Assembly (NCBI RefSeq): GCF_963675395.1
Contig: NZ_OY776223.1
Location: forward strand, 1,116,001 to 1,180,000
Length of the DNA: 64,000 nt
Reading direction: 5' to 3'
DNA from: an uncultured Vibrio sp.
Lineage (GTDB): Bacteria; Pseudomonadota; Gammaproteobacteria; Enterobacterales; Vibrionaceae
In this document: piece by piece, positions 1 through 64,000 of the stretch
How positions within the stretch are numbered: the stretch's first letter is position 1
Layout of the letters: each line of letters starts with the position of its first letter
Made by a program: the position numbers and the translations under genes
The notes under the pieces: generated by a model
Database searches by the model: none
The model's input: only the letters and a program-made list of their open reading frames with translations
What the model was told of the DNA's origin: nothing

Positions 1-4
1 AAGC

Positions 5-970
5 ATGAGCAAACCAATCCAGATGGAAAAAGGCGTTAAATATCGTGACGCCGAAAAAATGGCATTGATTCCAGTAAAGAACATGCCTTCAGAGCAGAAA
101 GAAGTACTGCGTAAGCCTGATTGGATGAAAATCAAGCTACCGGCCGATAGCCAACGAATCCAAGACATCAAAGCAGCAATGCGTAAGAATAAGCTTCACT
201 CTGTATGTGAAGAAGCCTCTTGCCCTAACCTGGCTGAGTGTTTTAACCACGGTACGGCGACCTTTATGATCCTAGGCGCAATCTGTACTCGTCGTTGTCC
301 TTTCTGTGACGTTGCTCATGGCCGACCTCTAGCTCCAGAAGCAGAAGAGCCACAGAAACTGGCGAAAACCATCGCAGATATGAAGCTGAAGTATGTGGTA
401 ATTACTTCTGTCGACCGTGATGATCTGCGTGACGGTGGTGCACAGCACTTCGCTGACTGTAACCGCGAGATTCGTGCACTGAACCCTAGCATCAAGATTG
501 AAACTTTGGTTCCTGACTTCCGTGGTCGTATGGACGTAGCTCTTGATCTGATGAAAGATAACCCGCCAGATGTTTTCAACCACAACTTGGAAACTGCGCC
601 ACGTCTTTACCGTAAAGCTCGTCCGGGTGCAAACTACAAGTGGTCGCTACAACTACTGAAAAAATTCAAAGAGCAACATCCAGACGTACCGACTAAGTCA
701 GGTCTGATGATGGGCCTTGGCGAGACAAAAGAAGAGATCGTCGAAGTACTGAAAGATCTGCGCGAACACGGTGTAACCATGCTAACGCTTGGTCAGTACC
801 TAGCGCCAAGCCGTCACCACCTGCCAGTAGAACGTTACGTGCCACCATCAGAGTTTGATGAGCTTAAAGAGATCGCACTGGAACTCGGCTTCACGCACGC
901 AGCGTGTGGTCCATTTGTTCGCTCTTCATACCATGCCGATATGCAGGCTCAAGGTATCGAGATCAAGTGA
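5..970 (+). CDS. lipA: Lipoyl synthase LipA
   Basis: Radical SAM enzyme that inserts two sulfurs into protein-bound octanoyl groups to make the lipoyl cofactor of pyruvate and 2-oxoglutarate dehydrogenases and the glycine cleavage H protein. At 321 aa it has the usual length. Both iron-sulfur cluster motifs are visible: the auxiliary-cluster cysteines at 68, 73 and 79 (CX4CX5C) and the radical SAM cysteines at 94, 98 and 101 (CX3CX2C). The conserved RSSY near the C-terminus supplies the serine ligand. The gene is complete from an ATG at the window edge and ends before a strong terminator. Its usual partner lipB would lie just outside the window. Confidence 0.98.
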
Positions 971-990
971 TTTATTTACTCTAAAGACTA

Positions 991-1020
991 AAAAGGTTGG
1001 CACTTCGCCAGCCTTTTTTT
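991..1020 (+). terminator. Rho-independent terminator after lipA
   Basis: GC-rich hairpin AAGGTTGGC / GCCAGCCTT with a five-base loop, followed by a run of seven T on the plus strand. Confidence 0.85.
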
Positions 1021-1063
1021 GTATCTGGTAAATGATGATAAAAAGCCATTCCAAACGCCAGAA

Positions 1064-1092
1064 AAACAAAAAGGCCCTCAATTGAGGACCTT
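1064..1092 (-). terminator. Rho-independent terminator after glyA
   Basis: Hairpin with arms AAGGTCCTC and GAGGGCCTT around AATT, with a T-rich tail when read on the minus strand. It lies about 110 bases beyond the glyA stop; the bases in between show nothing else I can name. Confidence 0.75.
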
Positions 1093-1201
1093 AATATTTA
1101 ATTTTCAAAATAGATGAGTCGAGTTCTAGGAGAACACACGGAGTTTACGCGAGCAAATGAGTATGTTCGACACCGAAATCGGCTCACTCTATGAAGAACA
1201 A

Positions 1202-2452
1202 TTATGCGTAAACTGGTAGACGCTTACAAATATCTAGCACTTTCTGTTTGGTCGCTTCGATAACTTCTTGGTTGTCGATGTTATCAAGAACGTCACACAT
1301 CCAGTTCGCTAGCTCTTTTGCGTCTTCTACTGTGAAGCCACGGCGAGTGATTGCTGGCGTACCTACACGGATACCAGACGTTACGAATGGGCTACGTGGG
1401 TCATTTGGTACTGAGTTTTTGTTTACTGTGATGTTCGCTGCGCCTAGTGCTGCATCCGCTTCTTTACCAGTAATGTTCTTGTCGATTAGATCAACCAGGA
1501 ACAGGTGGTTTTCTGTACCGTTAGAAACGATTTTGTAACCGCGCTCTTGGAACTGAGCAACCATTGCTTTCGCGTTTTCAACAACGCGAGCTTGGTAAGC
1601 TTTAAATTCCGGTTCCATTGCTTCTTTGAACGCTACCGCTTTACCAGCGATCACGTGCATTAGAGGACCACCTTGACCACCAGGGAAAACAGCTGAGTTC
1701 AGCTTTTTGTACATCTCTTCGCCAGCGTTAGACAGGATAAGACCACCACGTGGACCTGCTAATGTTTTGTGCGTCGTTGTCGTTACAACGTGCGCGTATG
1801 GTACTGGTGTTGGGTAAACACCTGCAGCGATAAGACCAGCAACGTGAGCCATATCTACGAATAGGTAAGCATCAACTTTGTCTGCGATTTCGCGCATGCG
1901 TTTCCAGTCAACGATTTGCGAGTACGCAGAGAAACCACCGATGATCATCTTAGGCTTGTGCTCAAGGGCTAGAGCTTCCATCTCGTCGTAGTTGATTTGA
2001 CCAGCTTCGTCGATACCGTAAGGGATAACGTTGTAGTGCTTACCAGAGAAGTTTACTGGTGAACCGTGTGTCAGGTGACCACCGTGTGCCAAGCTCATGC
2101 CTAGTACTGTATCGCCTGGGTTCAGAAGCGCCATGTATACTGCGCTGTTTGCTTGAGAACCTGAGTGAGGCTGTACGTTTGCGTATTCACAACCGAATAG
2201 TTCGCATGCACGATCGATTGCTAATTGTTCCGCTTTATCTACGTACTCACAACCGCCGTAGTAACGCTTGCCTGGGTAGCCTTCAGCGTATTTGTTCGTT
2301 AGCTGAGAACCTTGAGCTTCCATTACACGTGGGCTTGTGTAGTTTTCAGAAGCGATAAGTTCAATGTGCTCTTCCTGGCGAAGAGTTTCTTCTTGGATAG
2401 CTGCGAACAGTTCCGCATCGTAATCTGCGATGTTCATATCACGCTTAAGCAT
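1202..2452 (-). CDS. glyA: Serine hydroxymethyltransferase GlyA
   Basis: PLP enzyme that converts serine and tetrahydrofolate to glycine and 5,10-methylene-tetrahydrofolate, the main source of one-carbon units for purines, thymidylate and methionine. The 416-aa protein is colinear with the bacterial family. The PLP lysine is K229 within [14 protein letters not shown], and the N-terminal IASENYTS substrate motif is present. The ATG start has AGGAG six bases upstream. A PurR box lies between a candidate promoter and the start, matching the known PurR control of glyA in E. coli. Monocistronic by context, since the upstream gene is divergent. Confidence 0.98.
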
Positions 2453-2511
2453 CTGTATCTCCTGACTCAGATTAGTACTGAAATTGGCAAAAAAAACTGT
2501 TTAATGACCGA

Positions 2512-2527
2512 GCGCAAACGTTTCCGT
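2512..2527. promoter_or_regulatory. PurR operator upstream of glyA
   Basis: GCGCAAACGTTTCCGT matches the PurR consensus ACGCAAACGTTTGCGT at 14 of 16 positions. A minus-strand -10-like TAGAAT lies at 2544-2549, so the box sits roughly at +10 to +25 of the predicted glyA transcript, a position suited to repression when hypoxanthine or guanine is plentiful. Confidence 0.8.
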
Positions 2528-2798
2528 CACCCTAATGGCGCGCATTCTACATAATTTGATCTGGGTCATAAAGAGAAAATTTAAATTTTTCTCATGCAGT
2601 TTTTTCATGATGACAAGTAATAAATATCATGTCGATGTTGCAATCATTTAAACAACAGTCATTACTGTCAATTTTGTGCTTTACACCCTGTAAAACAGCA
2701 ATTACATACGTTTACCGTAAATTTAAGCCTCTAGCTACCGAAAAGATCATCTTTTTACTATGATGCACGCCTTATTTCTCACCTGTGACTGAAAATTG
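2528..2798. other. Intergenic region between glyA and the YitT-like gene
   Basis: Divergent promoter region. It carries the likely glyA promoter near 2544-2570 and AT-rich sequence. An inverted repeat TTTACACCCTGTAAA sits near 2680-2695 and does not match a regulator I can name. No convincing small ORF or RNA element is visible. Confidence 0.4.
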
Positions 2799-3404
2799 AT
2801 GGAAAAACACTCGCTAAAAGAAGACTGGATAGCAATTCTCACGGGAACCTTTTTGGTAGCTCAAGGCGTTTTCTTTCTCCAATCCGCGCAACTCCTTACT
2901 GGAGGAACGACCGGATTAGCTTTGCTTATTAGCCAATTTACACCTTTTACCTTTGGTGTGCTGTACTTTTTAGCTAACTGCCCTTTTTATCTGTTAGCCT
3001 GGAAACGCTTTGGCCGTCATTTTGCCATCAACAGTGTCATTTCTGGTGCTTTAGTTTCAATTTTTGCCGATCATCTTTATTTACTGATTTCATTAGAGTC
3101 CATCAATGAAGTCTATTGCGCTGTCGCGGGCGGGTTATTAATGGGATTAGGTATGCTGATCTTATTCCGTCATCGTTCTAGTCTGGGCGGTTTTAACGTG
3201 TTGTGCTTGTTTATCCAGGATAAATTTGGCATTTCAGTCGGCAAGAGTCAGATGGCGATTGATGTGTGTATCGTATTGGCATCGATGTTCTTCGTGTCAC
3301 CTTGGATAATCGCTCTGTCAGCTTTAGGGGCGTTTGCGCTCAACCTGGTACTCGCCATGAACCACAAGCCACATCGATACTCTGTCACTTACGGCTCTCA
3401 ATAA
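2799..3404 (+). CDS. YitT family (DUF161-type) membrane protein
   Basis: A 201-aa hydrophobic protein with about five or six predicted membrane segments, for example the GTFLVAQGVFFLQSAQLL and LALLISQFTPFTFGVLYFL stretches and the AGGLLMGLGMLILF segment. The glycine-rich TGGTTGLALL near the first helix and GGFNVLCLFIQDKFGIS are typical of YitT-family proteins. These have no assigned substrate, so I give none. I prefer the ATG at 2799 over the TTG one codon earlier. It stands alone between divergent glyA and convergent treC. Confidence 0.75.
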   Translation: MEKHSLKEDWIAILTGTFLVAQGVFFLQSAQLLTGGTTGLALLISQFTPFTFGVLYFLANCPFYLLAWKRFGRHFAINSVISGALVSIFADHLYLLISLESINEVYCAVAGGLLMGLGMLILFRHRSSLGGFNVLCLFIQDKFGISVGKSQMAIDVCIVLASMFFVSPWIIALSALGAFALNLVLAMNHKPHRYSVTYGSQ

Positions 3405-3420
3405 ACCTCGACGAAAAAGA

Positions 3421-3452
3421 AAAAGGCTTTGGGGAGCATTCCAAAGCCTTTT
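3421..3452. terminator. Bidirectional terminator between the YitT-like gene and treC
   Basis: Perfect 12-bp stem AAAAGGCTTTGG / CCAAAGCCTTTT with an eight-base loop; serves two convergent genes. Confidence 0.85.
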
Positions 3453-3483
3453 GTGAGGACAAAAGTCCTAGAGGGGCATTCTA

Positions 3484-5169
3484 TTATTCTTCAATCAACA
3501 AAATTCGCGTTTCATACGGACGCAGTGTCTGATGATGAGAGGCAACCGCACTTGCCGAATTCTGATAGTTGGACAACAAACACTTGGCTTTATCCATCTC
3601 AAAACGTTCTGGCAATACGCACTCCGCCTTATCCCCATAGTAATTATTGATACACAAAAGCGTCTGGGTTTTATTCTGGCGAGCATACGCAAAAATACGC
3701 GAATGCTCTGGCAGCAAATCTTCATAGCTGCCGTCCGTGATGACCGGGACCTGTTTGCGCAGCTCAATCAAACGCTTGTAGAAATAAAACGCGGAGTTTA
3801 AATCCGCTACTGCTGACTCAGTATTGATTTGCGGATAGTTCTGCGCAACCTCTAGCCAAGGTGTTCCTTTGGTAAAACCTGCATGCTGTTGGCTATTCCA
3901 CTGCATGGGTGTGCGAGAGTTATCACGAGACTTCTGCGCCAGAATCGCCATCATCTCTTGGTGGGAAACTCCATCACGATGAACCATGATGTCGTACATG
4001 TTGGTACTTTCAACATCGCGATATTGACTGATCTCGGTATAACCCGGATTGGTCATGCCAATCTCTTCACCCTGATAAACGTAAGGCGTGCCCTGCATCA
4101 TATGAACAGACGCTGCCAGCATCTTCGCTGATTCGACTCTATACTGTTCGTCATCGCCAAGTCGGCTGACGACTCGTGGTTGATCGTGGTTACACCAGAA
4201 CAACGCGCCCCAGCCTTTACCATTTAACCCAGTTTGCCAATGATTAAAGATATGTTTGAGCTGAAGAAAGTCAAACGGCGCTTTAGTCCACTTTTCCCCA
4301 TTAGGGTAATCCACTTTCAAATGGTGGAAATTGAACACCATAGAAAGCTCTTTACCATCTAAAGACGAGTATTGCTGACAGTGCTCAAGGGTTGTCGAAG
4401 ACATCTCGCCCACCGTCACACTACCGTATTTCTGGAATACTGCTTGGCTGATCTCTTGCAAGTATTCATGCACTCGTGGGCCATCGGTATAAAAACGGCG
4501 TCCGTCACCAATCTCATCACTCGGAAAATCTTGTTGCTTGGAAATCAGATTAATCACATCCAGACGAAATCCATCCACGCCCTTCTCGGCCCAAAAGCTG
4601 ATCACGTCTTTGACTTCTTCACGTACGACTGGGTTTTCCCAGTTTAAATCGGCTTGTTCTTTGGCAAACAGGTGCAAATAGTACTGCCCAGTGGCTTCAT
4701 CCAGTTCCCATGCGTTACCACCAAACTTGGATTGCCAGTTGTTGGGCTCTGCTCCCTCTATCGGATCTTTCCAGATGTAATAATCACGATACGGGCTATT
4801 TTTATCACCCAGCGCAGACTGGAACCATTTGTGCTCAGTCGAGGTATGATTGACGACAATATCCATGATAATCCGGATACCCAGCTGATGCGCCTCCGCC
4901 AACAACTCATTGACGTCAGCCATCGTGCCGAACTCAGGATTGATCGCGTAGTAATCGGAAATATCATAACCGTTGTCGACCATTGGCGAGGCATACACAG
5001 GCGTTAGCCAAATTGCATCCACACCAAGGTGTTTCAGGTAATCCAGTTTAGAAATGATTCCTTTGATATCCCCGGTCCCTTTGCTGCCACTGTCGCAAAA
5101 ACTTTTCGGGTAAATTTGGTAGATTGTTGCGGTTTTCCACCAGCTGTCATCTTGCTCGGTCATTGCCAT
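3484..5169 (-). CDS. treC: Trehalose-6-phosphate hydrolase TreC
   Basis: GH13 alpha-amylase-family enzyme that splits cytoplasmic trehalose 6-phosphate into glucose and glucose 6-phosphate after PTS import. It is about 561 aa; the N-terminal WWKTATIYQIYPKSFCDS, the nucleophile region GFRLDVINLI, the acid/base region VGEMSST and the NHDQPR motif are all present. The gene lies 78 bases downstream of treB on the same strand, so a treBC operon is likely. The start is uncertain: ATG at 5169 has GTGAG at good spacing; ATG 5163 and GTG 5178 are alternatives. Confidence 0.95.
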   Translation of the reverse strand: MAMTEQDDSWWKTATIYQIYPKSFCDSGSKGTGDIKGIISKLDYLKHLGVDAIWLTPVYASPMVDNGYDISDYYAINPEFGTMADVNELLAEAHQLGIRIIMDIVVNHTSTEHKWFQSALGDKNSPYRDYYIWKDPIEGAEPNNWQSKFGGNAWELDEATGQYYLHLFAKEQADLNWENPVVREEVKDVISFWAEKGVDGFRLDVINLISKQQDFPSDEIGDGRRFYTDGPRVHEYLQEISQAVFQKYGSVTVGEMSSTTLEHCQQYSSLDGKELSMVFNFHHLKVDYPNGEKWTKAPFDFLQLKHIFNHWQTGLNGKGWGALFWCNHDQPRVVSRLGDDEQYRVESAKMLAASVHMMQGTPYVYQGEEIGMTNPGYTEISQYRDVESTNMYDIMVHRDGVSHQEMMAILAQKSRDNSRTPMQWNSQQHAGFTKGTPWLEVAQNYPQINTESAVADLNSAFYFYKRLIELRKQVPVITDGSYEDLLPEHSRIFAYARQNKTQTLLCINNYYGDKAECVLPERFEMDKAKCLLSNYQNSASAVASHHQTLRPYETRILLIEE

Positions 5170-5247
5170 TTCTAACACTCACTTACCAATAATTTAAAGA
5201 AGGTGCGATGGCCTACATGGTGAATGGCCACCGCTTGTTTAAGTTCA

Positions 5248-6672
5248 TTACGCGCTTGCCGTCTCAAGCTCACCTTTGACTTTCGCACGTTTATAAAGAA
5301 TCAGTGTTAAACCAACAGGCACCACTATCGCCACTAACATTGCCAATGCGAACACACCCCAAAACTGTGGCTGGATAGATAAGATGCCAGGTAGGCCACC
5401 TACGCCGATACCGTTCGCCATCACACCAGCGCTACCACAAACTGCCGCCGCACACGCACTACCAATCATTGCGCTCAGCATTGGGAACTTGTATTTGAGG
5501 TTGATACCGTACATCGCAGGCTCAGTTACGCCGAGATAAGCTGAGATGGCTGCTGGCACAGAGATTTCACGCTCGTCCTGTTTTTTACTGATGATAATAA
5601 TGCCGACCACAGCCGATGCCTGCGCAATGTTTGAAAGCGCAATCAAAGGCCAGATTGGGGTGCCGCCAATCTCTTGCATTAGCTGCAAATCCACGGCGTT
5701 GGTGGTGTGGTGAATACCAGTGATAACTAGTGGCGCGTACAAGAAGCCAAAGACGGTCGAGCCGATAATGGCAAAGTCGCCCGTCATGGCAGCCTTGGCA
5801 GCAAATGCCACACCATTACCTAACATACGACCAAATGGACCAATGATAGAGTGCGCCAGAATCACCGAGATAATGATGGAAACAAATGGCACCACAACCA
5901 GATACAAGTAAGACGGAGTGATACGTTTAAGGTATTTTTCGATATACGCCAGCGCGATACCCGCGAGCATGGCAGGAATAACCTGAGCCTGATAACCCAC
6001 TTTTTCAATCACAAACCAACCGAAATCCCACACTTCCGGTACTTGTTTACCAATCAAATAAGCATTCATTAATTGTGGAGAGACCAGAGTCACACCGAGC
6101 GTGATGCCCAGTATCGGTGTACCACCCAGTTTTTTTACCGTTGACCAACAGACGCCAACAGGTAGGAAGAAGAAAATCGCTTCGCCAATTAACCATAAGA
6201 ATGAATGCACTGTCGCCCAGAACTGACTGATTTCTGTCAGAGTCTGGCCATCAAACATCTTGATGTCGCCAATCACATTACGGAAACCAAGAATCAGACC
6301 ACCAGTAATGATGGCAGGAAGCAGAGGTACGAAGATTTCTGCAAGGTGAGAGATGCCACGCTCGACGATATTCATGTTCTGACGCGCGGCATTTTTTGAT
6401 TCATCTTTGCAGGCTTCGCTTTTACCCGTCATCTCGATCAACACCTTATACACTTCATCGACTTCAGTACCGATGACAACCTGGAATTGACCTGCGTTGG
6501 TAAAACAGCCTTTTACTATTGGCAGTGCTTCTAACTGATTAATATCAGCTTGTTCAGTCTCATTAAGTACAAAACGTAAACGAGTTAAGCAGTGGCTTAC
6601 ACTCGCAATATTGTCTGGCCCACCGACCAACTCAATAAGACGCTGTACATCTTGACGCGCAATCTTACTCAT
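5248..6672 (-). CDS. treB: PTS trehalose-specific EIIBC component TreB
   Basis: Membrane permease and phosphotransferase that imports trehalose as trehalose 6-phosphate. The order is EIIB first (about residues 1-80, phosphocysteine in SHCLTRLRFVL) then the EIIC membrane domain with roughly ten helices. There is no EIIA domain, so phosphate must come from a separate EIIA, by analogy Crr (EIIA-Glc). About 474 aa, equal to E. coli TreB. I choose ATG 6672 over GTG 6684 because GGGTGG lies eight bases before the ATG. The promoter is flanked by two TreR palindromes. The Shine-Dalgarno can pair with the candidate small RNA at 43834-44139. Confidence 0.95.
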   Translation of the reverse strand: MSKIARQDVQRLIELVGGPDNIASVSHCLTRLRFVLNETEQADINQLEALPIVKGCFTNAGQFQVVIGTEVDEVYKVLIEMTGKSEACKDESKNAARQNMNIVERGISHLAEIFVPLLPAIITGGLILGFRNVIGDIKMFDGQTLTEISQFWATVHSFLWLIGEAIFFFLPVGVCWSTVKKLGGTPILGITLGVTLVSPQLMNAYLIGKQVPEVWDFGWFVIEKVGYQAQVIPAMLAGIALAYIEKYLKRITPSYLYLVVVPFVSIIISVILAHSIIGPFGRMLGNGVAFAAKAAMTGDFAIIGSTVFGFLYAPLVITGIHHTTNAVDLQLMQEIGGTPIWPLIALSNIAQASAVVGIIIISKKQDEREISVPAAISAYLGVTEPAMYGINLKYKFPMLSAMIGSACAAAVCGSAGVMANGIGVGGLPGILSIQPQFWGVFALAMLVAIVVPVGLTLILYKRAKVKGELETASA

Positions 6673-6727
6673 AACTTTGCCCACCCTGTATTGGATATGT
6701 TTAACTTTTCTTTGTATTTATTATTAA

Positions 6728-6741
6728 TGGGAACATTCCCA
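6728..6741. promoter_or_regulatory. TreR operator, treB-proximal
   Basis: Palindrome TGGGAACATTCCCA, of the GGGAA-N2-TTCCC type bound by the LacI-family trehalose repressor TreR. It lies just downstream of the predicted treB -10 element. Confidence 0.75.
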
Positions 6742-6780
6742 CGAAGTGGTTTTATATTGCCACCTGAAGATAAAAAACAA
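6742..6780 (-). promoter_or_regulatory. Candidate treBC promoter between two operators
   Basis: On the minus strand TTGTTT (6775-6780) is followed after 17 bases by ATATAA, overlapping TATAAA. The whole element is framed by the two TreR palindromes, which would allow cooperative or looping repression. Promoter strength is not known from sequence. Confidence 0.5.
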
Positions 6781-6798
6781 AATGGGAACAGTCCCATT
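6781..6798. promoter_or_regulatory. TreR operator, distal
   Basis: AATGGGAACAGTCCCATT, with seven-base arms AATGGGA/TCCCATT, is the second copy of the operator and abuts the -35 of the treB promoter. Confidence 0.7.
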
Positions 6799-6869
6799 AA
6801 TTGAAAAGGATCACAAACTAAGCCTAGAGCAGAATACCTATTCCGCGACTAGAGCGTAGGGAGATGCCA

Positions 6870-7817
6870 CTATTGACCGACGGGTTTCTGAGTGAGGTGC
6901 AGTAAAGATTGGTTACCATTCAACTGATTAATCAGCATGTGAGCGGCTTTCTGACCGGCATTTGCATAACCAGGATCGACACTGAAGATATTCGGGAAAA
7001 GGAAAGACAGGAGTTCATTACCGCCGACGCCTGTTACGACGACGTCTTCACGCCCCAGCTCTTGTAGACGTTTAATTACACCAAGCGCAAGCGTATCACT
7101 GGCGCACACAATAGCTTGAGTATCTTGTTGTAGTACTTTATCCACCAACTGATAAGCACTTTCATGGCTAAGCGCTCCTGTTTGAAAGCAAGGTTGGATA
7201 TTCCTGCTCTGGCACCACAGCTGGTAAGCATTCAAACGGGCAAACCCCGTGGTTCTGTCGTCAGAATCCACACCTATATAGGCAATTCGAGAAAGCGATT
7301 GCTGCTCTAGGTGAGAAAGCGCCATATCGATAATGCCTTGGTTATCATAATTGATAGAGGAAACCTCACTCGTATCCATGGCAATTACCACAATACGACT
7401 GCCCCACTCCGCTAACGCTTGCTCATCACAGCCCGTAAAGCCAAACAAGATGACTCCATCAACATTACGACGTCTGAGCACCTCAAGATGCTCAATGGTT
7501 TTGTCGCGATCAAACTGGCTTTCCATGATCACCACGTCATAACCAGCAGAATATAACTCACGCAGCATGGTGCCCACGGCTTGGTTTTCTGATGGTGAAT
7601 CTAAACGAGAAATGATTACGCCCACCACTTTTTGTCTGCCTCCACGCATTGACTGCGCTGATTTGGAAGGGACATAGCCTGAATCACGAATGATTTCTTC
7701 AACCTTCTCACGCGTTTCTGGCTTTACCTTAGGATCGTTGGTGAGCACACGACTTACCGTCGACTTACCAACGCCAGCCAGTTTTGCGATATCAAGAATG
7801 GTGAGTTTTTTGTTCAT
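6870..7817 (-). CDS. treR: Trehalose operon repressor TreR (LacI family)
   Basis: LacI/GalR-type repressor that senses trehalose 6-phosphate. The N-terminal helix-turn-helix (LTILDIAKLAGVGKSTVSRVL) and hinge are followed by a periplasmic-binding-protein-like sensor domain; 315 aa matches E. coli TreR. It lies directly upstream of treB on the same strand, and the treB operators sit between the two genes. The operators are close to the treR stop, so treR probably has its own promoter near 7830-7860 and a separate transcript, perhaps with readthrough. Confidence 0.93.
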   Translation of the reverse strand: MNKKLTILDIAKLAGVGKSTVSRVLTNDPKVKPETREKVEEIIRDSGYVPSKSAQSMRGGRQKVVGVIISRLDSPSENQAVGTMLRELYSAGYDVVIMESQFDRDKTIEHLEVLRRRNVDGVILFGFTGCDEQALAEWGSRIVVIAMDTSEVSSINYDNQGIIDMALSHLEQQSLSRIAYIGVDSDDRTTGFARLNAYQLWCQSRNIQPCFQTGALSHESAYQLVDKVLQQDTQAIVCASDTLALGVIKRLQELGREDVVVTGVGGNELLSFLFPNIFSVDPGYANAGQKAAHMLINQLNGNQSLLHLTQKPVGQ

Positions 7818-7877
7818 AGGAGATCAAACTATAGTGGGTAGAGACTTAGGTAGATGAACTTTAACAACAAATAGAGA

Positions 7878-7901
7878 AAAGGGAAGCCAGCGCTTCCCTT
7901 T
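7878..7901 (-). terminator. Terminator after gmhB
   Basis: Stem AAAGGGAAG / CTTCCCTTT with a six-base loop, followed by TTCTC and more T on the minus strand. Confidence 0.7.
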
Positions 7902-7918
7902 ATAATATAGCAATGAGG

Positions 7919-8470
7919 TTATTTGTTTAAATATGCAGGAACGTCAGCAACGCTATCCAGCACGACAGTTGCAAGAGCTTCACCTTGCTCTGTAATTGGT
8001 TTGCCGGTGCGAACCAGAATCTTGGTCCCTACCCCAGCTGCCTCTGCCGCCATCATGTCTTCCGCTTTGTCGCCAATCATGACCGATTTCTCCATGTCGA
8101 TCTTCAGGAAGTCTCGGGCAGAAATGAACATGCCCGGCTTTGGCTTGCGGCAGTCACAATCTTGCTTGTATTCACCAATACCATGTTCAGGATGATGTGG
8201 GCAGTAATAGATACCATCAAACTCAACACCATGATCAACAAAGTTCCAATCCATCCATTGAGTCAGAGATAAAAATCGGTCTTCACTGAATTTACCGCGT
8301 GCGATGCCAGATTGATTCGTCACAAGAACCAACATATAACCTTGGTCTTTCAGCGCTTTCGTCGCTTCAAACACACCGTCAATGTACTCAAAATCATGTT
8401 CGTCATGAACGTAACCATGATCAACGTTAATCACGCCGTCACGGTCGATAAAAACAGCAGGTTTTGCCAA
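7919..8470 (-). CDS. gmhB: D-glycero-beta-D-manno-heptose-1,7-bisphosphate 7-phosphatase GmhB
   Basis: HAD-superfamily phosphatase that removes the 7-phosphate from heptose bisphosphate on the way to ADP-heptose for the lipopolysaccharide inner core. The 183-aa protein has the HAD nucleophile motif FIDRDGVIN at its N-terminus and the zinc-binding insert with CPHHPEHG and CDCRKPKPG, which separates GmhB from histidinol phosphatases. MIGDKAEDM is HAD motif IV. It lies beside metNIQ in divergent orientation. Confidence 0.95.
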
Positions 8471-8657
8471 AACATATTTCTCTATTAGCTCGGTTTAAGC
8501 AGATTATTACATACCTTATAAGCTTCAACACTATCTATTTAGATTGACATCGCGACAAAACAGTACGCTGCGCATCAAGAATCGTTAAATATCGGGGGCT
8601 GCCATCTTATGCTCGAAAAAACACCGCTGATATCACCAAGTTCCTATATCAGAACGC

Positions 8658-8683
8658 TTGCACATTTAGACGTCTAGACGTAA
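8658..8683 (+). promoter_or_regulatory. MetJ operator and candidate metN promoter
   Basis: Two tandem met boxes, AGACGTCT and AGACGTAA (8668-8683), match the eight-base MetJ unit AGACGTCT at 8/8 and 6/8. They occupy the spacer of a possible promoter, TTGCAC at 8658-8663 and TAAAAA at 8681-8686, so MetJ with S-adenosylmethionine would block polymerase. The further leader to 8812 holds a small hairpin (TGTCAAAA/TTTTGACA) and no clear riboswitch. Confidence 0.8.
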
Positions 8684-8812
8684 AAATATCTATTGACTTC
8701 AATCTTCTTAACCCATAGCATCAACTGAAAATTGAGATAGAGCTCAAAATTAAGTTCTGTCAAAAGCCGTTTTTGACAACGAAGTTCCCCATATCTCTAT
8801 GCAGGTTGAAAC

Positions 8813-9847
8813 ATGATAGAAATAGAAAACGTCAATAAAGTGTTCTACCAGGGCAGCAAAGAAATTCTGGCTCTGAAAGACATTAACCTACATATCGCCA
8901 AGGGCACCATCTTTGGGGTGATCGGCTCGTCAGGTGCTGGTAAAAGTACTCTGATTCGCTGTGTGAACATGTTAGAGGCACCAACCTCTGGCTCCATCAT
9001 CGTAGATGGCGTTGACCTGACTAAACTTAGCAAAGCACAACTGGTAGAAACACGTCGTAACATCGGCATGATTTTCCAGCACTTTAACCTGCTGTCGTCT
9101 CGCACCGTTTTCGACAACGTTGCACTACCTCTTGAACTTGCGGGTAAAGATAAATCGCATATCAATGCTAAAGTCACTGAACTGCTGAAACTAGTAGGAC
9201 TAGAAGACAAGCATGAAAGCTACCCTGCGAACTTAAGTGGCGGTCAAAAGCAGCGTGTTGCGATTGCTCGCGCGCTAGCATCCGACCCAAGCGTTCTGCT
9301 GTGTGATGAAGCCACCAGCGCACTGGATCCAGCAACGACTCAATCGATTCTTGAGCTATTAAAGAAGATCAACCGTAAACTCAACATCACCATTTTGCTT
9401 ATCACACACGAAATGGAAGTGGTTAAAAGCATCTGTCACGAAGTGGCGATCATTGGTGGTGGTGAACTGGTTGAGAAAGGCACCGTTGGTGAAATTTTCG
9501 CTCATCCGAAAACTGAACTTGCGCACGAATTTATTCGCTCGACTCTAGACTTATCCATTCCTGAAGATTATCAGGCACGTCTTCAATCAAACCGTGTTGA
9601 AGGCAGCTACCCTCTGATCCGTATGGAATTCACTGGCGCAACGGTTGATGCCCCTCTGATGTCTCAGATTTCACGCAAATACAATATCGATGTGGGTATC
9701 CTAAGTTCAGATCTTGATTACGCTGGTGGGGTGAAATTCGGCATGATGGTCGCAGAACTGTTTGGTAACGAAAAAGATGACAACGCAGCCATTGAATACC
9801 TGCGTGAGCACAACGTGAAAGTAGAGGTACTTGGTTATGTCCTTTAA
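8813..9847 (+). CDS. metN: Methionine ABC transporter ATP-binding protein MetN
   Basis: ATPase of the MetNIQ importer for L- and D-methionine. Walker A (GSSGAGKST), the signature [15 protein letters not shown] and Walker B ([12 protein letters not shown]) are intact. The C-terminal hundred residues form the NIL domain that binds methionine and inhibits transport when internal methionine is high. The 344-aa length is normal for the family. First gene of metNIQ; it overlaps metI by 11 bases, suggesting translational coupling. Confidence 0.97.
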
Positions 9848-10514
9848 TACTATTTCTGAGTGGCTAAGCCTAAACAGCAACCTTCTTCTGGGAGCAACCT
9901 GGGAAACGGTATACATGGTGGCCGTTGCTGGCATCGTTGGTTTTGCTGTCGGTATTCCTTTAGGGGTCATTCTGCATATCACTAAAAAGGGTGGTCTGCT
10001 TGAGAATACTAAACTCAATGGCATTCTTGGAGCTATTGTAAACGTGGGCCGTTCAGTACCTTTCCTTGTGCTGATGGTAGCTATTATTCCAGTCACAAAA
10101 ATTCTGGTTGGTACTTTTATTGGTACAACCGCAGCCATCGTACCGCTGACCATTGGTGCCATTCCGTTTGTCGCGCGCCTTATCGAAGGTGCTCTACTTG
10201 AAGTGCCGACGGGCTTAGTGGAAGCTGCGCAATCCATGGGCGCAACACCAGTACAAATCATAACAAAAGTTCTGCTACCTGAAGCAATGCCGACTATTGT
10301 TAACTCAGTGACAATTACTCTCGTCACTCTGGTCAGCTACTCTGCGATGGCAGGTACTGTAGGTGGCGGCGGCCTTGGAGACGTGGCAATTCGATACGGT
10401 TTCCACCGCTACGATGTGACTATCATGGCTGTTACCGTGGTAATGCTCATTGTTCTGGTACAAATTATTCAGTCTATCGGCGACGCAGTGGTACGCCGCG
10501 TGGATCACAGATAA
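9837..10514 (+). CDS. metI: Methionine ABC transporter permease MetI
   Basis: Integral membrane permease of MetNIQ with about five transmembrane helices. The EAA coupling loop that contacts MetN is visible as [23 protein letters not shown] use the ATG at 9837 (225 aa) rather than the in-frame TTG at 9831; both lie inside the 3' end of metN. metQ follows after 33 bases. Confidence 0.96.
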
Positions 10515-10547
10515 GCATCAAATTAAATAAATTATAAGGAGATACCG

Positions 10548-11357
10548 ATGAAATTTAGCCTTAAAGGTCTTTTGACTGTCGTAACCACCGCTTCTGCTTT
10601 GGCACTTGCTGGCTGTGGTGATAAAGACGTTGATGTAAACAAAGTAAAAGTTGGCGTAATTGCTGGCTCTGAAGCTCAAGTTGCCGAAGTAGCAGCAAAA
10701 ATTGCTAAAGAAAAATACAACCTCGATGTTGAACTGGTTACTTTTACTGACTACGTTACTCCAAACGCAGCACTAGATGACGGTTCGGTTGACGCCAACG
10801 CATTCCAACATAAGCCATACCTGGATCAACAAATCAAAGACCGTGGCTACAAACTGGCTATCGCGGGTAACACATTCGTTTACCCAATCGCTGGTTACTC
10901 GAAGCAAGTAAAATCGGTTGATGAAATCCAAGATGGCGCGCGTATCGCAGTACCAAACGACCCAACTAACCTAGGTCGCTCACTGATCCTTCTACAACAA
11001 CAAGGCTTGATCGAACTGCGTGACGGGGTTGGCCTGCTTGCAACGGTACGTGACATCGTTGGCAACCCTAAAAACATCGAAATCATTGAACTTGAAGCGC
11101 CACAACTTCCACGTTCACTGGACGATGTAACGCTATCTATCATCAATACTACTTACGCAAGCTCTATCGATCTATCTCCAGAGCGTGACGGTGTATTCGT
11201 TGAAGACAAAGAGTCTCCATACGTAAACCTAGTGGTAGCGCGAGAAGAGAACGTTAACGCTGAAAACGTACAAAACTTCGTAAAAGCTTACCAAACTGAA
11301 GAAGTTTACGAAGCAGCGAAAGAACTATTCAAAGGCGGCGTTGTAAAAGGTTGGTAA
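10548..11357 (+). CDS. metQ: Methionine-binding lipoprotein MetQ
   Basis: Substrate-binding component of MetNIQ, an NlpA-family lipoprotein of 269 aa. The signal peptide ends in the lipobox LALAGC with lipidated Cys23. The mature region begins with a typical KVGVIAGSEAQVAEVAA strand-helix motif and includes FTDYVTPNAAL. AAGGAG lies seven bases before the ATG. Last gene of the operon, followed by a strong terminator. Confidence 0.97.
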   Translation: MKFSLKGLLTVVTTASALALAGCGDKDVDVNKVKVGVIAGSEAQVAEVAAKIAKEKYNLDVELVTFTDYVTPNAALDDGSVDANAFQHKPYLDQQIKDRGYKLAIAGNTFVYPIAGYSKQVKSVDEIQDGARIAVPNDPTNLGRSLILLQQQGLIELRDGVGLLATVRDIVGNPKNIEIIELEAPQLPRSLDDVTLSIINTTYASSIDLSPERDGVFVEDKESPYVNLVVAREENVNAENVQNFVKAYQTEEVYEAAKELFKGGVVKGW

Positions 11358-11395
11358 TATAACCATTCCGAGTAAATGACTCTGTCGATAAATGC

Positions 11396-11429
11396 AAAAA
11401 GGGCTGATGTGAAAACATCCGCCCTTTTT
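11396..11429. terminator. Bidirectional terminator between metQ and the DUF2310 gene
   Basis: Hairpin with arms GGGC-GATGT and ACATC-GCCC around GAAA, flanked by A5 and T5. Confidence 0.8.
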
Positions 11430-11460
11430 CTTTGCTATTCAGCAAGAGATACGACAATGG

Positions 11461-12237
11461 CTACTTGAGATGATCCCAAGAGATGTTTGACACAATTCGA
11501 CACTCATCGCATTTAAAATAGAAGATGTCATGCAATGGCTCGTCGAGTAACCACTCTCCACCACACTTCGGACACTTGCGTGATTTTTCGCTCTCAAGCG
11601 ACTGACCACCAACCCGGTACTGGTAATAGTAGGTCGGAATTTTGGTGATGTATTCGATACGGCCACGTAAATCCCAACCACGGCGAAACAGGACACTGTC
11701 AGCATCACATATCTCGTGCAACGCCGCATGTTCAGCACGGCATCCGCCCGCCATTTGAATTTCATCACACGCTTGCCATTCCGTTTGCCACTTAATGACC
11801 GCTTTATGGTCACCGTTTAATGTTGGCTCATTACGGTACAAGGGGATTGGCAATAAGGTTTCACCGCTGCGCAGGGGCGAACAAGTATGTACGTATGTGG
11901 TATACAGGACCTGCCAGCTTGGAGTCTCATCTTCTGCAGCTTGTTCTGAATTCAAATCGCGACCAAGCAAGCGCATTTTCGGTGCGAGTAACGATGCTTC
12001 CGACAAACGATTCATGCACACTTTGACAAAATCTGAGTGATAACGTGGATGTAGACTGTCCTGCTCGGGGCAAACCACGCGTACAAAAAACTCACCATCC
12101 CCCATCACAATAGGAAACTCTCGACCGAGCACTTGGCCATTGTAACGCAGCGCATCCATCAACCCATTAATCGCTTTATCTACCGCGCTGACGGTGGTGT
12201 TATCAAAGCACTCAAACTGCAACTCAACAACGTACAT
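11461..12237 (-). CDS. DUF2310 family Zn-ribbon-containing protein
   Basis: A 258-aa cytoplasmic protein ending in a zinc ribbon, CPKCGGEW and CDECRI about 20 residues apart, which could bind nucleic acid or protein. The N-terminal part (MYVVELQFECF) is the conserved family region. The family is known mainly from gammaproteobacteria and I know of no assigned function. It starts two bases after the syd stop, so the two genes are very likely cotranscribed. Confidence 0.75.
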   Translation of the reverse strand: MYVVELQFECFDNTTVSAVDKAINGLMDALRYNGQVLGREFPIVMGDGEFFVRVVCPEQDSLHPRYHSDFVKVCMNRLSEASLLAPKMRLLGRDLNSEQAAEDETPSWQVLYTTYVHTCSPLRSGETLLPIPLYRNEPTLNGDHKAVIKWQTEWQACDEIQMAGGCRAEHAALHEICDADSVLFRRGWDLRGRIEYITKIPTYYYQYRVGGQSLESEKSRKCPKCGGEWLLDEPLHDIFYFKCDECRIVSNISWDHLK

Positions 12238-12239
12238 AC

Positions 12240-12785
12240 TTACACCGCTGCCTCTAGGTTAACCAGAAACTCACTGACATTATCGGCAAGCACATCACGC
12301 TGAGAGGTTCCCAGACGCTCGAGAATGACGTTGCCCGTCAAGTTACAGATAGAAATCACATCCAGTTCTGCGTCGGTTGCAGCAATAAATACGGTTGGTT
12401 TAAGCTTCAGACGACGCTGTGTCACCAGATGACCGAGAATGTTTTCTTGCAGACGGTCAAAGTCATCATCGCTCCACACCTGCAATAGTGTCAGTTCATT
12501 GCCCTTCCAAGTGGCTTCCATGTCTGCGCTGTATTGCGAACCATAAAAAGCCTTAATGTCATCGTGCAACGTCAGCTCGATAGCGTTCTCAACATTGGTG
12601 AAATCCGCTCTCTCTTCACGAAGGGAGGCTTTCCACAATACCGCACCGTCACGTTTCTCTTCAACACAGGGTGATACAAGATCGGCAAGCTCTTCGCTGC
12701 GTGGCAATTCATTGTGCTTAGTTTGCCAGGCTTGTTGGTAGCGCAGGCTAAAATCTTGTAGTGCCTGAGTAACGGTTTGGGTCAT
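12240..12785 (-). CDS. syd: SecY-interacting protein Syd
   Basis: Small acidic cytoplasmic protein (181 aa) that in E. coli binds SecY at the inner membrane and can act as a check on faulty translocon assembly. Overall length and the motifs [28 protein letters not shown] and the C-terminal [11 protein letters not shown] region fit the Syd family. It is first in a two-gene unit with the DUF2310 gene and divergent from queF, an arrangement common in gammaproteobacteria. Confidence 0.9.
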
Positions 12786-12892
12786 GAAACGCTCCTATCC
12801 CTTCTTGGTCTGATAGCTATATTTGCCAGATAGCAATTAATCAGCGGATTAAGTAAAATTCTCTCCATTCTAATCGAAAACGACCACAAAGT

Positions 12893-13738
12893 ATGAGCAA
12901 ATATTCTGACGCTAAAGAGCTTGCAGGGCTGACTCTGGGTAAAAAGACCGAGTACGCGAACCAATACGATGCGAGTTTACTGCAACCTGTACCGCGTAGA
13001 CTGAACCGTGATGACCTTGAGTTAGGCGAAGATCTGCCGTTTATGGGCCATGACATCTGGACCTTGTATGAGCTGTCGTGGCTAAACAGCAAAGGTCTGC
13101 CACAAGTGGCTGTGGCTGAAGTGTACATTCCTGCAACCAGCGCCAACTTAATTGAGTCCAAGTCATTTAAGCTCTACCTGAACAGTTACAACCAAACTCG
13201 TTTTGCAAGTTGGCAAGACGTGACCGAACGTTTAGTACAAGATCTTTCGGCTTGCGCAGGTGAACAAGTATTCGTTGAAGTCAATCCGGTCACTCATTAC
13301 ACCAATCAGCCTATCGTCACGATGGAAGGTGAATGTATTGATGATCAAGACATTGAAATCAATAACTACGACTTTGATGCTGCGTTACTTGAAGGCGCAG
13401 CTGGTGAAGAGCAAGTCGAAGAGACGCTACATAGCCACTTGCTGAAATCAAATTGCCTGATCACCAACCAGCCAGACTGGGGCAGCGTTGAAATTCGCTA
13501 TCAGGGCGCGAAGCTAGACCGCGAGAAGTTGCTGCGCTACCTCGTTTCTTTCCGTGAGCACAATGAGTTCCATGAGCAATGTGTCGAGCGTATTTTCACC
13601 GACCTGATGAAGTATTGCCAACCAAGTAAACTGACCGTTTTTGCTCGTTATACTCGTCGTGGTGGCTTGGATATCAACCCTTACCGCTCCACTGAGCAAG
13701 CCAAGCCAGAGCACAACCATCGTATGGCCCGTCAGTAA
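12893..13738 (+). CDS. queF: NADPH-dependent 7-cyano-7-deazaguanine reductase QueF
   Basis: Reduces preQ0 to preQ1 in queuosine tRNA biosynthesis. At 281 aa it is the long, bidomain (YqfD/E. coli-like) type. The family motif [17 protein letters not shown] and the catalytic cysteine in [14 protein letters not shown], with its nearby aspartate, are present. The 107-base gap to divergent syd probably holds both promoters; I see no preQ1 riboswitch there. Confidence 0.97.
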
Positions 13739-13758
13739 TGATTTAATGATAGAGGCAA

Positions 13759-13792
13759 GTTCGGCAATCTACTGGATTGCCGAACGTTTTTA
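13759..13792 (+). terminator. Terminator after queF
   Basis: Perfect 11-bp stem GTTCGGCAATC / GATTGCCGAAC, short loop, then GTTTTTATT. Confidence 0.85.
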
Positions 13793-13877
13793 TTGTCCAA
13801 GCATGGTACTATATTCTCCTACTCAAGGTGACTTGGTGGGATAGGCAAAATCTAAACCAGTTCGAGGGAATGAAAGG

Positions 13878-16160
13878 ATGTTTTGGAACAGCTCGCGTCT
13901 ATTCAGATTGATTGGCTTTTTCTGCTTATTACTGGCACAGCCGCTACACGCGACCATTTTATCTTCTGCTTTACTGAATGAAGCCCAACAACTGGCGGAA
14001 ATCGACCCCTCACAAGCAAGACAAGCAGCAACAAACTACCTGTTGCAGCGAGAATTGATTGAGCGTAGTGAAAGTGATGGCCCCTCCGCGATGTCTCGTG
14101 AAGAAACCGACCGCAGCATCCGAACTCCAAATAGCACCATCGAAGCACATAAAATTATTGCCCAGGCAAACTTCGCTTTAGGGGATGTCAGTGCGGCAAT
14201 CAAAAATCTCAATGAAGCCCAAACCCTGGCGCAAAAATACGAGCTCACATATCTGTATTTAGATGTACAACTCATCCGTAACCAGATGATCTGGACTGGA
14301 AATAAAAATTACGCTGCGGCGGAAGAAGCCTTAGACCAAATAGAGAGTGCGCTGGATCAAGAGGATGCCGTTATACAGCGTACCGATAGCATTCGTTATC
14401 GACTGGTTATGCAACGTGCGCTTTTAGCCCACTATCGTGGTGATGATCTCAAAGCGGAAAGTTATTACACTCAAGCAAAAGCGATGCTGCAAGTCATTCG
14501 CTCCAGCTTTGTTCTCATCGATCACTACACAACCGTTGGCGAGTTTTATCTTAACGAAAAGAAATACAATATTGCCCTTTCTGAGCTGTTATACGGTTAC
14601 TGGCAATCGATTGAAAGCGATAGTGGTGCCAGACTGGCCAAAATAAACCGCTTATTGGCAAGACTATTCCAGGAGCGACGTGTCTATGATAAAGCAATTG
14701 AGTACTTATCTCAGGCAGCTGACTTTTACGACTCTTACCCAAACTCACCCATCCTAGCGGATGTGCTTGAGCAGATGGGCGACATTTACTTTTATCAGGG
14801 CAAATTTAACTTAGCGTTGGTCCACTATTTCAATGTATTGGATCACGAGAGTACGAGTAAAAGTATCAACCGCATGATCAATATTCGCCTGAGCCTAGCT
14901 GCGACTTACCTTCAACTCTATAACTACGCACTGGCAGGGCAGTACCTGGACAGCTCAACTGAACTACTTGAATATGCCGACATTCCAGCACTAAAGGCCA
15001 AAGCTGCCCTACTACACTCTGGTCTTGCTTATCATCAGAACAACAGCAAAAGTGTGATAGAAAATGCGCAAAAAGCGCTCATGTTCATCGATGTTTCTGC
15101 TACAGGGAACAACTTTCTTAAGCAACAGTCCTACCGTTATTTGGGGCTAGGTTACGAGCAAGCTGGTGAATACCAGCTTTCGCTGCAAGCCTATAAGAAA
15201 TACACCAACTTGGTTAAACTAGAACAGGTACAATTAAACCAGATCAGCGAAGATGCATTCCGACAACAAAAAGAGTTCGCAGAGCAGACGATTCACTTTG
15301 CAGGCTTAACCCAACGCTTGACGCAAGTCGAGGGTGAGCACCGTAAATTCCAGAAGATTTCTTTCGCACTATTTATTACCGTTTTAGTGATGTTTCTGTT
15401 TATCATGCGCCGTGGCGTCATCATTCAACGTCAGTCAGGTCAAATAGCGAAACTACGTAATGACCTGTTCACACACTCGCGCTCCCGACTGAATAACTTA
15501 CGCATGCTTAATGTCAAACTCTCTCGCTCTTTGAAGAAGTCAAGTGACACCTTCGAACAGTGGCAGCTTGGCGAGTTAATCCACGAGCCTCTGAATGACC
15601 GTCTGCGCTTTGTGATGATCGACCTGCCTTTCTTACGCAGTATGTACGTTCAAAACGGTTACCAAGCAGGACTGGAGTTAGAACGGGCGTTTGGTGAATT
15701 CCTGGCAGAAAAGATCAAAAAGCCAGCGCGTTTGTACCACTTTTCAGATGCAAATTTACTCTACATCGAACCAAATGCTGATCGAGATGCGTCGGCAGAA
15801 ATAATGTTTGATAAATTTCAGTCGTGGGTGAATGACTTTGCTAACCAGCATAATGTCAATCGAACCATTCGTATGGGGATCAGTGACTACCCATTTCTGC
15901 CACGAGCTTATACGGCAATTAACGATGCGGAGCTACTGGATTTACTCCTGCTCGCGACTCATATTGCACGAGAAATCAGCTTAAAAGATAAACAAAGTCA
16001 CTGGGTATTCCTCAAAGCCATTGACAATGCGCCAGCAGCAAGCTTTGCAACGGGTGACATAAGAAAGGCCTGTCAGCACGCCATCAACCAAGGTTTAATC
16101 AAGATTCACTCTTCTTACAAGAATGAGGATGACATCAAGAAAATATTAAAAAATGGATAA
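13878..16160 (+). CDS. Exported TPR protein with a degenerate GGDEF-like cytoplasmic domain
   Basis: A 760-aa membrane protein. Residues 1-25 form a signal peptide ending LHA. About residues 50-450 contain repeated helix pairs of the TPR kind (for example YLSQAADFYDSYPNSPILADVLEQMGDIYFYQGKF), expected in the periplasm. A single transmembrane helix (ALFITVLVMFLFIM) lies near residue 500. The C-terminal 200 residues resemble the fold region of GGDEF proteins (RFVMIDLPFLRSMYVQNGYQ) but read HFSDANLLYIE where the active-site GGDEF should be. It is therefore unlikely to make c-di-GMP and may be a sensor or scaffold. GAGGGAA precedes the ATG. It lies 97 bases before a true diguanylate cyclase gene. 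Confidence 0.7.
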   Translation: MFWNSSRLFRLIGFFCLLLAQPLHATILSSALLNEAQQLAEIDPSQARQAATNYLLQRELIERSESDGPSAMSREETDRSIRTPNSTIEAHKIIAQANFALGDVSAAIKNLNEAQTLAQKYELTYLYLDVQLIRNQMIWTGNKNYAAAEEALDQIESALDQEDAVIQRTDSIRYRLVMQRALLAHYRGDDLKAESYYTQAKAMLQVIRSSFVLIDHYTTVGEFYLNEKKYNIALSELLYGYWQSIESDSGARLAKINRLLARLFQERRVYDKAIEYLSQAADFYDSYPNSPILADVLEQMGDIYFYQGKFNLALVHYFNVLDHESTSKSINRMINIRLSLAATYLQLYNYALAGQYLDSSTELLEYADIPALKAKAALLHSGLAYHQNNSKSVIENAQKALMFIDVSATGNNFLKQQSYRYLGLGYEQAGEYQLSLQAYKKYTNLVKLEQVQLNQISEDAFRQQKEFAEQTIHFAGLTQRLTQVEGEHRKFQKISFALFITVLVMFLFIMRRGVIIQRQSGQIAKLRNDLFTHSRSRLNNLRMLNVKLSRSLKKSSDTFEQWQLGELIHEPLNDRLRFVMIDLPFLRSMYVQNGYQAGLELERAFGEFLAEKIKKPARLYHFSDANLLYIEPNADRDASAEIMFDKFQSWVNDFANQHNVNRTIRMGISDYPFLPRAYTAINDAELLDLLLLATHIAREISLKDKQSHWVFLKAIDNAPAASFATGDIRKACQHAINQGLIKIHSSYKNEDDIKKILKNG

Positions 16161-16257
16161 TTAAGCGCCACTTAGGATGAATAACTGATGACGCTATAAG
16201 GTTTTTTGTTATTATCAGGTGATCGTCAATCGTACATGGATTTAAAGTAATCGTTTC

Positions 16258-17823
16258 ATGGGAATCTTGGAATCCGATATTCAGGCTCAGCTACATCAGT
16301 TAAGTTGTCAACTTGATCAACTTAAACTGACTCATCGCGATAGTTCACTCAAATTTAAACGTGAGCAACAAATCCTTAAGCGCGTTTTGGCGTCCTTGTC
16401 GTCTGCATGTCCTGGCTCTGATACTCAATTATCCAACTACTTGTCAGAAATTCAGCAAGAGCTACAACATAAAACGGATATTAGTACTTTGATTCCGCGT
16501 TTAGCGGTATTAGAGAGAAGGCTCAAACAACAGTCCAGAACCTTGGAAAAACAGAACGGCAACCTCGACGCTCAAATTAAACGCAGTGGTGAAACGCTAC
16601 AACGAGTGACTGGCTTACCCGCCCAACTTAAGCGTGAACTGCGTAACCTAATGAGTTTTTCTGAAGCTAACTCGGTTACCAATGTTGATCAAGCAACCAA
16701 ACTGCTTAATATTTATGAGCGCGCGCTAAAAATCATTACCTCGAACTCACGTTTGCATTTAAGTGAGTTTGAGAATACACCAGAGCGGTCTCAACTTGAG
16801 AGCCTGGCTAGCGATCTGCAACACACGATTACGGAACTGGATTTTGAGGGAGCATGTGGCGACAGACTGCTCGACATTCGCGCTAAACTACTGATGGGAG
16901 TTAATGCTGAGTCATTGGTTGAGCTAACACTGACTACCTTAAAGTTAGTGGTAAAAGCGACCAAATCTGAGCGAGAAACCTCCAGTCAATTTCTCGATCA
17001 GCTGAATACAGCTCTGGCAAGTAACCTGAAAACAATCCATCAAAACGCTGATCAACATCAAACTTACTTTGACCACCGACACGAGTTGAACTCAGAAATG
17101 ACGAGCTTAGTTGAACAAAGTCAACGCTCATTGAGTCAGGCGCAGGACTTAACCAACCTGAAGAAAGAAATGGCACCACTGCTTGCTAAAATGGCGTCAC
17201 TGTCCGAGCGTCTGGAGATGACGGAAGCTCGTGAGCAAGCACTACAAGAGCGAATGACTTACAGCAAGAATCAACTGGAAGCGGTGTTTGAAACCACGCA
17301 AGACTATCGCCGCCGGCTGGATGATCAAACTCAGCGCCTGCTGCTTGACCCGCTGACCAAAGTTTACAACCGCACCGCATTTAACGATCGCCTTGAACTG
17401 GAATACCGACGCTGGATACGGTCGCAGAGAAACTTACGTCTGGTGATGTTTGATGTCGACAACTTCAAAGCCGTTAACGACAGCTACGGCTATACCGCCG
17501 GAGACAAAGCTCTCAAAATCATTGCCCGCACCATCAGCAAGCGTGTATCCGAACTAGAAACGGTTGCTCGCTTCGGCGGAGAAGAGTTTATCTTACTTAT
17601 TCCGGAACAGTCGGAAGAATACACGTTAGAACTAATGAAAAGTATCCAGCGTGAAATCGGCCAGTTGCCGTTTAAGTTCCGTGAGCAAAGTATCATGATC
17701 ACCCTAACCGCGGTTTCCACTTCATTTAGAGAATCTGACTCTCCAGAGCAGGTATTGGGGCGCCTCGGAAAGATGGTACGTGACACCAAAAAGCTCGGAA
17801 AAAACCAGTTAAACTGGAGCTGA
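16258..17823 (+). CDS. GGDEF diguanylate cyclase with long coiled-coil N-terminus
   Basis: Soluble 521-aa protein. About residues 1-355 are heptad-rich and predicted coiled coil with no membrane segment or known sensor domain. Residues about 360-521 are a complete GGDEF domain: LLDPLTKVYNRTAFNDRL, MFDVDNFKAVNDSYGYTAGD and the active-site FGGEEF. The inhibitory RxxD I-site is absent (SELE at that position), so product inhibition is not expected. It should make c-di-GMP from two GTP and affect motility or biofilm. The start is the ATG at 16258; its ribosome binding site is weak. Confidence 0.88.
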   Translation: MGILESDIQAQLHQLSCQLDQLKLTHRDSSLKFKREQQILKRVLASLSSACPGSDTQLSNYLSEIQQELQHKTDISTLIPRLAVLERRLKQQSRTLEKQNGNLDAQIKRSGETLQRVTGLPAQLKRELRNLMSFSEANSVTNVDQATKLLNIYERALKIITSNSRLHLSEFENTPERSQLESLASDLQHTITELDFEGACGDRLLDIRAKLLMGVNAESLVELTLTTLKLVVKATKSERETSSQFLDQLNTALASNLKTIHQNADQHQTYFDHRHELNSEMTSLVEQSQRSLSQAQDLTNLKKEMAPLLAKMASLSERLEMTEAREQALQERMTYSKNQLEAVFETTQDYRRRLDDQTQRLLLDPLTKVYNRTAFNDRLELEYRRWIRSQRNLRLVMFDVDNFKAVNDSYGYTAGDKALKIIARTISKRVSELETVARFGGEEFILLIPEQSEEYTLELMKSIQREIGQLPFKFREQSIMITLTAVSTSFRESDSPEQVLGRLGKMVRDTKKLGKNQLNWS

Positions 17824-18027
17824 ATCGTTCAAAATACAAGCAAACAAACAAATTTCATCCCTTAAATTTACTTATATCCACCATTTTTCAACGAGTTATC
17901 ACATTTCCCTCCTTCCAGTCTGCTAAGCTTCAATTATCCAGCCTTCCAATCACCAATCGCAAACAACACGTATAAACCAAAGGTGATGGAGTACTTTCCT
18001 CAAATATAATCACAACAAGGAGGCGCT

Positions 18028-19404
18028 ATGATTACCCATATCAGCCCCGCAGGTAGCATGGATTTGCTATCCCAACTGGAAGTTGAGCGTTTAAAAAAGA
18101 CCGCGTCGAGTGATCTTTACCAACTTTACCGAAACTGTACATTAGCGGTCTTGAACTCTGGCAGCCATACCGATAACTCGAAAGAGTTGTTAGACCGATA
18201 CCAATCCTTTGATGTTGACGTGCTTCGCCGTGAACGTGGCATCAAATTAGAACTGACCGATCCACCCGAGCATGCTTTTGTGGACGGCGACATTATAAAA
18301 GGGATACAAGAGCATCTATTTTCAGTCTTACGCGATATTGTGTATGTGAATATGCATCTGGCGGACAGCCAGCGTTTAAACCTGACCAATCCAGTCCATA
18401 TTACTAACTTAGTGTTTGGGATCTTACGTAATGCCAGAGCGCTTACGCCTGGAATCGCTCCTAATCTGGTGGTTTGCTGGGGTGGACACTCCATTAATGC
18501 AGCAGAATATCAATACACCCGGGAAGTTGGTAATGAGTTAGGTCTTCGAGAACTGAATATTTGTACCGGTTGTGGACCCGGTGCGATGGAAGGGCCAATG
18601 AAAGGGGCAGCCATCGGCCATGCGAAACAGCGTTATACTGAGCAGCGTTACCTTGGCTTAACCGAGCCATCTATCATCGCTGCAGAGCCACCAAACCCAA
18701 TCGTAAATGAATTGGTAATCATGCCAGACATTGAAAAACGTCTGGAAGCCTTTGTTCGCATGGCACATGGCATTGTTATATTTCCGGGTGGTCCAGGAAC
18801 GGCAGAGGAGCTGCTTTACATTTTGGGTATTATGATGCACCCAGAGAATGCTGATCAACCAATACCAATCGTACTGACTGGCCCGAAAGAAAGTGAAGCC
18901 TACTTCCTAGCTATCGATGAATTTATTCGGGACACGCTTGGAGAAGAAGGCCGTAAACACTACCAGATCGTGATTGATAACCCATCAGAAGTTGCCCGGA
19001 TTATGAAACGCGGCATGAATGAGGTTCGCACGCATCGGAAAGAAAAAGGCGATGCCTACAGCTTTAACTGGTCATTAAAAATCGAGCCTCACTTCCAATT
19101 ACCATTTGAACCAAATCATGACGCGATGGAACAACTGGATCTGCATATGGATCAAGAGCCTCAAGTCCTCGCCGCAAACTTGCGTCAGGCGTTCTCAGGC
19201 ATTGTTGCAGGTAACGTGAAAGCAGAAGGCATTAAAGAGATCGAATCAAAAGGTCCATTCACTATCCATGGCGATCCGGTACTGATGAAGAAACTAGACA
19301 AAGTGCTGCAAGATTTCGTCGATCAACATCGCATGAAACTACCGGGTGGTACTGAGTATGAACCTTGCTATCGAATTGCGCATCCTGAAAATGATGGTCG
19401 ATAG
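18028..19404 (+). CDS. ppnN: Nucleotide 5'-monophosphate nucleosidase PpnN (YgdH)
   Basis: Hydrolyses purine and pyrimidine nucleoside monophosphates to base and ribose 5-phosphate; in E. coli it is activated by (p)ppGpp. At 458 aa it matches the family. The LOG-type nucleotide-binding motif is clear as [17 protein letters not shown], preceded by the [20 protein letters not shown] loop. AAGGAGG stands seven bases before the ATG, one of the strongest ribosome sites in the window. It sits upstream of xni, as ygdH lies near ygdG in E. coli. Confidence 0.95.
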
Positions 19405-19426
19405 TCAGACTCGCATTCGTTACACT

Positions 19427-19449
19427 AGGGGCATTACGCCCCTTTTTAT
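19427..19449 (+). terminator. Terminator between ppnN and xni
   Basis: Short stem AGGGGC / GCCCCT followed by TTTTATT. It ends 12 bases before the xni start, so xni may depend on readthrough or a promoter inside ppnN. Confidence 0.7.
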
Positions 19450-19461
19450 TGCTAAGTCATT

Positions 19462-20244
19462 ATGTCTATTCATCTTGTTATCATTGATGCCCTAAACCTG
19501 ATCCGCCGAGTGCACTCCGCTCAACCCGATCCCACTGACATAGCAAGAACCATCACCACCACGCAAAGAACGTTAACTCGAATCCTGTCAGAGTCTCAAC
19601 CAACCCATATCATTGCGGTATTTGATCATCATGAGCAAGACCGAGGTTGGCGTGCCGAGATAATGCCGGACTACAAACAAAATCGTAAGCCTATGCCTGA
19701 GCCCTTAATGCAAGGCCTTGATGTGATTCAGCAAGCTTGGTGGGAGCAAGGTATTGACTCATTACTGTCTGAAGGTGATGAGGCGGACGACTTAGTGGCA
19801 ACACTGGCAACCAAAGTCGCCACTCATGGTGAAAAGGTAACTATTGTCTCTACAGACAAAGGCTACTGCCAACTGCTCTCCCCGACACTTCAAATCCGTG
19901 ATTACTTCCAGCATCGCTGGCTAGATGAGCCATTTATTGAAAAAGAGTTTGGGGTTAAGCCAAATCAGCTGGCTGATTACTGGGGACTGACAGGCATCAG
20001 CTCTAGCCAGGTTCCGGGCGTTCCGGGAATCGGTCCTAAAGCGGCAAAAGAGATTCTTACTCAATTCAACGATATTGAAGCAGCTTACGCCAGCGATGAA
20101 CTCGCCCCTAAGTATCGGAAAAAACTGGATGAGCATATCGAATCGGCTCGTGTATGTAAGCTGGTGGCCGCACTCAAATGCGATATTGAGCTTGGCTTCA
20201 ATCTGCAAGATATTCGCTTTACCGGGCCAAATAAGGGCGAATAA
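19462..20244 (+). CDS. xni: Flap endonuclease Xni (YgdG / exonuclease IX)
   Basis: FEN1-like nuclease related to the 5'-3' exonuclease domain of DNA polymerase I; it cuts flaps in branched DNA. The 260-aa protein has DALNLIRRVHSAQ at the N-terminus, the metal-site acidic cluster LLSEGDEADDLVATLA and STDKGYCQLL, and the helix-hairpin-helix GVPGIGPKAAKEIL. E. coli Xni is slightly shorter. Confidence 0.93.
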   Translation: MSIHLVIIDALNLIRRVHSAQPDPTDIARTITTTQRTLTRILSESQPTHIIAVFDHHEQDRGWRAEIMPDYKQNRKPMPEPLMQGLDVIQQAWWEQGIDSLLSEGDEADDLVATLATKVATHGEKVTIVSTDKGYCQLLSPTLQIRDYFQHRWLDEPFIEKEFGVKPNQLADYWGLTGISSSQVPGVPGIGPKAAKEILTQFNDIEAAYASDELAPKYRKKLDEHIESARVCKLVAALKCDIELGFNLQDIRFTGPNKGE

Positions 20245-20261
20245 CCTCGCTTCTGCCAATA

Positions 20262-20289
20262 AAAAAGCTCCTGAAAATAGGAGCTTTTT
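20262..20289. terminator. Bidirectional terminator between xni and rlmM
   Basis: Perfect 11-bp stem AAAAAGCTCCT / AGGAGCTTTTT with a six-base loop between convergent genes. Confidence 0.88.
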
Positions 20290-20310
20290 ATATCCGTTAC
20301 ACTGGTTTAA

Positions 20311-21402
20311 TTAGTGTGGGGAGATATTCGATAAGCACTGAATGTGGATCGTGATCTCTTCACGGTCATGGTATAGGTGCTTAGCTTGTAGCTTGAACTT
20401 CACCTTGTTCTCGATCAGGAACATTTTCAGGTTTTCAAGATCTTGCAAAACCTCGTCATAACGACCTTTCATTGGCAGCTTGAGGTTAAAGATGGCTTCT
20501 TTTGCCCAACCTTTTAGTAACCACTGTCCCATAAGATGTGCCACGCGCGCTGGCTTCTCAACCATGTCACACACAATCCAAGTTACATTCTTGCGGTCAG
20601 GTTCAAACTTAAAGCCATCCACCATATGGTGTTTAATCTGACCAGTTTCCATTAGACTGTCCGCCATCATGCCGTTATCAACACAGTGCACAAACATCGA
20701 ACGCGTCACCAGTTGGTAAGTCCAGCCTCCCGGACACGCACCTAGATCGACACCCCACATGCCCGGAGCCAAACGCTCATCCCACTCTTCACGTGGAATG
20801 AATACATGGAAGGCTTCTTCCAGTTTTAGTGTTGAGCGGCTTGGTGCATCTGCCGGGAACTTCAGTCGAGGAATACCCATGAAGAATTGCGAGTTGTTAC
20901 CCGGGAACGAGTAACCCACGTAACAATGACCCGGTGCGACAAAGCAAATGTGCAGTACTGGCTTCTTGGCATTGTCTTTATTCCACATCAGGCCTTTACC
21001 ACGCAGAGCCTGACGCATTGGCACAGTAAATTTACGGCAGAATTTGAGTAACTCTTTTGCTTCATTGGTGTCTGGCGTTTCAATACGCAGATCGCCGCAA
21101 CGAGGGAAATCTTCAACGTCAGACAACTCATCAAGAATTGGGCTAATACGATCTTCGCTTGGCAACGATTCAAACTCGGCTGCGACAGCAAACATTTGGC
21201 GGGCAAAGATCAACGAACCAAAGTCCAGACCTTTTACCAATTTGTCTGCGTCTCCATCTTGGTAACACTCGAAGACAACATAACCTGAGTTTTTCTTCAC
21301 ACGAGGGAAGCCATATACTTCCAACTGTGTCGCTTTGTCCTGAATTTCACCAGCACACTCTTTCTCAAAGCCAGAACGGCAATAGAGCATTAGTTGTTTC
21401 AC
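20311..21402 (-). CDS. rlmM: 23S rRNA 2'-O-ribose methyltransferase RlmM
   Basis: Methylates the 2'-OH of C2498 of 23S rRNA using S-adenosylmethionine. The 363-aa protein has an N-terminal THUMP-type region and a Rossmann methyltransferase domain with the SAM loop [15 protein letters not shown] and later [11 protein letters not shown]. Its ATG overlaps the stop of the DUF423 gene by four bases (ATGA), so it is the last gene of the gcvA-hydrolase-DUF423-rlmM unit. Confidence 0.96.
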
Positions 21403-21797
21403 TTGGAGACCTCTTTGATATTAAACGCAGCAAAAAAGAACGAGCACCAGCCGATCATGAACATCAATCCTCCTAATGGAGTAATTGGTCCAAACCATTT
21501 AATGCCTGTCAGCGCCAGCGCGTATAGACTGCCGCTAAAACAAAAGATGCCGATGATAAAGCAAATTGCAGCGATGAAAAAATACTTTTGTGCTTTTTGT
21601 TCTAAATTCATCAACAACAGAATGGAACAAAATACGACTGCAAGAGTATGGATGAACTGGTAAAGAACACCTGTCTCAAACACATCAAGAAGATAGGGAG
21701 CAAGCATCGCTTTTAAACCATGAGCCGCGAACGCGCCAAGCGCCACAGACACCAGCCCGGAAAGACCTGAGAAGGAGAGTAACCACTTACTTTTCAC
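21399..21797 (-). CDS. DUF423 (YgdD-like) inner membrane protein
   Basis: A 132-aa protein with four hydrophobic segments and the family signature [17 protein letters not shown] near the N-terminus. No function is established for DUF423 proteins. It begins with GTG, preceded by AGAGG at normal spacing, and overlaps the upstream hydrolase gene by 11 bases and rlmM by four. In E. coli ygdD likewise lies between gcvA and rlmM, so the order is conserved apart from the inserted hydrolase gene. Confidence 0.88.
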
Positions 21798-22410
21798 TGT
21801 ACACCTCTCTAATAAAACGCGCTAAGTGCTCAACCGTCAGAGCAATATTGCCCTCTTCGGTGTAACCAGAACGCTTACGTGGTTTAAAACTATGGTCACC
21901 ATCAGGTACAAACGTCACCATAATCTGCTCCGATAACGCAAAATCAGCAAATTCTTCCTGTTTGCCAAAAGTATCCCGCTCACCTTGCAAAATCAGTGTT
22001 GGCTTATTAAGTGTTGCGAGATGTTCACCTTTGTAGTTTTCTGGTTTACCCGGTGGGTGAAAGGGAAAACCTAAACAGGCAATGCCCGCCACCAGAGCAT
22101 TGTTGGCCAGCAAACTCGACATACGACCACCCATAGATTTACCACCAATGACCACTGGCTTATCCGTAAAGTGAGTGATGACTTCTTCATAGGCTTCGAG
22201 CAGTTTTGGCGCACGATCTGGCGGACGCTTTTTACCATCTTCAGCACGCTTAACCATGTAAGGAAAATTAAAGCGAACGACACGAATGCCCTGCTCAACG
22301 AGTCCTTTGGCGACTGCGGCCATGAAGTCGTGCTCCATCCCAGCCCCAGCTCCGTGAGCAAAAATAAATAACGGCCCGTCTTGTGGCCCCTCAACTATCC
22401 AGTGGCTCAT
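21787..22410 (-). CDS. Alpha/beta hydrolase family protein
   Basis: About 207 aa with an alpha/beta-hydrolase layout: the oxyanion region FIFAHGAGAGMEHDF, the nucleophile elbow VIGGKSMGGRMSSLL (GxSxG with the serine in KSMGG), and a late histidine in PDGDHSFKPRKRSG. It belongs to the small dienelactone-hydrolase-like group (COG3571 type) of unknown substrate. I place the start at ATG 22410, overlapping the gcvA 3' end by 20 bases, because the in-frame upstream sequence is gcvA coding sequence. Confidence 0.8.
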   Translation of the reverse strand: MSHWIVEGPQDGPLFIFAHGAGAGMEHDFMAAVAKGLVEQGIRVVRFNFPYMVKRAEDGKKRPPDRAPKLLEAYEEVITHFTDKPVVIGGKSMGGRMSSLLANNALVAGIACLGFPFHPPGKPENYKGEHLATLNKPTLILQGERDTFGKQEEFADFALSEQIMVTFVPDGDHSFKPRKRSGYTEEGNIALTVEHLARFIREVYSEK

Positions 22411-23311
22411 CCAATACTTCCTCTTGTTCTTTTCTCGCCGTTGCAAGCATCCAGTCTCGAAATGTCGCGATACGTCCCATATCCGCTTGCTGCTCATGAC
22501 AGACCACATAAAATGCATTCTTCGAGATTAAAACCTCATCAAATGGCGCAATAAGTCGCCCTGCTTCCATTTCTGGCTGAGCTAAAACGTTATTTCCGAG
22601 CGCAATACCTTGTCCGTGAACCGCCGCCTGTAACACCATCGTCGAATGGCTAAAAATAGGACCATGATTTACATTAATGCCTTCGATATTGTAATGGCGT
22701 GTAAACTGCTTCCAGTCTTTACGCGAAGTATCATGTAACAAAGTGTGTAACCTGAGGTCATTGAGTGATTCTAACGGCTTCGTCCCCAAGAGTAACGATG
22801 GGGAGCAAAGTGGAATCAAAAATTCCTGATACAATTTGTCCGCGCGAAGTCCCGGCCAGTTACCACGACCATAATAGATAGCGACATCTACGTCGTCGGT
22901 CAGCGAGCCCTCGTCCATATCTACGGCTTTAATCCTGACATCAATATCTGGCTCCTGAGCATTAAAATCGGCTAACCGAGGCACTAACCACTGAATCGCA
23001 AAACTTGGCGGCAAACTGATGGTCAAAGCGCCTTTTTCGCTACGTTCCAATACTTTATCGGTTGCTTCCGCAATAGAGGTAAAAATATCCTTAATGTCTA
23101 AGAAATAACTTTGCCCTTCTTCCGTTAATAGCAAAGAGCGGTTTCGACGGCGGAATAGCTTGAGTGATAGAAACTCTTCCAGCGCTTTGATCTGGTGACT
23201 CACGGCGGCTTGGGTGACGAAGAGCTCTTCGGCCGCACGTGTAAAACTAAGATGACGAGCTGCAGCTTCAAATACTCGAAGAGAATTCAAAGGAGGCAAT
23301 CTGCGAGACAT
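22391..23311 (-). CDS. gcvA: Transcriptional regulator GcvA (LysR family)
   Basis: LysR-type regulator that activates glycine cleavage genes with glycine and, in E. coli, activates the small RNA gene gcvB. The 306-aa protein begins with the GcvA-specific LPPLNSLRVFEAAARHLSFT and the helix-turn-helix ELFVTQAAVSHQIKALE; the effector domain includes DVDVAIYYGRGNWPG. The chosen ATG at 23311 has GAGG upstream; a TTG four codons earlier is less likely. It is divergent from gcvB, the classic arrangement. Confidence 0.95.
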   Translation of the reverse strand: MSRRLPPLNSLRVFEAAARHLSFTRAAEELFVTQAAVSHQIKALEEFLSLKLFRRRNRSLLLTEEGQSYFLDIKDIFTSIAEATDKVLERSEKGALTISLPPSFAIQWLVPRLADFNAQEPDIDVRIKAVDMDEGSLTDDVDVAIYYGRGNWPGLRADKLYQEFLIPLCSPSLLLGTKPLESLNDLRLHTLLHDTSRKDWKQFTRHYNIEGINVNHGPIFSHSTMVLQAAVHGQGIALGNNVLAQPEMEAGRLIAPFDEVLISKNAFYVVCHEQQADMGRIATFRDWMLATARKEQEEVLDEPLDS

Positions 23312-23365
23312 AGGGAACCTCAAATAGGATTAGTTTTTTTTATCTGAAACATTATAAAATTTCCG

Positions 23366-23394
23366 TTGTCGAACAGCCAGATAAATTCTATATT
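23366..23394 (+). promoter_or_regulatory. gcvB promoter
   Basis: TTGTCG and TATATT separated by exactly 17 bases, ending seven bases before the predicted 5' end of gcvB. GcvA would be expected to bind just upstream in the short gcvA-gcvB gap. Confidence 0.7.
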
Positions 23395-23400
23395 TCACAC

Positions 23401-23610
23401 CGCAGTACGGGCCTGAACGGCTTGATTTCTCTAGAAATCAATTGGCTTCGTTGTTGCGATGTTGTGTTTGCAAACTCGTATTTCGAGTTAGGTAGATTTC
23501 TACCAAGATGTTTTGTCTACTATCCCTGGGACAAAACATATACTTCCTGTATTTATTTTTGACCTGTCTGTCAAATTTCTTACACCGCCTATTTTGGCGG
23601 TGTTTTTTTA
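23401..23610 (+). ncRNA. gcvB: GcvB small regulatory RNA
   Basis: Hfq-dependent RNA that represses amino acid and peptide transporter mRNAs when glycine is abundant. The conserved GU-rich seed R1 is visible around 23450-23475 (GATGTTGTGTTTGCAA). The conserved ACTTCCTGTA segment, the CCTGTCTGTC stretch and the terminal hairpin ACACCGCC / GGCGGTGT with a T7 tail follow. Length (about 210 nt) and position divergent from gcvA agree with enterobacterial GcvB. The exact 5' end is inferred from the promoter. Confidence 0.93.
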
Positions 23611-23943
23611 TCTGAATTATCTAAGTCTAACAAAACAACACACTAATCGATAAAATAATCTCAGTTGCATTCACTACCAACACCACCCATCTTCTAATGC
23701 ATATTTAGTCACTACTCAGCCACCACCACAGAGTAATGAGTCTAATTGGTACTACGAAAAAAGACTGATAAACCGAAAATTTACCCTACCTAGCTCAGGC
23801 TATCTCAGTATTACTCTTGGAACAAAGCTCACCTTTTTTAGAACATTTCGGATTAATTAACGTTATATCAGTACCCATCAGAAAGATTGCGAGAAACTTC
23901 AACACAACCAGTCAAAGTCCTTCCCTACGACTGAATAAAAAGA
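23611..23943. other. Intergenic region between gcvB and the thiI terminator
   Basis: About 330 bases of AT-rich sequence. I found no ORF with a ribosome site, no terminator and no recognised RNA motif. A weak inverted repeat ACTCAGCC...AGTAATGAGT lies near 23715-23745. Confidence 0.4.
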
Positions 23944-23977
23944 CATAAAAAAACGCAAACTGATCACTCAGTTTGCG
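23944..23977 (-). terminator. Terminator after thiI
   Basis: Perfect 10-bp stem CGCAAACTGA / TCAGTTTGCG with loop of four and T7 on the minus strand. Confidence 0.88.
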
Positions 23978-24005
23978 CTTAGAAAGTCGTCTTGTTTTCG
24001 CCTTA

Positions 24006-25454
24006 TTATGGGCGGTAAACTTTCACGTTGCTAAAGCCCTGCTCTTGTAAGTAAAGCGCTTGCAGTCGGCTCATGACACCACGGTCACAGTACAACAAGT
24101 AAGTCTTAGCTTGGTCTAAATCACCAAATTGCGTACCTAGCTTATAAAACGGGATGTGCTTGATCTCAACGCCGTCAATTTCTAACGGATTATCGTCTTC
24201 CTCTTCAGGGCTGCGGATATCAAGGACAATCGCATGCTCTTCAACAGCCTGAACTTGCTCTACTTCTGGCGCCGCTTTTTCAGACTCCTTCGCGATATCA
24301 CGAATATCCATCACACGCGCTTCTTTCACCACATTTTCTAAAATGGTGAAATCAAACTTCGCTTCTTCCGCTTCTAGCTTGGCTTTGATTGCTTTTACTG
24401 TTGGCTTTTTAGAGATCACACCGCAGTATTCAGGCATCGTCTTGGCAAAGTCTTCGGTACCAATTTCGCGCGCCAGATTGATGATATCTTCTTTGTCCCA
24501 GTTAATCAGTGGACGAAGAATCAGTGTATCTGTCACGTTATCAATGTGGCGAAGGTTAGTGAGCGTCTGGCTAGAAACCTGACCAAGAGCTTCACCCGTC
24601 ACCAGAGCTTCAATCTTGAATTTTCCGGCAACCATGCCGGCGGCACGCATAAACATGCGCTTAAGAATAACGCCCATCTGGCCATCATCCACTTTCTCAA
24701 GTATCTCAGCCACGACAGGTTCGAAATCAATCGAGATAAAGCGGACTTTTGCTGAAGAGCCGTACTTGTTCCATAGGTAGTGAGAAACCTGCTTAACACC
24801 GATTTCGTGCGCAGGACCACCCAGGTTAAAGAAGCAGTAATGAACTTTTGAGCCACGCTTAATGTGCAGATAGCTTGATACGCCAGAGTCGAAACCACCT
24901 GAGATCAGGCTTAGCACATCTTCTTGGGTACCTAGAGGGAAGCCACCAAGACCTTTGTGACGGGCAAGAACCTGGTTCAGCTTGTCACCCGAAACTTCAA
25001 CCTTCACGGTTACATCTGGGTTATGCAGCTTTACGCTCGCACTTTCGACTGCCTGGTTCAAACCACCGCCAACGTAACGCTCCAGCTCAATGGAGGTAAA
25101 GTCATGTTTACCACGACGCTTTGCACGCACCACGAAAGTTTTGTTTTCAATCAGAGGGCGGCTTAGCTCAAGCACTTGTTCAAAGATATCGTGCAAGTCT
25201 TTAAACTCAGATTGCTTCACTTCAAGCACATGGTGGATACCTGGGGTGTGAGTCAGAATATCTAACACTTCAGCGTGGTATTGGAAGCTCTCAGAGGTCA
25301 CTTCAATGTGATCACGACGGTTAAATACTGCGACAGATTCGGTACGGCTCTTGACGATATTACGAATGTTACACTCTAAAATCTTTGTGAAGCGCTTACG
25401 CACAGATTCACTTTTTACAAAAATTTCTGGATGGGGCTTTACAATAAATTTCAT
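24006..25454 (-). CDS. thiI: tRNA 4-thiouridine sulfurtransferase ThiI with rhodanese domain
   Basis: Makes 4-thiouridine at position 8 of tRNA and feeds sulfur to thiamine thiazole synthesis. The 482-aa protein has a THUMP domain (about 60-165), the ATP PP-loop [11 protein letters not shown], the cysteine in [13 protein letters not shown], and a C-terminal rhodanese domain with the persulfide cysteine in [10 protein letters not shown]. Length equals E. coli ThiI. In this window thiL and dxs, also thiamine-linked, lie within 10 kb. Confidence 0.97.
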
Positions 25455-25602
25455 AGTCTTGTTCGCAGGTTAGTTTCGCAATCAACAGAGAGTGATACTC
25501 AACTTCGATACTTCATACGCAGTAAAACCACGTCTTGGTCACAAAAGGTTGTCTGAGCTCACTTCAAAGGCGCAAGATTATACACCCAAGCGGATTGGAA
25601 AG

Positions 25603-25631
25603 ACAAAAAAAGCGAGCAATCTGCTCGCTTT
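25603..25631 (-). terminator. Terminator after pomB
   Basis: 10-bp stem AAAGCGAGCA / TGCTCGCTTT, loop of three, T-rich tail on the minus strand. Confidence 0.85.
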
Positions 25632-25665
25632 CTTATCTTTCTACTGACTTTAAACTAAAGCCGAA

Positions 25666-26613
25666 TTATTGAATAACCGGCACTTCATCGCTGTAGAGTG
25701 GTTCACCCTGCATAATGCTGATTTCCACACGACGGTTAAGGGCACGATTTTCATCAGAGTCATTTGGAACCAGTGGTTCAGTGTCAGCCATCCCTCGTAC
25801 TCGCAAACGCTGATGAGAAAATCCTCTCACCTTTTCCATCTCTTGGGCGACCGATACAGCGCGCTGAGACGAGAGATCCCAGTTTGAGCGATACAGTTCA
25901 GAATCCAGCACTTGGTTATCGGTGTGACCAGAGATTCTCACGATGCCGGGTACGTCTTTAACCAATTCCGCAATCTGGCGCACCAATGGACGGAATTTAG
26001 GCTGTAGGAACGCAGAACCTTCCGGAAACGCCCCCTTTTCTCGCATCCGAATCACGATCTGCTGCCCTAAATTTTCGACTTCGATCGCACCTTGATCGAT
26101 CTCTCGCGCCAGTGCTTTCTTGATGCTCTCCATCAAGGTTTCCATCTCTTGCGACATCATTTGAGACTGCTGCTGTTGGGTCTCGGATTCGGTAGTCTGG
26201 TTGTTCCTTGTCGATGTCTCTGGTGACTGACCGCCAGTTAATTTTCCTTGATCATGCCGACTTCCACCGGAACGATCAGACTCACCTTCATGGAATTCCA
26301 ATGTTTGCTGAGTGATGTCCATGGTTTGCTGCATAATGACGTCAATCGGCGTTGGCTCTGGGCGTCCCGGCCTGAACTCCTGAGCAATAATGCTGGTTCC
26401 TTTGGGGATATCTTTCACTTCGAGCTGACTTTGTACGCCAAATGCGAACTTCATCGAACCCGCAATCTGCTTAAACTTGAGTACATCCATCTCTGAGAAC
26501 GAGAGCAGCAGAACAAAGAAGCACATCAATAATGACATTAAGTCAGCAAAGGTCCCCATCCACAACGGGAGACCAGGTGGCGGACAATCACATTTATTAT
26601 CTTCATCATCCAT
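25666..26613 (-). CDS. pomB: Sodium-driven polar flagellar stator protein PomB
   Basis: Stator subunit of the Na+-driven polar flagellar motor. With the ATG at 26613 the protein is 315 aa, the length of Vibrio alginolyticus PomB. It has one transmembrane helix (ADLMSLLMCFFVLLLSF) whose aspartate falls at position 24, the ion-binding residue. A glutamine-rich linker follows, then a C-terminal OmpA-like peptidoglycan-binding domain (SGHTDNQVLDSELY, LSSQRAVSVAQ). GGGAG precedes the ATG. It starts 14 bases after pomA. Confidence 0.96.
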   Translation of the reverse strand: MDDEDNKCDCPPPGLPLWMGTFADLMSLLMCFFVLLLSFSEMDVLKFKQIAGSMKFAFGVQSQLEVKDIPKGTSIIAQEFRPGRPEPTPIDVIMQQTMDITQQTLEFHEGESDRSGGSRHDQGKLTGGQSPETSTRNNQTTESETQQQQSQMMSQEMETLMESIKKALAREIDQGAIEVENLGQQIVIRMREKGAFPEGSAFLQPKFRPLVRQIAELVKDVPGIVRISGHTDNQVLDSELYRSNWDLSSQRAVSVAQEMEKVRGFSHQRLRVRGMADTEPLVPNDSDENRALNRRVEISIMQGEPLYSDEVPVIQ

Positions 26614-26627
26614 CACAATACTCCCGA

Positions 26628-27389
26628 TTACTCACCAATCTCTAAGGCACGCTTGCCTTCATTGAGATAGTTCTTCAGGTAACTGTCGATGACTCGCGGA
26701 TTCTGACCGTCCTGTATGGCAAGAACACCATCCATGATCAGGCGGCGATTTAGTGTTTCCTGATCACGACGTAAAGCGAGTTTATCGGCGATCGGGAAAA
26801 ACACCATATTGGATAAGATTGCGCCGTAAAGCGTGGTCAAAAGCGCAACAGCCATTGCAGGTCCAATCGATTTGGGATCATCCATGTTTGAAAGCATCGC
26901 CACCAGACCAACTAAGGTACCGATCATCCCCATCGCAGGCGTGACATCACCAAACGCGCGGAATACGCCAGTACCTTGCGTATGTCGCTCTCCAGTCAGA
27001 GCAATATCTTTTTTTAATGCGGCACGAACAACATCTGCATCATGACCATCCACCAAAAGGTCGATGCCTTTTTGCATAAAGCTGTTAGTAATTTCCATTT
27101 CTTCTAATGCGAGAAAGCCACCTTTACGCGCGGCATCGGCCATTTCAACAATTTTAGCGATCAAGTCTTCAGGCTCATCAGCTTTAAATAGGAAAGCTTT
27201 GCCCGCAATTTTTGCCGCACCAAAGAACTGCCCGATTGTGAACTTCATCAACACGACAAAGGTTGAGCCACCAACAACGATAAGGATTGATGTCACATCG
27301 ACGAACATACCGATGCTGCCACCAAGCACCATCGCCATTACAACGAATGCAAAACCGCCTATCAAACCTATTAGGGTTGCTAAATCCAC
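26628..27389 (-). CDS. pomA: Sodium-driven polar flagellar stator protein PomA
   Basis: MotA/ExbB-type partner of PomB, 253 aa as in Vibrio alginolyticus PomA, with four transmembrane helices and a large cytoplasmic loop after helix 2. The GMIGTLVGLVAMLSNMDDP segment at helix 3 is the conserved stator motif. Translation starts at GTG 27389 with GAGGAG eight bases before it. The pair forms a two-gene operon ending in the terminator at 25603-25631. Confidence 0.96.
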   Translation of the reverse strand: MDLATLIGLIGGFAFVVMAMVLGGSIGMFVDVTSILIVVGGSTFVVLMKFTIGQFFGAAKIAGKAFLFKADEPEDLIAKIVEMADAARKGGFLALEEMEITNSFMQKGIDLLVDGHDADVVRAALKKDIALTGERHTQGTGVFRAFGDVTPAMGMIGTLVGLVAMLSNMDDPKSIGPAMAVALLTTLYGAILSNMVFFPIADKLALRRDQETLNRRLIMDGVLAIQDGQNPRVIDSYLKNYLNEGKRALEIGE

Positions 27390-27648
27390 AAAGCACTCCT
27401 CTCGCTCTATTTATCTATTGCTCACGAATTACTACTTATATCGACAACTCGAGGAGAATTTTTAGGAAAATCTTAGCTAGCCGATCACAAATTCATACCA
27501 GTAACCTTTAGTAAAATGGACACTTTCATAGCTCAGACGCATTTAGAGCCAATTTTGTGACAATTGTGTAAGGTTAAATTTGACCAAGTTACTAGGCTAA
27601 GGTAACTTTCGTGCATCTTATGAGAGGCTAAATAAAGGCAGAGAAGAG

Positions 27649-27891
27649 ATGGCGGTTAAGAAACCAGAAAACATGACCTTCGAAGCAACCATTGAAGAGC
27701 TTGATAGCTTGGTTGATCAATTAGAAAGTGGCGATCTTGCTCTAGATGATGCCTTACGTAAATTTGAGCGAGGTATTGCCCTAGCTCGTGCTGGCCAAAC
27801 AAAACTAAGCGACGCTGAACAACGCGTGAGTATTCTTCTCAGCAAAGATGATGAAGCACCACTGAGTGACTTCAATCCAGATTCAGAATAA
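27649..27891 (+). CDS. xseB: Exodeoxyribonuclease VII small subunit XseB
   Basis: Small subunit (80 aa) of exonuclease VII, which degrades single-stranded DNA with XseA. The family core FEATIEELDSLVDQLESGDLALDDALRKFERGI is intact. It is the first gene of xseB-ispA-dxs, an order conserved in gammaproteobacteria. Confidence 0.96.
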   Translation: MAVKKPENMTFEATIEELDSLVDQLESGDLALDDALRKFERGIALARAGQTKLSDAEQRVSILLSKDDEAPLSDFNPDSE

Positions 27892-27900
27892 TTATTAGTA

Positions 27901-28797
27901 GTGAGCGATGTGATGCAACAGACATTGACTTCTTTTCAACAAAGAAACAATCAACAATTGAATTTGTGGCTAGAACAGCTTCCGTATCATGAACTTCCAT
28001 TAATTGATGCAATGAAATACGGCCTTTTGTTAGGCGGGAAACGCGTTCGTCCTTTTCTTGTTTACATCACTGGTCAAATGCTGGGTTGTAAAGCTGAAGA
28101 TATGGACACTCCAGCCGCAGCGATTGAATGCATCCACGCTTACTCGCTTATTCATGACGATCTACCCGCGATGGATGATGATGAGCTGCGTCGTGGCCAA
28201 CCGACTTGCCATATTAAGTTCGATGAAGCGACGGCGATACTGACTGGTGACTCACTCCAAACGCTCGCCTTTACTATCTTGGCAGATGGCCCGTTAAATC
28301 CAGAAGCAGAAAAGCAGCGTATCAATATGATAAAAGCTCTAGCTCATTCTTCTGGTGCCAACGGCATGTGTGTCGGACAAGCACTGGATTTAAGTGCAGA
28401 GAATCGTCAAATCTCTCTCGAAGAAATGGAAGAAATCCATCGTAAAAAAACCGGAGCCCTAATAGACTGTGCGGTTAAATTAGGTGCTTTGGCCGCTGGT
28501 GATAAAGGTATCGACGTTTTACCACATTTAGAGCGCTATTCGAAAGCAATTGGTTTGGCGTTTCAGGTTCAAGACGATATTCTTGATATCATTAGTGACA
28601 CAGAAACATTGGGTAAGCCTCAGGGTTCTGATCAAGAACTCAATAAGAGCACTTACCCTTCCCTGCTGGGTTTAGAGGGAGCGATAGAGAAAGCTCACTC
28701 TCTGTTACAGGAAGCACTTCAAGCATTGGAAGCTATCCCATACAATACTCAGTTACTTGAAGAGTTCGCCCGATATGTCATCGAGCGCAAAAATTAA
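27901..28797 (+). CDS. ispA: (2E,6E)-farnesyl diphosphate synthase IspA
   Basis: Condenses isopentenyl diphosphate with dimethylallyl and geranyl diphosphate to farnesyl diphosphate, precursor of quinones and undecaprenyl carriers. The two aspartate-rich metal motifs are present: DDLPAMDDD at about 86-94 and FQVQDDILD. The 298-aa protein starts at GTG 27901, nine bases after xseB; an in-frame ATG at 27913 is an alternative. Confidence 0.96.
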   Translation: MSDVMQQTLTSFQQRNNQQLNLWLEQLPYHELPLIDAMKYGLLLGGKRVRPFLVYITGQMLGCKAEDMDTPAAAIECIHAYSLIHDDLPAMDDDELRRGQPTCHIKFDEATAILTGDSLQTLAFTILADGPLNPEAEKQRINMIKALAHSSGANGMCVGQALDLSAENRQISLEEMEEIHRKKTGALIDCAVKLGALAAGDKGIDVLPHLERYSKAIGLAFQVQDDILDIISDTETLGKPQGSDQELNKSTYPSLLGLEGAIEKAHSLLQEALQALEAIPYNTQLLEEFARYVIERKN

Positions 28798-28817
28798 CAC
28801 TATAAGCGCGCATTTAT

Positions 28818-30683
28818 ATGACTCTTGATATTTCAAAATACCCGACACTGGCGTTAGCAAATACACCGGAAGAGTTGCGTCTTCTTCCCAAAGAAACATT
28901 ACCAGCTTTGTGTGATGAGCTTCGTACGTATCTGCTAAATTCAGTGAGCCAATCAAGCGGACACTTAGCGTCCGGCTTAGGCACAGTAGAGCTCACAGTT
29001 GCCCTGCATTATGTTTATAACACACCAATAGACCAATTAATCTGGGATGTTGGTCATCAAGCTTACCCACATAAAATCCTGACCGGTCGTCGTGAAAAAA
29101 TGCCGACTATCCGCCAGAAAGGCGGGTTACACCCATTCCCTTGGCGCTCTGAGAGCGAATACGACACGCTGTCGGTAGGTCACTCTTCGACTTCTATCAG
29201 TGCCGGACTTGGCATGGCCATCAGCGCACAGAAAGAGGGTAAAGGACGTAAGGTCGTCAGTGTAATTGGTGATGGTGCCATTACGGCTGGAATGGCTTTC
29301 GAAGCTATGAACCACGCCGGTGATGTTCATCCGGATATGCTAGTGATTCTGAACGATAACGAGATGTCGATTTCAGAAAACGTTGGTGCACTGAATAACC
29401 ACTTAGCAAAATTACTGTCTGGCAACCTGTATACGTCGATTCGTGAAGGTGGTAAGAAAGTACTTTCTGGCGTTCCACCAATTAAAGAGCTGGTTCGTCG
29501 CACTGAAGAGCACCTAAAAGGCATGGTCGTGCCAGGTACGCTATTCGAAGAGTTTGGATTTAACTACATTGGTCCGATTGATGGACACGACGTCAACGAG
29601 CTGGTTCAGACACTGAAGAACATGCGTGAGCTGAAAGGCCCTCAATTCCTGCACATCATGACCAAGAAAGGCAAAGGTTATGAACCCGCAGAAAAGGATC
29701 CTATTGGCTATCATGGCGTACCTAAGTTCGACCCGACACATGATTGCCTGCCAAAGAGCAGCGGTGGCAAGCCAACCTTCTCCAAGATCTTTGGTGACTT
29801 CCTGTGTGATATGGCCGCACAAGATCCTAAGCTAATGGCGATTACGCCAGCGATGCGAGAAGGCTCAGGCATGGTGCGTTTCTCTAAAGAGTACCCAGAG
29901 CAGTATTTTGATGTTGCTATCGCTGAGCAGCACGCGGTGACGCTCGCAACAGGTATGGCTATTGCTGGTAATAACCCAATCGTTGCCATTTACTCGACTT
30001 TCTTACAACGAGGCTATGATCAGCTCATCCACGACATCGCTATTATGGACTTACCAGTGATGTTCGCTATCGACCGAGCCGGTCTGGTGGGTGCTGATGG
30101 GCAGACTCACCAAGGTGCGTTTGACTTGAGCTTTATGCGCTGCATTCCAAACATGGTGATCATGGCACCAAGCGACGAGAATGAATGTCGCCAAATGCTT
30201 TACACCGGTCACAAGCACACAGGTCCAAGCGCGGTTCGTTACCCTCGCGGAAACGGCATGGGTACCAAAATCGATAACGAGTTTACCGCACTTGAGATCG
30301 GTAAAGGTCGAATCGTACGTAAAGGTGAAAAAGTTGCCATCCTGAGTTTTGGTACCTTCCTGCCTAACGCTTTAGAAGCCGCTGAAAACCTTAATGCAAC
30401 GGTTGCTGACATGCGCTTTGTGAAGCCGTTAGATGAAGCAATGATTCGTCAGCTCGCCAGCGAACACGATGTGCTGGTAACGTTAGAAGAGAACGCGATT
30501 GCTGGCGGTGCAGGTGCAGGTGTTCTTGAGTTCATGATGAAAGAAAAAATCATCAAGCCAGTGCTCAACCTTGGCTTACCGGATAAGTTTGTTCCTCAAG
30601 GCACTCAGGAAGAGTTGCATGAAGAGCTCGGTCTGGATGCTAAAGGGATTGAACAATCCATCAATGATTACCTGGCGAAGTAA
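28818..30683 (+). CDS. dxs: 1-deoxy-D-xylulose-5-phosphate synthase Dxs
   Basis: Thiamine-diphosphate enzyme for the first step of the MEP isoprenoid pathway, joining pyruvate and glyceraldehyde 3-phosphate; its product also feeds thiamine and PLP synthesis. The 621-aa protein shows the ThDP motif [13 protein letters not shown]...LNDNEMSIS, the transketolase central domain ([15 protein letters not shown]) and the C-terminal domain. It follows ispA by 20 bases and ends the operon. Confidence 0.97.
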
Positions 30684-30711
30684 CCGCCACGGAAGTCGAC
30701 CACTGATACGC

Positions 30712-30746
30712 AAAAGGGATGCATTGTTGCATCCCTTTTCTATTTT
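30712..30746. terminator. Terminator between dxs and pgpA
   Basis: Perfect 12-bp stem AAAAGGGATGCA / TGCATCCCTTTT with a four-base loop. Usable in both directions by the convergent genes. Confidence 0.85.
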
Positions 30747-30764
30747 ACCTGGGTATGAAGCGTA

Positions 30765-31271
30765 CTAGCTCATCCAGCCTGCATAGTGGGCCACTAAAAA
30801 CAGAACAATCCCCGCCATAATACCGGCCACGATGTCATCGATCATGATGCCTAAGCCACCGTGCACCCGCTTATCCAGCCAGCCGATAGGCCAAGGCTTA
30901 ACCATATCGAAGAAACGAAACAAGATAAAACCAGTAAGCAGCCACTTCCATTCGGTTATCGGGATATTCAGTGCAGGAACAATACTCATCGTAATCCAAA
31001 AGCCCGCGAACTCATCCCAGACGATCGAGCCATGATCGTGTACTTTCATGTCATCAGACGTCACTTGACAGATCTTCACACCAATTACGCATGAGAAGAT
31101 CACCACGATGACATAAGCAGAAAACGGCAGCTGAGCTAACAACAAAAAGAAAGGGACCGCCGCTAATGTCCCCATCGTTCCCGGAACAATAGGCGACAAA
31201 CCGCTACCAAATCCTGTTGCCAATAAATGCCATGGATTCTTTAACGAAATAAGAGAAAGAGGATTGGTCAT
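30765..31271 (-). CDS. pgpA: Phosphatidylglycerophosphatase A PgpA
   Basis: Inner membrane phosphatase that makes phosphatidylglycerol. The 168-aa protein has the family motif GFGSGLSPIVPGTMGTLAAVP near the N-terminus and the acidic motif IVWDEFAGFWITM, with several membrane helices. It is the last gene of the nusB-thiL-pgpA run, as in E. coli. Confidence 0.93.
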   Translation of the reverse strand: MTNPLSLISLKNPWHLLATGFGSGLSPIVPGTMGTLAAVPFFLLLAQLPFSAYVIVVIFSCVIGVKICQVTSDDMKVHDHGSIVWDEFAGFWITMSIVPALNIPITEWKWLLTGFILFRFFDMVKPWPIGWLDKRVHGGLGIMIDDIVAGIMAGIVLFLVAHYAGWMS

Positions 31272-31311
31272 ATCCTTAAACCTATAACTACTAGTTTGGT
31301 TTCAATCTTGG

Positions 31312-32277
31312 TTACTTGAAGTGGTCAAAACCGCTTAAGTCCCAGTCAAGAGGTTGATTGTTGTCGTGAAGCTCAAAAGTACCATGCGGTCGAATTTGAC
31401 CAATGCACGTCACTTTACAGCCAATATGAGACAGAGCACTTTGCAATGAGCCATGGTTTTGTTCTGGTACGGTAAAACACAGCTCATACTCTTCACCACT
31501 TGATAAAGCATACTGCTGTGCGCTGATCTTATCATCTAAAAACTGCGCTAAATCCGAAGATATCGGCAATTGGGATACATCGATACTGACACCGACCTGT
31601 GATCGCTTCAATATGTGTTTTATATCGGATATCAAACCATCCGAGATATCGATAGCGGAAGACGCCAGATCGACCAGTGCTTGTCCAGCCAAAACTCTAG
31701 GTGTACTCAAGTAATGCGCTTTTTCCAGGCTGTCAGCGCCTACCCGAGAACGAAGAGAACCATCTAAGATAACATCCAGTCCGGCTTTCGCATCGCCAAG
31801 ACAGCCTGTTACATAAACCCAGTCGCCTACTTTCGCCCCAGAACGAGTTAACGCTTTTCCTTGCGGAACGAATCCCTGCACGGTCAGTGTTAAGCTCAAG
31901 GGTCCTTTAGTGGTATCCCCGCCGATAAGTTGAATACCAAAATAATCAGCCAGTTCAAAGAAGGCATCACAAAAAGGTGCAAGCCACTCTTCATCAGGCT
32001 CCGGCATGGTTAACGCAAAACTGACCCACGCAGGCGTCGCGCCCATCGCTGCTAAGTCGCTGATATTTGAAGCGAGTGCTTTGTGCGCGACCCAAGCAGG
32101 GTTCGCGTCAGGAAGAAAGTGTGTCCCCGCAACTAAGGTATCGGTGCTGATCGCAATATGTACATTATCTGGTGCTTTGACCAGTGCACAATCATCCCCT
32201 GCAGCAAGGTGAACATCTTTTCGTTGGTTTTGACGACCAACAAAGTACTTGTCTATTAAGCTAAATTCACCAGACAT
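31312..32277 (-). CDS. thiL: Thiamine-monophosphate kinase ThiL
   Basis: Phosphorylates thiamine monophosphate to the cofactor thiamine diphosphate. The 321-aa protein opens with GEFSLIDKYF and the ATP/Mg motif AAGDDCALVKAP, followed by STDTLVAGTHF and the GGDTTKGPLSLT loop. It lies 80 bases after nusB with a terminator in the gap, and 40 bases before pgpA. Confidence 0.96.
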   Translation of the reverse strand: MSGEFSLIDKYFVGRQNQRKDVHLAAGDDCALVKAPDNVHIAISTDTLVAGTHFLPDANPAWVAHKALASNISDLAAMGATPAWVSFALTMPEPDEEWLAPFCDAFFELADYFGIQLIGGDTTKGPLSLTLTVQGFVPQGKALTRSGAKVGDWVYVTGCLGDAKAGLDVILDGSLRSRVGADSLEKAHYLSTPRVLAGQALVDLASSAIDISDGLISDIKHILKRSQVGVSIDVSQLPISSDLAQFLDDKISAQQYALSSGEEYELCFTVPEQNHGSLQSALSHIGCKVTCIGQIRPHGTFELHDNNQPLDWDLSGFDHFK

Positions 32278-32315
32278 AATTTATCTTTAATTTTTGATAT
32301 ATAAGCTTTTGACAT

Positions 32316-32345
32316 AAAAAAGGTCAGCATATGCTGACCTTTTTA
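32316..32345 (-). terminator. Terminator between nusB and thiL
   Basis: Perfect 20-base palindrome AGGTCAGCATATGCTGACCT flanked by A and T runs. It implies that thiL-pgpA have their own promoter or rely on readthrough, although the 37 bases to the thiL start leave little space. Confidence 0.8.
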
Positions 32346-32357
32346 CTGAAGAAATCG

Positions 32358-32825
32358 TTATTTCTTACGTACGTGAGGTGCTGCTTTATCCAGCACACCA
32401 TTCACAAACTTGTGACTGTCTTCTGCAGCGAACACTTTTGCAAGTTCAATCGCTTCGTTGATCACGACTTTGTAAGGTACATCTTCGCGACGAGTCATCT
32501 CGTACATAGCAAGGCGAAGAAGAGCAAGTTCCATCATATCTAGGTCCTGCATCGGACGTGAAATGTATGGACGAATTTTACTATCTAGCTCAGCGTGGCT
32601 AAGTACAACACCGCCTAGTAGTTCACGAAAGTACTCTACGTCAGTTTCTGGAGCTGCTAGAGCCGGCTCTGATGCATGAAGTTCTTCTTCATCGTATTTG
32701 TCACCTGACAAAAACTGTTCTTCAATCTTGGCAACATTCTCTTTAGTAATTTGCCATGAGTAGATCGCTTGTAGAGCGAATTGACGTGCATTACGACGTG
32801 CGGCTGGTTTCACACTGGCCCCCAT
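32358..32825 (-). CDS. nusB: Transcription antitermination factor NusB
   Basis: RNA-binding protein that with NusE (S10) binds boxA RNA to stop premature termination in rRNA operons. The 155-aa protein has the conserved [16 protein letters not shown] start and [16 protein letters not shown]. The A of its ATG is the last base of the ribH stop (TAATG), so the two genes are translationally coupled. Confidence 0.96.
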
Positions 32826-33295
32826 TAGGAATCAATTTCAGATAGTACATTAATCATTTCAAGTGCGCTTAGTGCAGCCTCTGCACCTTTATTACCAGCC
32901 TTGGTTCCTGCGCGTTCAATCGCTTGATCGATAGTATCAACAGTCAAAACACCGAATGCGACAGGAATGCTGAATTCCATAGACACTTGTGCCAGACCTT
33001 TATTCATTTCACTACAAACATAGTCAAAGTGAGGCGTTCCACCGCGAATAACAGACCCTAGAGATACAATAGCGTCGAATTTGCCAGTTTTAGCAACACG
33101 TTGAGCTACTAGAGGTAGTTCTACGGCACCTGGACAACGAACAACCGTAATGTTGTCATCGCTTACTTGCCCGTGACGCTTTAGTGTATCGATCGCACCA
33201 GAAAGTAGGCTTTCGTTAATAAAACTGTTGAAACGAGAAATAACGATAGCAATTTTTGCATTTGGCGCTGGGAAGCCACCCTCGATCACTTTCAT
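32825..33295 (-). CDS. ribH: 6,7-dimethyl-8-ribityllumazine synthase RibH
   Basis: Condenses 5-amino-6-ribitylamino-uracil with dihydroxybutanone phosphate to give the lumazine precursor of riboflavin. With ATG 33295 the protein is 156 aa, the usual size, beginning [24 protein letters not shown]-like AGGAAAG stands upstream. The active-site histidine segment [13 protein letters not shown] is intact. The longer in-frame reading upstream is not conserved. Confidence 0.96.
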
Positions 33296-33464
33296 AAGCT
33301 TTCCTTTAACTCTATTTTTAAGTGAAATATGTTCATCAAGTGAGAATCGCCGGATTCTAGCACAATTGTGTGAGCAATATCTAATGGAAATTGGTGGGAG
33401 CAACGAGTTCCTGGTCTAGTAGGACGTAAGGTCTGTTCAAGACCAGCAACTTATCGTTCAGTCG

Positions 33465-34574
33465 TCACTCACAGACGTATTCAACTACGTTCAGGCCAAA
33501 ACCGCCTAACGCATGGTATTTTTTATTCGATGACGATAACAAACGCATGTCGTGAATGCCCAGGTCAGCGAGAATCTGCGAACCTACCCCTACACGACGC
33601 GAAGTACCTTGTTTCTTCGCTAGCGTCGGTGCTTCCCCTTTATCTTGCGCTTCAAACATCTTGACGCGGTGAATAAGAAGTTCACTGGAGTCCTCATGAC
33701 CCAGCACAACCAAAACACCACCTTCTTCGCCAATGCGCTTCATTGCCTTGTCTAAGGTCCAGCTGCGCTCCGCATTACGGTCACTGCGCAATAAGTCAGT
33801 AAACACATCTTGCAAGTGTACGCGAACTAACGGTGCTTTTTCTTTCCAATCACCCTTACACATGGCGTAATGGACTTGGTTATCAATCGTATCTTTGAAG
33901 GTGACAAGCTTAAACTCACCAAACTCAGTCGGCAGCTTACATTCAGCGACACGTTCAATGGTCGTCTCTGTGTTATTGCGATATTCGATTAGGTCAGCGA
34001 TCGTACCCAGTTTAATACCGTGTTTTTCACAGAAAATTTCAAGATCTGGTCGACGAGCCATCGTACCATCATCGTTTAGGATCTCTACAATGACGGATGC
34101 CGGTTCCAAACCAGCAAGGCGAGCTAAATCACAGCCAGCCTCTGTGTGACCAGCGCGCGTTAACACGCCACCATCTTGAGCCGCTAATGGGAAGATATGA
34201 CCCGGTTGAACTAAGTCCGCAGCTTTCGCGTTAGGCGCAACAGCAGCTTGAACAGTACGCGCTCGATCAGCAGCTGAAATACCAGTAGTCACCCCTTCAG
34301 CCGCTTCAATAGAAACCGTAAAGTTTGTCGTGTATTGCGCATTGTTGTCTTGCACCATTGGTGGCAAACCTAGACTTGAGCAACGCTCCTTCGTCATAGT
34401 AAGACAAATCAAGCCACGTCCATGGGTAGCCATAAAGTTGATCGCTTCCGGCGTGATATGCTCGGCAGCCATGATCAAATCACCCTCATTCTCGCGGTCT
34501 TCGTCATCCATTAAGACGACCATTTTACCCGCGCGAATATCATCAATAATTTCTTCTGGTGTACTGATTGGCAT
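33465..34574 (-). CDS. 3,4-dihydroxy-2-butanone-4-phosphate synthase with degenerate GTP cyclohydrolase II domain (RibBX type)
   Basis: The N-terminal domain (about 1-199) is a complete Rib[13 protein letters not shown] and the GHTEAGCDL motif are present, so it should make dihydroxybutanone phosphate from ribulose 5-phosphate. Residues about 205-369 align with GTP cyclohydrolase II but lack its catalytic zinc site: instead of the usual SECLTGD...RCDCG cysteines the sequence reads [19 protein letters not shown]. This matches the RibBX variant known in Proteobacteria, whose second domain is not a working cyclohydrolase. A functional ribA is expected elsewhere. Often auto-annotated as bifunctional RibBA. 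Confidence 0.9.
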
Positions 34575-34641
34575 ATTCTGTTTCCCGTTATTTTAAAATT
34601 TATTTTTGCGGCAACAATGTGTTGGAACTTGATAACAAGCA

Positions 34642-34680
34642 GACTTACGGCCATAGTTTGGGCTTTGTCGACGGTAAGTC
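34642..34680. promoter_or_regulatory. Inverted repeat in the leader of the ribBX gene
   Basis: GACTTACGG and CGGTAAGTC (8 of 9 positions complementary) flank 21 bases in the 138-base gap between ribE and the ribBX gene. It could fold as a leader stem. It does not resemble the FMN riboswitch, so I give it no name. Confidence 0.35.
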
Positions 34681-34712
34681 AATTGCTCTGCGGACGTTCT
34701 GTGAATACAGTC

Positions 34713-35366
34713 CTAGGCAAACCCGTTCTGCTGCAAGAAATCCATCGTAATGCGCGACTCTTGCTTCTCTTCTTGCTGCCCCTGCAGTAAGCGCTCCATA
34801 TAACGAGCTAATACATCCACTTCTAAGTTAACTTTACGTCCCACCTGAAATTGTTCAATAGTGGTTTCTTCACTCGTATGAGGAACAATCGTTAACTTGA
34901 ATGCATTTTTACGTAAGTCATTTACCGTAAGGCTAATACCATCTACGGTGATCGAACCTTTTCCTGCAACATATTTGCTGATTTCGGCAGGCATCGCCAC
35001 CCAAAACTCTATTGCTCGACCTACTTGACTACGTTCAACAATTTCGCCAACACCATCAACATGACCAGACACAATATGCCCACCGAAGCGCGTGGTGGGC
35101 AACATGGCTTTTTCTAGATTAACCTTGTCACCGACTTGATATTGTGCAAAACCCGTCATTTTCAGTGTCTCTAACGACAGATCCGCACTGTAATAATTGC
35201 TGCCGAAGTCAATGACCGTCAAGCAAACGCCATTAGTCGCAATACTATCGCCTAACTTCACGTCAGACATGTCCAACTTACCCGTTTCAACCGTTACGGT
35301 GATGTCTTCGCCTTTCGGCGTAATCGCAGTAAGTTTACCTACTGCTTCTACAATACCTGTAAACAT
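34713..35366 (-). CDS. ribE: Riboflavin synthase, alpha subunit RibE
   Basis: Dismutates two lumazine molecules to riboflavin. The 217-aa protein has two internally repeated lumazine-binding barrels, starting MFTGIVEAVG and again near GGHIVSGHVDGVG and SLTVNDLRKN. It is named ribE here; in E. coli nomenclature the gene is ribC. It lies 17 bases after ribD. Confidence 0.96.
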   Translation of the reverse strand: MFTGIVEAVGKLTAITPKGEDITVTVETGKLDMSDVKLGDSIATNGVCLTVIDFGSNYYSADLSLETLKMTGFAQYQVGDKVNLEKAMLPTTRFGGHIVSGHVDGVGEIVERSQVGRAIEFWVAMPAEISKYVAGKGSITVDGISLTVNDLRKNAFKLTIVPHTSEETTIEQFQVGRKVNLEVDVLARYMERLLQGQQEEKQESRITMDFLQQNGFA

Positions 35367-35383
35367 AATTGCTTCTTTTCTAT

Positions 35384-36502
35384 CTATTTTCGTATAAGCG
35401 TTGCGGTAATTCGAATATCAACCCCAACCGTACGAACATCGGTAATTTCCAAATCGATGACTTGAGCCATTGACGTTAAACCAAGTGCCCCCATCAGCCC
35501 ACGGCCATCACTTCCCATCAATTTTGGCGCGAGATAAACGATCAGTTCATCGACAAGATTCGCTTGTATAAGTGCGCTCGCGAACGTGGCGCCGGCTTCA
35601 ACCCATAAGTGATTGACTTGATGCTGATTCGCAACTGTTTTCAACGTCGTCGCGAGCTCAACCTGGCCAGCTTCATTCAATTGAGGGGCGATATCACCGT
35701 CTTGACTGACAATGATGCGCTCACCATCGGTATTAAACAACTTGAGATTATCTGTCAGCTGGCATTGGCGATCTAAAATGATGCGCACTGGCTGACGCAC
35801 CGCTTCAGGCTGATACTGCTGCTGTACTGTTTGAGGCAAATCGTCCCAACGAACATTCAAAGCAGCATTGTCGTCAATCACCGTTTTACTGGTCGATAAA
35901 ATTCCACCACTCATGGCACGATAACGCTGCACATCCTGACGAGCACGTGGGGAGGTGATCCACTGGCTCCGTCCATTACTAAGTGCAGTTTGACCATCAA
36001 GGCTGGCAGCCATCTTTAACTGGACGAAAGGCATCCCCGTCTGCATAAACTTGATGAACCCCCGATTCAGTTCGATGGCGTCACTTTCCAACAAGCCAAC
36101 TTGAACCTCTATCCCAGCATCGCGCAGCATCTGGATGCCTCGGCCAGCAACTTTTGGGTTCGGGTCTTGCATCGCACAAACCACTCTCGCTACCTTCGCT
36201 TTAATCAGCCCTTCAGCACAAGGAGGCGTTCGCCCGTAGTGGGAACAAGGCTCGAGAGTGACGTATGCCGTTGCACCTTCTGCTTTATCTGCCGCCATTC
36301 GTAAAGCATGAACTTCGGCATGTGGCTCTCCGGCACGGAGATGATAACCTTCACCGACTATCTGTCCATCACGAACGATAACGCAGCCGACATTCGGGTT
36401 CGGGGCCGTGGTATAAATGCCACGCTTTGCAAGCCTGATGGCGCGCGACATCATGGAGAAATCTTGAGAGGAGAAGGTAATTTGAGGCGTGTTTTGAACC
36501 AT
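35384..36502 (-). CDS. ribD: Bifunctional diaminohydroxyphosphoribosylaminopyrimidine deaminase / 5-amino-6-(5-phosphoribosylamino)uracil reductase RibD
   Basis: Catalyses two consecutive riboflavin steps. The N-terminal deaminase domain has zinc motifs HAEVHALRMA and PCSHYGRTPPC. The C-terminal reductase domain includes VQLKMAASLDGQTAL and the GxG-like LMGSDGRGLMGALG. The 372-aa length is typical. It starts six bases after nrdR. Confidence 0.96.
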   Translation of the reverse strand: MVQNTPQITFSSQDFSMMSRAIRLAKRGIYTTAPNPNVGCVIVRDGQIVGEGYHLRAGEPHAEVHALRMAADKAEGATAYVTLEPCSHYGRTPPCAEGLIKAKVARVVCAMQDPNPKVAGRGIQMLRDAGIEVQVGLLESDAIELNRGFIKFMQTGMPFVQLKMAASLDGQTALSNGRSQWITSPRARQDVQRYRAMSGGILSTSKTVIDDNAALNVRWDDLPQTVQQQYQPEAVRQPVRIILDRQCQLTDNLKLFNTDGERIIVSQDGDIAPQLNEAGQVELATTLKTVANQHQVNHLWVEAGATFASALIQANLVDELIVYLAPKLMGSDGRGLMGALGLTSMAQVIDLEITDVRTVGVDIRITATLIRK

Positions 36503-36508
36503 GTTTAA

Positions 36509-36958
36509 TCAGTCTTCCAGGCGGGCAATCTCTTCGCCAAATTCGCGAATATCTTCGAAACTGCGATAAACAGACGCAAAACGGATGTAAGCGACTTTAT
36601 CCAGCTCTTTCAGCTGATCCATCACCAAGTTACCAATCATCTCACTTGGCACTTCACGCTCACCCGTCGCGCGTAACTGCGATTTGATCATACTGATTGC
36701 CAACTCGATTGCATCAGCACTGACAGGACGTTTTTCTAAAGCTCGCTGAATGCCACCGACCATTTTATCTTCGTCAAACGGTTCTCGGTTGCCATTGGAC
36801 TTAATCACCTTAGGCATCACCAGTTCAGCGGTTTCAAACGTCGTAAAGCGTTCGCTACAAGCCAGACACTGGCGACGACGGCGAACCTGATGGCCATCTG
36901 CAACCAAGCGAGAATCAATAACTTTTGTTTCGTTTTCCGAACAAAAAGGACAATGCAT
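36509..36958 (-). CDS. nrdR: Transcriptional repressor NrdR
   Basis: Zinc-ribbon and ATP-cone repressor of ribonucleotide reductase genes. The 149-aa protein has ribbon cysteines in MHCPFCSE and [12 protein letters not shown] and an ATP-cone from about residue 49 ([16 protein letters not shown]). The linkage nrdR-ribD-ribE-ribB-ribH-nusB is widespread in gammaproteobacteria. Confidence 0.97.
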
Positions 36959-37025
36959 ATCACCTCCAATTAAAGCGCTCTTATAGCCAAACTAGTGTAG
37001 CGGAATTGGTATGTGAGAGAAAACA

Positions 37026-37050
37026 AAAAGGGGCTTTCTCGCCCCTTTTT
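37026..37050. terminator. Terminator after proA
   Basis: Stem AAAAAGGGGC / GCCCCTTTTT around TTTCTC (GAGAAA on the minus strand), directly after the proA stop. Confidence 0.82.
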
Positions 37051-37073
37051 CAATCAAACTCGAGTGGAATATG

Positions 37074-38324
37074 TTAACTACGTGCTAAGTAGTTTGCTTT
37101 ACCTACCCATTTGTAGCTGGTCAGCTCTTCTAATCCCATTGGACCTCGAGCATGGAGCTTCTGAGTAGAGACGGCAACTTCGGCACCAAGGCCAAACTGC
37201 GCACCATCAGTAAAGCGGGTTGCTGCGTTAACGTATACTGCCGCAGAACCCACAGAATTGATAAACAGCTCAGAGTTTTCCAGGCTGTTGGTCATAATCG
37301 CATCTGAGTGGCTGGCGTTGTGTACTCGCATGTGGTCAATGGCGTCTTTTACATCATCAACGACTTTCACACCAAGCGTGTAGCTCAACCATTCAGTATC
37401 AAAATCACCTTCACCCGCATCGCGAATCTGTTTCGCTTCACTCATTAGTGCTTTGGCTTTTGGTTCCGCAACGAAGGTCACTTTCTCGTTCATGCGCTCT
37501 ACCAGCATTGGCAGAAATTCAGCGGCAATCTTTTCATGCACCAACAAAGTATCGAGAGAGTTACATGCTGATGGGCGTTGAACCTTCGAGTTTTCAACCA
37601 CATTAAGTGACTTTTCCAGATCCGCTGACTCATCGACAAAAATATGGCTGATACCAAAGCCGCCAATAATGACCGGAATCGTGCTGTTTTCTTTACACAT
37701 TTTGTGCAGACCAGCACCACCACGAGGAATGATCATATCCACGTAATCGTCCAGTTTTAGTAATTGAGAGACAAGCTCTCGGTCTGGTTTTTCAATGTAT
37801 TGAACTGAAGACGCTGGTAGGTTTGCTTTGGCTAGCGCCGACTGAATAACTTTAACCAGTTCCATATTAGAGAAGAATGTCTCTTTACCACCACGTAAAA
37901 TGCTGGCGTTTCCGGTTTTCAGGCACAGCGCCGCGATATCAATCGTCACGTTTGGGCGCGCTTCGTAAATCACGCCGACAACACCGAGAGGAACACGTCG
38001 ACGAGACAAAGACATACCATTTTCGAGCACTTTACTGTCAATTTCACTACCGACCGGATCACTGAGGCTAATCACGTTGCGTACGTCGTTAGCGATACCA
38101 GTTAAGCGTTCCTCATTCAGAAGAAGACGATCTAGTAATGCATCCGTCAAACCCGCCTCGCGACCAAGCTCAATATCTTTTGCATTCGCCGCCAGAATAG
38201 CTGCTGAGTTTGCTTCCAGTTCATCAGCGATGATAGCCAGAGCTTGGTTTTTCTGTGATGTTGACGCTGTCGCCAATTCGAAAGCTGCATCTTTCGCAGC
38301 TTTACCCATGTTCGTTAAATCCAC
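37074..38324 (-). CDS. proA: Gamma-glutamyl phosphate reductase ProA
   Basis: NADPH-dependent second step of proline synthesis, giving glutamate 5-semialdehyde. The 416-aa aldehyde-dehydrogenase-type protein has the catalytic cysteine in [15 protein letters not shown] and the conserved [14 protein letters not shown]. It starts 17 bases after proB, so the pair is an operon. Confidence 0.97.
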
Positions 38325-38341
38325 TTTGCTTCCCTTAATTT

Positions 38342-39481
38342 CTATTCCTGAATGACGACAAGATCATCGCGGTGAATGACTTCTGAGCCGTAATCATGGC
38401 CCAAAACAGTGATGATATCTTTGCTGTGCTTGCCTGAAATTTTGGTTAAGTCTTCACTTGAATAAGCACTAATACCACGAGCCACCAGTTTGCCATGAGT
38501 ATTAGTAACACGCACCACTTCACCACGGGCAAAATCACCACTCACCTTCGTCACCCCTTTGGCTAACAGACTGCTGCCTGTGCCAATCACTGCGTTTACT
38601 GCGCCATCATCGATAATAATATCCCCTGATGCAGCAGGTCCGGCGAGGATCCAACGCTTACGGTTTTCTAGCGCTTCGGAACAAGGTAAGAAGCGAGTGC
38701 CATGTGGTGTAGGGCTCAATGAATCCGTTATTACATTAACTGCACTGCCCGCCGCAATAATCACTTCGATGCCTGCACGACGAGCGATGTCTGCCGCTTG
38801 AAGCTTAGTTGCCATACCGCCGGTTCCCAGCGTCGTACCGCTGCCGCCCGCGATTTTACGTAGCGTATCATCGATAGTCTTAACTTCTTTGATCAGCTCT
38901 GCATTGGGGTCTTTACGCGGATCGGCCGTAAACAAACCTTTTTGGTCAGTGAGGAGCAGTAACTTATCTGCACCACATAAAATCCCCACTAGAGCAGACA
39001 AGTTGTCATTGTCACCGACTTTAATTTCGTTTGTCGCTACAGCGTCATTTTCATTGACGATTGGAACGATATCGTTTGCGACTAAAGCGTTAATAGTATC
39101 GCGAGCATTAAGAAACCGCTCTCGGTCTTCCAGATCAGCACGTGTCAAAAGCATCTGGCCGATCTTGATATCGTAAATACTGAACAGAGAATCCCACGTT
39201 TGAATCAAACGAGTTTGCCCCACAGCAGCAAGTAATTGTTTGCTTGCCATTTCGTTGGGCAATGCGGGGTATCCAAGGTGCTCACGGCCTGCTGCAATTG
39301 CACCAGACGAAACCATTACTACTGAATGGCCTTGTTTCTTAAGCTCAGCACACTGGCGCGCTAGCTCAACCATGTGAGCACGGTCTAGCGCCAATGTACC
39401 GCCTGTCAGCACACTTGTACCCAGTTTCACAACGACGGTTTTTGGCTGTGAAACGACTGCATTTTGTTGATTCGTTGTCAT
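38342..39481 (-). CDS. proB: Glutamate 5-kinase ProB
   Basis: Phosphorylates glutamate in the first and feedback-inhibited step of proline synthesis. The chosen ATG 39481 gives 379 aa: an amino-acid-kinase domain ([38 protein letters not shown]) and a C-terminal PUA domain ([18 protein letters not shown]). An in-frame codon eight residues earlier is less likely. Confidence 0.96.
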
Positions 39482-39549
39482 GATGTCTTCTGAAGTGAAA
39501 AACAAATTAAAGGAGATGTTTTAACAATCAAACGGGGATTTAACAAGAG

Positions 39550-39575
39550 AAAAGGTGCGAAAACGCACCTTTTTG
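39550..39575. terminator. Terminator between crl and proB
   Basis: Stem AAAAGGTGCG / CGCACCTTTT with AAAA loop and flanking T/A runs. Confidence 0.82.
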
Positions 39576-39601
39576 TTTTTGAATAGAAGAAAAGGGGAGA
39601 A

Positions 39602-39991
39602 TTAGGCAAAGTCAAATGACTCTGTGTGGTATTCAACCTCTAATTTGAAATGTTCTTCGAGGGTATCAACCAGTTTTTGATGAAAAGTACTTTGTGTTAA
39701 GTAAACTTCCTCTACCGATTTTTTAGGCAACGCTTCCGAGTCCCATTGCCCTTCTTTATTGTATTTGCCAATGTGGTATTTGGCAGTAAAGCCCCCTTCG
39801 ATGGCTTCTAAGTCCATCCACCAGCCCCAAAACTCGCGTTTTTCTGGTGATTTTTTATCGTCAACACAAACAGACAAACAATCAAAATAGTAACGCCCTT
39901 CTTCTGATTGCGGTTCACGTAGGTAAGGTCCTATCGCCTTTAACTTAGACATCAAGCGAAAGTGAGTTGGCCCCTGAGTCGTCTCTGACAT
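39602..39991 (-). CDS. crl: Sigma-S holoenzyme assembly factor Crl
   Basis: Small protein that binds RpoS and favours its assembly with RNA polymerase core. With ATG 39991 (GGAG upstream) it is 129 aa. The family core [29 protein letters not shown] is easy to recognise, with the FWGWW motif shared with E. coli Crl. It is downstream of frsA with a 111-base gap that may carry its own promoter. Confidence 0.93.
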
Positions 39992-40027
39992 ATGAATCTC
40001 CGTTTCCATAATAAAAAGTGAATACTC

Positions 40028-40056
40028 AAGAATGATTATTATTTGATTATCATGAG
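40028..40056. promoter_or_regulatory. Weak Fur-box-like sequence upstream of crl
   Basis: Minus-strand CAAATAATAATCATTCTTG shares about 13 of 19 positions with the Fur consensus GATAATGATAATCATTATC. The region is AT-rich, so a chance match is possible. Confidence 0.25.
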
Positions 40057-40102
40057 CTTAATTTTTGCTCAGGCATTCACTTTAACTCAATGGCAAGGTT
40101 TG

Positions 40103-41350
40103 TCATCTTAATAATTCATCTTCCAACCACTTTATGGCCAAATCGAGGGATTGCTCATAACCTTTGGAAATAGACTTAGCGCTGATTTTTTTCGCCTGGC
40201 CATAGTGACTAAAAAGTGCAACTAATTGATTATCACTATATGGTGAGACCGGATCTCCCTCCAAACCTAATGCCAGAATTGGCACCTTAGTTCTACGGTT
40301 GGTTAAAAAGCCTTGAACTTTCAACGACCAGGCTTTCATCTGCCCTGCCATGCTGTTGATATCTACTGCGCTTTTACCCAGTCGTGATGCCAATAAATCC
40401 AGGTACATTTTCGGCATCTGCTGTAATTTTTGAGAAGAGGTAAAAAGATCGTGCACAGGCGCGCCCATCGCAACACAGGCTTTTATCTTTTCCTGCTCAA
40501 TAAATGAAAGTCGAACCATTGCATTGCCGCCAAAGCGAAACCCGACTAACCCAACTTTATGATGATCAACGTAAGGAATCGAATAGAGCTCATTCAGCAC
40601 CGCTTGGTGGATACAACTCGTATCTTCAGTCAGAGGCCAATGCGAACTGTGTCCAATCGAAGGCATATCAACCGTTAGCATGGCAATATCTTTCGGCGCG
40701 AAGTGATTGCGGAATAGCTGCCACATGTCAGTTTGCAGACTATCCAAACCCGCACTAACCATCACAACAGGTAATTGCTTATCCGTTCTAGGTAGGTGTA
40801 AATTCGCAATAATTTTGCGTTTTTGGTACGGCACTTCGATTTGCTTGATGGTGTATTGGGTTTTCTCAGCCCCTTCCGAATACGCTTTGTTGGCCAATAC
40901 CTGAGCCTGCAGCGCTAAATTGTCGTTCTTTAGATGCGGGTAGCCAGCGATACTGAAACATAAAGACGCAGTAAAAAGCTCATCCGCGGCGGCTTCTCCT
41001 TGCATATTTCCAGAACGCTTTTGATGCGCCATGCCCAACTTGATCCACTCGAACGTCCAGTTTCCGCTGTGGTAACCCATCACAGTATCTAACCAGTCAT
41101 CGTTAGTACGAGAGTGCGTCGAAGAGGCAATTCTAGATAACACCTCTTCTATCTCAATTGGGTCTACACCTTGCCATGCCCACTGCAGACGAAGTAAATG
41201 ACGATACCAAGCACTATCTTCCAGCTTTTCTCTTTCATCGAGGATTTTCTGGCTGGTTGGCATGTACTGAGTTAATGCCGAGGTTTCTTTGGCTTGCTTA
41301 TGTTTAACAAACAACGTTTCGGATAGGTTTTTACTGATATCTTCCGGCAT
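40103..41350 (-). CDS. frsA: Fermentation/respiration switch protein FrsA
   Basis: Alpha/beta-hydrolase-fold protein (415 aa) known in E. coli and Vibrio to bind unphosphorylated EIIA-Glc. The N-terminal WAWQGVDPIEIEEVLSRI and the core IANLHLPRTDKQLPVVMVSAGLDSLQTDMW fit the family. Where a GxSxG nucleophile would be, it reads GFRFGGNA, so ordinary esterase catalysis is doubtful. It stands upstream of crl, as in E. coli (frsA-crl). Confidence 0.92.
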   Translation of the reverse strand: MPEDISKNLSETLFVKHKQAKETSALTQYMPTSQKILDEREKLEDSAWYRHLLRLQWAWQGVDPIEIEEVLSRIASSTHSRTNDDWLDTVMGYHSGNWTFEWIKLGMAHQKRSGNMQGEAAADELFTASLCFSIAGYPHLKNDNLALQAQVLANKAYSEGAEKTQYTIKQIEVPYQKRKIIANLHLPRTDKQLPVVMVSAGLDSLQTDMWQLFRNHFAPKDIAMLTVDMPSIGHSSHWPLTEDTSCIHQAVLNELYSIPYVDHHKVGLVGFRFGGNAMVRLSFIEQEKIKACVAMGAPVHDLFTSSQKLQQMPKMYLDLLASRLGKSAVDINSMAGQMKAWSLKVQGFLTNRRTKVPILALGLEGDPVSPYSDNQLVALFSHYGQAKKISAKSISKGYEQSLDLAIKWLEDELLR

Positions 41351-41392
41351 ATTAGGCGCCCTAGACTATTTGCAATAGTTACAATGATAATA

Positions 41393-41420
41393 AAAAAAAT
41401 GCCCCTAAACAGGGGCATTT
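41393..41420. terminator. Terminator between gpt and frsA
   Basis: Perfect 10-bp stem AAATGCCCCT / AGGGGCATTT, AAAC loop, followed on the minus strand by a T8 run. Confidence 0.87.
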
Positions 41421-41441
41421 CTCAATATTCTTTTACTGCAA

Positions 41442-41906
41442 TTATTTTTGCTTGCGATTCACTGGCTCTGCGAACTGGATCGACATATCCCATGGCTGCT
41501 CAATCCAAGTATCTTGCTCAATATCAACAACGTAGTCATCAAGAAGATCTTTGCCTGACGGCTTAGCACATACAGCAATCATTTTTGCTTTAGGGTACAT
41601 TTCACGCAATTGACGCGCAGTATCACCGCTATCTACTAGGTCTTCAACGATTAGGTAACCTTCACCGTCACCTTCAGGTGCTTTAAGCACAGACATATCA
41701 CGCTGATGGTCATGGTCGTAGCTTGAAATACAGATAGTATCAACGTAACGAATGCCCAGTTCGCGAGCTAAGATCGCACCAGGAACTAAACCACCACGGC
41801 TTACTGCCCAGATACCTTTCCATTGCTCGGCTGGCATTTGCTTCTCAGCCAGTTCACGACAGTAAGTCTGCATCGCATCCCAAGTGATAATGAATTTTTT
41901 ACTCAT
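41442..41906 (-). CDS. gpt: Xanthine-guanine phosphoribosyltransferase Gpt
   Basis: Salvages guanine, xanthine and hypoxanthine by joining them to PRPP. The 154-aa protein contains the PRPP-binding motif [13 protein letters not shown] and the N-terminal [19 protein letters not shown]. It neighbours the purine permease gene on the same strand, so uptake and salvage are grouped. Confidence 0.96.
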
Positions 41907-42126
41907 TGTAATAACCTAATAATTTGTAAATATGTATCCCCAATAATCAGTGAAAATGACGGATAAGCGACCTATTCACTAAGCTCTCAAACTAGATCTG
42001 AGGCGGGGTTTAAAGCAGCGCAAACGATTATTCTACCGAAAGCTAATATTAATACCAATGGTGATATCAAATTTCTCTACATTTATCGAGCGTAGAAACA
42101 TAGGTTTCGGAGAACAACATGAATGT

Positions 42127-42161
42127 AAAAAGCCAGTGCGAACGCGAATTCACACTGGCTT
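42127..42161 (-). terminator. Terminator after the purine permease
   Basis: Hairpin with outer arms AAGCCAGTG / CACTGGCTT and further pairing inside, then TTTTTA on the minus strand. Confidence 0.8.
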
Positions 42162-42175
42162 AGAACTGAATAGAA

Positions 42176-43465
42176 TTAACCTACAAGGTATTTCACGATA
42201 AAGATAGCTGACATCACCCAAACACTCAGCGATACATCGCGACCTTTACCACTGAACAGCTTGATAGCAGAGTATGCGATAAAGCCTAGTGTAATACCTT
42301 CAGCAATTGAGAAAGTCAGTGGCATAACAAGACAAGTAACAACCACTGGAGATGCCTCTGTCAGATCACGCCAATCGATACTTACTAAGCCAGACAGCAT
42401 TAGGATCGCTACGTAAAACAGCGCACCTGATGTTGCGTATGCCGGAATCATACCTGCAAGAGGTGAAAAGAATAGCGCCAGTAAGAATAGTACGCCGACA
42501 ACAACAGCAGTCAGACCTGTACGGCCACCCGCTGCCACACCAGCAACACTCTCAATGTAAGACGTGGTGTTTGATGTACCCAGTAGAGCACCTACAGAAG
42601 TTGCGGTTGAATCAGCAAGTAGCGCTTTATTAAGACGAGGAATGTTGCCATTTTCATCGGTTAAACCCGCTTTCTGAGAAACGCCTACCAGCGTGCCTGC
42701 AGTGTCGAACAAGTCAACGAATAGGAAAGCAAACACGACTGAGATCATGCCAACTTCAAACAGTCCAGAGAAGTCTAGTTGTAGAAATGTAGGAGCAATG
42801 CTTGGTGGTGTCGACATCACACCGCCCCACTGCACATCACCGAAAAGCAGACCTAGCGCAGTTACACCTAGAATGGCAATCATTACCGCTCCTTTCACTC
42901 CGCGGTGAACAAGCGAAATAGTCAGGAAGAAACCGATTGCCGCTAAAACAGATGGCAACGAAGTAATATTACCCATCGAAACCAGTGTCGCTGGGTTATC
43001 AACCACGATGCCTGCGTTTTTAAGTGCAATAAACGCAAGGAACAAACCAATACCCGCTGAAATACCGGTACGTAAAGAATGAGGAATTGAGTTGATGATC
43101 CATTCGCGGATCTTGAACACACTTAATAGAATGAACAACACACCAGAGACAAATACGGCCGCCAGTGCCACTTGCCATGTGTAACCCATTCCCAATACTA
43201 CAGAGTAGGTAAAGAACGCGTTAAGCCCCATACCCGGAGCCTGTGCGATTGGGTAGTTGGCTACCAAACCCATAATGAAACAGCCAATGGCAGCAGCAAG
43301 ACAGGTTGCTACAAAAATAGCGCCACGATCCATGCCTGTGTCAGATAGGATAGCTGGGTTTACAAAAATGATGTAAGCCATGGTCAGGAAGGTAGTAACA
43401 CCTGCGATGATCTCAGTGCGCACATTTGTGCCATTTTCACTGAGCTTAAAGAGCCTTTCGAGCAT
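42176..43465 (-). CDS. NCS2 family purine permease (adenine/guanine/hypoxanthine type)
   Basis: A 429-aa integral membrane protein with about 13-14 helices and the NCS2 signatures QAPGMGLNAFFTYSVV, LFDTAGTLVGVSQKAGL and SNTTSYIESVAGVAAGGRTGLTA. These mark the AzgA-like purine-base branch of E. coli AdeP/AdeQ/GhxP/GhxQ rather than the uracil or xanthine branch. A PurR box lies between its promoter and start, which supports purine uptake. The exact base specificity cannot be read from sequence. Confidence 0.9.
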   Translation of the reverse strand: MLERLFKLSENGTNVRTEIIAGVTTFLTMAYIIFVNPAILSDTGMDRGAIFVATCLAAAIGCFIMGLVANYPIAQAPGMGLNAFFTYSVVLGMGYTWQVALAAVFVSGVLFILLSVFKIREWIINSIPHSLRTGISAGIGLFLAFIALKNAGIVVDNPATLVSMGNITSLPSVLAAIGFFLTISLVHRGVKGAVMIAILGVTALGLLFGDVQWGGVMSTPPSIAPTFLQLDFSGLFEVGMISVVFAFLFVDLFDTAGTLVGVSQKAGLTDENGNIPRLNKALLADSTATSVGALLGTSNTTSYIESVAGVAAGGRTGLTAVVVGVLFLLALFFSPLAGMIPAYATSGALFYVAILMLSGLVSIDWRDLTEASPVVVTCLVMPLTFSIAEGITLGFIAYSAIKLFSGKGRDVSLSVWVMSAIFIVKYLVG

Positions 43466-43488
43466 GATCGAGTCCTGTTAAAGGTAAA

Positions 43489-43504
43489 AAGTAAACGGTT
43501 GCGT
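43489..43504. promoter_or_regulatory. PurR operator upstream of the purine permease
   Basis: On the minus strand ACGCAACCGTTTACTT matches the PurR consensus at 13 of 16 positions. A perfect -10 TATAAT lies upstream at 43519-43524, placing the operator just downstream of the transcription start. Confidence 0.72.
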
Positions 43505-43833
43505 AATCGATTGTGTGAATTATAAAGTTATCAAATAGCAAATTCTAGATAGAATCTTCACTCTAAATGGATTTTTTTGCAGGATATGAAACCCATTCGC
43601 TAGGATTCTTCACACGAAAAAAAATTAAGACTTAATAAACAATGACTAGCGAGTTAGGACACAAAACGTACAAAGAATACAAACTGAACAATGTTCTAAA
43701 CTTTCAAAAGGAAAGCTCGATTTCTAGTTAGCTTTTAGAGCGTATTGCGTGAAGATATCGCATTAGACAGGACAAGCGATAAGGGAATTGGCACTTTGTG
43801 ATGAATTTTTAGACAAGCCACGAAAAAGAACAT
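43505..43833. other. Intergenic region between purine permease and candidate vcdRP
   Basis: Contains the permease promoter (TATAAT at 43519-43524, minus strand) and otherwise AT-rich sequence. A short palindrome ATTCTAGATAGAAT lies near 43540-43553. I see no ORF with a ribosome site or further RNA signal. Confidence 0.4.
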
Positions 43834-43861
43834 AAAAAAACGCCACTCAAAATGAGTGGCG
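43834..43861 (-). terminator. Terminator of the candidate vcdRP RNA
   Basis: Perfect 9-bp stem CGCCACTCA / TGAGTGGCG, three-base loop, seven T on the minus strand; typical of Hfq-bound RNAs. Confidence 0.88.
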
Positions 43862-43948
43862 GCGAATCATGTCAGAACTATTACTGAAAAAAAATTCCAA
43901 ATTATAGGGGTGAACAAACTGTTCAAGTCACATGCGTTGACAACTTAC

Positions 43949-44035
43949 TTAGTAGCCAAAGCTTGTTGGGTATACAAAGTTACCGGTATATACAGATTTG
44001 CTATTCCAGAACATTGTACTTGGTAAACCTTTCAT
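43949..44035 (-). CDS. Small protein of 28 aa, candidate VcdP
   Basis: ATG AAA GGT start with AAGAAGGTGAT seven bases upstream, a very good ribosome site. The peptide begins MKGLPSTMFW and ends VYPTSFGY; it is rich in aromatic residues (W10, F9, F20, F26, Y16, Y22, Y28), has no charged residue beyond K2 and K13, and no signal or membrane segment. It lies inside a terminated transcript. I read it as the VcdP-type small protein of the dual-function RNA, expected to act in the cytoplasm; the reference protein as I recall is one residue longer. Confidence 0.7.
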   Translation of the reverse strand: MKGLPSTMFWNSKSVYTGNFVYPTSFGY

Positions 44036-44145
44036 AACTATCACCTTCTTAATCAATTAATGCAGTCGTTGATTCTCAGTTCCTTGGAGGCGATTAACGG
44101 ACTCATCCTTTGAGCATTTTATTCTTCTCTCTGAAGATGGTTATA

Positions 44146-44173
44146 AATATACCACCAAGAAATTTTATTACAA
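44146..44173 (-). promoter_or_regulatory. Candidate promoter of the vcdRP-like RNA
   Basis: On the minus strand TTGTAA, 16-base spacer, TATATT. Predicted start near 44139, about 104 bases before the small ORF. Confidence 0.5.
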
Positions 44174-44180
44174 GACTTTT

Positions 44181-44196
44181 AGTGACTCAAATCACA
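44181..44196. promoter_or_regulatory. Candidate CRP site upstream of the vcdRP-like RNA
   Basis: Minus strand TGTGATTTGAGTCACT fits TGTGA-N6-TCACA with one mismatch. Its centre is about 50 bases upstream of the predicted RNA start, which fits CRP control of a carbon-metabolism RNA but is not the canonical -41.5 activator position. It also lies in the region upstream of pepD. Confidence 0.6.
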
Positions 44197-44273
44197 AAAA
44201 CTAGTCCAATACACAGATAAATTGCGATTAATGTAAGTAAATTACACTTCTATAAATAAACGTGTGAGGAAAT

Positions 44274-44312
44274 ATGACAAAAATCTCATTGTGTCGTGAT
44301 TCTCATTCATAA
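44274..44312 (+). CDS. Possible 12-codon leader ORF upstream of pepD
   Basis: ATG with GAGG seven bases upstream opens a short reading frame (MTKISLCRDS then HS, stop) about 160 bases before pepD. It could be a leader peptide in the pepD transcript. Such short frames with a ribosome site also arise by chance, so support is weak. Confidence 0.25.
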   Translation: MTKISLCRDSHS

Positions 44313-44474
44313 ACTGTGACAATACTGAAAGAAATCCTGCGGTCACCGACTACTAGTCGCGTTCTTCAGGTGGTATCCTTGGGCTATTCAAGCCAGATGA
44401 CACTAGCAGTTTATGCTAGCCATATGTAATTTTCACAATGCATATCTGGAAATATAGATAAAAAGGAGCTTTCC

Positions 44475-45947
44475 GTGTCTGAATTCCACTCTGAAATCAG
44501 TACCTTGTCACCCACTCCACTTTGGCGCTTTTTCGATAAGATTTGTTCTATCCCTCATCCATCGAAGCATGAGGAAGCACTGGCACAATACATTATCGGT
44601 TGGGCAACAGAGCAAGGTTTTGACGTACGCCGTGATCCTACTGGTAACGTCTTCATCAAAAAGCCAGCCACTCCAGGTATGGAAAACAAAAAAGGTGTGG
44701 TTCTTCAAGCACACATCGACATGGTGCCGCAAAAGAACGAAGACACTGACCACGACTTTACTAAAGATCCAATTCAACCATACATCGATGGTGAATGGGT
44801 AACCGCAAAAGGCACAACTCTCGGTGCTGACAACGGCATCGGTATGGCATCTTGTCTTGCGGTTCTTGCTTCTAGCGACATTAAGCATGGCCCGATTGAA
44901 GTGCTGCTGACCATTGATGAAGAAGCAGGCATGACAGGCGCATTCGGGCTTGAGTCTGGCTGGTTAGAAGGTGAAATCCTGCTAAACACCGACTCTGAGC
45001 AAGAAGGTGAAGTCTACATGGGTTGTGCTGGCGGTATCGACGGTGCAATGACATTCGATATCACTCGTGAAGCGATCCCAGCAGGCTTTGTCACTCGCCA
45101 ACTAACACTAAAAGGCTTAAAAGGCGGCCACTCTGGTTGTGATATTCACACGGGTCGCGGGAATGCCAACAAATTACTGGGTCGCTTCCTGGCAGGTCAC
45201 GCTCGTGAATTAGACCTTCGCTTGGTTGAATTCCGCGGTGGTAGCTTGCGTAATGCGATTCCTCGTGAAGCTTTCGTTACTGTTGCAGTTCCAACAGAAA
45301 ACCAAGACAAGCTTGCAGAGTTATTCAACTACTACACTGAGCTACTGAAAGCTGAGCTAGGTAAAGTAGAAACCGGTATTGTTACTTTCAACGAAGAGAT
45401 TGCAACCGACTCTCAAGCGTTTGCTTCTGCAGACCAACAGCGCTTTGTCGCGGCGCTTAATGCATGTCCAAACGGCGTTATTCGTATGAGTGACGAGATC
45501 GAAGGTGTCGTAGAAACCTCTTTGAACGTGGGTGTCATCACCACCGAAGAGAACAAAGTAACCGTACTTTGCCTTATCCGCTCACTGATTGATTCTGGTC
45601 GTAGCCAAGTGGTTGGTATGCTGCATTCTGTTGCGGAACTGGCTGGCGCTCAAATCGAGTTCTCGGGTGCCTACCCTGGCTGGAAACCAGATGCAGATTC
45701 AGAGATCATGGCAATCTTCCGCGATATGTACGAAGGTATCTACGGCCACAAGCCAAACATCATGGTCATCCATGCTGGTCTAGAATGCGGTCTGTTTAAA
45801 GAGCCGTACCCTAATATGGACATGGTGTCTTTTGGTCCTACCATCAAGTTCCCACACTCTCCTGACGAAAAAGTGAAGATCGATACTGTTCAACTATTTT
45901 GGGACCAAATGGTCGCACTGCTGGAAGCGATTCCTGAAAAAGCGTAA
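44475..45947 (+). CDS. pepD: Aminoacyl-histidine dipeptidase PepD
   Basis: M20-family zinc peptidase that cleaves Xaa-His dipeptides such as carnosine. The 490-aa protein has metal motifs LQAHIDMVPQ, LGADNGIGMA and TIDEEAGMTGAFGL, and a late histidine in VIHAGLECGLF. Translation starts at GTG with AAAGGAG eight bases before it. In Vibrio cholerae PepD affects biofilm formation and is linked to quorum sensing (from memory). E. coli also has gpt next to pepD; here the permease and small RNA lie between. Confidence 0.96.
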   Translation: MSEFHSEISTLSPTPLWRFFDKICSIPHPSKHEEALAQYIIGWATEQGFDVRRDPTGNVFIKKPATPGMENKKGVVLQAHIDMVPQKNEDTDHDFTKDPIQPYIDGEWVTAKGTTLGADNGIGMASCLAVLASSDIKHGPIEVLLTIDEEAGMTGAFGLESGWLEGEILLNTDSEQEGEVYMGCAGGIDGAMTFDITREAIPAGFVTRQLTLKGLKGGHSGCDIHTGRGNANKLLGRFLAGHARELDLRLVEFRGGSLRNAIPREAFVTVAVPTENQDKLAELFNYYTELLKAELGKVETGIVTFNEEIATDSQAFASADQQRFVAALNACPNGVIRMSDEIEGVVETSLNVGVITTEENKVTVLCLIRSLIDSGRSQVVGMLHSVAELAGAQIEFSGAYPGWKPDADSEIMAIFRDMYEGIYGHKPNIMVIHAGLECGLFKEPYPNMDMVSFGPTIKFPHSPDEKVKIDTVQLFWDQMVALLEAIPEKA

Positions 45948-45978
45948 TGATTGGCTGCGTTATAACGCAAAAAGATGA

Positions 45979-46008
45979 AAAGGGTGCTTGTAGTAAGCAC
46001 CCTTTTTT
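45979..46008 (+). terminator. Terminator after pepD
   Basis: Perfect 12-bp stem AAAAGGGTGCTT / AAGCACCCTTTT with five-base loop and T-rich tail. Confidence 0.88.
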
Positions 46009-46149
46009 ACTGCCAGTTAGCAAGAAAATAGTTACCTGCATAGGCATAAGTCTAACAAGATATAACCGTTATAACTGGCGTCATTTTTATAACAAAAATC
46101 TCACACAAGACTTATTAGTCGCGTTAATAAAAATAATTTGTCGTATCCT

Positions 46150-46173
46150 TAATCAAAATGATTAGTTTGATTA
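46150..46173. promoter_or_regulatory. TAATCA repeat cluster upstream of the AstE/AspA-family gene
   Basis: TAATCAAA (46150-46157) and TTTGATTA (46166-46173) form perfect 8-base arms, and a third unit TGATTA lies between them, making TAATCA-AAA-TGATTA a 15-base palindrome as well. About 50 bases before the ATG, so an operator is plausible. I cannot name the regulator. Confidence 0.4.
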
Positions 46174-46221
46174 TGACGCGATTGTTACATTGTTGAAAAA
46201 CTATTGGAAAGAGATGGTTTT

Positions 46222-47289
46222 ATGGTTAGAAGTAAAAGAAGCAAAACCTTTGAGCTCCTCGGATATCAAGTACAACCAGGTCAGCGATTAGAGATCGAAT
46301 TCGAAGCCGCACAGCTTTATACGCACTCTCCTTTGTCGATTCCCGTAGAAATCATCCACGGAAAACAAGACGGTCCAGTACTGATGGTTAACGCTGCCAT
46401 TCATGGCGATGAGCTCAACGGCGTTGAAATCGTGCGCCAGATGATTAACCAACTGGATCCACAGAAGCTGAAAGGCACCGTCATCGCTGTCCCTATAGTG
46501 AACGTATTTGGATTTATCCATAAATCTCGTTACTTACCAGACCGTCGCGACCTCAACCGCTGCTTTCCGGGTAGCGAGAAAGGAGCACTAGCATCGCGAA
46601 TGGCATACGGCTTCTTTAATAACATCGCGAAACGTTGTAACTATATTATCGATTTGCACACTGGAGCTATACATCGCACCAACTTGCCCCAAATTCGCGC
46701 AAATCTTAGTAACCCAGAAACATTAAGAATTGCGAAAGCCTTTTCCACCCCTGTGATCATCGACTCAGCGTTGCGTGATGGCTCTTTACGCAGTGAAGCT
46801 GAAAAGTGTGATATTCCGGTGCTCACTTACGAAGCGGGCGAAGCGTTACGCTTTGATCCACTCTCTATTAGTGCAGGCGTTCTGGGTATTCGACGTGTCA
46901 TGCAGGCAATCGGCATGTTAAGAGCAAGCCGCAAAAAATTCCCAGAACCCGTTATCGCGAAATCCACCAGTTGGGTGCGTTCACCAGGAAATGGCATTCT
47001 GCGTACTGTGGTGAATCTAGGCGACAAAGTGGAGCAAGGTGAAACCCTCGCCTATATCAGTTCTCCACTTGGACATGTTGAGTTGGAACTTAAAGCTCCT
47101 AAAAGTGGTCTGGTCATTAGCCAGCACACTCTGCCATTAGTCAATGAAGGTGATGCGATCTTCCACTTGTCTTACTTCAAGCAAGGGGATAGCGAAGTAG
47201 GTCAAGCTGTCGAAAACTATATAGAAGAACTGAACGAGTATGATGTTGACCAAGTCACAACCGGGCAAATACCGTTAGACGCTCAATAA
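46222..47289 (+). CDS. Succinylglutamate desuccinylase/aspartoacylase family protein
   Basis: Zinc hydrolase of the M14-like AstE/AspA family, 355 aa from ATG 46222. Zinc motifs are NAAIHGDELNGVEIVR (H and E) and DLHTGAIHRTN. The C-terminal 70 residues (SPGNGILRTVVNLGDKVEQGETLAYISSP) look like a biotinyl/lipoyl-type barrel, as in other members of this subgroup. It is not the arginine-catabolic AstE itself, since no ast genes are nearby, and its substrate is unknown. Confidence 0.8.
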   Translation: MVRSKRSKTFELLGYQVQPGQRLEIEFEAAQLYTHSPLSIPVEIIHGKQDGPVLMVNAAIHGDELNGVEIVRQMINQLDPQKLKGTVIAVPIVNVFGFIHKSRYLPDRRDLNRCFPGSEKGALASRMAYGFFNNIAKRCNYIIDLHTGAIHRTNLPQIRANLSNPETLRIAKAFSTPVIIDSALRDGSLRSEAEKCDIPVLTYEAGEALRFDPLSISAGVLGIRRVMQAIGMLRASRKKFPEPVIAKSTSWVRSPGNGILRTVVNLGDKVEQGETLAYISSPLGHVELELKAPKSGLVISQHTLPLVNEGDAIFHLSYFKQGDSEVGQAVENYIEELNEYDVDQVTTGQIPLDAQ

Positions 47290-47311
47290 TGGTTTGATGA
47301 TTTATTACGAC

Positions 47312-47341
47312 AAAGCCCAGCTAAGATAGCCGGGCTTTTTA
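47312..47341 (+). terminator. Terminator after the AstE/AspA-family gene
   Basis: Stem AAAGCCC...GGGCTTT with inner GCT/AGC pairs, then TTTT. Confidence 0.78.
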
Positions 47342-47384
47342 TACAATTTAACACGCCGACCTAAAACTCGTCGGATACAAAGTC

Positions 47385-47687
47385 TTATTCTTCGTCGGCT
47401 TCAGCATCACGCGCTTTACGAGCTTCTTCTTTACGAACTTTAGCCGCAAGTTGCTCAGCTTCACGCTCTTGACGTTGAGCTGCTTTACGTTCATTACGAA
47501 CCACTTGGTTTTGAACAAAACCTGCCAGCTCTTGTTCAGCCCAAGCTTGCGCTTTTTCTTCACTTTCAAAGCCAGTTTCACGCTTTGATACAACAGTCTT
47601 ACGAGAAGTTACTTGGCGCGTGATCTCTGCGCTCCAACCGTTACGTTTTTCAGATACGCGGATAGCAAATTTTTGATTTTTTGACAT
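47385..47687 (-). CDS. DUF3622 domain-containing protein
   Basis: A 100-aa protein. The first half (KFAIRVSEKRNGWSAEITRQV) is the DUF3622 region, known chiefly from Vibrio relatives; the second half is a highly charged Ala/Glu/Arg/Lys helix (about 60-100). No function is assigned. The charged helix suggests a coiled coil or nucleic-acid contact, but that is inference. It stands alone between convergent genes and purL. Confidence 0.75.
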   Translation of the reverse strand: MSKNQKFAIRVSEKRNGWSAEITRQVTSRKTVVSKRETGFESEEKAQAWAEQELAGFVQNQVVRNERKAAQRQEREAEQLAAKVRKEEARKARDAEADEE

Positions 47688-47852
47688 TTATTTCATTTCC
47701 TAAGGGATTTATCAGGGATTCGGTCAACTTAATAACTCCATCTAAGCTGAGCTGTTTAACACCATCCCTTGGTACGCGCGGTATTAGAGCATAATTGGCT
47801 CGTCTTTGCGCGATTTTTTTTGACTGTAGGTGAGAATTTTTATTGGTAAAAA

Positions 47853-47887
47853 CAAAAAACGCAGACCTTTCGATCTGCGTTTTTTTG
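47853..47887 (-). terminator. Terminator after purL
   Basis: Stem ACGCAGA / TCTGCGT with an eight-base loop and T7 on both sides. Sequence is nearly the same as the abgT terminator at 55082-55114. Confidence 0.85.
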
Positions 47888-47904
47888 TATCAAGACAATC
47901 AGAA

Positions 47905-50900
47905 TTAACCGATGTTCTTACGTGCGTTTTGGAACATACGCATCCAAGCGCCGTTTTCACCCCAACCTTCTGGAGACCAAGAGTTTGCAACCGTACGGAA
48001 TACACGCTCTGGGTGAGGCATCATAATGGTTACACGGCCGTCTGCTGTAGTCAGGCCGGTAATCGCGTTTGGCGAACCATTCGGGTTGTTCGGGTATTGC
48101 TGCGTTGGGTTACCGTTATTATCAACGTAACGCAGCGCTACCGTACCTGACGCTTCAATTGCGTTTAGATGCTCACCATCACGCACTTCGACACGACCTT
48201 CACCGTGAGAAACCGCGATTGGCATACGAGAGCCAGCCATGCCATCGAAGAACACAGAATCAGACTTCTGTACTTCAACTAGGCTAAAGCGTGCTTCAAA
48301 ACGCTCTGATTCGTTGCGAACAAAGCGTGGCCACAAATCTGCACCCGGGATCAGTTCTTTCAGGTTCGACAGCATCTGACAGCCGTTACACACACCGAGA
48401 GAGAAGGTCTCTTCACGGTTAAAGAACGCTTGGAACTGCTCACGAGCTTGTGCGTTAAACAGGATAGATTTCGCCCAACCTTCACCAGCGCCTAAAACGT
48501 CACCGTAAGAGAAGCCACCACATGCTACCAGACCTTGGTACTCATCCAGTACCGCTTGGCCTGTCAGAATATCACTCATGTGGATGTCGGTAGCTTCAAA
48601 ACCAGCACGGTCAAACGCTGCTGCCATTTCAACGTGAGAGTTTACGCCTTGCTCACGCAGAATCGCCATCTTAGGTTTCGCGCCTTTGGCAATATAAGGT
48701 GCTGCGATATCTTCATTCACATCAAAGCTTAGAGATACATTGAGACCTGGGTCTGAGTTATCTTTCTTCGCTTCAAATTCCTGGTCTGCACACGCTGGGT
48801 TATCGCGGAGAGCTTGCATCTTATGCGTGGTTTCTGCCCAGATAACACGTAGTTCGGTACGTGAACGCTCAAGCACAACAGCATCACCAGAAGTGATAAC
48901 AAAGTCGTCTGACGCTTCAACTGAACCAATCACGTGTGAACACGCTTCCAGGCCGTTCGCTGCCAGCGTAGCCAGAACTGAATCAAGTTCGTCGTTCTTA
49001 ACCTGAACAACCGCACCTAACTCTTCGTTAAATAGAGCCGCCAGTGCATCTTCACCCAACTCAGCGATATTCGCTTTCACACCACAGTGACCTGCAAATG
49101 CCATCTCAGCAAGCGTCACGAACAGACCACCGTCACCTTTATCGTGGTAAGCAACCAGCTTGTCATCACGAACCAAAGTTTGCATCGCATCGAAGAAGCC
49201 TTTTAGCTGCTCTGCGTTGTCTACGTCTGCAGGCTTGTCACCAAGTTGCTTGTAAACCTGTGCTAGTGCTGTTGCACCCAGACGGTTTTTACCGTTACCA
49301 AGGTCAACAAGAACAAGAGAAGTGTCACCTTTGTCGGTACGAAGTTGAGGCGTTACTGTCTTACGCACGTCCTCAACACGGCCAAATGCAGTGATAACCA
49401 GCGATAATGGAGAAGTCACTTCTTTGCTCTCGCCGTTATCTTCCCACTTGGTCTTCATTGACATTGAGTCTTTACCAACAGGAATTGTCAGACCGAGTGC
49501 CGGACATAGTTCTTCACCCACCGCTTTCACCGCTTCGTAAAGACCTGCATCTTCACCTGGGTGGCCTGCTGGAGACATCCAGTTTGCAGAAAGTTTAATG
49601 TGTTTGATATCACCAATGTCAGTTGCAGCAATGTTAGTCAGAGACTCACCGACTGCCAGACGAGCAGATGCACCGAAGTCTAGTAGCGCAACCGGAGTAC
49701 GCTCACCCATCGACATCGCTTCACCGTGGTATGTGTCGTAACTTGCCGCCGTAACCGCACAGTTCGCTACTGGTACCTGCCAAGGGCCAACCATCTGGTC
49801 ACGAGCAACCAAACCTGTTACTGAGCGGTCACCGATGGTGATCAAGAACGTTTTTTCAGCAACCGTTGGTAGGCGAAGTACGCGATCTGCGGCTTCGTTG
49901 ATTTCGATACCGTCACGTGCAATCGCTGGGCTATCGACTTTCAATGTCGTTGCTTCACGGTGCATCTTCGGTGTTTTACCAAGCAAGATATCCATTGGCA
50001 TATCAATTGGCGTGTTATCGAAGTGGGAGTCTTCTAGTGTCAGATGACGTTCTTCTGTTGCAACACCCACAACCGCATAAGGTGCACGCTCACGCTTACA
50101 GATTGCATCGAATGCTTCCATATGTTCTGGCGCCACTGCAAGAACGTAACGCTCCTGAGATTCGTTACACCAGATTTCCAGCGGGCTCATGCTCAATTCA
50201 TCATTTGGTACATCACGTAGCTGGAACTTACCGCCACGCTCGCCATCGTCACAAAGCTCAGGAAGTGCGTTAGAGATACCGCCCGCGCCCACATCATGGA
50301 TAAAGGCGATTGGGTTCTCTTCGCCTAGCTGCCAACAACGGTCGATCACTTCCTGACAACGACGTTCCATCTCTGGGTTTTCACGTTGTACCGAAGCAAA
50401 GTCCAAATCCTCTGCTGACTGACCTGACGCCATTGAAGATGCCGCACCACCACCAAGACCGATGTTCATCGCCGGACCACCAAGTACGATTAGGCTTGCA
50501 CCGACTGGGATCTCTTTCTTCTGCACGTGCTCGTCACGGATGTTACCCATACCACCAGCAATCATGATTGGCTTGTGGTAACCACGAATTTCTTCACCCG
50601 CATGAGAAGTCACTTTCTCTTCATAGGTACGGAAGTAACCTAGAAGGTTTGGACGACCAAATTCGTTGTTGAATGCCGCACCACCCAAAGGGCCTTCAAG
50701 CATGATATCCAGTGCATTTACGATACGACCCGGCTTACCGAAGTCAGTTTCCCAAGGCTGTTCAAAACCAGGAATACGTAAGTTAGAGGTAGTGAAACCA
50801 ACCAGACCTGCTTTTGGCTTACCACCGATACCGGTCGCGCCTTCATCACGGATTTCACCACCAGAACCGGTTGAAGCACCTGGCCATGGAGAGATGGCTG

Positions 50901-51798
50901 TTGGGTGGTTGTGCGTCTCTACCTTCATCAAGATATGTGCATCTTCATGGTGGTAAGTGTATTGACGAGATTTCGGATCTGGGAAGAAACGACCCACTTT
51001 AGAACCTGTCATTACCGCTGCGTTATCTTTGTAAGCAGACAGTACGTGGTCTGGTGTCGTTTCGAATGTGTTTTTGATCATCTTAAACAGTGACTTATCT
51101 TGGTCTACGCCATCGATAGTCCAATCTGCATTAAAGATCTTGTGACGACAGTGCTCAGAGTTTGCCTGAGCAAACATCATCAGCTCGATGTCATTTGGAT
51201 TACGACCTAGCTTAGTGAAGTTCTCTACTAAGTAATCAATTTCATCTTCTGCTAGCGCCAAACCTAGTGAAACATTTGCTTCTTCAAGTGCAAGACGACC
51301 ACCCGCTAAGATATCAACGTGTGCCACTGGCGCTGGCTCTGCAACCGTAAATAGTGCAGAAGCGGCTTCAAGGTCAGTAAACACCGTTTCCATCATGCGA
51401 TCGTGGATTAGAGCTTTAACGGTGTCGATTTGAACATCAGACAGTGTCGCAGATGTTTCTACGTAATACGCAGTACCACGCTCCAGACGCTTAACGTTGT
51501 CCAGACCACAGTTGATAGCAATATCGGTAGATTTAGAAGACCAAGGCGAAATAGTGCCAGGACGAGGCGTAACAAGAAGTAGAAGACCTTCAGGCTCGTG
51601 CTCTTCGATCGTTGGACCGTAAGTCAGCAACTTTTCAAGCTTTTCTAACTCTTGATCATCAAGGTCAGATTTTAGATCCGCAAAGTGCATAAACTCGGCG
51701 TAAATGCCGGTTACAGGCAGATCTTGTTCACGACAAAGTTCCAATAGTTTATTAACACGGAACTCAGAAAGAGCTGGGGAGCCACGCAAAATTCTCAT
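47905..51798 (-). CDS. purL: Phosphoribosylformylglycinamidine synthase PurL
   Basis: Large single-chain enzyme (1297 aa from ATG 51798) that converts FGAR, glutamine and ATP to FGAM in purine synthesis. It contains the N-terminal domain, the ATP-binding FGAM synthetase halves ([27 protein letters not shown]) and a C-terminal class I glutamine amidotransferase with its cysteine in GVCNGCQML and the His/Glu near the C-terminus in [11 protein letters not shown] chose [14 protein letters not shown] as start because it aligns with E. coli PurL; 23 upstream in-frame codons are unlikely to be translated. A PurR box and a perfect TATAAT precede it. Confidence 0.97.
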
Positions 51799-51905
51799 GT
51801 GCTTAGGTCTCTTATGCAATTGATTAAGGTGATATTGGAATAAATTCAGCCACTTAGGCATAAACACTCGAACTTATACCGATCCCACCTCTCCTTTGCG
51901 AGCGC

Positions 51906-51956
51906 ATTATATAGTAATTGTTTTTGTGATGTAACACCAAAAGCAACCGTTTGCGC
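51906..51956 (-). promoter_or_regulatory. purL promoter with PurR box
   Basis: A perfect -10 TATAAT (51906-51911) with TTACAT 17 bases upstream. The PurR box (minus strand GCGCAAACGGTTGCTT, 51941-51956) matches the consensus at 13 of 16 and abuts the -35, suited to blocking polymerase. Confidence 0.7.
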
Positions 51957-52096
51957 CAATTTTTTCTTCAAATTTGAATTATCGCCGAAATGTCGATAAA
52001 ACACGCAATGTCGCACTCAATCTGTGCGATTCCCTTTGCCCCACCACTTCCCTTTGATATAAAGGACAACAGAAATTTCTCGAGAAGTACCAATTA

Positions 52097-53740
52097 ATGC
52101 AAATTAGCCAGTTCAACCGACTTAAGCGCAGCGTCTTACTTTTCGCTTCTGTGCTACTACTTTCTGCCTGCCAAATTGAGTCGACCCCAAAAAATGAATT
52201 CCAAAAAATACAGGAACGTGGCGTTCTTCGAGTTGGTACACTTAACAACCAACTCTCCTACTACATTGGCCCCGATGGCCCTGCGGGTTTGGATTATGAG
52301 CTTGCACGTCAGTTCGCAGAAGAACTCGGTGTAAAACTTGAGATCAAACCAGCATTTCGCCAAGCAGATCTTTTTCCGGCACTCAAAAAAGGCGACATTG
52401 ATATTATTGCCACAGGCTTGAACCAAACTTCTCAAGCGGTAAAACGTTTTCGACCTGGCCCTGCTTATTACTATGTCAGTCAGCAAGTCGTGTATAAAAA
52501 AGGGCAACTGCGCCCTCGCAGTATTGAACGATTGATAAAATATCAAGCGAGTCAAGTCGATGACGCAGAAGAAGATAGCAACACAGCGGCAAATACGCTT
52601 CAAATCGTCGAACAATCACAATATGTTCCGACACTAACGGCATTAAAGAGACAATACCCTGAGTTACAGTTTGAAATCGTCGGTGATGCTGACACGCGAG
52701 ACTTGCTGAAGAAGGTCTCCACTGGCGATCTGCGCTTCACTGTGACTGACTCGGTTGAACTGTCCCTGGCCCAGCGCCTTTATCCCGATCTGGCTTTGGC
52801 TTTTGAGCTAACAGAAGATCAACCGGTATCTTGGTTTACCCGCCGTTCAGAAGACGAAAGCTTGTACGCAATGCTGATTGAGTTCTTTGGCAACATCAAG
52901 CAATCCGGTGAGCTAGCCTCCTTGGAAGAAAAGTACATCGGACATGTCGAGGCATTTGATTATGTGGATACTCGCGCTTTCATTCGTGCACTGGATGACA
53001 AACTTCCTAAATGGTCGCCCCTATTCCAAAAATACAGTGAAGAGTTTGATTGGCGCTTAATTGCAGCGCTGGCTTATCAAGAGTCTCATTGGAAACCAAG
53101 AGCGAAATCTCCAACCGGAGTACGCGGTATGATGATGCTCACCTTACCAACAGCGAAAAGTGTCGGCGTGATCAACCGTCTCGATCCTGAGCAGTCTGTC
53201 CGTGGTGGTGTGGAATACTTGCGTCGCATTGTCGCTCGCGTACCCGAAACGATCAGTGATCACGAAAAGATTTGGTTCGCACTTGCATCCTATAACATTG
53301 GTTACGGTCATATGCTGGACGCTCGACGCCTAACAAAAGCACAGGGCGGTGATCCAAATGCATGGGCAGATGTAAAAGACCGACTACCTTTACTGCGTCA
53401 AAAACGATTCTACAGCCAAACACGTTACGGGTATGCCCGAGGAGATGAAGCGCGTAATTACGTTGAGAATATTCGTCGTTACTATCAGTCAATTATTGGC
53501 CACGTTAGTCAGAAGCCAGTAGTAGACGAAAGTACTGAGGACCTGCAAGTCATCCCACCGCTCAACCCAGGGCTCCTTGTGTCAGGAGCAGTAGACAGTG
53601 TCTCAAAGGAAGCATCTGGTGCTGTAGAGAGCGCTTCTGAACAAAGAACAGAACGGATAGAGGACGAAAAACCGGGGGTTTCAGGCGCTTCTGAAACAAC
53701 AGAGGAAGACGACACAACGTTAGAAGCCATACCCGAATAA
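52097..53740 (+). CDS. mltF: Membrane-bound lytic murein transglycosylase MltF
   Basis: Outer membrane lipoprotein that cleaves peptidoglycan. The signal peptide ends LLLSAC with lipidated Cys25. Residues about 40-270 are a SBP_bac_3 (periplasmic-binding) domain (LRVGTLNNQLSYYIGPDGPAGLDYELARQFAEELG). A lytic transglycosylase domain follows with the catalytic glutamate in ALAYQESHWKPRAKSPTGVRG. At 547 aa it is longer than E. coli MltF because of an acidic Ser/Glu-rich tail of about 75 residues. Divergent from purL, as in E. coli. Confidence 0.95.
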   Translation: MQISQFNRLKRSVLLFASVLLLSACQIESTPKNEFQKIQERGVLRVGTLNNQLSYYIGPDGPAGLDYELARQFAEELGVKLEIKPAFRQADLFPALKKGDIDIIATGLNQTSQAVKRFRPGPAYYYVSQQVVYKKGQLRPRSIERLIKYQASQVDDAEEDSNTAANTLQIVEQSQYVPTLTALKRQYPELQFEIVGDADTRDLLKKVSTGDLRFTVTDSVELSLAQRLYPDLALAFELTEDQPVSWFTRRSEDESLYAMLIEFFGNIKQSGELASLEEKYIGHVEAFDYVDTRAFIRALDDKLPKWSPLFQKYSEEFDWRLIAALAYQESHWKPRAKSPTGVRGMMMLTLPTAKSVGVINRLDPEQSVRGGVEYLRRIVARVPETISDHEKIWFALASYNIGYGHMLDARRLTKAQGGDPNAWADVKDRLPLLRQKRFYSQTRYGYARGDEARNYVENIRRYYQSIIGHVSQKPVVDESTEDLQVIPPLNPGLLVSGAVDSVSKEASGAVESASEQRTERIEDEKPGVSGASETTEEDDTTLEAIPE

Positions 53741-53757
53741 TACTCAAACAGCGAATT

Positions 53758-53789
53758 AAAATGGCGAGTAAATAGCTCGTCATTTTTTG
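53758..53789 (+). terminator. Terminator after mltF
   Basis: 11-bp stem AAAATGGCGAG / CTCGTCATTTT (one G-U pair) with a T-rich end. Confidence 0.75.
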
Positions 53790-54015
53790 TTGAGTCTTTA
53801 AGCAAACTTATCTAGAATCGCTCTTTCCGAGTTAGGTCAGCATCATAAAGTAAGTTCAAACAAACTTAATGACCAATATTGTAACCCATTAATATTTAAA
53901 TATTAGTTAGATATTTTGAACACAATAAACTCGGCTGGCTACCCTCTCCCGATTAAACATGAAGCTTATCATTAGAATGTCATCTAATGGTTGTTCACTA
54001 ATCTGAGGTCGGGAT
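53790..54015. other. AT-rich region upstream of two small ORFs
   Basis: Contains a perfect 16-base AT palindrome TAATATTTAAATATTA at 53890-53905. It is low in G+C compared with flanking genes. It probably carries the promoter for the small ORF that starts at 54016, but I cannot pick a convincing -35/-10 pair. Confidence 0.35.
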
Positions 54016-54144
54016 ATGAATGTCGTAACGATTGAAAACTACATCGATTACGCTCAGCCCACTATCAGTCAGTGTTGCAATTTCCCATGCCTAACTGGAA
54101 ATTATCCACCAGCTACACACTTCGTTTTGTGTAAGTGGGGTTGA
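54016..54144 (+). CDS. Small ORF, 42 aa, cysteine-containing, unrecognised
   Basis: ATG preceded by GAGGTCGGGAT, a good ribosome site. The peptide starts MNVVTIENYIDYAQ and contains four cysteines (20, 21, 25, 39) in CCNFPC and VLCKWG. It has no signal peptide or membrane helix and I do not recognise it. It may be a real small protein, a leader peptide, or a chance frame; the second small ORF follows 118 bases downstream. Confidence 0.35.
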   Translation: MNVVTIENYIDYAQPTISQCCNFPCLTGNYPPATHFVLCKWG

Positions 54145-54262
54145 TTACGTTGTGCATGAAATAGTGAATTGTAGGACGTGATAACTTTGAGTTTAGGTTA
54201 GTTAGACACAATCAGTGTCTACTTGAGGGTGTTCGTAGTCTTGTCTGCTAGAGGTTTAGAAT

Positions 54263-54397
54263 ATGAGAAGACGTAAGGTTCAGTCAAAGCGTTTGCATAG
54301 TACAGTGGCGGCAATTCGTCGTAAGCGCAAACTGACGAGCATGAAAAAGAAAATCAGTGAACGCCATCGTGTTTTCATTCACTTAGTGAATCACTGA
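54263..54397 (+). CDS. Small highly basic ORF, 44 aa, unrecognised
   Basis: ATG preceded by GAGG at eight bases. The peptide has 16 Lys/Arg and 4 His in 44 residues and only one acidic residue, with clusters MRRRK, IRRKRK and MKKK. This composition points to RNA, DNA or ribosome binding, which is inference. I do not recognise a family; it is not RpmH, Rmf or Sra. It ends 8 bases before the tadA terminator hairpin. Confidence 0.45.
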   Translation: MRRRKVQSKRLHSTVAAIRRKRKLTSMKKKISERHRVFIHLVNH

Positions 54398-54401
54398 TAA
54401 A

Positions 54402-54436
54402 AGAAGCAAACATCTACCCGAACGTAGATGTTTGCT
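54402..54436 (-). terminator. Terminator after tadA
   Basis: Perfect 13-bp stem AGCAAACATCTAC / GTAGATGTTTGCT with six-base loop, followed by TTCTTTTA on the minus strand. It may also end the plus-strand small-ORF transcript, but without a T-run in that direction. Confidence 0.8.
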
Positions 54437-54449
54437 GAATCTCTCTTCC

Positions 54450-54983
54450 TTAATTGCCATTCCTTGTCTGCTCATTCTGTAACGCTTTTTCAGCCTGTTT
54501 CTTTGCTTTGATCTCTTTACGGCGGCGTTTAAAAAAAGCTTGTAGCTGACCTCGGCACTCCGCTTCCAAAAGACCTTTTTCAACCATTGCATAATGGTAT
54601 GCAGCCTGACTTTCAAACAAGTTTAACACTGTTCCTGCGGCTCCTGCTTTCAGGTCCGGCGCACCGAATACCACTCGCTTAACTCGGCTGTGTAACAGGG
54701 CTCCTGCGCACATCGGGCAAGGTTCCAATGTCACGTAAAGCGTGGTATCCAATAGGCGATAATTTTTTAATACTTGCCCGGCTTTACGCAATGTCTGAAT
54801 CTCGGCATGTGCCGTTGCGTCATGAGTACAGATAGAGCGGTTCCAGCCCTCTGCGATGATCTCTCCATCTCTGACTAAAACCGCGCCAACAGGCACCTCT
54901 CCTTCCGCTTCAGCCAGCTCTGCCAGCTCGATAGCTCGGCGCATAAAATATTCATCTTGAGGCGTAAAATGAAGGTCTGACAA
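54450..54983 (-). CDS. tadA: tRNA-specific adenosine deaminase TadA
   Basis: Converts the wobble adenosine 34 of tRNA-Arg(ACG) to inosine. The 177-aa protein has H59-A-E61 (zinc ligand and proton shuttle) and P88-C89-P-M-C92. Translation most likely starts at TTG 54983, since GGAG lies five bases upstream and no in-frame ATG is close; this rare start is supported by alignment of SDLHFTPQDEYFMRRA with other TadA N-termini. The C-terminal Lys/Arg-rich tail of about 25 residues is typical. Confidence 0.94.
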   Translation of the reverse strand: MSDLHFTPQDEYFMRRAIELAELAEAEGEVPVGAVLVRDGEIIAEGWNRSICTHDATAHAEIQTLRKAGQVLKNYRLLDTTLYVTLEPCPMCAGALLHSRVKRVVFGAPDLKAGAAGTVLNLFESQAAYHYAMVEKGLLEAECRGQLQAFFKRRRKEIKAKKQAEKALQNEQTRNGN

Positions 54984-55081
54984 AGGGACTCCTGATCAAT
55001 AAATTAGCTTGGAACGCGCCAATATTACCACTAACTGACTGCACGCTACAGCAACGCTAGCGATTCCTTCTATTATCAAGA

Positions 55082-55114
55082 ACAAAAAAGCGCAGACCTT
55101 ATGATCTGCGCTTT
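55082..55114 (-). terminator. Terminator after the AbgT-family gene
   Basis: 10-bp stem AAAGCGCAGA / TCTGCGCTTT, eight-base loop, T-run on the minus strand. Confidence 0.85.
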
Positions 55115-55134
55115 CAAATTTAAGCGAATACAAC

Positions 55135-56694
55135 TTACATTGTGTAAGTGTATGGTGCTTGGATACCTAGCGGAATACCAATCATCCAGTAAACGATCAG
55201 GAAGATTGACCAACCAATCAGCATTGCAATCGAGAATGGCATCATCAGTGATGCTAGTGTACCAATACCTGTCGACTTCACGTAACGCTGACAGTACACC
55301 ACGACTAGAGGGAAGAACACCATCAGAGGTGAAATGATGTTCGATACAGAATCACCCACACGGTAGGCCGCCTGAGATAACTCTGGAGAGATACCTACTG
55401 CCATTAACATTGGCACTAGGATTGGGCCAATCAATGCCCACTTCGCAGATGCAGAACCGATCAATAGGTTGACCGCAGCTGTCAGTAGGATCATACCAAT
55501 GACGGTCGCTTCGCCTGGTAGGTTCATCGCTTTCAAACCTTGTGCGCCGTACAGTGCCAACATAGTGCCGATGTTTGACTGAGCAAACGCAGACAAGAAC
55601 TGAGCACAGAAGAATGCCATAACGATGTACGCCCCCATGGTAGACATGGTGTCTGCCATCGCTTTGATGATGTCGTTACTGGATTTGAAAGTGCCAGACA
55701 CTTTACCGTACACATAGCCAGGGATAATGAACAGGATAAAGATCAATGGAACGATTGACTTCATGATCGGCGCTGAGAATGCAGTGATTTCGCCTTCAGG
55801 TGAGCGCAATGCAGAACTCTCAGGAATTAACGCCACAACAAGAAGTGCGATACCAGCCAGCATCGACCAACCCGCGTAACGGAATGCTTTTGACTCAGTT
55901 TCAGAGAATGAACCTAAATCCGGAGCGGCTTCCGCATCTTCGTCTACTGGTGTTTTCGCCAAACGTGGTTCAATGATTTTCTCAGTAACGTACCAACCGA
56001 TAGCCACAATGATTACTGAAGAGATACCAGTGAAGAAGATATTTGCCAGCGGGTTAACAACGTATTCAGGATCGAGAACTTGTGCTGCTGTTTGTGTGAA
56101 ACCAGCCAGAAGTGGATCGATACCAGAAGGAATGAAGTTCGCTGAGAAACCACCAGATACACCCGCGAATGCTGCCGCAATACCTGCTAGAGGATGACGA
56201 CCTGCGGCATGGAAAATAATACCACCCAGAGGGATTACCAGAACATAACCGGCGTCTGCTGCGGTGTGCGAGACAATCGCAACCAAAATAAGCATTGGCG
56301 TAAGAAGCTTCGCAGGCGTAAAGCTCAGCATCTTCTTAAGACCCGTGGTGATAAAGCCAGAAGAGTCAGCAACACCCACACCTAACATAGCAACCAATAC
56401 GATACCTAGTGGTGCGAAACCAGTGAATGTTGTCACCATGTTGGCAAGAAAACTAGCTAGTGCTTCACCTGTCAACAAGTTAGTGATCGTTAACGCTTCG
56501 CCTGTTCGAGGGTTTACAAGATCGAAAGAGACGTTCGACAAAAGTGCAGACGCAGCCCAGGTGATAATTAGTGCCCAGAAAAATAAAATCGCCGGATCAG
56601 GGATTTTATTACCAGCACGCTCGATAAAGTTTAGAAAGCGATCCATCCCACTTGGCTTAGAAGATGGTGCCTTATTAATTGCTTGGTTACTCAT
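55135..56694 (-). CDS. AbgT family transporter
   Basis: A 519-aa membrane protein with about 11-13 helices from the AbgT family, which includes the p-aminobenzoyl-glutamate importer AbgT and the sulfonamide exporter MtrF. Family features are FLNFIERAGNKIPDPAILFFWALI at the N-terminus, PSGIDPLLAGFTQTAAQ and GSASAKWALIGPILVPM. No abgAB genes are adjacent, so import of a folate breakdown product cannot be inferred from context. The ATG has GGAG upstream. Confidence 0.88.
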   Translation of the reverse strand: MSNQAINKAPSSKPSGMDRFLNFIERAGNKIPDPAILFFWALIITWAASALLSNVSFDLVNPRTGEALTITNLLTGEALASFLANMVTTFTGFAPLGIVLVAMLGVGVADSSGFITTGLKKMLSFTPAKLLTPMLILVAIVSHTAADAGYVLVIPLGGIIFHAAGRHPLAGIAAAFAGVSGGFSANFIPSGIDPLLAGFTQTAAQVLDPEYVVNPLANIFFTGISSVIIVAIGWYVTEKIIEPRLAKTPVDEDAEAAPDLGSFSETESKAFRYAGWSMLAGIALLVVALIPESSALRSPEGEITAFSAPIMKSIVPLIFILFIIPGYVYGKVSGTFKSSNDIIKAMADTMSTMGAYIVMAFFCAQFLSAFAQSNIGTMLALYGAQGLKAMNLPGEATVIGMILLTAAVNLLIGSASAKWALIGPILVPMLMAVGISPELSQAAYRVGDSVSNIISPLMVFFPLVVVYCQRYVKSTGIGTLASLMMPFSIAMLIGWSIFLIVYWMIGIPLGIQAPYTYTM

Positions 56695-56994
56695 GGTAAC
56701 TCCATAATGAATGATGTTGGTGCTATGGCCTGTTGGAATTATTTATTGCGGCCTGTCTTCAGCCAAGTATTCTAGTTAAAACCAATATAAAAAGTACAAG
56801 ATGCTAAGTTTTTTTCATATTTGGAGACACATTTTGCAAAAACAGCAACCAAATGAAACATAATAAAAACAGCACCACACCGTTCACGTTAACAGTTCTC
56901 ATACCCTCTATTAACTGATGAAATTAAACCCGAAAAGGGTGTAGGAAAAAGGTGACAGCACTTTTTAAAACGAGAGTTACGCATTGGAGCAAAG
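56695..56994. other. Intergenic region upstream of the AbgT-family gene
   Basis: AT-rich, about 300 bases. A short hairpin ACCC/GGGT with a T-rich tail near 56930-56945 might end the minor pilin transcript. A candidate minus-strand -10 TAGAAT near 56770 could serve the AbgT-family gene. Nothing else is visible. Confidence 0.3.
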
Positions 56995-57405
56995 TTATTT
57001 ATCGAACTCACTATATCGAGAAATCATCGTTTTTAACTGAACAGACTGGGGCTGCCCCATCCTGTCTTCCCAGCTTGAAGTAACAGTAATCGTTTTAAGC
57101 GACCCAGAGATGGTCGCGGGAGGCACTACCCATTCCACAGTGTAAACTCCCTTAACAGAAGATCCTGTAGCGATTGAGTCAAAGTCTGCGACTGGTATTG
57201 TAGAAGCTGCCGCAGAAGCCCCTCGAGTACGAAACCATTCGAGTTTGTTTTCTGCTAGACGCAGAGCCTCGATACTCTTAATGGCGTATTCCGACTCTCG
57301 TTCTAAATACACATTTAGCTTTGTTAAACCTAATGCGCCTACTCCGAGAAGCAGAAAAGCAATCAAGACTTCGAGTAAACTAAATCCTTGCTGTTTAGAG
57401 ATCAT
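56995..57405 (-). CDS. PilV-type minor pilin / type IV pilus modification protein
   Basis: A 136-aa prepilin with a very short leader MISKQQG and mature start FSLLEVLIAFLLLG, with Glu5 and the hydrophobic helix. The remainder (RLAENKLEWFRTRG) matches PilV-like proteins. It is last in a four-gene cluster and overlaps the upstream gene by 11 bases. Likely part of a priming complex for the type IV pilus used in DNA uptake. Confidence 0.82.
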   Translation of the reverse strand: MISKQQGFSLLEVLIAFLLLGVGALGLTKLNVYLERESEYAIKSIEALRLAENKLEWFRTRGASAAASTIPVADFDSIATGSSVKGVYTVEWVVPPATISGSLKTITVTSSWEDRMGQPQSVQLKTMISRYSEFDK

Positions 57406-58708
57406 TCCAGGAGCCTTTTTTCCAAACTACTTTTTTAAGTTTTTTTAGTGGCTTGTTAATTACGTCGCGATTGTACTTAAACGAAAGTGAAGCGTTAAAA
57501 AGAGCGAAAGTGCCTGGAGCATCCATCACAAAGCCACCTAAAGGGGCGAAAGATCCATGTTGATAATAGCCGACTCTTGCCTTGCTCATTGGTACGGTAG
57601 CCGCTAGTTTATCAATCGTCCCATTTAACTCTTTATGGTTCTCTAGTTTATCCCAGCCGGTAAAGTCCGGAATAATCCCCTTCGAATCGGCATATAGGGG
57701 GGAAATAAAGTGATAAAGCATCCCAGTAAAGTCCTGAGTTCCTCTCGTTGATAAGAGGCCGTCTTGAACGACTAAAATAATACCACTGCCACCTAAGTAG
57801 TTATTAATAGCAGTTTTGATACTAGAAAAGTCAGCGGTATTTATTTCACATCCACCGTAGACCCAAACCAGATCTTTACCAGCTTTAATGTTGTCTACGA
57901 TATTTTCTGCACACTTCGCGTTGAAACTAGGCTTTGGTAAATCATTCTCAGAGTCCAAAGTAGCAGGGTTTAATTCTAGGGGAACATAACCAAACAGAGA
58001 GTTATCAGACATCACATCAAACCATTCGCTTCGTGGCACATCAAATACATCCTTAAAAGGATCCATGCTTGAAGATTGTCGATAGTCTTCTTCAGAGTTA
58101 GCAACACTCTTTGCCCAACTGTAATGAGTTGATGCACATTTTTGCTCTTGACCAGCGGGGCTATCAGGAAAATTTGCGTAAGGTTTTTTAGATATTTGAT
58201 GGGGGTGCACTGTGCTTACGTCTATAGCATAGAAATAATTAGAGTAGAGAACCGACGTGCATTCCCATAAATTATTCCCAAGACTTTTTCCGGGATCCGC
58301 AGAACTCCTATAAGAGCCATTAATCACAAGATCAGAAGTGGATTTTATGGCCCCAGCCTCGCCAATAGATGGAAACTGGATGGTTTTTTTTACTTTTACG
58401 TTTTCAATTTCAGCAGTTACTACACTCTGCTCGCCAGAAGAAAAAGCTAGCCTGTAGAGTTCCATTGCAACCTTGCAGTCGGTCACTGTCGAAGGGATTT
58501 GTTTCTCTAGCTTGGCTTTAGAAAATGCACATTCCAATCCACCTTCCGCTTTCCAATGCGCCTGTCGAGCTTTTACCTCATTTTGAGCAACTTTGATCTG
58601 GAAAAAAATACCTTTTGATGATGCAAGAACCACAATCAAAGCAAGCAGCAAAAGAATGGAAGTAACCAGCAGTGCGACATAGCCTGATTGATTAGACTTA
58701 AATTTCAT
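57395..58708 (-). CDS. Large PilX/GspK-like minor pilin, 437 aa
   Basis: The N-terminus (MKFKSNQSG then YVALLVTSILLLLALIVVLASS) looks like a prepilin with cleavage after the glycine, but Glu5 is replaced by Leu, as in tip-type minor pseudopilins GspK. The body of about 400 residues includes NKPYANFPDSPAGQ and GSFAPLGGFVMDAPGTFALFNASLSFKYN, and eight or so cysteines. It is far larger than the usual PilX (150-200 aa). ATGA overlap with the PilW gene indicates coupling. I infer a role at the pilus tip. Confidence 0.65.
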   Translation of the reverse strand: MKFKSNQSGYVALLVTSILLLLALIVVLASSKGIFFQIKVAQNEVKARQAHWKAEGGLECAFSKAKLEKQIPSTVTDCKVAMELYRLAFSSGEQSVVTAEIENVKVKKTIQFPSIGEAGAIKSTSDLVINGSYRSSADPGKSLGNNLWECTSVLYSNYFYAIDVSTVHPHQISKKPYANFPDSPAGQEQKCASTHYSWAKSVANSEEDYRQSSSMDPFKDVFDVPRSEWFDVMSDNSLFGYVPLELNPATLDSENDLPKPSFNAKCAENIVDNIKAGKDLVWVYGGCEINTADFSSIKTAINNYLGGSGIILVVQDGLLSTRGTQDFTGMLYHFISPLYADSKGIIPDFTGWDKLENHKELNGTIDKLAATVPMSKARVGYYQHGSFAPLGGFVMDAPGTFALFNASLSFKYNRDVINKPLKKLKKVVWKKGSWNDL

Positions 58709-59322
58709 TGCCAGTTCCTTTGCTTAATTGAGACTGTTTCCACTTTGCTAAAAGAGCCATCAACCGTTTGTAAACCTAACTGTATCTCGGTTAAGGCACT
58801 TGTCGTTTTTCCATTTGTAACGGTTCCTGAACTCACTGAAAATTGAGTGACGTGAACAATATCTTCATCAAATAAAGACCGACAAAAATCAATGCCATCC
58901 AAAGTTAATATTTGAGCTTGTGACACCACGCCTTTTTCACATATTAAAAGTCTCTCATCGCGCTTTTCATACTTAATATTTCGATAGTCTTTGTTATCCG
59001 GAGAGCCTTTTTTGAAATAAACAAAACCAACAGAAGAGGCGCCGCTTAACGTTATTGTATTTATAGAGCCAGATACCTTGAGCGAATTACCGTTTCCACC
59101 ATCATAACCAGCTCGTTGAATATCTTCTTTCATCACCGAAAAAGTAAGGTTAAGCCCCTGTAGGAGATGTAACTCCAAACTTTTTTCTCTTGCTGTTTTT
59201 TGCAAGTTAAGAAAGACAGATCCAATCACTCCCAATAGAATCAAACCAATCAAAGAACTGATCATTAATTCGATCAGAGAACTACCACCTTGATAGCGCT
59301 TACTAACATTTTGGGTAGTCAT
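58705..59322 (-). CDS. PilW-type minor prepilin
   Basis: A 205-aa prepilin with leader MTTQNVSKRYQGG and mature start SSLIELMISSLIGLILLG. The first glycine-serine junction is the expected PilD cut site and Glu5 is present. The body has the YKKG..DNKDYRNIKYEK region seen in PilW-like proteins. Overlaps the FimT gene by 20 bases and the PilX-like gene by four. Confidence 0.78.
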   Translation of the reverse strand: MTTQNVSKRYQGGSSLIELMISSLIGLILLGVIGSVFLNLQKTAREKSLELHLLQGLNLTFSVMKEDIQRAGYDGGNGNSLKVSGSINTITLSGASSVGFVYFKKGSPDNKDYRNIKYEKRDERLLICEKGVVSQAQILTLDGIDFCRSLFDEDIVHVTQFSVSSGTVTNGKTTSALTEIQLGLQTVDGSFSKVETVSIKQRNWQ

Positions 59323-59812
59323 ATAGCTTTGCTCCAGAATGACTGCAAATCTTGATACGCCCAGGTGGGTTAGAAAGCTTGATTTTCAATGTTAGCTTCT
59401 GATTGTTAGTCGAAAAGAATTCTATATTCCCAGAGTTTGGTCGCCCTCTTACCTCTTCAAAACTTATATATTTGGCCTCATAGTTATGCTTAATCGACAG
59501 CTGAGAATAAGGTGAGCCGGATAGATGTAAAATGGTGTTTCCGCCTACGACAGGTGAATCAGTCAAGTTAAGTGACCAATTACCTCTATTGATGGTGTTA
59601 TCTTTATCCATTGAAAAATGTACATACAACTTTGTATTTCTCATCACCGCTTCAGCTTTACTTTGATTCAGAAATCCAAAGAGTTCTGTTGCAAGGCCTT
59701 GCATCTGTACTGTTTGCGAAATACGACTAAATCTTGGTGCCGCAACTGCCAATAAAATGCTCAGCACCGATACCGTAATAAGTAGCTCCAACAACGTAAA
59801 CCCGCGAGGCAT
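59303..59812 (-). CDS. GspH/FimT family pseudopilin
   Basis: A 169-aa prepilin with leader MPRG and mature start FTLLELLITVSVLSILLAVAAPRF, a GspH/FimT signature. The C-terminal region has two cysteines in KICSHSGAKLYDYPKC, likely a disulfide. It is the first gene of the minus-strand minor pilin cluster and is divergent from the pilin gene at 59916. Confidence 0.85.
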   Translation of the reverse strand: MPRGFTLLELLITVSVLSILLAVAAPRFSRISQTVQMQGLATELFGFLNQSKAEAVMRNTKLYVHFSMDKDNTINRGNWSLNLTDSPVVGGNTILHLSGSPYSQLSIKHNYEAKYISFEEVRGRPNSGNIEFFSTNNQKLTLKIKLSNPPGRIKICSHSGAKLYDYPKC

Positions 59813-59915
59813 TTCCCAAATTCCTATGCAAACATCTAATCAACTGTAATTCATCTTGCACAGATGCTATCACCTACGAAAAATAGCCGTAAAAGTGAAA
59901 AGGGAACTACTCGTA

Positions 59916-60350
59916 ATGATTCGAATATATTGTTGTAACAGAGACAAAATAAGATTAAGCGGAATGACATTGATCGAATTACTGATAGCGGTCGTAATTG
60001 TTGGAATCATTGCGGCGGTTGCATACCCTTCGTACACAAATCATGTCATTAAGTCGCACCGGACCGTGGCGCTAAGCGATATCAGCCGTATCCAACTGGC
60101 TTTGGAAACCTCTTATGATGGTGGGTATGACTGGAGCTCTATTATTTCGGGAGGCAATTGCTCGATATGTGATTCTGAAAACGATCGCTTTACTTTTTCT
60201 ATCGTGAGTTCCGCTACCGTGGCTTATACCATCACAGCTACAGCTAAATCCGACCTTGGACAAGATGGGGACCGTTGCTTCCCCTCGGGAGTCAATACAA
60301 TCAAACTAACCGCAACCAATGTTGAATCACCAAGTACATGCTGGAACTAA
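59916..60350 (+). CDS. Type IV pilin (PilE-like minor pilin)
   Basis: A 144-aa prepilin from ATG 59916. The leader MIRIYCCNRDKIRLSG is followed by MTLIELLIAVVIVGIIAAVAYPSYTNHV, a textbook mature type IV pilin helix with Glu5. The C-terminal part has cysteines in NCSICDSENDRF and CFPSG/STCW for loops. It is divergent from the FimT gene and 67 bases before the dnaJ 3' end. In Vibrio cholerae the equivalent genes next to dnaJ form the competence-linked minor pilin set (from memory). Confidence 0.85.
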   Translation: MIRIYCCNRDKIRLSGMTLIELLIAVVIVGIIAAVAYPSYTNHVIKSHRTVALSDISRIQLALETSYDGGYDWSSIISGGNCSICDSENDRFTFSIVSSATVAYTITATAKSDLGQDGDRCFPSGVNTIKLTATNVESPSTCWN

Positions 60351-60367
60351 GCGTCGTCTAAAAACAA

Positions 60368-60393
60368 AAAGGCCTGCATCTCTGCAGGCCTTT
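60368..60393. terminator. Bidirectional terminator between the pilin gene and dnaJ
   Basis: Perfect 11-bp stem AAAGGCCTGCA / TGCAGGCCTTT with a four-base loop between convergent genes. Confidence 0.87.
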
Positions 60394-60416
60394 GTGATTT
60401 TGAATTGTGGGTCGCT

Positions 60417-61568
60417 TTAGCTCGTCAGGTCATCGAAGAACTTTTTAACGCCATTGAAGAAACCTTCTGATTTAGGTTTGTGTTTTGTCGCCGCTTCGCC
60501 ACCACAAGATTCTTCAAACTCTTTCAATAGCTCTTTCTGGCGTGAACTTAGGTTCACCGGTGTTTCAACAACTAACTTAACGATCAGATCACCGATACCG
60601 CCGCCACGAACACCTTTCACACCTTTACCACGCATACGGAACATACGGCCAGTTTGCGTTTCTGATGGCACTTTTAGGCTTACTCGACCATCTAATGTTG
60701 GTACTTCTACTTCACCACCTAGTGCTGCCATTGCAAAACTTACTGGTACTTCACAGTATAAATTGTTGCCGTCACGCTCAAAAATATGGTGGTCTTTTAC
60801 GTGTACTTGAACATATAGGTCACCTGCTGGTGCGCCCATTTCTCCCGCTTCACCTTCGCCAGACAGACGAATGCGATCACCCGTATCCACACCGGCAGGG
60901 ATCTTAACATTAAGTGTTTTAGTTTTCTGTTTGCGGCCCTGACCATGACACTCATTACAAGGGTCTTTGATGATCTTACCTTTACCATGACAGGTTGGAC
61001 AGGTTTGCTGAACCGCGAAGAAACCTTGACGCATTTGTACTTGACCGTGGCCATGACAAGTACCACAGGTTTCAGCTGACGTGCCTTTTTTCGCGCCGCT
61101 GCCATCACAAGTATCACAATGAACCAGTGTTGGAACTTCGATTTCTTTTGTTACACCGCGAACTGCTTCTTCTAGCGTCAGCTCCATGTTGTAACGAAGG
61201 TCAGCACCACGTTGTGCACGATGACCACCGCCACCACCACGGCGACCACCACCAAAGATATCACCGAATACGTCACCAAAGATGTCGCCGAAATCAGCAC
61301 TGCCGCCGCCAAAGCCGCCGCCACCGAAACCACCACCGCCTTGTTCAAAAGCAGCATGGCCGTACTGATCGTACGCCGCCTTCTTCTGAGGGTCAGTTAG
61401 AACTTCGTACGCTTCTTTTACTTCTTTAAACTTATCCGCAGCAGAATCATCCCCCTGGTTACGGTCCGGGTGGAATTTCATTGCAAGACGCTTATACGCC
61501 TTTTTGATATCACGTTCTGATGCATCACGGCTTACGCCTAATACTTCGTAAAAATCACGTTTTGACAT
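60417..61568 (-). CDS. dnaJ: Chaperone DnaJ
   Basis: Hsp40 co-chaperone that delivers unfolded proteins to DnaK and stimulates its ATPase. From ATG 61568 it is 383 aa: J domain ([19 protein letters not shown] in [10 protein letters not shown]), a Gly-rich region of about 30 residues, four CxxCxGxG zinc repeats ([32 protein letters not shown]) and the C-terminal substrate domain. The 12 in-frame codons upstream lack conservation. It follows dnaK by 217 bases. Confidence 0.97.
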
Positions 61569-61687
61569 GTTCTTCGTCACCAATGTAGTACTGCAAACGG
61601 CCACTGCCGCTTGGTGTTAATATCGTTTTAGATAAAAGCTTTCTTTGAAAAGCGCTTAGCTAGAAAGACTGGGCTATTTACAAACAT

Positions 61688-61717
61688 GCGGGCGTCAGAG
61701 TCACCTCAAACGCCCGC
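61688..61717 (-). promoter_or_regulatory. Long stem-loop between dnaK and dnaJ
   Basis: Outer arms GCGGGCGT / ACGCCCGC are perfectly complementary, and inside them GAG and CTC can pair around a TCAC loop. There is no T-run on the minus strand, so it is not a simple terminator; it may act as an RNA-processing or attenuation element that sets the dnaK:dnaJ ratio. Confidence 0.55.
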
Positions 61718-61785
61718 AAAGATTCCAATAAGAGTGTCCAACAGGGTAATTTTCTAGCAAAGCATCAAATTACCCTAATGTTGAA

Positions 61786-63696
61786 TTACTTCTTATCGTC
61801 TTTAACTTCTTCGAACTCTGCGTCTACAACATCGTCATCTGCAGACTTTTGAGCACCAGCTTCAGCACCTTGTTGTGCTTGAGCTTGTTGCTGAGCGATT
61901 TCCATCAGTTTTTGAGCAGCTGTCATTAGCGCTTGAACTTTAGCGTCGATAGCTTCTTTATCTTCGCCTTTACGTGCTTCTTCTAGCTCAGAAATTGCAG
62001 CTTCAATCTTCTCTTTCTCTTCAGCTGGAAGTGCTTCACCTGCTTCTTCCACTTGCTTACGAGTACCATGAATCATTTGGTCTGCTTGGTTACGTGCAGT
62101 TGCTAGCTCTTCGAACTTCTTGTCCGCTTCTTTGTTAGCTTCTGCTTCTTGAACCATTTTCTCGATTTCTTCGTCGTTTAGACCGCCAGAAGCCTGGATC
62201 GTGATCTTCTGCTCTTTACCAGTCTGCTTGTCTTTCGCTGATACGTGCAGGATACCGTCCGCATCAAGGTCGAAAGTTACTTCGATTTGTGGCATGCCAC
62301 GTGGTGCAGGCTGGATGCCTTCTAGGTTGAATTGACCTAGAGACTTGTTGTACATCGCTTGCTTACGCTCACCTTGCAGAACGTGGATAGTTACCGCACT
62401 CTGGTTGTCTTCTGCTGTAGAGAAAACTTGGTTCGCTTTAGTTGGGATAGTGGTGTTCTTCTCAACCAGCTTAGTCATTACGCCACCCATAGTCTCAATA
62501 CCTAGAGACAGTGGAGTTACGTCTAGAAGCAGTACGTCTTTAACTTCACCAGCAAGTACGCCACCTTGAACTGCAGCACCCATTGCTACCGCTTCATCAG
62601 GGTTTACGTCACGGCGAGCTTCTTTACCGAAGAATTCAGCAACTTTCGCTTGAACCATTGGCATACGAGTCTGACCACCAACTAGGATTACGTCAGTGAT
62701 GTCGTTTACTGATAGGTCAGCGTCAGCTAGAGCCACTTTTAGTGGGTCTAAAGAACGTTGTACTAGGTCTTCAACTAGAGATTCTAGTTTCGCACGAGTC
62801 ACTTTAATGTTCATGTGCTTAGGACCAGTTGCATCCGCAGTAACGTAAGGTAGGTTTACGTCAGTTTGAGAAGTAGAAGAAAGCTCAATTTTCGCTTTTT
62901 CTGCTGCTTCTTTAACACGCTGCATTGCTAGTGGATCGTTCTTAAGGTTGATACCTTGCTCTTTGTTGAACTCGTCAACTAAGTAGTTGATCAGACGGTT
63001 ATCAAAGTCTTCACCACCTAGGTGAGTGTCACCGTTAGTCGCTAGAACTTCGAACGTTTTCTCGCCTTCAACTTCATCAATTTCGATGATTGAGATATCG
63101 AATGTACCACCACCAAGGTCGTATACAGCGATAGTGCGGTCACCGCCTTTCTTATCAAGACCGTAAGCTAGCGCAGCGGCTGTTGGTTCGTTGATAATAC
63201 GTTTAACTTCTAGACCTGCGATACGACCAGCATCTTTAGTTGCTTGACGCTGAGCATCGTTAAAGTAAGCAGGAACTGTGATAACTGCGCCAGTTACTTC
63301 CTCACCTAGGAAGTCTTCAGCAGTTTTCTTCATTTTCTTAAGAACTTCAGCAGAAACCTGAGGAGCCGCCATTTTTTGGCCTTTTGCTTCTACCCAAGCA
63401 TCACCATTGTCAGCCTTAACAATTTTGTAAGGCATGATTTCGATGTCACGCTGAACTTCTTCGTCTTCAAAACGACGACCGATTAGACGCTTAATAGCAA
63501 ATAGCGTGTTTTCAGGGTTAGTTACTGCTTGACGTTTTGCTGGCTGACCTACTAGTGTCTCACCGTCAGTGTAAGCAATAACCGATGCAGTAGTGCGTTC
63601 ACCCTCTGCGTTTTCAATTACACGAGGTTTGTCGCCGTCTAATACAGCAACACATGAGTTAGTAGTACCTAAGTCAATACCAATGATTTTACCCAT
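61786..63696 (-). CDS. dnaK: Chaperone DnaK (Hsp70)
   Basis: Hsp70 chaperone, 636 aa. The ATPase domain begins [20 protein letters not shown] and includes [17 protein letters not shown]; the substrate domain and a C-terminal lid follow, ending [12 protein letters not shown] stands seven bases before the ATG. Two sigma-32-type promoters lie upstream. grpE is not adjacent in the window. Confidence 0.98.
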
Positions 63697-63742
63697 CTGG
63701 CTATCTCCGAATAAATTCTATTTTCGTTTGGTTATAACCCCA

Positions 63743-63771
63743 ATGTGGGGGGAGGAGAATCGGGTTTCAAC
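63743..63771 (-). promoter_or_regulatory. Sigma-32 promoter of dnaK, proximal
   Basis: On the minus strand GTTGAAA (63765-63771), 14-base spacer, CCCCACAT (63743-63750). This is close to the heat-shock consensus CTTGAAA-N13/14-CCCCATNT. It lies about 47 bases before the dnaK ATG. Confidence 0.85.
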
Positions 63772-63820
63772 CCTTGCTCACAAACAAAAATAATCAATGT
63801 TTGCTTCTCTATGCCACATA

Positions 63821-63847
63821 GATAAGGGCGGCAAAATGCTTTTCAAG
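63821..63847 (-). promoter_or_regulatory. Second sigma-32-like promoter of dnaK, distal
   Basis: Perfect CTTGAAA (63841-63847) with CCCTTATC 12 bases downstream. The -35 matches fully, the -10 and spacer less well. Confidence 0.55.
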
Positions 63848-64000
63848 GGCAGAATTAAAAAAAAGCGTTATTTTTCTCAATTATTGCCTTTGTTTTTACC
63901 CAAAATGCAACTCTGCGCCTATCTTTACCCTCTGCAATCGTGCGTAAACAACGCAACTCTGCAAAGTGACACAGCCTCTAAAAATACATCTAAAAATCAA

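Follow-up and report, generated by a model that had tools for sequence, protein, structure and literature searches.

The segment at positions 43834–44139 (minus strand) of the window, i.e., the whole 64,000-nucleotide stretch of Vibrio DNA analyzed in this work, is almost certainly the ortholog of vcdRP, the dual-function RNA known from Vibrio cholerae and formerly named Vcr082 (EMBO J 2021, PMC8672173; here and below, published work is cited as it stands in the accessible part of each source). This kind of RNA is already known; what is added here is its leader and the natural separation of its two functions.

Identity and Organization of the Locus

The original prediction had read the locus as a VcdRP homologue, and this reading is supported by a protein family match, by the geometry of the RNA, by purifying selection on the ORF, and by a run of cytosines. 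Indeed, the comparison with the published V. cholerae RNA revealed that the VcdP family match is full-length and that the length of the RNA (306 nt), the position of the ORF, the CCCC seed, the CRP-like box 5' of the −35 element, and the terminator agree. With a transcription start at about 44139, a position inferred by analogy with that published for the V. cholerae ORF, the transcript would measure 306 nt, with the ORF from position 105 and CCCC at 230–233; in V. cholerae, the RNA measures 306 nt, the ORF occupies positions 104–193, and the four cytosines lie at the distal end of 223–232 (PMC8672173). The two orthologs differ in ORF length (28 codons here, 29 there), and the offsets of ORF and CCCC are about 1 nt apart. 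In another genome (G312, locus L019), setting the start 103 nt before the ATG yields exactly the published numbers (306 nt, ORF from 104, CCCC at 229–232).

In the window, the locus is flanked by pepD, which is divergent, and by a purine permease gene followed by a phosphoribosyltransferase gene; pepD and the permease gene are the putative homologues of vc2279 and vc2278, respectively. V. cholerae vcdRP is located between vc2278 and vc2279 (PMC8672173, whose accessible text does not contain the word pepD), and the gene neighborhood is probably the same in the two genomes. As had been noted before, no protein-coding neighbor lies on the same strand for about 370 bases, the nearest large ORF being that of the permease (start at 43465). 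The small protein is identical to the one encoded by the window in the named loci of Vibrio sp. J1-1 and V. diabolicus, and the J1-1 locus shares 91% identity with the window over 2004 aligned bases.

At the vcdRP locus, no Rfam family reached its gathering score. Two candidates were rejected: JA04, an Aggregatibacter family with a weak match at 43825–43905 (minus strand; 35 bits against a gathering score of 81, E 0.0005), mostly on the terminator side, and Spot 42, which scored 15.5 bits, far under its threshold. The expectation that the locus would be annotated as empty now holds only in part, because NCBIfam release 20.0 carries a VcdP model.

Elsewhere in the window, Rfam recognizes a GcvB RNA (23402–23611, plus strand) and the Vibrio RNA AS9 (34377–34477, plus strand). 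A xanthine phosphoribosyltransferase gene (41442–41906, minus strand) scores 337.5 bits, just below the NCBIfam Tet(34) cut-off of 345, and looks like a housekeeping gene.

Promoter, CRP-Like Box, and Terminator

The elements of the minus-strand transcription unit that had been proposed are all present, although the promoter-like matches taken by themselves are at chance level (three in the region against a mean of 3.4 in shuffles). The −35-like TTGTAA (44168–44173, minus strand) is, alone, no more than chance would give; it is followed by an extended −10 element, TATATT within TGGTATATT (44146–44151, minus strand), placed appropriately for the start at about 44139 that the published V. cholerae ORF position implies. 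A putative CRP-like box, TGTGATTTGAGTCACT (44181–44196, minus strand), was recognized by its letters through comparison with the CRP consensus. It lies 5' of the −35 element, as published for V. cholerae vcdRP, which CRP represses via a site upstream of −35 (PMC8672173). What makes the promoter credible is chiefly its agreement in position with the published start site, together with a CRP-like box at the published place.

The perfect terminator that had been described was confirmed: CGCCACTCATTTTGAGTGGCG followed by T7 (43834–43861, minus strand) forms a 9-bp perfect stem and ends at 43834. Under a strict rule (a stem of at least eight perfect pairs, at least six of them G/C, then T7), it is the only terminator on both strands of the 64 kb, and each of 10 block shuffles contained none; a looser scan of the region gave two matches against 0.8 in shuffles. 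The full RNA is predicted to fold slightly better than its shuffles (z −1.73, single-sequence).

The VcdP Open Reading Frame

The 28-codon ORF vcdP (43949–44035, minus strand), with its ATG start and its stop, is present in the sequence as described and encodes MKGLPSTMFWNSKSVYTGNFVYPTSFGY. The strong Shine–Dalgarno sequence attributed to it was also found (AAGGTGAT, 44040–44047, minus strand), AAGG lying 8 nt 5' of the vcdP ATG. The product matches the NCBIfam equivalog model NF053523 (small protein VcdP) with 65 bits, the cut-off being 50, over residues 1–28 of 28; Pfam gave no match for it at E 0.001. The length of the ORF is in itself unremarkable, as 108 ORFs of at least 20 aa occur in 7 kb, and we consider the ORF to be real because of the family match together with the codon pattern. 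Indeed, conservation of the frame was borne out by a dN/dS of about 0.24, which points to purifying selection. This value was obtained from 61 VcdP ORFs of the same length, using 981 of the 1830 possible pairs, which are non-independent; only pairs with at most 25 differences were kept, and ORFs of unequal length or with gaps were excluded. The differences at the first, second, and third codon positions number 3226, 3497, and 6678, respectively.

A VcdP match was found in 265 of 329 Vibrionaceae genomes, above the cut-off in 178 of the 329, and in none of 14 control genomes. An even sample of the order gave a VcdP match in 34 of 394 genomes, and within that sample the only genomes outside Vibrionaceae with a score above the cut-off were two members of one family (G338 and G362, family f11). 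Three loci, L203 and L205 of that family and L185 of a metagenome-assembled genome named Plesiomonas, have the leader and VcdP, but only three cytosines at the seed (TTCATCCC). Matches to the VcdP model in contig 2 of G317 (21.9 bits) and in G474 and G565 (22 to 24 bits) were treated as chance. Divergent small proteins that the VcdP model misses follow the same leader at L092, L093, L095, L096, L097, and L105, an example being that of L095, MNGMSSASFWSSSYVCVTNAVNFKNFTGFGY.

The VcdR Seed and Its Predicted Targets

The C-rich character that had been assigned to the RNA corresponds to one run of four cytosines 3' of the ORF (CCCC, 43910–43907), embedded in the putative VcdR seed GUUCACCCC (43907–43915, minus strand). 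The four cytosines are functional in base pairing in V. cholerae VcdR (PMC8672173), and the run is conserved: at least four cytosines follow the ORF in 83 of 89 copies (the window plus 88 loci, near-copies included), the exceptions being L018 and L057, which have CCC, and L036, L042, L047, and L067, which have none. A narrow 16-base seed pattern occurs in only 27 of 329 genomes, which implies that few genomes share the same bases on either side of the seed. The later counts rely on the C-run alone; because its distance from the ORF is variable, some of the runs may not be the same seed.

The validated targets of V. cholerae VcdR are the start regions of ptsG, nagE, treB, and ptsHI (PMC8672173). 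We compared the 25-nt seed region with the start regions of 11 PTS genes, one of them at two start codons (of 12 loci, L201 was left out). In 300 block shuffles, the predicted pairing stood out for nagE (L194; −20.8 kcal/mol, p about 0.01 or less) and for treB (−20.0 kcal/mol, p about 0.01). The latter, encoding the trehalose PTS IIBC (5248–6672, minus strand; PRK11007, 899 bits), lies within the window, with the complementary stretch around its start at 6667–6693, and is a predicted VcdR target. The match to ptsH was weak (−11.3 kcal/mol, p 0.11). In contrast with V. cholerae, complementarity to ptsG was unconvincing in the window genome, the two genes matching the glucose model TIGR02002 giving −8.9 (L198, p 0.17) and −6.5 (L192, p 0.72); the same is true for a second gene of the N-acetylglucosamine model (L196, −10.1, p 0.11). 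For the other genes, the values were −9.8 with p 0.02 (L193) and p 0.28 to 0.71 (L195, L199, and L202).

A sucrose PTS gene (L191, contig 1 of G000, near 473588) likewise stood out against the 300 block shuffles (−17.8 kcal/mol, p about 0.01 or less); it might be an extra VcdR target, outside the four validated in the published work.

The Leader Upstream of vcdP

Between the putative start and the Shine–Dalgarno sequence, the leader comprises several elements, all on the minus strand. A predicted fold gives a 5'-terminal hairpin, UCUUC-AGAGA-GAAGA (44123–44137), at which hairpin-like stretches can be seen by eye in relatives. It is followed by the hairpin H1, GCUCA-AAGGA-UGAGU (44101–44115), with GGA in its loop and a covarying stem, and by the core element CUCCAAGGAACUGAG (44075–44089), which has the near-invariant pattern CUCC-ANGGA-ACYGAG; these are candidate CsrA sites 1 and 2, respectively. 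The anti-Shine–Dalgarno stretch AAUCGCCU (44088–44095) is complementary to the vcdP Shine–Dalgarno sequence, with which it forms a consensus helix in RNAalifold.

The structural claim for the leader rests on the covariation of H1. Indeed, the leader alone is predicted to fold no better than shuffles (z 0.81, single-sequence), and the 3-bp CUC/GAG stem of the core exhibits no covariation. In 63 of 65 leaders (L034 and L049 were left out), 250 of 252 cells of the H1 stem are standard pairs, and the loop holds GGA in all 63 leaders parsed. Double changes occur in two of the four pairs (19 cells), and none of 2000 permutations, which leave relatedness in, was as good; relatives have GUUC/GAAC, GUUU/AAAC, GUUU/AAGC, and other stems. 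Because the MAFFT alignment shifts the stems of many GUUC-type sequences, a rule was used to parse the arms on which the pairs were counted; this rule seeks G-C/U-U-C/U and thereby predetermines part of the 5' arm. Among 50 non-redundant leaders, 48 have GGA within the H1 hairpin loop, versus 22% of the 1187 GGA sites of the window that lie in such a loop; for the three CsrB-like RNAs of the window genome, the figure is 29 of 53 sites.

The core pattern was found in 254 of 329 Vibrionaceae genomes, its reversed control giving 0 throughout. Among the matches listed, each genome has it a single time apart from G288, G059, and G080, all three of them genomes with two vcdP genes. The variable base of ANGGA in 80 leaders is A in 52, T in 13, G in 9, and C in 6, and a second CUCC-ANGGA copy is present in L037 and L051.

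According to a review on CsrA, the protein recognizes ANGGAN in hairpin loops, and the ymdA leader has one site in the hairpin sequestering the Shine–Dalgarno sequence and one just upstream (PMC7652899). The leader of the window resembles CsrA-controlled leaders such as those of E. coli ymdA and P. aeruginosa psl (PMC7652899) in having GGA in a hairpin loop and two candidate sites 5' of the Shine–Dalgarno sequence, one of them between anti-Shine–Dalgarno and Shine–Dalgarno. H1 and the core are candidates that look like CsrA sites, although two of our tests were lukewarm. A weight matrix built from the CsrB-like RNAs of the same genome, which separates poorly, places H1 in the top 7.5% of the GGA sites of the window and the core only at 54%.

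The energy of the pairing between Shine–Dalgarno and anti-Shine–Dalgarno is −8.6 kcal/mol versus −3.4 in shuffles, with changes that are uncompensated; the pairing is predicted (above 0.3) in 18 of 50 leaders, the value for the window being 0.08. In fold calculations, forcing the GGA of the core to be unpaired raises the predicted pairing in many leaders, a behavior that would suit repression.

Upstream ORFs in the leader (AUG CUC AAA GGA UGA and an overlapping frame of 17 codons) were considered and rejected because L019 and L062 have ACG in place of the first AUG and because the spacing between H1 and the core varies by single bases.

Distribution of the Leader, the ORF, and the Seed

Comparison of the loci in relatives suggests that the leader, at the front of the RNA, is a control element present or absent together with VcdP. 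To follow the parts separately, we sampled 30 of the 64 genomes lacking a VcdP match, finding pepD in 27 of them and none in three; of the other 34 genomes without a match, G167, G228, G283, G311, and G099 were checked via the leader pattern. Profile searches were carried out for each of the three parts, the maxima in 108 shuffles being 6.8 bits for the leader, 5.2 for the ORF, and 4.8 for the tail. Of 64 named VcdP loci, all but L190 were searched, and the leader was present in 63 of 63 and the tail in 62 of 63.

In the 27 pepD loci without a VcdP match, the tail reached at least 8 bits in 21, several of these scores being low (8–15 bits), and a C-run at the seed was found in 20 (at least four cytosines in 18 of them, three in L104 and L107); L101 has a tail match but no C-run and is a decayed remnant. 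Behind the seed, a terminator with a perfect stem was found by rule in 12 of these 20 seed-only loci, an imperfect hairpin (with a mismatch or a longer loop) before a T-run can be read in L103, L106, L107, L110, and L111, and neither rule nor reading established one in L108, L114, and L117. In none of the 20 did the profile search find a leader above the shuffle level, and none has a recognizable VcdP ORF; apparent vcdP remnants are present in L103 and L104. A scan for the motif at the end of the ORF found L105 alone among the 27 loci, and this locus, with leader, divergent VcdP, and no C-run, is also the sole leader-bearing one.

The opposite state, i.e., leader and vcdP with no C-run at the seed, was observed at six loci (L036, L042, L047, L067, L099, and L105). 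Two of these, L036 (G080) and L099 (G059), are second vcdP copies with the leader and with a terminator-like hairpin directly after the ORF, and the same genomes also hold a copy with the C-run (L061 and L038, respectively). L067 and L089 (contig 1 of G288, 732971–733303) are tandem vcdP genes, 249 bases from start to start; the core leader element is found in both, and the C-run only in the second copy, L089.

When mapped on a tree of pepD (76 rows), VcdP absence requires nine changes, of which at least six are imposed by branches with good support; some branches of the tree are long (L126, L049, L087, and L203), its bootstrap values are not quite settled, and L032, L034, L035, L036, L037, and L040 were left out as having too little pepD sequence. 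One clade exhibits stages of decay: in L086, vcdP has a nonsense codon and the GGA of the core is altered, with C-run and terminator kept; L101 has remnants; and nothing was detected in L100. The co-occurrence of the parts and their separate survival imply that the gene behaves as two units, the leader with the ORF being one and the seed part the other.

Discussion

The data reported here establish what the gene is and that its ORF is under selection; they also show that the seed is conserved, that the terminator is strong, and that the nagE and treB genes of the same genome have complementarity to the RNA. CRP repression, Hfq binding, GltA activation, and target repression are carried over from the work on V. 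cholerae, in which VcdP binds and activates GltA and VcdRP is bound by Hfq and processed by RNase E (PMC8672173). By this analogy, a CRP-repressed promoter would give rise to a transcript of about 306 nt. Translation of its middle would yield the 28-aa VcdP, a protein expected to bind citrate synthase (GltA), and its 3' part (the CCCC seed and the terminator) would be expected to block sugar-PTS mRNAs by pairing with their start regions. The 5' leader might represent a separate control module for the translation of vcdP, the hairpin with GGA in its loop and the ANGGA core being two candidate CsrA sites upstream of the Shine–Dalgarno sequence.

The same architecture, a dual RNA with a small ORF upstream and a distal seed against PTS mRNAs, is found in SgrS/SgrT of enteric bacteria (PMC8672173), which differs from VcdRP in the small protein, in its target, and in the control of transcription. 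An ortholog in another Vibrio, VvdRP of Vibrio vulnificus, was measured by RT-qPCR and goes up with glycerol (PMC9737408), whereas VcdRP goes down with glycerol in V. cholerae (PMC8672173); the opposite responses imply that control may differ between species.

It is possible that the gene consists of two modules, VcdP (the leader as a two-site CsrA-responsive translation switch, plus the ORF) and VcdR (seed plus terminator), each surviving alone in several lineages, and that Csr would set the input into the TCA cycle apart from sugar uptake; we advance this idea tentatively, giving it somewhat less than an even chance. In the earlier work, all the species tested (seven named) had kept both the base-pairing sequence and the ORF (PMC8672173).

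Different explanations of the locus and of its leader were weighed. The locus might be a small-protein gene and nothing else, a VcdP mRNA with an ordinary 3' end in a species from which base pairing is absent. Genes with leader and ORF and no C-run do exist, as the six loci described above demonstrate, but the copy in the window carries GUUCACCCC where the published RNA has its seed, matching the start regions of both nagE and treB, which makes this view very improbable. The reverse idea, that of a non-coding RNA in which the 28-codon ORF is incidental, would have in its favor that a seed with no recognizable vcdP is common (the 20 of 27 pepD loci lacking a match to the VcdP model); it can be practically dismissed for the window, whose ORF is intact, matches VcdP with 65 bits, and belongs to a family evolving with a dN/dS of about 0.24.

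As for the leader, it might be purely an RNA switch, independent of CsrA, in which AUCGCCU pairs with AGGUGAU of the Shine–Dalgarno region and holds back the translation of vcdP. That RNAalifold picks this helix in 50 leaders, with a pairing energy far above the shuffled one in strength, speaks for such a switch; we nevertheless consider it doubtful, since changes on either side are uncompensated (in the g4 lineage, L033, L042, and L079), the helix is predicted in just 18 of the 50 leaders, and the covarying GGA hairpin, the variable N of ANGGA, and the second CUCC-ANGGA of L037 and L051 would be left unexplained. Two GGA sites within one small RNA would also fit a sponge that titrates CsrA and does not serve vcdP, a role attributed in E. 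coli to the small RNA McaS. However, leader and vcdP are lost together where the seed stays, and vcdP genes devoid of the seed keep the leader (L036, L042, L047, and L105), so that a sponge appears improbable.

The literature on VcdRP/Vcr082 and on Vibrio CsrA, covered mostly at the level of titles, yielded neither a link between CsrA and VcdRP nor a case of separated parts. The accessible main text of PMC8672173 has no occurrence of CsrA, leader, or secondary structure, and the leader is not discussed in it. Selected V. cholerae RNAs were tested for CsrA binding by Butz et al. 2021 (PMC7858070); words starting with Vcr, and VC2278, are absent from the accessible main text of that paper.

The analysis places a known unusual regulator in one more Vibrio and reveals a family that extends far beyond the seven species of the 2021 alignment. 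The natural separation mutants, with the RNA part only or the protein part only, provide comparisons for the question of why both functions share one transcript. Should the leader prove to be a CsrA site, VcdP would be tied to the global carbon regulator; under the two-module reading, an RNA controlled by CRP would also be a Csr control point for the input into the TCA cycle, apart from sugar uptake.
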